NCBI GenBank assembly: GCA_938038175.1
Contig: CALHRQ010000195.1
Span: 1-37,182, forward strand
Source of the DNA: an uncultured Granulosicoccaceae bacterium
Lineage (GTDB): Bacteria > Pseudomonadota > Gammaproteobacteria > Granulosicoccales > Granulosicoccaceae
DNA length: 37,182 bases
Direction: 5' to 3'
Shown here: positions 1 through 37,182 of the stretch, piece by piece
How positions within the stretch are numbered: the stretch's first letter is position 1
Layout of the letters: every line of letters starts with the position of its first letter
Program-made: the position numbers and the translations under genes
The notes under the pieces: generated by a model
Told to the model about the DNA's origin: nothing
Database searches by the model: none
Seen by the model: only the letters and a program-made list of their open reading frames with translations

Positions 1-1140
1 CTCGTACAAACGGAAATAGTTCTGGAAAGTAATCGAAGCCAGCGTCTGATTCTCTTTTTGAATAGTGACACCTTCTTTAGCTTCTATTGCCTGATGCAAG
101 CCATCCGACCAGCGCCTGCCAGGCATGGTACGGCCCGTAAACTCATCAACAATAATAATCTGATCATCCTTGACAATGTACTCAATGTCTTTTTTGTAGA
201 TTGCATGCGCCCGCATGGCCGCATTTAAATGATGCAATAGCGCAATGCGCGAGGAGTCATAAAGGCTCTCGCCTTCGTTCAATAGATCATTATCTATAAG
301 CAGCGTTTCGATGGTGTCATGACCCGCTTCGGTCAGGTGTACCTGCTTACTTTTCTCATCGATGCTGAAGTCGCCTTCACCGTCTTCTTCTTGCTGCACT
401 TTAAGCGCCGGCACAATCTCGTTGATTTTTTTGTACAGATCGCTATCGCCATCGGCAGGGCCCGAAATGATCAGTGGTGTTCTTGCTTCATCTATAAGAA
501 TGGAATCGACTTCATCGACAATCGCAAAGTTAAGCCCACGCTGAACTTTATGTTCCAGGCTATGCGCCATGTTGTCTCGAAGATAGTCAAAGCCGAATTC
601 GTTATTGGTGCCGTAGGTTACGTCGCAAGCGTATGACTGCCGCCGCTCGTCAGTGCCCATAGCATTAACAATGACACCAACCGACAGCCCAAGAAAGTTG
701 TATAGCTTTGCCATCCATTCAGCATCACGCTGGGCGAGATAATCGTTAACCGTAATAACGTGAACACCCTTTTCAGTTAACGCATTAAGGTAAACCGCTG
801 CGGTGGCAACCAATGTTTTACCTTCACCTGTTTTCATCTCGGCAATTTTGCCGTTGTCCAGCACCATGCCACCAATAAGCTGCACATCAAAATGGCGCAT
901 ATTAAGCGCGCGTGCACCACCCTCACGGGCAACGGCAAATGCTTCTGTTGTGAGAGATTCAAGGCTTGCACCATCGGCAAGGCGCTGGCGGAATTCTGTT
1001 GTTTTATCACGCAGCTCATCATCAGAGAGAGCCTGCATTTGAGGCTCCAGTGCGTTCATCGCGTCGACTTCGCCCGACAGGCGTTTGATCATACGATCGT
1101 TACTGCTGCCGACGACTTTTTTGACCAGATTAGCAAACAT
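1..1140 (-). CDS. secA: Preprotein translocase subunit SecA, N-terminal part (runs off window start)
   Basis: Minus-strand translation from CAT at 1138-1140 reads [21 protein letters not shown]...[22 protein letters not shown]...[21 protein letters not shown]; contains SecA Walker A (GEGKT) and [20 protein letters not shown] motifs. Not in ORF track because the 3' end is outside the window. Confidence 0.98.
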
Positions 1141-1691
1141 TAATTTAAAACCTTAGATTGGCGCATTGGCCAGATTAGCCTCTATACAGTATAGGAGGCG
1201 TGTAAACGTTATTATGCACTGCCACGACGGCGAGTGGATGAAAATTGACGGATCCATCGGTCAGTCATTCAAGTGCAGCTCGGCGTACTGCTGCCAGGCC
1301 AGGACAAGCTCGGATTCTCCTTTAGAACCATAAGAATCCAACCCAATATGCCACTTCCGCTTATCCTACATTGGACCTTTCCAACAGCCAAATCCAAAAG
1401 AGCACCACGCTTGGCAATAACGAGCAGCATGCCTGTTGTGCGCCGATCGTATGCTAGAACCTAGTTTAAAAATGACAGGCACCATCTCTAAATGGTTTGA
1501 TATATGGGCCAATTGTCAATTTAAAAGTTCAGCAGCCTGATTCGCTTATGCACCATCCCTTTCCAGAGCAGGTCCATCCAGCACAGGTGTCGAATAGCTT
1601 AAGTTTTAATTTAAAGCTAAGCTGTATGACACGATAAGGTGTTTGAGAATCCATACGGTAATCAAAGCGGGCATTACTTGTATTAAATTTC

Positions 1692-2267
1692 ATGAAATCC
1701 TTTAATGAGCTGATCAGCAACCCTGCCCAGAAAGCGATGCAGGAAAATCGCCGTATCCGGCAAGTTATTTCACGGATTGTGCCAGCGGAAATGCTTGAGC
1801 ACATACAGTTTTGCCGCATTGACAACACCAGGGCAGAAAAAACCGACATTTCCAAGCTCAGGACAGATATTTCTGGTGGGCTACATCCTGGGTTTACCTA
1901 TTCCGAAGATCGAAAACCGAGGCGTCGAGAATCAGGAATCCAAGAGCGAAGCGCTCACACAGGCAAGGCTAATAATCAAAACTTGAGTGTGACTGTCGAT
2001 AGCGCAAGCTGGATTGCTAGATTGAGGTTCAGCTCCTCTCAGATACTGCGCGCTCTGGATGCTGAAGGTATCTACGCTACATCCATCAGCTGGCATGTAA
2101 CCCCTGCCAAAGCGGTAAAAGCGAAACCGAGGCGTAAGCTGTTACGTACACGTTTGCGCAGCAAACATGCCGCAAGCATAGTGCAATCCACGGCGGCCGA
2201 TATGGAAGAGGATGAGCTCAAGCGAGCCCTGCTAAAAATGGCGGCTCAGTTGGCGAAAGAGAAATAG
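1692..2267 (+). CDS. dciA: DUF721/DciA-like protein (DnaB helicase loader family), with a long in-frame insertion
   Basis: 191 aa; N-terminal helical start, then LSVTVDSASWIARLRFSSSQILRAL resembling the DUF721 core (LxLxVdSsaWaxrLRxxxxxLLxxL); position between secA and lpxC on the opposite strand matches Pseudomonas-like gene order. Confidence 0.7.
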   Translation: MKSFNELISNPAQKAMQENRRIRQVISRIVPAEMLEHIQFCRIDNTRAEKTDISKLRTDISGGLHPGFTYSEDRKPRRRESGIQERSAHTGKANNQNLSVTVDSASWIARLRFSSSQILRALDAEGIYATSISWHVTPAKAVKAKPRRKLLRTRLRSKHAASIVQSTAADMEEDELKRALLKMAAQLAKEK

Positions 2268-2300
2268 CTATCAGGCGACCTTGTAACAAGATCGCTGATA

Positions 2301-2345
2301 TCCAGCCAACACATGTCCAGCCAACTCATGCTAGCTAACTCAAGC
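2301..2345. repeat. Degenerate 15-bp tandem repeat (about 3 copies)
   Basis: tccagccaacacatg / tccagccaactcatg / ctagctaactcaagc; first two units differ at one position. Confidence 0.6.
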
Positions 2346-2411
2346 CAATCAAGGTCAGCTTAAGTCAGTTTAGACCATACGATATGAGTAGGTTTGTTGA
2401 GGAATCTCTCT

Positions 2412-3338
2412 CTATCCGACCGCTTCCTGCGGCTGCGTGTATGAGATCGGAGCGTTTTTGACATCTTCAAAAACAACCTCTTCCCAAGCCGCTTGATTTT
2501 GTAGCAGCTCGCGAAGCAAACTGTTGTTTAACGAGTGGCCAGACTTGTAACCACTGAACGACCCGATAAGACTGTGACCCAGCAAGTACAGATCACCAAT
2601 AGCGTCCAGAATCTTATGACGTACAAATTCGTTTTTGTAACGCAGGCCATCTTCATTAAGAACACGGTATTCGTCTATAACAATGGCGTTTTCCATACTA
2701 CCACCCAGAGCGAGGTCCTTTTTCCGCAGGGCTTCGATGTCTTTCATGAAACCGAATGTACGTGCGCGGGAGATCTCGCGCACAAATGAGGTGGTAGAAA
2801 AATCCACTTCGGAAGTTTGTGGCTCGCCATTAAAGACCGGGTGTTCAAAATCGATAGTGAACTTTACTTTGAAACCGTTGAACGGTTCAAAGCGAGCCCA
2901 CTTTTCTCCATCTCGAACTTCGATGGCTTTTTTGATACGAATAAACTTCTTCGGTGCACCCTGTTCGAGAATGCCGGCAGACTGCACCAGAAACACAAAA
3001 GGTGCAGCACTGCCGTCCATAATGGGCACTTCGTCGGCACTAACGTCGACGTAGCAATTATCGATTCCCAGGCCAGCCAACGCGGCCATTAGATGTTCGA
3101 CCGTTGAAACGCGTACACCGCCTTTGCCCAGTGACGTAGCAAGCTCAGTGTCCTGCACATTCAGTGGGTGGCCAGGAATGACAACAGGTGGAGTGCTGTC
3201 AACTCTTCTAAATACGACGCCCGTATCGATTGGCGCAGGGCTCAGTGTCAAATACACTTTCTTGCCCGTATGCAAGCCGATTCCTGTGGCTCGAATGGTA
3301 TTTTTTAGAGTTCTTTGTCTTATCACTGTGAATTCCAA
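2412..3338 (-). CDS. lpxC: UDP-3-O-acyl-N-acetylglucosamine deacetylase
   Basis: [27 protein letters not shown]..., [55 protein letters not shown]; LpxC hallmarks. Start may be GTG at 3326. Confidence 0.98.
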
Positions 3339-3517
3339 CTACATGTATTCAACTTTACGTACACACTATATAGCAGCTGATTGGACAAGCTGCCGAAATT
3401 ACATGCTGCAAAGCCGGATTGGCTGAACGCCCAGCAAGGGCGCTCAACTCGACCGGTGCATGGTATAGGAACACGCGAGTACACTCCAGCTACCTTAAGC
3501 ACTGGTAATCTGCGCGA

Positions 3518-4795
3518 CTAATCTGCCTGTCTGCGCAAAAATGCAGGAATATCCAGATATTCCATATCCTGGCCCGCACCTGCAGGCTGAGATTGACCAG
3601 CCTGAGCCGTCCCACGCACCGTATTACTGCGAATTGCCGCAGGTTGTTCGTAGGCCTGTGCCCCCGAATCCCGATCATAACGGCTTGGAGTGTTGTAAGT
3701 CGGTGCACCGCTTGATCCCGCCGAAACACCACGACCACCACCTGCAGCCCCAGCTCCTGCGCTTACGACATTTACGGGACTGGAGCCACGACCATTGGCT
3801 GCAGTCGCTACCTGACGAATCGTGTTAGAACGAGCTTGCTGTTGACCAAGACCTGTAGCGACCACAGTAACGCGCAACTCTCCCTCCAGAGCCTCATCTA
3901 TAGCGGTTCCTACGACGACTGTCGCATCATCTGCAGCAAATTGACGCACAACATTACCCACTTCTTCAAATTCGCCAATAGCCATGTCCAGGCCTGCGGT
4001 TATGTTCACAAGAATTCCGCGTGCACCGGCCAAATCGATATCCTCAAGTAATGGGCTTGAGATCGCCATCTCGGCTGCTTCAGTCGCCCGCTCATCGCCC
4101 CGACCGATACCAGATCCCATCATTGCGAGACCCATTTCGGACATGACAGTACGCACATCAGCAAAATCCACGTTAATTAAACCCGGATTTGTGATCAGCT
4201 CGGCGATACCCTGAACAGCACCCCGAAGGACATCATTAGCAGCGCGGAAAGCATCCAGTAAACTGATATTTTTGCCTAGAACGGATAAGAGTTTTTCGTT
4301 AGGGATTGTAATCAGAGAATCCACATGTGTGCGCAACTCATCAATACCAGACGCCGCTATTTGCATGCGCTTGTTACCTTCGAAAGGGAATGGCTTTGTT
4401 ACCACAGCCACAGTGAGTACGCCCATTTCGCGCGCTATTTGCGCTACCACTGGAATAGCACCTGTGCCTGTACCACCACCCATACCGGCAGTGATGAAGA
4501 GCATATCAGTACCTTCAATCAGATCCTGAATACGATCACGATCTTCCATAGCAGCCTGTCTGCCAATCTCAGGATTGGCACCAGCACCAAGACCTTTAGT
4601 GATGCTTTGGCCGATATGCAATACAGTTTGTGCCTGCATGGCTTTCAATGCCTGGGCGTCAGTGTTGGCACAAATAAATTCAACACCCTCAATTCCCGAA
4701 GCCACCATGTGCTCCACAGCATTACTACCACCACCGCCAACACCGATAAGCTTGATTACGGGTGCGTCATTAATCGAATCTACGAGTTCGAACAT
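3518..4795 (-). CDS. ftsZ: Cell division protein FtsZ
   Basis: [36 protein letters not shown] tubulin signature, C-terminal [14 protein letters not shown]. Confidence 0.99.
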
Positions 4796-4955
4796 AGTTA
4801 GTCCTCTTTGTCACTGTTTATAAAAATTTAAAATACAATGCATTCTGTCTGGCTTACCCAGTCAATCTAATGAGTCGGCTAAAAAAGTGAGTCGGCCATT
4901 TATCCGGCCAAACCAGTCACTCAATTAAATCGATCATATAAACCAAACAGCCCCC

Positions 4956-6191
4956 TTAAAAATTGCGTTTGAACCAGGCGGTCATTCGCCGCAGCAAACC
5001 TTCTTCAGTTTGCGTGTCGATAGAATGACTGCGAGGGCTTTGTCGGCTTTGTTGACCGAACAAAAGCAATCCAACGCCAGTTGCATGTATCGGGTTGCGC
5101 ACAACTTCAGACATGCCCGTTACATGTTGCGGTACTCCTAACCGCACTGGCATATGAAAAATCTCCTCAGCCAGTTCTACAACTCCTTCCATCTTCGATG
5201 TACCACCTGTGAGAACAACTCCAGCTGCACAGGCTTCTTCGAAACCGCTACGCCGAAGTTCCGCATGGACAAGTCCAATCAGTTCTTCGTACCGCGGTTC
5301 AACCACTTCTGCGAGTGTTTGTCTTGCTAAACGGCGCGCGGCACGATCACCGACGCCAGGAACTTCAATCATTTCGTCCGGGCTTGCCAACTGAGTTAAA
5401 GCGCAAGCGTGTTTGACTTTTATTTGCTCGGCAAACTGTGTTGGTGTGCGAAACGCCACCGCTATATCGTTGGTGACCTGATCACCAGCAATTGGAATAA
5501 CAGCTGTATGTCTTATTGCTCCATCGGTAAAGACCGCAACATCAGTTGTTCCACCGCCCATATCCACCAATACAACACCTAAATCTTTCTCATCTGAGGT
5601 CAATACAGAGTGGCTTGATGCAAGCTGCTCCAGAATGATGTCTTCAACTTCCAGATTGCAGCGCCTAATACACTTAGCGATGTTTTGTGCAGCACTGATA
5701 GAGCCACTCACCAAATGCACTTTTGCTTCGAGGCGCACACCTGACATACCGATGGGCTGACGAATACCATCTTGATTATCAATAATAAATTCTTGCGGTA
5801 TAACGTGAAGAATGCGTTGATCAGCAGGTATGGCAACTGCCTTAGCTGCATCTAGTACACGTTCCACATCATCGTTTTCAACTTCGTTAGTACGTATGGC
5901 TACGATGCCATGTGAATTCAAACTTTTAATATGGCTACCAGCAATACCCGCAAACACCGATCGTATTTGTACGTTAGCCATCTCTTCGGCTTGCCTTACT
6001 GCTTTTTGTATTGCAGTCACTGTCGTGTCAATGTTGATCACAACACCCTTTTTAAGCCCCTGCGATGGATGCGAGCCCAAACCAACAAGCTCGACTGCAC
6101 CTTCAGCATCGATTTCGGCAACAATTGCCACAATTTTTGAAGTGCCAATATCCAGCCCAACAATCATCTGATTTTCAGTGTTGTCGACCAT
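4956..6191 (-). CDS. ftsA: Cell division protein FtsA
   Basis: MIVGLDIGTSKIVAIVAEI, VDMGGGTTDVAVFTDGAI, VVLTGGTSKMEGVVELAEEIF; amphipathic C-terminus LLRRMTAWFKRNF. Confidence 0.98.
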   Translation of the reverse strand: MVDNTENQMIVGLDIGTSKIVAIVAEIDAEGAVELVGLGSHPSQGLKKGVVINIDTTVTAIQKAVRQAEEMANVQIRSVFAGIAGSHIKSLNSHGIVAIRTNEVENDDVERVLDAAKAVAIPADQRILHVIPQEFIIDNQDGIRQPIGMSGVRLEAKVHLVSGSISAAQNIAKCIRRCNLEVEDIILEQLASSHSVLTSDEKDLGVVLVDMGGGTTDVAVFTDGAIRHTAVIPIAGDQVTNDIAVAFRTPTQFAEQIKVKHACALTQLASPDEMIEVPGVGDRAARRLARQTLAEVVEPRYEELIGLVHAELRRSGFEEACAAGVVLTGGTSKMEGVVELAEEIFHMPVRLGVPQHVTGMSEVVRNPIHATGVGLLLFGQQSRQSPRSHSIDTQTEEGLLRRMTAWFKRNF

Positions 6192-6226
6192 GATTTAACT
6201 CTGCCCTTTGCGCTTGTTACCAGACA

Positions 6227-7024
6227 TTACAAGTTTCCCTGATCAGCTATTGCCCCTGAAAAGGCAAACCCATTGCTGTATCGCATATCAAATCGAGCTG
6301 GCTCACCTTTTAATGGCACTACCAGCCTTTCATACACATCGATAAAACGTTGCAGGCGTAATTCGTGTGACTCATACCCGAGCCGAACCGTGACTGCATT
6401 TGACAGGGTCAATGTTTGAGAACGCCTTTCATCCTCAACCAAGGCATCGATACTCACACCAAACAAAGACAAGGATTGTTGGTAGTGCCTATAAGCATCC
6501 AGTACCGCTTCATGCCGTCCTTCTGCGCCTGCAAGTTTTGGCAGTGAAGCAAAATTCTCGCGCCATTCAAGATACTGCGGATTATCCAGCTGCAACTGCG
6601 GTGGTTTGAACACCTCCATTGTTTTGGATACAAGCGCATCGTTATTAAAACGCGCAGCAGGCTCATGCTCTTCAACACTCACCATCAAGCGACCAGGCCA
6701 CATGCGTCTGACGTGAATCTTCGAAACCCAGGGTAAGCTCTCCACCGATTCGCGTACTTCATCAACATCAAGACCATAAAACCCCTGACTTGTGAACGAC
6801 TGTACGCGCTGTTGGAGTTCTTGCCGATCGGCGTAATCTACAGTCCCCGCGACATCGACATTCAGTACTGGAAATCGCGCTGGATCTGAAGCCAGTCGGG
6901 ACAGAACAAACCCCACTACAAGCAGCAACAATAATCCAGCCAGACCAATGGCCAGCCTGATACTGGTTGGCAAAGCTGGCTTGCTCACCGGTAAAATCTG
7001 CTGTTGACGAAAGACTGCGCTCAC
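6227..7024 (-). CDS. ftsQ: Cell division protein FtsQ
   Basis: Single TM followed by POTRA-like FPVLNVDVAGTVDYADRQELQQRVQ...LPWVSKIHVRRMWPGRLMVSVEEHEPAARF; position between ddl and ftsA. Confidence 0.96.
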   Translation of the reverse strand: MSAVFRQQQILPVSKPALPTSIRLAIGLAGLLLLLVVGFVLSRLASDPARFPVLNVDVAGTVDYADRQELQQRVQSFTSQGFYGLDVDEVRESVESLPWVSKIHVRRMWPGRLMVSVEEHEPAARFNNDALVSKTMEVFKPPQLQLDNPQYLEWRENFASLPKLAGAEGRHEAVLDAYRHYQQSLSLFGVSIDALVEDERRSQTLTLSNAVTVRLGYESHELRLQRFIDVYERLVVPLKGEPARFDMRYSNGFAFSGAIADQGNL

Positions 7025-7965
7025 GCTGGCACCTCACATGTCAAACTGTGCTTCAAAATTTGTAAACACAGTTCTGCGAATCCGATACCATTGGCTTTTG
7101 CTGCCATCGGCACCAATGAATGGCTGGTCATGCCAGGTGCAGTGTTGCATTCAATAAAATACGGTTGCTGCTGTTCATCAAGCATGAAATCAACACGCCC
7201 CCAGCCACTACAACCCAAACTGCTGAACGCATTTAATGCATGCGCCTGTATGACTTCAACAAGCTCATTGCTTAATTCAGCCGGACAGGTATACACCGTA
7301 TCTTCTGCTACATACTTTGCGTTGTAGTCGTAAAACTCTCCAGCGGCTTTCATGCTGACCAACGGCAAACAACGGTCACCAAGAATTGCCGCTGTCACTT
7401 CAAGCCCCATTAAACGACGCTCGATCATGACTTGCCCATATTGCCGCGCTTTTTCGTAAGCTGCCACCGTCTGATCTTCTGTATTAACCATCGAAACACC
7501 AATACTCGACCCTTCCTGAGTTGGCTTGATCACGACCGGGTAACCGATAGATCGAGCGGAGCTCAACGCTTCTTCTGCCGAATTGACTATCGCGTAATCT
7601 GCGGTTGGAACACCGTTAGCCATACACAACGTTTTGCTTCTGTGCTTGTCCATGGCCAAAGCACATCCAAGCAAGTCGCTTCCTGTGTAAGGCATACCGG
7701 CAAGCTCAAGTGCACCCTGAACATGCCCGTCTTCTCCACCACGACCATGTAAAATCAAAAACGCACGATCAAATCCAGCCTCTACCAGAACATTAACGAC
7801 ATCAGGCTTAGCATCCACTATGTGCGCATCAACCTGGGCCGAAAGCAGTGCCTCATGAACTTGCTGACCACTCATTAGTGACACTTCACGTTCAGCAGAC
7901 CAACCACCCATAACAACAGCGACTTTGCCGAACTGAGCAGTATCTGGTATGGCAAAATCAAGCAT
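7021..7965 (-). CDS. ddl: D-alanine--D-alanine ligase
   Basis: [59 protein letters not shown] track gives 8028; ATG at 7965 matches the conserved start and overlaps the murC stop by 8 bp. Confidence 0.97.
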
Positions 7966-9397
7966 GCGCTGCCCCATTTGCAAAATGCGCTGGCAATGAG
8001 TTCGCAAGGCCACCGACATTACCTGCACCCAGAGTCAGTACCAGGTCGCCATCATTTAAAATATTTTCAAGTGCTTCAGGAACACTACTGATGTCTGCAA
8101 TAAAAATCGGATCTACCGCACCACGATTTCGAATGGCACGGGCAAGCGAGCGCCCATCAGCGCCGGTTATTTTTTCTTCACCCGCGCTATACACTTCTGT
8201 TAGCAACAAGACATCAGGCACCGACAAGCTTTCAGCAAAGTCTTCGAATAAATCCCTTGTGCGCGTGTAGCGATGCGGTTGAAATACCACGACCAGACGG
8301 CTATCCGGCCAGCCACCTTTAATGGCATTCAGTGTTGCAGCAACTTCAGTGGGGTGATGACCATAATCGTCATACAGCTGTGCCTGCCCACCTGGGAAGT
8401 ACAAGGTGCCATGCGACTGTACGCGCCGACCGATACCAGCAAAGCTGCGTAAAGCTTGCTTAATCAAATCCTTTTCAACATTCAGTTCATCAGCGACTGC
8501 AATAGCGGCAAGCGCATTTAATACATTGTGCTGGCCTGGTAAATTAAGCACGACATCATCCAGGCGACCACCGCTGGCATAGATCACATCAAAGTGCATC
8601 TCCGGGCCAGATTGCCTTACATTGATAGCGCGAATCTCTGCAGACTCATCAAAGCCATAAGTGCGGATCGGCCGTGCAACCTTTGGCAGAACATCTCTGA
8701 CATGCTCATCGTCTATGCATACAATCGCCAGCCCATAAAACGGCAAGTGCATCAGAAAATCGATAAAGGTCTGCTTAAGCTTTTCGAAATCACCATCATA
8801 AGTTGACAGGTGATCAGCATCGATATTGGTGACAATGGACATCATTGGCTGCAAGTACAGGAATGAGGCATCACTTTCATCTGCTTCTGCCACAAGCCAG
8901 TCAGACTGGCCGAGATAAGCATTGGTGGAAGAGCTGTTAAGACGCCCACCAATAACGTAAGTTGGATCGATACCACCTTCTGCCAACACGCTGGCCACAA
9001 GACTGGTTGTGGTGGTTTTACCGTGAGTACCCGCCACCGCAATGCCTTGTTGAAAACGCATGAGCTCTGCGAGCATTTCGGCGCGTCTGGCAACAGGAAT
9101 TCCGTTCTCTCGTGCATGCACAAGCTCAGGGTTGTCCTCTGGCACTGCAGTTGAAACAACCACAACATCAGCACCGGCAACATGTTCAGCCGCATGACCT
9201 TTTTTAACCACAATACCCAGTGAGCTTAAGCGCTCGGTCAAAGGATTAGTACCGATGTCCGAACCGGTGACTCTAAAACCCAAGTGATGCATGACCTCGG
9301 CGATACCACCCATGCCAACACCACCGATACCAATAAAGTGCATGCCACGCACGCGCCGCATCTGACTTTTAACAAGGGGCGAGATATCAACGACCAT
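7958..9397 (-). CDS. murC: UDP-N-acetylmuramate--L-alanine ligase
   Basis: [58 protein letters not shown]-track start 9574 is an extension into fts[11 protein letters not shown] at 9397 preferred. Confidence 0.97.
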
Positions 9398-10673
9398 AAT
9401 TCGCCTCCGAAGCATGCATTGATGCACGCTTTGATGCAGGCTTTGATGCAGAATCAGACGCTGTATAAGCTGCACGATTTTGTAAACCACGACGCGTGAA
9501 CTGCCGCGTTTCATATTCAATGCGCAACAGTATGGCAAACGCGATTGCAAACACCACGGCACTACTGCCACCATAGCTCATCATGGGCAATGTTATGCCC
9601 TTGGTTGGCAGGATGCCCATGTTGACGCCCATATTGATAAACGACTGCAAACCAATCCAGACACCGATACCCAGCGCAAGATAGCTGGCAAAGCGATTAC
9701 CCTGTTCATCAGCAATTTTGGCAAGCTTAAAGCTTTTCCATAATATAAATCCGTACAAAACCACAACCAGCAAAACACCGATAAACCCAAATTCTTCACA
9801 CAGAACAGCGAATAGAAAATCGGTATGTGCTTCTGGCAAATAGAAGAGTTTTTGTACGCTGTTACCCAGACCACTGCCGCTCCAACTACCACTGCCAATG
9901 GCAATGAGTGACTGCGTTAACTGAAAACCTGAATTAAATGGATCAGAGAATGGATCAAGGAAGCTGACAAAACGCCGCAGTCTATACGGAGAGAATATGA
10001 TCAGCATGGTACCCACAACACTGAGCACAGCCATCAAAGCGGCAAACTGAACCAACTTGACACCTGCGACAAATAACATGGCTATCGCGGTGAGTACCAC
10101 CACAACCGCAGCACCAAAATCTGGCTCAAGTAATAAAAGGAAACAAGCAATACTGATTAACAACAGTGGCTTTGCGAAACCACCAAAGGTGTTTTTAACC
10201 AATTCGCCTCGACGCACCAGATAGCCTGCGAGATAAACAATGATAAAGAGCTTGACTGTCTCAGACACCTGGACGGTAAAAACGCCCAAATCTATCCAAC
10301 GCTTACTGCCATTGACTTCCTTACCCACGAATAACACAACAACCAGAAAGACCAGTGACAGGATAAAAAGGTAGGGACCATACTTTTCCCAAACAGATAG
10401 GGGTTGCATGAACAGCACAGCACCAACAGCAAGACCGATAGACAGAAACAGCAATTGACGCAAAGCAAAATGAAACGGGCTTTGATATATCTCAGCTGCA
10501 AATGCCATCGAGGCAGATGCAATCATGACAACGCCTATCAATGACAAACCGACAATAGCCATTAACAGAGCATGGTCTGAGGCACGTGATTTTTGTGGAT
10601 CATCATCCCGCATATCAGCTTTGGGCGGAATATTGAGTCGCCCTACTGCAACTTTTGACACGATGCCGCTCAT
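9387..10673 (-). CDS. ftsW: SEDS peptidoglycan glycosyltransferase FtsW
   Basis: Multi-[63 protein letters not shown] at 10673 overlaps murD TGA (ATGA). Confidence 0.97.
9421..9456. repeat. 12-bp tandem repeat (about 3 copies) inside the ftsW C-terminus
   Basis: gatgcacgcttt gatgcaggcttt gatgcagaatca; encodes ASK(P/R)-type tetrapeptide repeats in the FtsW tail. Confidence 0.7.
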
Positions 10674-12052
10674 GCTACAAGTGCCTCCACTTCGTGACAA
10701 AATTGTTCACCGCGCTGCTCAAAATTTTCGAACATGTCGAAACTGGCACAAGCAGGTGATAGCAATACAACATCACCTGGTTCAGACAACTCATCGCAGC
10801 GAATGACCGCATCGTGCAAGCTATCCACTTTGTAGACTGGAGCCAGACCCTGCCAAGCCGTTGCAATAAGCTCACGATCTTCACCCAGTAACACCAGGGC
10901 CTTGACATGCGTTTGAATAATGTCAGCTATGGACGCAAAGTCTGCACCCTTGCCCTGACCACCTGCTATGAGTACCACCGGTGCACTTAAGGCTGCGATG
11001 GCTTTACTGCAAGCATCAAGGTTTGTACCCTTTGAATCGTTATACCAACGCACACCATTGCGCTCACGAATAAACTCTGTGCGATGTGGCAAGCCACGAT
11101 ACCCTGCAAGCCCTTTTGCCATGGCTTTTTTATCAAGATCTAACGGTGCTAGTAATGCAATGACAGCCAAGGCATTCGATACATTATGCTCACCGGGTGT
11201 TTGCAAGGCGCTGCGCCTTACCACATTTTTTTCGCCATCATTAAGCCATGCTTCATTTGCGGCATTATTCAGGCAACAGTCACCGGGTTCTGGTGAATGA
11301 ATACTGAAGAACCGCTGTGAGCTCTTTGAATCAACTGGAAAACTTGGCTGCGAATCTAAATTTGTGTCAGCATGAGGAGCAACTTGTGCAAAGGTCCTGG
11401 CATCGTCACGATTAAAAACGCAGTGTCGCGACTTTTCATAAACTGTACGCTTTACAGCTGCGTAGTGTTCGAGCGAATCATACCTGTCCATATGATCTTC
11501 TGAAATGTTCAACACAACAGCAGACAATGCGCACAGACTTGAGGTTGATTCCAATTGGTAACTCGATAACTCAATAACATAAACAGCATCATGTTCAACA
11601 AGACTATCAAGCGCGGGCAAGCCGATATTTCCACATACAACCACCGGTTGATCACAAGCACGCAACACATGACCAAGCCAGGTTGCTACCGTACTTTTTC
11701 CGTTAGAGCCGGTCACTGCAATTACCGTTTGATCTGCAACTGCTGATGCAAATAGTTCCACATCGCCAATTACCAAAACACCTTTACTGATAGCAGCTGA
11801 GATAGGTGCAAGCGCACGTGGCACACCAGGACTCAGTATCAATACATCGTATTCACAACACAATGACTCAGTTAGCTCACTGAAAAATCGCGTACCCTGT
11901 AAAAAGGGACGCAGTGCTTCGTTTGGTTGTGCACGCTGGTCCGCCAGATCAAAAGACACACCATGCTTACTTAAATAACGAACCACTGAAGCACCTGTAA
12001 CACCTAGCCCCACAATTAACACGCGTTGATTTCTTAATGTCGATAAGTTCAT
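10670..12052 (-). CDS. murD: UDP-N-acetylmuramoyl-L-alanine--D-glutamate ligase
   Basis: VLIVGLGVTGASVVRYL, AVTGSNGKSTVATWLGHVL, YNDSKGTNLDACSKAI. Confidence 0.98.
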   Translation of the reverse strand: MNLSTLRNQRVLIVGLGVTGASVVRYLSKHGVSFDLADQRAQPNEALRPFLQGTRFFSELTESLCCEYDVLILSPGVPRALAPISAAISKGVLVIGDVELFASAVADQTVIAVTGSNGKSTVATWLGHVLRACDQPVVVCGNIGLPALDSLVEHDAVYVIELSSYQLESTSSLCALSAVVLNISEDHMDRYDSLEHYAAVKRTVYEKSRHCVFNRDDARTFAQVAPHADTNLDSQPSFPVDSKSSQRFFSIHSPEPGDCCLNNAANEAWLNDGEKNVVRRSALQTPGEHNVSNALAVIALLAPLDLDKKAMAKGLAGYRGLPHRTEFIRERNGVRWYNDSKGTNLDACSKAIAALSAPVVLIAGGQGKGADFASIADIIQTHVKALVLLGEDRELIATAWQGLAPVYKVDSLHDAVIRCDELSEPGDVVLLSPACASFDMFENFEQRGEQFCHEVEALVA

Positions 12053-13140
12053 CAGCGGATCTTCAGTGTCGATAAGCCAATGAGCACCAGAATAATGGTG
12101 ATGATCCAGAAGCGCACAATGATGCGAGGTTCTGGCCAGCCTTTTAGTTCGAAATGATGGTGTATAGGCGCCATTCTGAATATACGCTTACCGGTAAGCT
12201 TATAGGAGCCAACTTGCAAGATCACAGAGACCGCTTCGAGTACGAATATCCCACCCATGATGAACAGTACAAGCTCTTGCCTTACCATTATCGCAACAGC
12301 ACCCAATGCAGCGCCAATAGACAAGGCACCGACATCGCCCATGAACACTTGAGCTGGGTATGTGTTAAACCATAAAAACCCTAAACCTGCACCGATCATC
12401 GCTGCGCAGAAAACCGTCAGTTCGCCAGCACCTTTTATATTTGGCATGTGCAGATAGCTGGCAAAAACAGCATGACCCGAAAGATAAGCGATCAGCCCCA
12501 GCCCCGCGACCACCATAACGCTGGGCAGTATGGCAAGACCATCCAGACCATCAGTTAAATTAACCGCATTGCTACTACCCACAATCACAAGAAACGCAAA
12601 CGGTACAAAGAAAAAACCCATAAAGAAATCTGCGTTTTTAAACAGAGGGATAACCAATGTCAGCTCTTTGGTGTCGTACGCTGTCAGATAAAACGCAATT
12701 ACAGCAACCCCGGCGACCAGCGATTGCCAAAGGATCTTTTCGCGCGCGACAAGACCGTCTGAATTCCCAAGCATAACTTTACGATAGTCATCGACCCACC
12801 CCACCACAGCAAAACCCACAGTCACAAATAAGACAAACCAGACCTGCCGAGTAGAGAGATCTGACCAAAGCAAAGTACTGATCGCCACAGCCACAATAAT
12901 CATCGCACCACCCATGGTGGGTGTGCCCGCTTTAGACAAATGTGATTGTGGACCATCATCTCTAACCGATTGGCCTATCTTTGCGGTAATAAGCCATTCA
13001 ATAAGTCTTGGACCAAACAGCAAGCAAATGATGAGCGAGGTCAAGGCGGCAAATATGGCGCGTAAGGAAATGGCTTGCACAGCAGCAAAGCTAGAGTCAA
13101 TCGCACTTAACCACTGGCCTATCAACAACATCATAGACAA
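12052..13140 (-). CDS. mraY: Phospho-N-acetylmuramoyl-pentapeptide-transferase
   Basis: [58 protein letters not shown] overlap with murD. Confidence 0.99.
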
Positions 13141-14516
13141 ATGGCCTCCGAGATTTCGGATGCATCAACTTCAAGTTGAGCCTCCTCAGGAGTCGATTGC
13201 TCCAATAAAGGCCCAACAATTTTTTCCATCTTGCTGCCGCGAGAACCTTTTACGAGTAAAACAGTATTTCTATCAAGCAACTGGCCTAACTTCTCAACCA
13301 GCGCCTGCTGAGAATCAAAATGCTCACCAGAGCCAAATGAATTTGCAGCAGCGGCACTAAGCTCACCCACCGTTAACATCTGATCAATCCCGGCTTCTTT
13401 GGCATAAGTCCCAATAGCAGCATGAAGCTCCGCAGCCTCATCACCCAGCTCAGCCATATCCCCCAGCACAAGTATGCGCCGTCCCGAAAGTGCAGCAAGC
13501 ACATCAATGGCAGCTTTGGCAGAATTTGGATTAGCGTTATAGCTGTCATCAATAATGGTGGCACCATGGATAGCGGGGCGCCTTTGTAAGCGTCCAGGTA
13601 CGGCACGAACGTTCGCCAATCCAGCCATAACCGCAACTGCTTGCACATCAAGGCATTGCGCAACTGCTGTTGCCGCTGCCGCATTCATGCGATTATGCTG
13701 GCCCAGCAACGAAAATCGTGGCGAGAGTGTTTTGTTACCACAACGCATACTCAGCTCTTCGCTATCCAGAAGCTCGACGCAGACATCACACCCCGTTCCA
13801 AATTCCTGCGCATGACAATGTGATGCTGCCGCACGCATCACATCCGCATATTTATCGTTCGTGTTTATAACCGCCCAACCATCTTCACTGAGTCCAGCGA
13901 AGATTTCGGATTTTGCATTTGCAACATCAGCTTCTGAACCAAAGCCTTCGAGATGAGCCGTACCCACATTATTAACCAGCGCAACATCTGCCTCTACCAG
14001 CTTGCTAAGTTTCAGAATTTCACCGGGTGCGCTCGCACCCATCTCAATGACGGCGTATTGATGGTGTGGACGCATACGCAAAAGCGTTAATGGCACACCA
14101 ATTTCGTTATTCAAATTACCTTTGGTTGAAAGCACTGGCCCAAGCTGACTCAGGATTGATGCGATCATTTCCTTAACGGTTGTCTTCCCGTTACTGCCGG
14201 TAATAGCAACCGTTGGCAATTGAAAGCTGCGTGCCCAAAGCTTTGCCAGCTGACCAAGAGCTATGCGTGTATCACTGACCACAAGCTGCGGTATATCGAT
14301 ATCTACCTGACGATCAAGCAATAGTGCACATGCACCTTTATCAACCGCTTGCTGACAAAAATCATGACCATCAAAACGCTCTCCACTTATAGCAATGTAT
14401 AGATCTTCTGCTTGCAAAGTGCGCGTATCGATACTAAAACCGGTTAATCGCGGATCATCCCCAAAAAGCTGACCATCGAGTGGTTCCTGACAGTCTGACA
14501 ACACGAAACCGGACAC
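13131..14516 (-). CDS. murF: UDP-N-acetylmuramoyl-tripeptide--D-alanyl-D-alanine ligase
   Basis: [49 protein letters not shown]. Confidence 0.97.
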
Positions 14517-16162
14517 TAGCTCGCCCTCCCTGCTGTCAATCGCTGAATAACATCTCTGTCACTGAACGCCTGCTTTTTGGTACCTATGATTTGATAATCT
14601 TCATGCCCCTTGCCGGCAATCAGAACAAGATCGTTGGCTGCAGCTGTATCCATGGCGTAAGTAATTGCATCAGCTCTGTTTGCAATAACGCGTGCTGTTG
14701 ACGGCGTTGCCATGCCAGATACAATTTGTTCATGAATCTCTGCTGGCTTTTCCGTTCTTGGATTATCGTCAGTAACAACGATATGATCAGCCAGTTCTGC
14801 TGCACGGCCCATCGGTGCGCGTTTGCCCGGATCGCGATCACCACCACAGCCAAACACAACCCAAAGTGCACCCTCACAATGTTTTCGTAAAACAGCAATA
14901 GCGGCTTCGAGAGCCTGTGGTGTATGAGAATAATCAACCACGGCAGTGGCATAGTCATCACTGTTAAAGCGCTCCATTCGACCCGGCACCGGTAGCACTT
15001 GATCAATGGCTACACTTGCATCATTCGCCGCCTGACCTAAAGCCTTTAAAACACCAAAAGTAGCGAGCAGATTATCTATATTGAATTCGCCAAGCAGGGT
15101 TGTGTGTTGGGTAAAGCGTTGCTCGTTACTTAACAGCTCGAACTGCATACCCGCCGCAGAATGCAGAATGGATTCTGTAGAGAGTAAATCGGGGGTTTGT
15201 CCTCGGCTATTACGAAGGCGGCTTGCCATGGTTGCGTTAGCGGCACTTGCTGCATCCACAAATTGATCGTTCTGAGCGAAACACTGATCCTTACCAGCAA
15301 CTAAGCTCTCGCCCGTCCTGGCATCGACAGAATTTCCCGATGACAAATACTGTGGAACAAACACAATGCATTTATTCGATGTTGCTGTCGCAAGCTCCCG
15401 CCCAAGATCATCCGTACCATTGACAACAATGGTGTGTAACGATTGCCATTCAAACAATCGGGCTTTCGCTTTTTTATAAGATTGCAGATCTTTGTGGTAG
15501 TCAAGGTGATCGCGGCCAAGGTTTGTCAGCACAGCGATATCAATAGACAAAGCATCAAGCCGACCTTCTTCTAAACCGTGTGACGATGCCTCAAGCGCTA
15601 CAACCTTTGCACCCTCATCACGCATCTGTGCAAGCATCTTCTGAATTGACACAGCATCAGGTGTTGTCAGTTCGGTTTTATTCAGATTGCGATAACCCCA
15701 GCCAATGGTTCCGATATACCCACACTTTCCACCTACAGCATTAACCGCCTGAGCGACGAATTGGCAGACTGATGTTTTGCCGTCGGTTCCAGTTACCGCA
15801 ACTACTTTCAAGCTGTGGCTTGGATTATCGTAGAACCGAGCTGCTATAAAACCGAGCTTCTTCTTTAGTGCATTAACACTCGCAACAACCACTCCTGCCT
15901 GTTGCAGACGTTCGATATCACTTGAAAATGTTTTTATATCGGTATGATCAACAACAACTGCGACTGCACCTGCAGCGATAGCCGCATCAGCAAACGCAAT
16001 ACCGTGACTTATTGCGCCTGCCACAGCAAGGTAAACGTCGCCAGCACGGACAAGACGTGAATCCATGGAGACGCCAGAGACAACCACATCCGGACTCACA
16101 GGTGCGGACGCATCACTTCCGAGCAAGCTTGCCACAGTGTGATTTGTTGAGGATGGCATCAA
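14516..16162 (-). CDS. murE: UDP-N-acetylmuramoyl-L-alanyl-D-glutamate--2,6-diaminopimelate ligase
   Basis: VVAVTGTDGKTSVCQFVAQAV, TTPDAVSIQKML, DDNPRTEKPAEI (DNPR motif of meso-DAP-adding enzymes). Confidence 0.97.
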   Translation of the reverse strand: MMPSSTNHTVASLLGSDASAPVSPDVVVSGVSMDSRLVRAGDVYLAVAGAISHGIAFADAAIAAGAVAVVVDHTDIKTFSSDIERLQQAGVVVASVNALKKKLGFIAARFYDNPSHSLKVVAVTGTDGKTSVCQFVAQAVNAVGGKCGYIGTIGWGYRNLNKTELTTPDAVSIQKMLAQMRDEGAKVVALEASSHGLEEGRLDALSIDIAVLTNLGRDHLDYHKDLQSYKKAKARLFEWQSLHTIVVNGTDDLGRELATATSNKCIVFVPQYLSSGNSVDARTGESLVAGKDQCFAQNDQFVDAASAANATMASRLRNSRGQTPDLLSTESILHSAAGMQFELLSNEQRFTQHTTLLGEFNIDNLLATFGVLKALGQAANDASVAIDQVLPVPGRMERFNSDDYATAVVDYSHTPQALEAAIAVLRKHCEGALWVVFGCGGDRDPGKRAPMGRAAELADHIVVTDDNPRTEKPAEIHEQIVSGMATPSTARVIANRADAITYAMDTAAANDLVLIAGKGHEDYQIIGTKKQAFSDRDVIQRLTAGRAS

Positions 16163-17907
16163 GAGCGATCACCCTCTTGCAACTTGCGCCTGGCACCCAG
16201 TGAAGCTCGCTGATCATCAACATCATCTGGTTCAATGCCCTGCAAGCGCAGCGCATGTGACATCACTTCTGCAAATATTGGCGCCGCTACCACACTACCA
16301 AAGTGCTGACCTGCTTTAGGATCATGCACAACGATAACAGTGGCAAGCTCTGGACGCGAAGCAGGTGCAATACCAGCGAAAACTGATACGTAGCGATCTT
16401 CAGCATAGCCGCCCGAAACAGAGCGATGCGATGTACCGGTTTTACCGGCCACTCGATAGCCTGGAATGCTTGCTCGACGCCCTGTACCTTCGGTGACGAC
16501 AAGCTCAAGCATGTTGCGCACTTCGCGCGCAATTTCTTTATCCAGCACCCGCTTTCCATTGATGGGCTGATCGGTGGCAATGAATGAAACGTTGGGCAGA
16601 ATACCGTCGTTTGCCAAGGCCGAATAGGCCCGCACCAACTGCAGTGCCGATACTGAAATACCATATCCGAACGACACACTGGCTTGTTCTATGTGATGCC
16701 AAACTGTTGGATGATTGAAGTAACCAGCTACTTCGCCTGGAAACTCACTGCCAGGTGGGCGGCCAAAACCAAAACTGTCAAACACAGACCACATTTGCTC
16801 TGGATCAAGCTCTGTTGCCACTTTACTTACACCAACATTACTGGACTTTTTAACAATGCCTCGCAAATCCAGCCAACCATGATCTCGGGTATCGTTTACT
16901 TTGTATTTACCAATTTTATAAAAACCGGGTGACGTATAAACAATGTCATCAGGTTTGAATTTGCCAGATTCAAGCGCCGCCGCAATAGTGAACGGCTTCA
17001 TGGTAGAACCGGGCTCAAACACATCAGTAAGGGATCGATTGCGCTGTCTGCCACCGGTGCGATCCGCCATATCGTTGGGGTTGTATGAGGGATAGTTGGA
17101 CATCGCCAGTACTTCGCCCGTCTTTACATTCATGACAACAGCAGAAGCAGATTCGGCCTTGTTTTTAGCCACAGCATCTATCAGCGCCTGATCGGCAAAG
17201 TACTGCAGTTGCTTGTCTACACTTAAGCGCAAATCCTTACCCGGAACTGCTGGTTTTTTAACGTTAAAACCCGTGATCTCACGACCAGTACGATCTTGCA
17301 CAACTCGGCGCATACCAGGCTCACCACTAAGCCAATCGTCGTAGGCCATCTCAAGCCCTTCCCGCCCGATATCATCAATATCCGTAAAACCAACAACCTG
17401 AGCCGATGCCCTTCCGCTGGGGTAATAACGACGATATTCCCGTTGCAGAAGCACACCTTCGACTTTAAGCGCCATTACCTTAGTGGCAAGCGCAGGATGC
17501 ACGTGTCGTTTGACGTATAAAAACTCTTTTCCTTGCTCATAAGCGCGCTCTGTACGGACCTGTAGTTCACCTGCATCTATCTCAAGCAGTGCCGCAACCT
17601 CACGCAAGGCAGCTGGCTGCTGCATCATTTTTTCAGGCACACCCCAGACACTTTGGATCGGCGTACTTATCGCAAGCGGCTCACCATTACGATCATTCAG
17701 ATTACCGCGATGTGCGGGTATAGCCACAGACCGAAGATGTCTTGCATCTCCCTGACCCTGATAAAAATCATGCTCTAACACCTGCAAATACAAAGCTCTT
17801 GTAATGAGCGACAAACCCATAAGAATAAACAAACCCAGCACACATAAACGCCTGTTTGACCAGTTGTTCACATTGCTGCTGCTTGTGTTGTTGCTGATAC
17901 TATTCAT
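16159..17907 (-). CDS. ftsI: Peptidoglycan D,D-transpeptidase FtsI (PBP3)
   Basis: Transpeptidase motifs GSTMKPF (SxxK), KSSNVG (SxN), KTGTSH (KTG); single N-terminal TM. Confidence 0.98.
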   Translation of the reverse strand: MNSISNNTSSSNVNNWSNRRLCVLGLFILMGLSLITRALYLQVLEHDFYQGQGDARHLRSVAIPAHRGNLNDRNGEPLAISTPIQSVWGVPEKMMQQPAALREVAALLEIDAGELQVRTERAYEQGKEFLYVKRHVHPALATKVMALKVEGVLLQREYRRYYPSGRASAQVVGFTDIDDIGREGLEMAYDDWLSGEPGMRRVVQDRTGREITGFNVKKPAVPGKDLRLSVDKQLQYFADQALIDAVAKNKAESASAVVMNVKTGEVLAMSNYPSYNPNDMADRTGGRQRNRSLTDVFEPGSTMKPFTIAAALESGKFKPDDIVYTSPGFYKIGKYKVNDTRDHGWLDLRGIVKKSSNVGVSKVATELDPEQMWSVFDSFGFGRPPGSEFPGEVAGYFNHPTVWHHIEQASVSFGYGISVSALQLVRAYSALANDGILPNVSFIATDQPINGKRVLDKEIAREVRNMLELVVTEGTGRRASIPGYRVAGKTGTSHRSVSGGYAEDRYVSVFAGIAPASRPELATVIVVHDPKAGQHFGSVVAAPIFAEVMSHALRLQGIEPDDVDDQRASLGARRKLQEGDRS

Positions 17908-18179
17908 GGTTTCCTGACAATCATTACCGTGCCGTCGATACCTGGCTGCACCATTCCAAGGCGCTCACTAGCTGTACGCTCTACCCTTGCATGATCCGAA
18001 AAAGTGCTTTCTTCAATTTGCAACTGACTCCATTGCACATCCAGCTCATCTATCAATTGCTGGCTCTCGCTGATTGTTGCGTAACGCTCACGGCTCAAGT
18101 GCTTTGAATACACCACAGCCATGGCAGTACAAACATTTAATGCCGCCAGGGCTGCAATAAAAAAAACAGTCCCACTCAT
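17904..18179 (-). CDS. ftsL: Cell division protein FtsL
   Basis: 91 aa bitopic protein with coiled coil between rsmH and ftsI. Confidence 0.9.
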   Translation of the reverse strand: MSGTVFFIAALAALNVCTAMAVVYSKHLSRERYATISESQQLIDELDVQWSQLQIEESTFSDHARVERTASERLGMVQPGIDGTVMIVRKP

Positions 18180-19105
18180 GCCACACGCTCCGCAACTCTC
18201 AACACCGCACTGCGAGCACGGGGGTTAAATTCCAATTCTTCAGCACTTGCCTTGATTGCCTTGCTAATTAATTTCCAGGGGTGCTTTGGTAATTCCGGCA
18301 AAGGCAAATGCCTTGGCACATCAGCAGGTGGAGCTGGCTTTCTTAGCGCTCTCTTTACCATTCTGTCTTCCAGGGAATGAAAACTGATAACCGCAAGACG
18401 GCCACCTGGTTTTAATATCAATGGTGCTTTTTTAAGTACAGTTTGAATAGCTTCAAGCTCTCCATTGATGGCAATGCGGATAGCCTGGAAAGAGCGAGTT
18501 GCAGGATGATGATGACGCTCCCAACGCGGATGCGCACGCTTGACAATTTCGGCCAGCTGCCCTGTGCGTGTAATAGGCGCATCAATACGCGACGCAACAA
18601 TAGCGGCAGCAATTCGACGAGCAAAGCGCTCTTCTCCGTATGTTTTCAATACGTGCACCAAATCGTTCTCTTTCACTGTAGCCAGCCAGTCAGCAGCCGA
18701 CACCCCATTAAGTGGATCCATCCGCATATCGAGTACACCATCACGTGAAAAACCAAATCCACGTTCCGCAACATCCAACTGCGGTGATGACACACCCAGA
18801 TCCAGAAGCATTCCATCCACTGAGCCCAACCAACCATTGCTTTCCAGCAATGTATCGATCTCGGCAAAGTTAGCGCGCATAAAAATAAAACGCGCATCCT
18901 TGCCAAACTGCCGCTCTGCGTCGGCTTGTGCATCCGGGTCACGATCTACCGCCAAAAGACGGCCTTCATCACCCAGTTGCTGTAATATTTTTTGACTATG
19001 ACCACCACGGCCATAAGTCCCGTCTACATAACGCCCCTGTGCGCTTATGCTCAGAGCATCAATGGCCTCTTTGCGTAATACCGAAACATGCTCATTGCCT
19101 GTCAT
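18176..19105 (-). CDS. rsmH: 16S rRNA (cytosine(1402)-N(4))-methyltransferase
   Basis: HVSVLRKEAIDAL, YVDGTYGRGGHSQKIL, MLLDLGVSSPQLD, AVISFHSLEDRMVK. Confidence 0.98.
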   Translation of the reverse strand: MTGNEHVSVLRKEAIDALSISAQGRYVDGTYGRGGHSQKILQQLGDEGRLLAVDRDPDAQADAERQFGKDARFIFMRANFAEIDTLLESNGWLGSVDGMLLDLGVSSPQLDVAERGFGFSRDGVLDMRMDPLNGVSAADWLATVKENDLVHVLKTYGEERFARRIAAAIVASRIDAPITRTGQLAEIVKRAHPRWERHHHPATRSFQAIRIAINGELEAIQTVLKKAPLILKPGGRLAVISFHSLEDRMVKRALRKPAPPADVPRHLPLPELPKHPWKLISKAIKASAEELEFNPRARSAVLRVAERVA

Positions 19106-19563
19106 TAGAATGAGATTTGTTTAAAAGCCTCAGGCACCTGGTCAGCATCAACGTTATTTATTTCATCCGGCCATTGCTCTGACGCATCTTCAAAGCGCTC
19201 TTCGCTCCAGAGCTCAAATTTATTGCCCTGACCAAGCAAAACAGCCTTTTTGCCAATGCCGGCAATCTCCCTTAACTTCGCTGGCAGCAGGATTCGCCCA
19301 TTACTATCAAAACTGATGTCCTGCGCATGCCCGATAAACATGCGCAGCATTGCTTTGGCGTAGTTGCTGGAGTTTGGCAATGCCATCAACTTCTTTTCTA
19401 TTTCAACCCATGCCGACATTGGGTAGATGAGCAAACAGTCGTTTGAATCGCGAGTTATCATCAATCCGGTGATACCGTCGGCTTCCAGTCGGTCACGGTG
19501 ATGCTTGGGCATGGCCATACGCCCCTTGGCATCCACCGTCAAACTGGAAATCCCACGAAACAT
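19105..19563 (-). CDS. mraZ: Transcriptional regulator MraZ
   Basis: MFRGISSLTVDAKGRMAMPKHHRDRL and second AbrB-like repeat DISFDSNGRILLPAKLREIAGI. Confidence 0.98.
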   Translation of the reverse strand: MFRGISSLTVDAKGRMAMPKHHRDRLEADGITGLMITRDSNDCLLIYPMSAWVEIEKKLMALPNSSNYAKAMLRMFIGHAQDISFDSNGRILLPAKLREIAGIGKKAVLLGQGNKFELWSEERFEDASEQWPDEINNVDADQVPEAFKQISF

Positions 19564-19571
19564 TTGCTGTT

Positions 19572-19596
19572 AGCCACTGAAGGCCATCAAACCCCA
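19572..19596 (-). promoter_or_regulatory. Putative MraZ box upstream of mraZ
   Basis: Minus strand TGGGG-TTTGA-TGGCC-TTCAG-TGGCT: three TGGNN direct repeats separated by 5 nt, matching the known TGGGN-5 nt spacing for MraZ operators. Confidence 0.6.
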
Positions 19597-19931
19597 CTTT
19601 TCGACACAAATAGACACTAGCCGCCACTATACCGAGCACTAATCCACATAGCAACGTGGAAAAGATGATTTTTCCTGAAAAGACAATAAGTTACGGCTTA
19701 CTACCAGTCATATAAAAATCAGATAGTTACGAGCATTATCAAGAATTGAAATAACAAAGGTGGCGCAACACAGTCATAATCGAACGATCAGTGACCTGAA
19801 GCGTTGCTTAAAGTTTGCATTGTGAGCGAGGGATGTAATGCGTGAAATGGGTGTGATATACCCACTTGAAAAGATTTGCGACGCACTTTCAAACCAAATC
19901 TGTGTAATCAACAAATTTGGCTAAGGAAAAA

Positions 19932-20283
<352 letters not shown>

Positions 20284-20290
20284 GGTGACA

Positions 20291-20296
20291 ATTCTA
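20291..20296 (-). promoter_or_regulatory. Candidate -10 element of rnpB
   Basis: TAGAAT on the minus strand with about 7 nt to the predicted RNA 5' end; no convincing -35 seen. Confidence 0.35.
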
Positions 20297-20337
20297 CCGC
20301 AGCATTAAAGAATTAGGTGTTAGTTGAGTCGTCAGGT

Positions 20338-21207
20338 TTAGTCGAGCTTATGTTTCTTTTGCAGTAACAGCCCAAAATTGTATAAATCCTTGCGCGGCTG
20401 ACCCGTTATTTCGCTTGCACACTTGGCGGCACTCTTGAGTGGAAGGTACGTCAGTAAAGTGCTCATTAATTTTTCTTGATTCAGCTGCATTTCTGATGCA
20501 GCGCTCACCTCATCTGTCTTGCCCGACAAGATCAACACAAACTCACCACGTTGCTGTTGCGAGTCTCTCTGAAGTAACTCAGACACATCAGAAACGCTTG
20601 CACGCACGATAGTTTCAAATCGTTTGGTTAGCTCTCTTGCCATGGTCATTTCACGGCCCGCGCCAAAGCTTTGCTGTATATCCTGCAATGTTGCAGTAAT
20701 GCGATGCGGAGACTCATAAAGCACAACGGTATAGCCAGACGCCTCCAGTGTTGCCAGCCATTTTTGCCTGGCGTTGGTTTTCGCTGGGGGAAAGCCTGCG
20801 AAGATGAATCGGTCAGTAGGCAGTCCCGCAGCACAGATTGCAGCTGTGAGTGCACTCGCACCTGGTACAGGCGAAACGCGAATACCACGAGCCTGGCACA
20901 CACGTACCAATCGATAACCAGGATCACTGATCAAGGGCGTACCCGCATCACTAATTAATGCAGCAGAGCCTGTTGATTCAATGAAGTCGGCCACAGCCTC
21001 TGCAGCGATGGTTTCATTATGCTCATGCAGTGGCATAAGCGGAACGCTGATACCGTGATGCTGTAACAGTGGCTTACTGTGGCGTGTATCTTCAGCATAG
21101 ATGCGTTTGCAACGCTTTAACGTTTCTATTGCACGTAAAGTAACATCATCACGGTTACCAATTGGTGTGGCGACGATGTAAAGGGTATGCTCTGCTGCTA
21201 CAACCAT
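20338..21207 (-). CDS. rsmI: 16S rRNA (cytidine(1402)-2'-O)-methyltransferase
   Basis: HTLYIVATPIGNRDDVTLRAIETL, AEDTRHSKPLL, ISDAGTPLISDPGYRLV. Start chosen at MVVAAEHTLYI rather than 21291. Confidence 0.97.
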   Translation of the reverse strand: MVVAAEHTLYIVATPIGNRDDVTLRAIETLKRCKRIYAEDTRHSKPLLQHHGISVPLMPLHEHNETIAAEAVADFIESTGSAALISDAGTPLISDPGYRLVRVCQARGIRVSPVPGASALTAAICAAGLPTDRFIFAGFPPAKTNARQKWLATLEASGYTVVLYESPHRITATLQDIQQSFGAGREMTMARELTKRFETIVRASVSDVSELLQRDSQQQRGEFVLILSGKTDEVSAASEMQLNQEKLMSTLLTYLPLKSAAKCASEITGQPRKDLYNFGLLLQKKHKLD

Positions 21208-21300
21208 AGTATTGCTATAGCCGTAATATATAATGTGTTCACGGTAATGCCTGATGCGAGTGTAAAACTCGCTCCAAACGCCAAGGCCCATAAATACATC

Positions 21301-23247
21301 ATGATGACATTCATTCGCTTTCGCACACTTATATTACTTGTTGCGTTGCTTGCAGCGCTTAACGCCTGCGCCAAGCCTGCACCAACATTGCCAAGCAATC
21401 CATTTAACGGCAGGGTAACAGACAACCGCGCTCTTAACCTGCTCAATCAGGGCAAACCCGAAGCGGCCGCTGATTATTACAGCCGCCGTGCTGAACGCAG
21501 TACTAACATCGAACAAAAAGAAGAATTCCAGGTGATTGCCGCTGAAATCCTGTTTGATCGTGCCATGATCGACCCCGGGCAAGCTAAACTCGATGCATTG
21601 CCTGAGCGAATGAGCACACCCTCTTTACAACATCGCAGAGACATCGTATTTGCGAAAAGTCTCTTATTTAGTAACCAGGCAGCGGATGCACTCACAGCCC
21701 TTCCTTTGCCAGAAGACATTGAATCTCCACTGGATCGTGCCCGTGTCTACGAGACCAGAGCACAATCATTCAATAACTTGAATGACCCGGACAACGAACT
21801 TATTGCGCGAATCGGTCTGGAAAATCAATTGAGTGATGAAAACATCATCGACAAAAATCATCAACAAATCTGGAGCATGCTCACCTCCCAGCCCTCAGAA
21901 ACGATCCGCAGTCTGACCACCAATGTACGTGGCGATACGTATCAGGGTTGGCTGGCTTTGGCACTGGCTTATAACGAGGCCGGTACTAACGCGCCACTGC
22001 GCGCTCAGAAACTCGATCAGTGGCGCACGTTGTTCACAACTCATCCGGCTAATGGTCGTTTCTTGCCACGGATATATGAAACCGGCGGGCCCAGAAGCTT
22101 TGAAGCCCCACTGGATGGCAACGTCGACCAAATAGCGATTTTGCTACCCCTGTCCGCTGCACGCATTGATGCGGTTGCAGCAGCCATCCGAGATGGCATC
22201 ATCACCGCCCATCAAAATGCACCAAACCAGTTTGACCCACCTAATTTACGTTTTTATGATGTTGGTGAAAACGCAGCCTTTGTCAGAACGGCTTATCAGG
22301 ATGCAGTCAATGACGGTGCCAGCGCAGTTATCGGACCACTCCGTAAAGAGGCAGTGTCTGCCATTGTCACTTTGCGCGATTTACCCGTGCCGACACTCAC
22401 GCTTAACACCGTAGATGAATCGCTCAATGCCGGAGATATCAACTCGAAAGTTATTCAGTTTGGACTATCACCAGAAGACGAGGCTCAATCAGCGGCCTCA
22501 CGCGCGATAGCACTATCATTGCGTAATGCTATCGTTTTACAGTCTGATGATTCGCGTGGTGATCGTGAGGCGCGCGCTTTTCAAAATGCCATGTTCAGTC
22601 GTGGTGGCGATGTGGTACACGTCGCTGTGTTGCCAAAAGATGAATACGATTACTCAGATCAAATTCGTGAAGCACTGGAAATCACGCAAAGCGATGATCG
22701 TTTTCGCAAGCTGTCGCGCTCGCTTGGGCGCAAGCTGTTTTTTGAACCCAGTATCCGCAACGATGTCGATGTTATCTTTCTGGCGGTGGGATCAGAACAG
22801 GCAAGATCAATAAGACCACAGCTGGATTTTTTCTATACCACTGCCATTCCCAGGCTTGGCACATCACGCATCGCCTCTGCTGATGATGACAAAAGAAAAA
22901 ACCGTGACTTGAATTCAATTTACTACCCGGATGCGCCGTGGCTGCTGCGCAAGTCCCTCAAGCAGGATCCTTTACGGCAACAAATACTGGCAAACTTCCC
23001 ATCGGCCGATGGTGTATATGCCAAGTTGTACGCTCTTGGGGCAGACGCCTATAAAGTAATTACCAATTTACCCAAGCTGACCGGCGGCGAACGCCTGGAA
23101 GGCTTTACTGGTGACCTGGAATTATCTGATGATGGACGTGTGCGACGTTTTCTGGACTGGGCACAATATCAGGAAGGTGAATCTGTTGGTGTTAAACGCA
23201 TCGAAGCTGAACCGCCAAAGCAGATTCGCACCAGCAACATTAACTAA
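21301..23247 (+). CDS. lpoA: Penicillin-binding protein activator LpoA, lipoprotein
   Basis: Lipobox LLAALNAC; C-terminal periplasmic-binding-like domain IAILLPLSAARIDAVAAAIRDGI, GPLRKEAVSAIV; divergent from rsmI, upstream of yraN. Confidence 0.9.
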   Translation: MMTFIRFRTLILLVALLAALNACAKPAPTLPSNPFNGRVTDNRALNLLNQGKPEAAADYYSRRAERSTNIEQKEEFQVIAAEILFDRAMIDPGQAKLDALPERMSTPSLQHRRDIVFAKSLLFSNQAADALTALPLPEDIESPLDRARVYETRAQSFNNLNDPDNELIARIGLENQLSDENIIDKNHQQIWSMLTSQPSETIRSLTTNVRGDTYQGWLALALAYNEAGTNAPLRAQKLDQWRTLFTTHPANGRFLPRIYETGGPRSFEAPLDGNVDQIAILLPLSAARIDAVAAAIRDGIITAHQNAPNQFDPPNLRFYDVGENAAFVRTAYQDAVNDGASAVIGPLRKEAVSAIVTLRDLPVPTLTLNTVDESLNAGDINSKVIQFGLSPEDEAQSAASRAIALSLRNAIVLQSDDSRGDREARAFQNAMFSRGGDVVHVAVLPKDEYDYSDQIREALEITQSDDRFRKLSRSLGRKLFFEPSIRNDVDVIFLAVGSEQARSIRPQLDFFYTTAIPRLGTSRIASADDDKRKNRDLNSIYYPDAPWLLRKSLKQDPLRQQILANFPSADGVYAKLYALGADAYKVITNLPKLTGGERLEGFTGDLELSDDGRVRRFLDWAQYQEGESVGVKRIEAEPPKQIRTSNIN

Positions 23248-23272
23248 TACCATTAATTTCCGAACATTCAAT

Positions 23273-23306
23273 ATTTAGAGTTTATAAAAATTTAGAGTTT
23301 ATAAAA
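23273..23306. repeat. Perfect 17-bp tandem duplication
   Basis: atttagagtttataaaa at 23273-23289 and again at 23290-23306. Confidence 0.95.
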
Positions 23307-23344
23307 ACATAACTGGCTAGTGCCCGTGACAAGGAGGTCACACT

Positions 23345-23812
23345 ATCAGCACAACAAAAATCGTCAAAGGCGGTGAAGCAGAAAGACTCGTTTGCGAGTA
23401 CTTGCAAACGCAGGGCTTGATATTGCTTACACAGAACTATCATTGCAGGCTGGGAGAAATAGACCTTATCATGCAATCAGCAGACAACGCCCTCGTGTTT
23501 GTAGAGGTGAGGTATCGTGAGGAGGATCATCATGGGGATGCGATTGAAACGGTCGACAATAAAAAACAACGAAAACTAAAACGTGCCGTATTGCATTACC
23601 TGCAACACCATGCAGATGCAACCGCTATTGCAAGGATCGATGTTGTCGGAATAAAACCAGCCCCCGCACGCATGCCTCATGACAAGGGCACTCAGCACAA
23701 AGAGCCACTACATAGCAACAGATCCCAACAAAATCTAACGGCACTAAGCGATGCACTTTTTCGTGGGCATGTGCTTAGGTGGATAATCAGCGCCGTAGAA
23801 GACGATGACTAA
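23345..23812 (+). CDS. yraN: YraN/UPF0102-family endonuclease-like protein; probable non-canonical start
   Basis: GGEAERLVCEYLQTQGLILLTQNYHCRLGEIDLIMQSADNALVFVEVRYR. Upstream in-frame stop TGA at 23327-23329; AAGGAGG at 23331-23337 is 7 nt before ATC at 23345. ORF-track start is TTG at 23402, which would truncate the domain. Confidence 0.85.
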   Translation: MSTTKIVKGGEAERLVCEYLQTQGLILLTQNYHCRLGEIDLIMQSADNALVFVEVRYREEDHHGDAIETVDNKKQRKLKRAVLHYLQHHADATAIARIDVVGIKPAPARMPHDKGTQHKEPLHSNRSQQNLTALSDALFRGHVLRWIISAVEDDD

Positions 23813-23830
23813 CACCAGTTGGCCAATGAG

Positions 23831-24232
23831 CTACTTTACGATTTTGAGGTTTGGACGTTTGACTTCGGCTAGCCCGGTCGTTTTGTCTTTACCATTGCCT
23901 GGGCCAGGCTCTGGAGGTGGATCGTCCTGGTCACCAAACATCATACCCTGACCATTTTCTTTTGCATAAATCGCGAGCACACTTGATATAGGCACATAGA
24001 CATCCATAGCAGCACCGCTAAAGCGAGCATTAAACGTAATAGCATCATTTCCTAATACCAGGCTATGGGTTGCTTCCGGGCTGACATTAAGAATGATTCT
24101 GCCGTTCTCGACAAATGCGCGAGGCACTTCAACTTGTTCCTGAGCGGTGTCAACAAGCATGTAGGGCGTAAAAGCATTGTCTACGATCCATTCATACAGG
24201 GCTCGAATTAGATAAGGTCTGCTAGATGTCAT
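23831..24232 (-). CDS. sspB: ClpXP protease specificity-enhancing factor SspB
   Basis: RPYLIRALYEWIVDNAFTPYMLVD, LNVSPEATHSLVLGNDAITFNARF, C-terminal RPNLKIVK ClpX-binding-type tail; TAATG overlap with sspA. Confidence 0.95.
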   Translation of the reverse strand: MTSSRPYLIRALYEWIVDNAFTPYMLVDTAQEQVEVPRAFVENGRIILNVSPEATHSLVLGNDAITFNARFSGAAMDVYVPISSVLAIYAKENGQGMMFGDQDDPPPEPGPGNGKDKTTGLAEVKRPNLKIVK

Positions 24233-24864
24233 TAACCAAGATCTCGCTCTTGCCCGCTCAGGCTTGTCTGAAAACCGCTCCGAGCAAATATTCTTTTGCA
24301 ATATTGCTGCACGGAAGATGCAGAGCCAGGTAACTCGATACCAAAGTGCGACAAGCGCCACAACAGTGGTGCAAGCGCTAAATCCAATACAGACAACTCT
24401 TCGCTCAGAAAAAACGGCATTGCATCAAAAACATCTGACGAAGCAATCAATGATTCTACCAATTGTTGCTGAGCTTGCTCTTGCTGTGCACCACCAGCCT
24501 CAAGCGCTGGCACAAGCGCATACCAATCCGCTTTTATCCTGTGCAAAGCAAGACGCGCTCTGGCACGCGACACAGGGTCGATTGGCAAGAAAGGTGGATG
24601 TGGGTATCGCTCATCCAGGTACTCTGCGATAACATCAGCATCGTACAGCACCAGATCTCTGTCTGCTAGCGTTGGCAAAGAATTCGTCGGATTAATCTCA
24701 GTAAGTTCTTCCGGTATTCTTACCGGGTCGACCGTTTCTATATCTACCTGGATACCTTTCTCTGCCAGCAGAAATCGGACACGATGACAGGCCATACAAT
24801 CCGCATCGGAAAACAAAGTCATCACTGCTCGTCGATTAGCTGCTGTGTTCAAAAGAACATCCAT
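24232..24864 (-). CDS. sspA: Stringent starvation protein A (GST-like)
   Basis: VRFLLAEKGIQVDIETVD, LPTLADRDLVLYDADVIAEYLDERYPHPPFLPIDP; adjacent to sspB. Confidence 0.95.
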   Translation of the reverse strand: MDVLLNTAANRRAVMTLFSDADCMACHRVRFLLAEKGIQVDIETVDPVRIPEELTEINPTNSLPTLADRDLVLYDADVIAEYLDERYPHPPFLPIDPVSRARARLALHRIKADWYALVPALEAGGAQQEQAQQQLVESLIASSDVFDAMPFFLSEELSVLDLALAPLLWRLSHFGIELPGSASSVQQYCKRIFARSGFQTSLSGQERDLG

Positions 24865-24954
24865 TCAAGTTTATGTTAAAAAGCCATCCAAAAAATACAG
24901 ATGGCCAATACAACTTGTTATAAAAGACGCAGACAAGCAGTCATTGAACACTGA

Positions 24955-24982
24955 CAGGCGCTTATGAAAACACAAGCGCCTG
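24955..24982. other. 9-bp perfect inverted repeat (hairpin) downstream of petC
   Basis: caggcgctt-atgaaaacac-aagcgcctg; 12 bp past the petC stop; no clear T-tract. Confidence 0.6.
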
Positions 24983-24993
24983 AGCCATGATGC

Positions 24994-25791
24994 TTATACA
25001 ACATCCTTCCAGTATTCCTTTTTCAAGAAGTACGCGATGATGGTCAGAACAAACAGAAACAACATTACAAACATACCGATGCGATGGCGTGTCTGTTTGA
25101 TCGGGTCAGCCATGTAGGACATAAAAGCGGTGAGATCAGTGATCATGGCGTCGTATTCACGCTCGGACATGGTGCCTTCAGTAACAACATCAAAACCATC
25201 AAACACCGCAACACCATTGCCATCGTCTTTGTATCGCGGTGTTTGCCAACCTTGCTGTTCCCACAACACATGCGGCATGGCAGCACCTGGATACACTGTG
25301 TTGTTTACACCAATGCCGCCACGCTCAGGATCGAGGTAAAAGCTTTTCATATAGGTGTAAATCCAGTCTTCGCCACGCGAACGTGCCGTGAGTGCCAGGT
25401 TAGGTGGAACCACACCAAAAGCTTGACGACCATATTCGGTAGACATGGTGCTTTCCATTAATGATCCGACTTTGGTTCGCTCACCAGCACGATCCGTCGT
25501 GAAAATAAGGTTGTTTGACACATCTTCTTCGGACAAGCCAAGGTCTTTTGCAAGCCTGCTATATCGCTGGTAATCCGCCGTGTGGCAACCCATGCAATAG
25601 TTGACAAAAGTACGCGCCCCGCGCTGCAGCGACTTTTGATTGCCTGTATCGATACGTGGAGTTTCTAATGCTACCCCACCACCAGCAGCCATTGCAGTTG
25701 AAACCAGACAACAAGCGATTGAAACAACCACGGCGGCGGCAGCTAGGTGCAACTTGTATTTCACGAAAGAATTCCTCATCAGTAATATCAT
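24994..25791 (-). CDS. petC: Ubiquinol-cytochrome c reductase, cytochrome c1 subunit
   Basis: FVNYCMGCHTADYQRYSRLAKDLGL (CxxCH), PGAAMPHVLWEQQGW, C-terminal TM anchor. Confidence 0.97.
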   Translation of the reverse strand: MILLMRNSFVKYKLHLAAAAVVVSIACCLVSTAMAAGGGVALETPRIDTGNQKSLQRGARTFVNYCMGCHTADYQRYSRLAKDLGLSEEDVSNNLIFTTDRAGERTKVGSLMESTMSTEYGRQAFGVVPPNLALTARSRGEDWIYTYMKSFYLDPERGGIGVNNTVYPGAAMPHVLWEQQGWQTPRYKDDGNGVAVFDGFDVVTEGTMSEREYDAMITDLTAFMSYMADPIKQTRHRIGMFVMLFLFVLTIIAYFLKKEYWKDVV

Positions 25792-27014
25792 GTCACCCTC
25801 TCAGGTAACGGCTTGTTTTTCTCAGCCTTGCTGACAAAAAACAGCGCGATAAAGAAGCCAAAATAAATCAGTGCGCAGATGCGAGAAATAGCAGTACCAA
25901 CAGGTGTTGGAGACTGCATGCCGAAATAGCCCAAAACAATAAATGACACTGCAAACGCACCCAGTAAAAACTTGTACGCGTTAGACCGGTAACGAATAGA
26001 GCGAACCGGGTTTCGATCAATCCATGGCAGAAAGAACAACACCACAATTGCCGCACCCATTGCCATCACACCCATCAGCTTATCGGGCACAGCTCGAAGG
26101 ATTGCGTAGAACGGTGTGAAGTACCAAACCGGTGCGATGTGCTCGGGGGTTTTTAATGGATCCGCCGGAACAAAGTTGGCATGCTCAAGAAAGTAACCGC
26201 CCATTTCAGGGGCAAAAAACACGATAGCGAAAAATACGATAAAGAAAACGCAAGCACCAAACAGATCTTTTACAGTGTAATAAGGGTGGAATGGAATGCC
26301 GTCGCGTGGTATCCCTTCGGCGTTTTTATTGGCTTTGATGTCGATGCCATCGGGGTTGTTGGAACCCACTTCGTGCAGAGCCAGAATGTGAGCAACCACA
26401 AGACCAATAAGCACCAGAGGTACTGCGATAACATGCAGTGCAAAGAAGCGATTGAGTGTTGCGTCTGAAACAATGTAGTCACCTTTAAGCCACAAGGTGA
26501 CCGCATCACCAATGCCAAAAGGAATGGCACCGAACAGCGAAATAATAACCTGCGCCCCCCAATAACTCATCTGGCCCCATGGCAACAGATAGCCCATGAA
26601 GGCTTCAGCCATAAGCACAACATAAATCAGCATGCCAAAAATCCATAAAAGCTCACGCGGTTTTTTATAAGAACCGTAAAGCAAGGCTCGAAACATGTGC
26701 AGGTAGACAACGACAAAAAACATCGATGCGCCGGTGGAATGCATGTAGCGAATCAGCCAGCCAAAGTTGACATCACGCATGATGTACTCAACTGATTTAA
26801 ACGCAAGATCACCATCTGGCTTGTAATTCATGGTGAGAAAGATGCCGGTCACAACCTGGATGATCAGCACCAGCAGCGATAATGCGCCGAAGTAGTACCA
26901 GAAATTGAAATTCTTGGGAGCATAGTATTTGGTGACATGCTCTTCGATCATCTTGGTTAGGGGGAATCGATCATCGATCCAGCCCATTAAACCATTGCCG
27001 TTACCTTTGCTCAT
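25788..27014 (-). CDS. petB: Ubiquinol-cytochrome c reductase, cytochrome b subunit
   Basis: NYKPDGDLAFKSVEYIMRDVNFGWLIRYMHSTGASMFFVVVYLHMFRALLYGSYK, LLPWGQMSYWGA, PEHIAPVWYFTPFYAILRAVPDK. Confidence 0.98.
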   Translation of the reverse strand: MSKGNGNGLMGWIDDRFPLTKMIEEHVTKYYAPKNFNFWYYFGALSLLVLIIQVVTGIFLTMNYKPDGDLAFKSVEYIMRDVNFGWLIRYMHSTGASMFFVVVYLHMFRALLYGSYKKPRELLWIFGMLIYVVLMAEAFMGYLLPWGQMSYWGAQVIISLFGAIPFGIGDAVTLWLKGDYIVSDATLNRFFALHVIAVPLVLIGLVVAHILALHEVGSNNPDGIDIKANKNAEGIPRDGIPFHPYYTVKDLFGACVFFIVFFAIVFFAPEMGGYFLEHANFVPADPLKTPEHIAPVWYFTPFYAILRAVPDKLMGVMAMGAAIVVLFFLPWIDRNPVRSIRYRSNAYKFLLGAFAVSFIVLGYFGMQSPTPVGTAISRICALIYFGFFIALFFVSKAEKNKPLPERVT

Positions 27015-27661
27015 GCTGCAACCTCCTCGCCTACACCAATGATGATGCGATTGTCGTCTATGAAAGAGTAAGGCGGTATTTCCAGGTTGGTGGGCGCTGG
27101 AACACCAGCATAAACACGGCCTGCCATATCAAATTTCGACCCATGGCAAGGACAAAAGAAGCCGCCTTCCCAATCACTGCCCAGATCTGGTGGTGCCAGT
27201 TCCGGACGATAGGTAGGCGAACACCCTAAGTGTGTGCAGAGACCCACAACAACAAGCAATTCGGGCTTGATTGACCGGCCTTCGTTCTGCGCATAAGCCG
27301 GTTGTTGTTCTTCTTGCGAGTCAGGATCGCTGAGCTGGCCCGTTACATTTTTTAACGATTCAAGCGCTTGCGCTGTTCTGCGCACAATCCAGACGGGTTT
27401 GCCTCGCCATTCAACGGTGAGGAGCTGACCTTCAGCAATCTTGCTGATATCGGCCTCTACAGGCGCGCCGGCTGCCTTAGCTCGCGCACTTGGAGACATT
27501 GATGCGAGCATGGACACTCCCAAGGCACCGGCACCAAGACCACCTACAGCGGACATACCGCCTACTAAAAGACGCCTGCGTTTTGGATCCAGGTTGTCTT
27601 GATCTATCGAACTATCATGGGCCACCTGACTAGTGTCGGCGGCCGGTTTCTTCGTGCTCAT
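27011..27661 (-). CDS. petA: Ubiquinol-cytochrome c reductase, Rieske iron-sulfur subunit
   Basis: CTHLGCSP and CPCHGSKFDMAGRV cluster motifs; twin-Arg-like PKRRRLLVGG leader. Confidence 0.98.
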   Translation of the reverse strand: MSTKKPAADTSQVAHDSSIDQDNLDPKRRRLLVGGMSAVGGLGAGALGVSMLASMSPSARAKAAGAPVEADISKIAEGQLLTVEWRGKPVWIVRRTAQALESLKNVTGQLSDPDSQEEQQPAYAQNEGRSIKPELLVVVGLCTHLGCSPTYRPELAPPDLGSDWEGGFFCPCHGSKFDMAGRVYAGVPAPTNLEIPPYSFIDDNRIIIGVGEEVAA

Positions 27662-27816
27662 GAAGCGACCCCACTTAAATTGTACAAAAATCCAATACCA
27701 AAAAAGATCGTCATCAAAATCGTATGGGCTAACACAGCATCTTTAAGATTTCGAGGCCCGGGCACTGATAACCGGTCCCTGACACTTATAGACAATCTAT
27801 GAGTCAGATCAACCAT
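27658..27816 (-). CDS. Candidate small single-TM protein ORF (52-70 aa depending on start)
   Basis: MVDLTHRLSISVRDRLSVPGPRNLKDAVLAHTILMTIFFGIGFLYNLSGVAS; stop overlaps petA ATG as ATGA; no clear Shine-Dalgarno. Confidence 0.3.
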   Translation of the reverse strand: MVDLTHRLSISVRDRLSVPGPRNLKDAVLAHTILMTIFFGIGFLYNLSGVAS

Positions 27817-27832
27817 TTTGACGCGTTTTCGG

Positions 27833-27877
27833 CTATCGCATGCCATCGTGGCAGGCAGAGACAATGGCATGCGATAG
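27833..27877. other. 14-bp perfect inverted repeat, 17-nt spacer
   Basis: ctatcgcatgccat (27833-27846) / atggcatgcgatag (27864-27877) in the nif3-petA intergenic region; no T-tract on either side. Confidence 0.9.
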
Positions 27878-27979
27878 ACGACCTATCTCCCAAGCAAGAT
27901 TCAACCCGGGAACGCAACCCCCAAGATTAACACACAAGAGGCTTATTACTCTGTGTAAGCGGCAAATACCGACAAGTAT

Positions 27980-28738
27980 TCAGGCTGGGTTGTCGATGTC
28001 AATAAACTCATGTGTTAGCTGCAGATGCTGTGTCAAATGTTTGCCGAGCGCCTGCACGCCGTAGCGCTCTGTCGCATGATGTCCGGCAGCAAGGTACAGC
28101 AGTCCGTTTTCACGCGCAATGTGCGTGGTTTGTTCGCTGATTTCGCCACTGATGTAGGCATCAAAGCCTTCCTGTGCAGCAAGCTCGATATAGCCTTGGG
28201 CACCACCTGAGCACCAGGCAACACGCTCAATTTGGCGACCAGGGTCACCAACCGCCATGGCCTGACGGCCCAACACTTGTGACACGCAAGCAGCAAACAT
28301 CTCGGCAGACATTGGCGCTTCTAAATGTCCATAGAACAACAGACCATCCACACCACCCGCACTGAGCGTACCCTCGAAAACCAGACCTAGCACGTTCGCC
28401 AATTGTGCGTTGTTACCCAGCTCTTGATGAAGATCCAAGGGCAGATGATAGGCCAGAAGTGACACATTGGCCTCCAGTAATAGCCCTATTCTGCGACGTT
28501 TCATACCCGTAATAAGCGGATCCTCACCACGCCAAAAGTAACCGTGATGCACCAATACAGCATCTGCACCGCCTTTAATCGCAGCCTTGAGAAAGGCCTC
28601 ACTGGCGGTCACACCAGAAATAACATGTGAGACATGTTCCCTTCCCTGTACTTGCAAACCATTGGGACAATAATCTTGCATACGATGAGGGTCGATTGTT
28701 CGGGTAATATACCTATCGATATCAAATACGGATTCCAT
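27980..28738 (-). CDS. Nif3-like dinuclear metal centre hexameric protein (GTP cyclohydrolase I type 2/NIF3 family)
   Basis: DYCPNGLQVQG, ADAVLVHHGYFWRGEDPLITGMKRRRIGLLLEANVSLLAYHLPLDLH, YLAAGHHATERYGVQALGKHL. Confidence 0.95.
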   Translation of the reverse strand: MESVFDIDRYITRTIDPHRMQDYCPNGLQVQGREHVSHVISGVTASEAFLKAAIKGGADAVLVHHGYFWRGEDPLITGMKRRRIGLLLEANVSLLAYHLPLDLHQELGNNAQLANVLGLVFEGTLSAGGVDGLLFYGHLEAPMSAEMFAACVSQVLGRQAMAVGDPGRQIERVAWCSGGAQGYIELAAQEGFDAYISGEISEQTTHIARENGLLYLAAGHHATERYGVQALGKHLTQHLQLTHEFIDIDNPA

Positions 28739-28769
28739 GCTTGCCTTGATCTTGTTGGTTTAGACTGGT

Positions 28770-29927
28770 GTGGTTAGGAGTGCTATTCTGAAAAAACTGC
28801 TTTTTCTATTGCTGTGTGCAGGCTTTGGATTACTTGCAGGTATTGGCATGTTCAAACTGCTACCGGCTATGCCGCAGCTAACGCAAACAGAAGTGGCCGA
28901 TTCTTCTGCGGCGATAACCAATCCTGCACTCCGAAAAAACCGGGTTCGCTACTCCAAAGACTCTTACCACGAAGGCATTATGCGAGTTGCTCCTGCTGTG
29001 GTCAGTTTGTACTCCAGCGAAACCATATACCGTGCAACCAATCGTGGCAATATCTCCGATGAAAGCCTTAACCCAACCATAACACCTCGAATTCGTCGCA
29101 GCACGAGTCAGGGTTCTGGCGTAATCATAGACAGCAATGGCATTGTATTAACCAATTTGCATTTGATCGAAAACGCGGATGAAATCAACGTCGTACTCAG
29201 CGACGGCTCGCTGCATCGCGCAGACGTGCTGGGCACTGACAGTGAAACTGATCTGGCTGTTGTCAGAATTCAGGCATCCGGGTTACCAGCAGTTGAGGTC
29301 GACGAAACCGCAGGACTGCGTGTAGGCGATATTGTATTGGCTATCGGCAACCCTTTTGGCGTGGGCCAGACGATCACCTCCGGTATTGTCAGCGCGACTC
29401 GCCGACGTGTAGCTGGCACCAGCGCATGGCAGAATTTCGTACAAATCGATGCGGCCATCAATCCTGGCAACTCCGGTGGTGCGCTGATAAACCCCGACGG
29501 CGATCTTGTCGGTATCAATACAGCTGTTTTCTTACGCGAAAATAACGCGGAGGGTATCGGCTTTGCGATTCCCGTTGATCTTATCGCTCAAGTTGTCCCA
29601 CAAATTATAGAAAACGGCCATGTCAGACGGGGCTGGCTGGGCATCGGAGCAGATGACCTGCAGATGTTTCCAGGCTTAAACCGCGAAGCAGATCGCGGTG
29701 CTGTTATCACCGGGATACTCCGAGACAGTCCTGCTTTCGAAGGTGGCTTGCAGCTCTACGATGTTGTTACCGATGTTGATCAGTACGTTATCACCAACGC
29801 AACAGAGTTACTGTTATTAATCTCTTCGCTAACGCCTGGCACAGAGGTCGATCTAACGTTTTTAAGAAACGGACAGACGAAGGATACTCGTGTCACGCTG
29901 ATAGAGCGGCCATTTAAAGAGCGCTAG
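28770..29927 (+). CDS. degS: DegS/HtrA-family trypsin-like serine protease with PDZ domain
   Basis: N-terminal TM LLFLLLCAGFGLLAGIG; NPGNSGGALINPDGDLVGINTA catalytic Ser motif; TSGIVSATRR; single PDZ. True start may be CTG at 28788. Confidence 0.9.
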   Translation: MVRSAILKKLLFLLLCAGFGLLAGIGMFKLLPAMPQLTQTEVADSSAAITNPALRKNRVRYSKDSYHEGIMRVAPAVVSLYSSETIYRATNRGNISDESLNPTITPRIRRSTSQGSGVIIDSNGIVLTNLHLIENADEINVVLSDGSLHRADVLGTDSETDLAVVRIQASGLPAVEVDETAGLRVGDIVLAIGNPFGVGQTITSGIVSATRRRVAGTSAWQNFVQIDAAINPGNSGGALINPDGDLVGINTAVFLRENNAEGIGFAIPVDLIAQVVPQIIENGHVRRGWLGIGADDLQMFPGLNREADRGAVITGILRDSPAFEGGLQLYDVVTDVDQYVITNATELLLLISSLTPGTEVDLTFLRNGQTKDTRVTLIERPFKER

Positions 29928-32285
29928 CATACGTTGAGCGTTAAACTCGATACGCTTTTTTCGCCAAACAAGCGCTATAAATAAATAACCAAAAAACGCA
30001 AAACCGACTCCACCACTAGCAGCAGCAGGCTGGCTGACATTAGGTGAACTATCGTCATGCTGAGTAGCCGATAGCAACACTGAGCTATTCGCGGATTGAG
30101 AATCCAGATCATAAACAACTGTGTTGTTTGAAGGTTCAAAATCCTGCGTACCACTGGGCTGTAGTTGTGCGGTGATAACCGCATTTTGTGACAACTCTGC
30201 ATTCACCACCAGGCTCATTTCGCGTTGCTCTCCCGGCTGCAAAGATCCGATAACACACTGGGCACTGGTTGGTGTGATCGAGCGACAACCAGCTGGCCAT
30301 TCCACAAGACCTTGCATACTTGTTTCGATGCTCAAGGTAGCATCAGTTACCAGAGCAGCATCTGAATTTCGCGTGGTGAATACAATATAGTCGCTACCAC
30401 CGGTCACACTTAAAGCCACATCGATCGCATTAACGAGACAACTCTTTGCGCGTGCTCCCGATAACATTTGCTCACTACAACTACTGAACTGTGTGGTGGT
30501 GGCGGCTGATATATTGGGCCACATTAATCGGGTGGAATCTTGATTACAAACAGTGTCGGTGTCATGCTGCGAACCCAGTGAATGACCTAACTCGTGTGTT
30601 ACTAACACATCACCAATGGCACTGGGTGTGATGATACCAACATCAAAACCATCTAAACGACATAGTGTATCGATCCATGCCAGACCCAGCGTTCGATCCG
30701 TCCGCTCTTTGCCAGTAAATAAGTAAGCGAGCGCACTGTCACTGAAGAAAGTTTTTTGCTTCAGTCGATAAGTACGAAAACTTTTCAGGTAGGTTTCCAA
30801 TGTAGCAGGTCCAGCTTCAATTGGATCGGCATCCTCATCACCATAAACCTGAACCTCATCCACTGCCAAGGCAATACCAAATTGACGATACACACCGTCA
30901 GCGACATTGATTTGATTCAAGGCTGTTACTAAGCCGTTACCACCATGATATCGATCAAAAGCGCTGTCTATAACAACTGATATCGGTACCACACGCATAT
31001 CATTACTGCTTGCTGCAGAGCGTTTCGTTATAGTGGCCGAATCATCCAAAGGAATGGGCGTAACAATAGCGTCTTCAATTAAGTCGATGTCGGTTGATGT
31101 AGAGTCTATACGTGCAGCGGCTGAGCGGCGCACCGTTTTCATCGGCTGGTAGTAATCGAGTGTACCTGTAAGCGAATCTGACTTTAGTGTGTAACGTTTT
31201 CCATAGGCGAAGGCCGTGCCGGTTATAACATCATCAACCACTACTGCTCTGACCCATGACTCAGGATCACCAACCACCCGCCCTGTAAATATGCCCGCTG
31301 CAGGTGGCTGTGCATCCTGCAAAACACCATCGACCCAGGATGCCTCCTGCGTTAACAATCCCGGCGTAAGATCCAACTCAAGATCAACACCATCAACATT
31401 GACACTGACGCGCATTGCACCGTTATCTGAGACTGCCTGCAAGTTCATGGTGCTGGCATTATCAAGATGCCGCTCCAGTATCTCAAGGCGACGATCAGCT
31501 CTGTCATACCAGTAGCGCGACAGCACATTACCCTCTGGCAGGCTAAAACCAAAAGGCAGAGAAACCGCCGTGTGCCGCTTGCGTAACGTTATCAGTGCTT
31601 CGCGCGCAGCATCGGTATTGCCCAATTGCTCCAGCGCGATTGCATCAAGATAATCTGCCGAATCTGTATAGGCTGATTCACCGAACTCTGCCCGTAAAAC
31701 CGCAAGTGTTGAGCGCGCAGCCTGGAAGTCAAATCGCTGCATAATCTGCACATAGGCTTTTAGGTATATAGCATCATCTCTTAAGCTGCTTTGCGGATAT
31801 TGGGCGATAATAAAATCCAGCGTGCTAAGTGCAGACTCAATATCATTAGAGTCTTGTTTATCGAGCGCAGAGAGATAATGATTTAGTGCATTACCCGCAT
31901 CATCCGCTTCGTGCAAGACAGCAATACGGGTTTGCACTGAAGAAATTCTTTCATATTCGGGGTAACGCGCCTGTATGGATCGTAGCGTTTTTAACGCTGA
32001 GCTGAATTCTCGAGAATCAATCAGCGACAATGCCTCAGTGTACAAAGTTGCTGCGTCAGCAATTGGGTTTGCAGCATTATCTGATTGTGCAAATGCTGCG
32101 TGAGCCGTAAACAGCAAAACTAAAAAGGCAGCATAAGCGATACGAAAACCCGCGCGCGTGAGCGCAACACCTTTACTGAGCAAATCATTTTTACTGAATA
32201 AGTTACTGTACACGAACAATCCCAGAGCACGATTTGCCACGACCACAACACTGAAAAGCTGGCAAATATTCAACAGAGGTTTCAT
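29862..32285 (-). CDS. ADAM/reprolysin (M12B)-like zinc metalloprotease with N-terminal helical repeats and GlyGly-CTERM-like tail
   Basis: Signal peptide AFLVLLFTAHAAFA; TPR-like repeats; propeptide-like VDLELDLTPGLL...GIFTGRVVGDPESWVRAVVVDDVITGTAFAYGKRYTLK; HELGHSLGSQHD (HExxHxxGxxHD, 30561-30596), then FSSCS; C-terminal SGGVGFAFFGYLFIALVWRKKR (29952-30014). Actual start probably downstream of 32285. Confidence 0.8.
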   Translation of the reverse strand: MKPLLNICQLFSVVVVANRALGLFVYSNLFSKNDLLSKGVALTRAGFRIAYAAFLVLLFTAHAAFAQSDNAANPIADAATLYTEALSLIDSREFSSALKTLRSIQARYPEYERISSVQTRIAVLHEADDAGNALNHYLSALDKQDSNDIESALSTLDFIIAQYPQSSLRDDAIYLKAYVQIMQRFDFQAARSTLAVLRAEFGESAYTDSADYLDAIALEQLGNTDAAREALITLRKRHTAVSLPFGFSLPEGNVLSRYWYDRADRRLEILERHLDNASTMNLQAVSDNGAMRVSVNVDGVDLELDLTPGLLTQEASWVDGVLQDAQPPAAGIFTGRVVGDPESWVRAVVVDDVITGTAFAYGKRYTLKSDSLTGTLDYYQPMKTVRRSAAARIDSTSTDIDLIEDAIVTPIPLDDSATITKRSAASSNDMRVVPISVVIDSAFDRYHGGNGLVTALNQINVADGVYRQFGIALAVDEVQVYGDEDADPIEAGPATLETYLKSFRTYRLKQKTFFSDSALAYLFTGKERTDRTLGLAWIDTLCRLDGFDVGIITPSAIGDVLVTHELGHSLGSQHDTDTVCNQDSTRLMWPNISAATTTQFSSCSEQMLSGARAKSCLVNAIDVALSVTGGSDYIVFTTRNSDAALVTDATLSIETSMQGLVEWPAGCRSITPTSAQCVIGSLQPGEQREMSLVVNAELSQNAVITAQLQPSGTQDFEPSNNTVVYDLDSQSANSSVLLSATQHDDSSPNVSQPAAASGGVGFAFFGYLFIALVWRKKRIEFNAQRMLALFKWPLYQRDTSILRLSVS

Positions 32286-32333
32286 CGAAAACGTTACTCT
32301 CTCTAATCCATCGACTTGAATTCAACTATCGAT

Positions 32334-32963
32334 TTAACCGTTAGCAGCTGGTTTTTTTTCTTCAGCCACTTGGCCCTGATCAAAGAAGCTCAGCACGTCT
32401 CGGCAGTTTAAAAAGGCCTTTTCAATTTCCTCAGGGCTCGGCTTGGGTTGCTGTTCCAAGGTATCCAGAATGCGCGCCTCTTGCCGCGCTTGCTCCACTT
32501 TCTGATGCACTTGTTCCAAGGCACTATTCAAGGCATCAGAAATTTCTGAAAATTCGCGCGCATCACCCGAACGCAAACGCACATCAAGATTACCTTTGCC
32601 AATTTCATCAAGAACACGCCTGATTGCGAGCAAGGGGCTACCCAGCTTTCGCATAATGTAAACGCCAATCATTACTGTGACTAAGGCATTAACAACCAGC
32701 ATGATCACTAACCATTTGGTCATCACTTCGGAGGCGGATGGCACACTATCGTTAATGAGTTGCAAATCTTCTGAAGCAAACAACAGTGGCGCTGTACCCT
32801 GCACTAGCTGACCTAATATGTTGTGATAGAAAATACCGAGAATGATTGTCGACTGAACAATAAAAAACAGTGTCAGCCAGAGCACCCTGCGGATCTGGCG
32901 CATTTGGAAGGCCTTGTCACGAATAAGTGACAACGGAAATACAGCATCTGATGAACGCGCCAT
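32334..32963 (-). CDS. Two-TM HAMP-domain membrane protein without an obvious output domain
   Basis: TMs VLWLTLFFIVQSTIILGIFY and WLVIMLVVNALVTVMIGVYIM followed by HAMP-like GSPLLAIRRVLDEIGKGNLDVRLRSGDAREFSEISDALNSALEQV, then coiled coil and end. Start placed at MARSSDAVF (32963). Confidence 0.75.
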   Translation of the reverse strand: MARSSDAVFPLSLIRDKAFQMRQIRRVLWLTLFFIVQSTIILGIFYHNILGQLVQGTAPLLFASEDLQLINDSVPSASEVMTKWLVIMLVVNALVTVMIGVYIMRKLGSPLLAIRRVLDEIGKGNLDVRLRSGDAREFSEISDALNSALEQVHQKVEQARQEARILDTLEQQPKPSPEEIEKAFLNCRDVLSFFDQGQVAEEKKPAANG

Positions 32964-33100
32964 AGCAAAACCCGGAAAATTAGACAAACAGGAATGACTA
33001 AAAAATCGGCTTTGCAGCGATTTACTTGATCTTAAGCACACAAGGGCTGGTGCTGAGTGGGATATTCACAGCCTCTTTGTAGAACGGTTCACAATTTAGC

Positions 33101-33130
33101 AGGCTTGCGTTCGAGGTAAAACGCAAGCCT
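33101..33130. terminator. Candidate terminator hairpin downstream of DAHP synthase
   Basis: aggcttgcgt-tcgaggtaaa-acgcaagcct, 10-bp perfect stem; followed by TTTT only on the plus strand. Confidence 0.45.
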
Positions 33131-33156
33131 TTTGTCGACATACTGCGCGTTAGGGA

Positions 33157-33179
33157 TAGCCTCTAAACAGCAGAGGCTA
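33157..33179. other. 8-bp stem-loop immediately downstream of DAHP synthase stop
   Basis: tagcctct-aaacagc-agaggcta. Confidence 0.5.
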
Positions 33180-33185
33180 CTTAAG

Positions 33186-34241
33186 CTATTTAAGACGGCG
33201 TGCTGCTGTTGCTTTAGCAAGCTGCTCAAGCAAAGGCGTTGTATCTTCCCATGCCAGACAAGCGTCTGTAACGCTTTTGCCACGCACTAGCGGAGAGGCT
33301 TCGGGGCTCTGTGCTCCTTCAACAAGATTACTTTCGATCATCACACCCATGATGCGTTTGTCACCATCAGAGAGTTGGGCGCAAATATCTCGACAAACAT
33401 AACTTTGACGCTGATGTTTTTTACGTGAGTTGGCATGGCTGCAGTCGATCATGACGTACTCAGGCAAGCCAGCCTTTGCAAGCATGGCACAGGCATCATC
33501 AACAGATGCCGCATCATAGTTAGTGCTGGCTTTTCCACCCCTCAAAATTAAATGGCAATCCGGATTGCCCGCTGTTTGAAAAATGGCAGATCGACCTTCT
33601 TTTGTCACAGACAAGAAATTATGCGGGTTGAGTGCAGCCCCTATGGCATCAACCGCAATTTGCATACTGCCAGCCGTGCCATTTTTAAAACCAACCGGAC
33701 AAGACAAACCCGATGCCAGCTCTCTATGTCCCTGGCTCTCGGTGGTGCGCGCACCTATCGCACCCCAACCAACAAGGTCTGCGATAAACTGTGGGCTGAT
33801 CAGATCAAGATACTCAACCCCGGCTGGCAGGCCCAAATCGTTAATGCTAGCCAGCAGTGTGCGCGCCATTCGCAGACCTTTGTTTATTTGAAAGCTATTA
33901 TCCATCTCTGGATCGTTGATTAGCCCCTTCCATCCGATAGTTGTGCGCGGCTTTTCAAAATACACTCTCATGATGATGCACAAATCATCTTCGTAACGCT
34001 GCTTTAGCTTTACTAAATTGGCGGCATACTCACTGGCGGCATCCGGGTCATGTATCGAACACGGACCCACAACCACAACAACGCGATCGTCCTTACCACT
34101 GAGCATATTGCCAACGGCCTGACGCGCATTGGTCACCGTATTTTCAGCCACTGATGTGACAGGAATTTCTTCGATTAAGGCTTCAGGGCTGTTTAGCTCC
34201 TTTGTTGCCGTGATCCTCAGATCGTCTGTACGTGCATTCAT
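33186..34241 (-). CDS. 3-deoxy-7-phosphoheptulonate synthase, class I (AroF/G/H type)
   Basis: VVVVVGPCSIHDPDAASEYA, RVYFEKPRTTIGWKGLINDP, GARTTESQGHRELASGLSCPVGFKNGT, MIDCSHANSRKKH. Confidence 0.97.
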   Translation of the reverse strand: MNARTDDLRITATKELNSPEALIEEIPVTSVAENTVTNARQAVGNMLSGKDDRVVVVVGPCSIHDPDAASEYAANLVKLKQRYEDDLCIIMRVYFEKPRTTIGWKGLINDPEMDNSFQINKGLRMARTLLASINDLGLPAGVEYLDLISPQFIADLVGWGAIGARTTESQGHRELASGLSCPVGFKNGTAGSMQIAVDAIGAALNPHNFLSVTKEGRSAIFQTAGNPDCHLILRGGKASTNYDAASVDDACAMLAKAGLPEYVMIDCSHANSRKKHQRQSYVCRDICAQLSDGDKRIMGVMIESNLVEGAQSPEASPLVRGKSVTDACLAWEDTTPLLEQLAKATAARRLK

Positions 34242-34394
34242 GATCGGTTCTTTTATTGTCCTTCGAATAAGCGCGGCAGATTCGCCACCATTACGCTATT
34301 AACTGTTTAGGTTTGATGTTCAGATAGTTCGTATTCTGTTGCGATTGCTCAGGTCTTGTGCTTGTTGCTTAATATACTATTTTTAATTCAGTTT

Positions 34395-35027
34395 TCAGCC
34401 AGACATTTTAACTGCAGCGTTGAGCTGATCAATCAGAGCGCCAATCTGGTGGCTATGGGTTTTCATAGCGACACGATTAACAACCAGTCTAGAGCTTATA
34501 TCAGCAATATGTTCAAGCGGTACAAGGCCATTGGCTTTAAGTGTTGCACCAGTGTCAACAACATCTACGATGAGATCACATAACTTGACCAGGGGTGCAA
34601 GCTCCATTGAGCCGTACAGCTTTATGATTTCAACTTGCCTGGCCTGGGCTGCAAAATGCGCTCGCGCGCAGTTACTGTACTTTGTCGCAACCCTTAACCG
34701 CTGAGTAGAATCAAGATTGGTATCGGGATAACCCGCCACCATTAACTTGCAACACGCTATGTTCAAGTCAATCGGTTCCAGCAAACCCTCACCACCATGC
34801 TCCATTAACACATCCTTCCCCACGACACCTACATGCGCACCGCCGTGTTGAACATAGGTCGGAACATCTGATGCACGCACAACCAGAAATTGCACATCTG
34901 GCAAATTGGCTGGCAAAATCAGTTTGCGTGACTTGTCTGGGTGTTCAGTTGGAACAACGCCAGCTGCTTCGAACAAAGGCAGCGTTTCATCAAAAATACG
35001 TCCCTTGGACAGGGCAATGTTTAACAC
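34395..35027 (-). CDS. hisG: ATP phosphoribosyltransferase, short (HisZ-dependent) form
   Basis: [58 protein letters not shown]; 210 aa lacks C-terminal regulatory domain. Confidence 0.97.
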
Positions 35028-35038
35028 TTGCAGCTACC

Positions 35039-36331
<1,293 letters not shown>

Positions 36332-36408
36332 TTAATGCTTGCCAAATTACGTGCACAATGGATAAACCAGGGTGCGTAACACTGCGATCAGTTCGCAGAA
36401 TGACGCGA

Positions 36409-36789
36409 TTATATCAGGGTGTCGACCTGACAGACCTCAGCGAGTTGCTGTAAAGAGGAAGGAATGTTTCGTATTTCGATGGTGTGGCCGGCACGTTTGG
36501 CAATCCCGGTCCACTCCAGCATCAAAGCCAGCCCAGCACTGTTGGCCTCAGTGACGCCTTCAAGATCAATAAGCAAATGCGCTTGCTCGCCAACTGAGTG
36601 GCCAGAAGCGTCGCCCTCTGAACGGATAGCCGATCTGCTATGAGAACTGCCAAAGCTGTTACCGATCGCTTCTGCCACTTGTTCAAGCGCTGCAGGTGCG
36701 CTTTGAAAGTTTAACGGGCCACTGACAAAGCATTGGCCAGCATCAACTCTGATAGTCAGAGCAGAGGTCTTTAAATCAGGATTCGCCAT
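36409..36789 (-). CDS. mlaB: STAS-domain protein, MlaB-like
   Basis: LLIDLEGVTEANSAGLALMLEWTGIAKRAGHTIEIRNIPSSLQQLAEVCQVDTLI; start at MANPDLK overlaps the mlaC end. Confidence 0.85.
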   Translation of the reverse strand: MANPDLKTSALTIRVDAGQCFVSGPLNFQSAPAALEQVAEAIGNSFGSSHSRSAIRSEGDASGHSVGEQAHLLIDLEGVTEANSAGLALMLEWTGIAKRAGHTIEIRNIPSSLQQLAEVCQVDTLI

Positions 36790-37182
36790 TTTTATCCTTG
36801 ATCGTACCGAGCAACCCTTCGATGCCACCTTTTTCGATTTCATTAGCAAAAGCGGTGCGGTAACTTGTCACCAAACTGATGTTATTGACTTCAATGTCGT
36901 AGATCAGCCAGCCACTTTTTTCGCGCAACTTGTATAAAACGGGTACGTTATTGCCGCCCGATTGCTTAAAGATCGACCTTACGACAGCGCGATCATCACG
37001 CTTTTCTGGCTTGAACGGTTTAAATTCAATTTCTTCACCGCTGTACTCAGTCAATGCATCGGTGTAAGTGTTGAGCAGCAGTTTTTGAAATTCTGTAACC
37101 AACTCGGTTTTTTGCTCTCCACTGGCCCGGCGCCAGTGCTTACCGACTGCGAGCTTGGTCATGGTGCTGAAATCGAGATTGG
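36776..37182 (-). CDS. mlaC: Phospholipid-binding protein MlaC (N-terminus beyond window)
   Basis: TKLAVGKHWRRASGEQKTELVTEFQKLLLNTYTDAL...DIEVNNISLVTSYRTAFANEIEKGGIEGLLGTIKDKN; open frame to window end. Confidence 0.93.
   Translation of the reverse strand, partial: NLDFSTMTKLAVGKHWRRASGEQKTELVTEFQKLLLNTYTDALTEYSGEEIEFKPFKPEKRDDRAVVRSIFKQSGGNNVPVLYKLREKSGWLIYDIEVNNISLVTSYRTAFANEIEKGGIEGLLGTIKDKNGES

Follow-up and report, generated by a model that had tools for sequence, protein, structure and literature searches.

The window analysed here, namely the whole stretch of 37,182 nucleotides of DNA, carries on its forward strand the gene yraN at 23345..23812, which, when it is read from an ATC codon, encodes a protein of 155 aa of the YraN/UPF0102 type, a PD-(D/E)XK-type nuclease. 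This identity, proposed in an earlier note on the same DNA, is confirmed by profile searches, in which the window protein matches PF02021 with E=1.4e-26 and 94.3 bits (cut-off 23.6) and the NCBIfam profile NF009150 with 111.7 bits (cut-off 81), and the translation contains the nuclease motif E-(I)D...E-V-(K/R) in the form GEIDLIM...VFVEVRYR. Immediately upstream a TGA codon stands at 23327-23329, after which the yraN frame opens at 23330 and is read as CAA GGA GGT CAC ACT ATC AGC; in the frame with VKGGEAERLVCEYL, the codons ATC AGC continue as ACA ACA AAA ATC GTC AAA GGC GGT GAA. The Shine-Dalgarno (SD) sequence AAGGAGG lies at 23331-23337 on the forward strand and is separated by a spacer of 7 nt from the ATC at 23345-23347, the inferred start codon. 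It is also noted that a perfect tandem duplication of 17 nt (ATTTAGAGTTTATAAAA, 2.1 copies) occupies positions 23273-23307 of the window, between the upstream gene (21187-23247) and yraN.

The earlier note had described the frame as open only from 23330 after the TGA, with the SD 7 nt before the ATC and with no ATG or GTG upstream of the domain, and all of this agrees with the sequence, where TTG is absent from that region too. Between 23330 and TTG 23402 there is no in-frame ATG, GTG or TTG, and when all frames are considered the only such triplets in 23338-23401 are GTG 23373 and TTG 23392, neither of them in the yraN frame, so that a single indel cannot bring a standard start codon close to the SD. 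The earliest canonical in-frame codon is the TTG at 23402..23404 on the forward strand, which, as had been claimed, lies inside the conserved domain and has no SD. Being the first canonical in-frame start, this TTG might be supposed to give a short YraN, but initiation would then take place more than 60 nt downstream of a perfect SD and would cost the protein its conserved N-terminal segment GGEAERLVCEY, and none of the genus homologues is read as starting there. We rejected this very improbable start because it is in-domain, lacks an SD and is not used by the genus homologues. Still less credible is initiation in another frame at GTG 23320 or GTG 23326 with a subsequent +1 shift into the yraN frame. 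These codons sit on the 5' side of the hairpin described below and their frame ends at TGA 23374, but no SD precedes them and the frame is not conserved in relatives, and with both supports absent this candidate was rejected as well.

The gene was read in 26 genomes of the genus Granulosicoccus, that of the window included, and in nine of the same family. Following the suggestion of the earlier note that the homologues be inspected at the start codon, we found that the other 25 genus genes start with ATG (19), GTG (4) or TTG (2), located 3-9 nt past the same SD loop, with ATC present in none of them. The ATC of the window is located 8 nt past the loop, a spacing that is equal to that in L011, L017, L022 and L028. 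Since the relatives fill the slot behind this loop with ATG, GTG or TTG, the ATC, the sole plausible codon there, is the best candidate for the start. Among 154 yraN loci tested, a set which holds some duplicates and in which the locus of the window gene occurs twice, only that gene and a distant one, L100, have no canonical start before the domain, and the absence in the window gene exceeds chance. In the protein tree the window YraN branches, with support 99/96, as the sister of a group of five, where four of the five genes start with GTG. As this group contains all the GTG genes of the genus, weak initiation can be regarded as a trait of the branch, with AUC a further step.

The AUC start claimed in the earlier note is therefore the best reading of the given sequence, while the homologues are compatible also with a base-call error or with the loss of the start. 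If the sequence or the assembly were in error here, yraN would have an ordinary start, with a canonical codon at 23345. This is suggested by the canonical codons in the slot of all other genus homologues, by ATC being one base from ATG and by the source genome being a single fragmented MAG (3.25 Mb in 337 contigs, 63.8% complete). By contrast, the remainder of yraN is intact, infC shows non-AUG starts in this genus, and the distant yraN of L100 likewise has only ATC or ATT behind its SD, and we consider an error rather unlikely, although it is the alternative to be taken most seriously. A real start-loss mutation, by which yraN would be becoming a pseudogene in this lineage, is less probable again. 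The ATC is unique to the window among the 26 genus genomes and the terminal branch of the window YraN is fairly long (0.67), but 160 codons are open, the nuclease motif and the C-terminal motif are retained, the family score is typical for the genus and the SD hairpin is intact. Note that an error or a start loss at the ATC would void the claim of an AUC start and yet spare the conclusion on the hairpin.

Initiation at AUC in yraN is plausible in view of infC, which in this genus appears to use AUU or AUC: as judged by conserved position and SD, its start is ATT in 22 of the 26 genes found and ATC in the remaining four (L184-L187). Within the infC set (L163-L188) the ATC-start genes fall into two pairs, one from G003 and G017 and one from G008 and G019, the genomes of each pair being related. 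The distant gammaproteobacterial yraN at L100:2960-3130 (JABDBU010000002.1), which has no ATG, GTG or TTG before the domain, reads TAAAGGAGCTGT ATC ATT CCT, with ATC and ATT alone available behind AGGAG, and the nearest L100 homologues found all have canonical starts. An exact-DNA search of genome contigs for a second copy of the window locus gave none, where the records of very near genomes were possibly omitted. With a codon other than AUG, GUG and UUG behind a strong SD, and with no canonical codon that could take its place, the window gene has the sequence features of an AUN start discriminated by IF3, whereas the conservation between species that would go with such a start is not seen in the other 25 genus genes. 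Judging from these features, yraN most likely initiates at AUC, with IF3 discriminating against the codon, and IF3 control of yraN, if any, would be an addition confined to this genome.

The SD of yraN was called perfect in the earlier note. The SD is indeed real, but this account is incomplete, for the SD forms the loop of a conserved and covarying hairpin of the CsrA/RsmA type. The hairpin, GTGAC[AAGGAG]GTCAC at 23326..23341 on the forward strand, appears both in the MFE and in the centroid folds and is supported by homologues and covariation; its stem arms are at 23326-23330 and 23337-23341 and its ANGGAN hexaloop at 23331-23336, so that AAGGAGG fills the loop and extends by one base into the 3' arm. 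An ANGGAN hexaloop on a stem of 3-6 bp is present at the yraN SD in 25 of the 26 genus genes, the exception being L045, where a GGAC/GTCC stem bears a loop of 8 nt instead of 6 nt. The stems differ widely in sequence, with GTGAC/GTCAC, GGAC/GTCC, AGGC/GCCT, GATC/GATC, CGAC/GTCG, GGACC/GGTCC and ATTGAC/GTCAAT all occurring in the genus, whereas the closing C-G pair, the loop A and the GGA are invariant and loop positions 2 and 6 vary. In the alignment of the yraN hairpins 80% of the cells are paired versus 57% after shuffling, a pairing that is inflated somewhat because each row was taken as the longest stem among the ANGGAN sites of the leader, and the covariation score is 0.592 versus 0.180 for shuffled alignments (0/500 reaching it) and no more than 0.174 when the partners are slid. 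The selection of the longest stem explains neither the constant spacing from the start codon nor the fact that the hairpin recurs in 25 genomes.

Of 345 ANGGAN sites in the genus loci only 36 have at least 3 pairs, the 25 yraN sites included, and in a comparison scan of 400 kb of the relative G017 (ORFs of at least 150 codons; hairpin of at least 4 pairs, 3-9 nt before the start) a hairpin precedes the start in 2 of 498 ORFs. The overall fold energy of the leader is not unusual (z -0.15), and therefore the case for the hairpin is built on conservation and not on energy. Below the main hairpin a longer stem-loop, in which the AUC is also paired, is weakly predicted at 23313..23350 on the forward strand for this sequence only, with a z-score of -0.4.

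The high-affinity Csr/Rsm site, as determined by NMR, is a stem topped immediately by an ANGGAX hexaloop, in which the adenines are stacked on the C-G pair that closes the stem and N and X are looped out (PMC4005645). The yraN hairpin has this form, an ANGGAN hexaloop directly on its stem; the stem is strongly conserved as a structure, and the site overlaps the SD. Moreover, the csrA gene is found in all 27 genus genomes, its copy in the genome of the window being intact, while in a relative one csrA copy (G001:C229:2274-2429) is interrupted by an in-frame TAA. Because a conserved hairpin with a covarying stem presents the SD in its loop, CsrA is the more probable control of yraN. It could be argued instead that the hairpin merely keeps the SD accessible in its loop and that CsrA is uninvolved: a looped SD is open to the ribosome, and CsrA binding at yraN is deduced from sequence. 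However, the loop variants ATGGAG, ACGGAG, AAGGAC and AAGGAA weaken the SD and keep ANGGAN, and the variation at loop positions 2 and 6 is of a kind tolerated by a CsrA site and not favoured by an SD alone, which supports the CsrA reading; in addition, the hairpin recurs at comM and not at infC or csrA. An accessible SD with no role for CsrA is therefore an unlikely explanation.

A 2024 preprint by Hardy et al., as reported in PMC12455585, describes YraN as a helicase-associated nuclease, which together with ComM, a helicase, may help transforming DNA to be integrated, and because of this association a hairpin at comM was tested as a prediction. The same ANGGAN hairpin is present at the comM SD in all 20 genus loci whose comM start is readable (L189-L207, L209), as GAAC[ANGGAN]GTTC or a variant, 11-14 nt upstream of the start, with covariation and conservation of the structure in the outer pairs only. 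In the same genomes it is present in 0 of 26 infC and 0 of 8 csrA control loci. Beyond the genus the comM hairpin is mostly absent; in another genus of the family, the comM genes L360 and L367 (of G034 and G031, respectively) have a GAC[AAGGAT]GTC hairpin that overlaps the comM start codon. In the incomplete bin of the window comM was sought and not found, so that for this genome the comM half of the reading is taken from the relatives. As a further target, comEC gave isolated matches in 4 of 27 loci, none recurring at its SD or start. In dprA the start codon itself is inside the ANGGAN loop in 11 of 23 genus loci (L216-L220, L224, L225, L228, L230, L233, L234), for example as TATC[ATGGAA]GATA and variants, whereas in L237 the hairpin is ahead of the start; this arrangement is only a lead, because the loop doubles as coding sequence. 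A 26-position model of the hairpin, tried for a wider regulon, matched yraN and comM and also many places without a start nearby, being too short to be specific, and was rejected.

Our main reading, to which we give a probability of about 0.7, is that the start region of yraN is an SD placed in a CsrA/RsmA hairpin, with comM sharing the operator and with AUC in the start slot in this genome. Both yraN and comM would then most likely be repressed by CsrA. With the yraN SD displayed in the hexaloop, CsrA would bind the ANGGAN loop and block 30S binding, repressing YraN, and the repression would be lifted once CsrA is titrated away; an operator shared with comM would place two proteins of natural transformation, the helicase ComM and the nuclease YraN, under joint control. 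The AUC in the start slot would be used by the ribosome at low efficiency, with IF3 discriminating against it, and the pairing of the AUC in the lower stem of the predicted fold, a feature of the model that conservation does not back, may reduce initiation further. A wider proposal, which we put forward only tentatively, is that in Granulosicoccus CsrA directly controls the recombination step of natural transformation, carried out by ComM and YraN and perhaps DprA, by way of hairpins with the SD in the loop, and that in the lineage of the window yraN is doubly locked, its AUC start being discriminated against by IF3.

In the literature searched neither yraN nor comM was found as a CsrA target, and the putative genus-wide CsrA-type operator at their starts would be a known type of regulation with genes newly linked to it. 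Natural transformation spreads genes among bacteria, and the timing of its recombination step is poorly known; a CsrA-type operator on comM and yraN would tie the global regulator CsrA directly to DNA integration. If the AUC start is real, it would belong to a small number of natural AUN starts in genes other than infC, and would illustrate again that gene callers cut such genes short.

The yraN start can be compared with several known systems. It shares a near-cognate AUC behind a good SD with infC, which starts with ATT in E. coli and with ATC in Streptomyces and is autoregulated through IF3 (PMC5472188), and four infC genes of this genus use the very ATC codon of yraN. Unlike infC, the ATC of yraN is not conserved between species, and the feedback logic of infC is absent because YraN is not IF3. 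Like sigR of Streptomyces, which starts with GTC under IF3 repression, yraN has a putative non-canonical start outside infC that is overlooked by gene callers, whereas the sigR system is described as highly conserved across Streptomyces (PMC5472188) and the yraN ATC is present in one genome only. In Acinetobacter baylyi, truncation of csrA is reported to lower stationary-phase competence more than 1,000-fold (PMC12442408), where the passages concerned name no direct target. The direction does not match that expected here, since a site covering the SD predicts repression of comM and yraN, but the reported effect makes a link between Csr and natural transformation not far-fetched. There is a likeness also to the mRNAs repressed by CsrA/RsmA, such as E. 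coli hfq and the RsmE targets of Pseudomonas (PMC4005645): a single predicted site is seen at yraN of the window, to which CsrA would presumably bind, and, as in those mRNAs, the same ANGGAN hexaloop on a C-G-closed stem covers the SD in a genome that likewise carries csrA.
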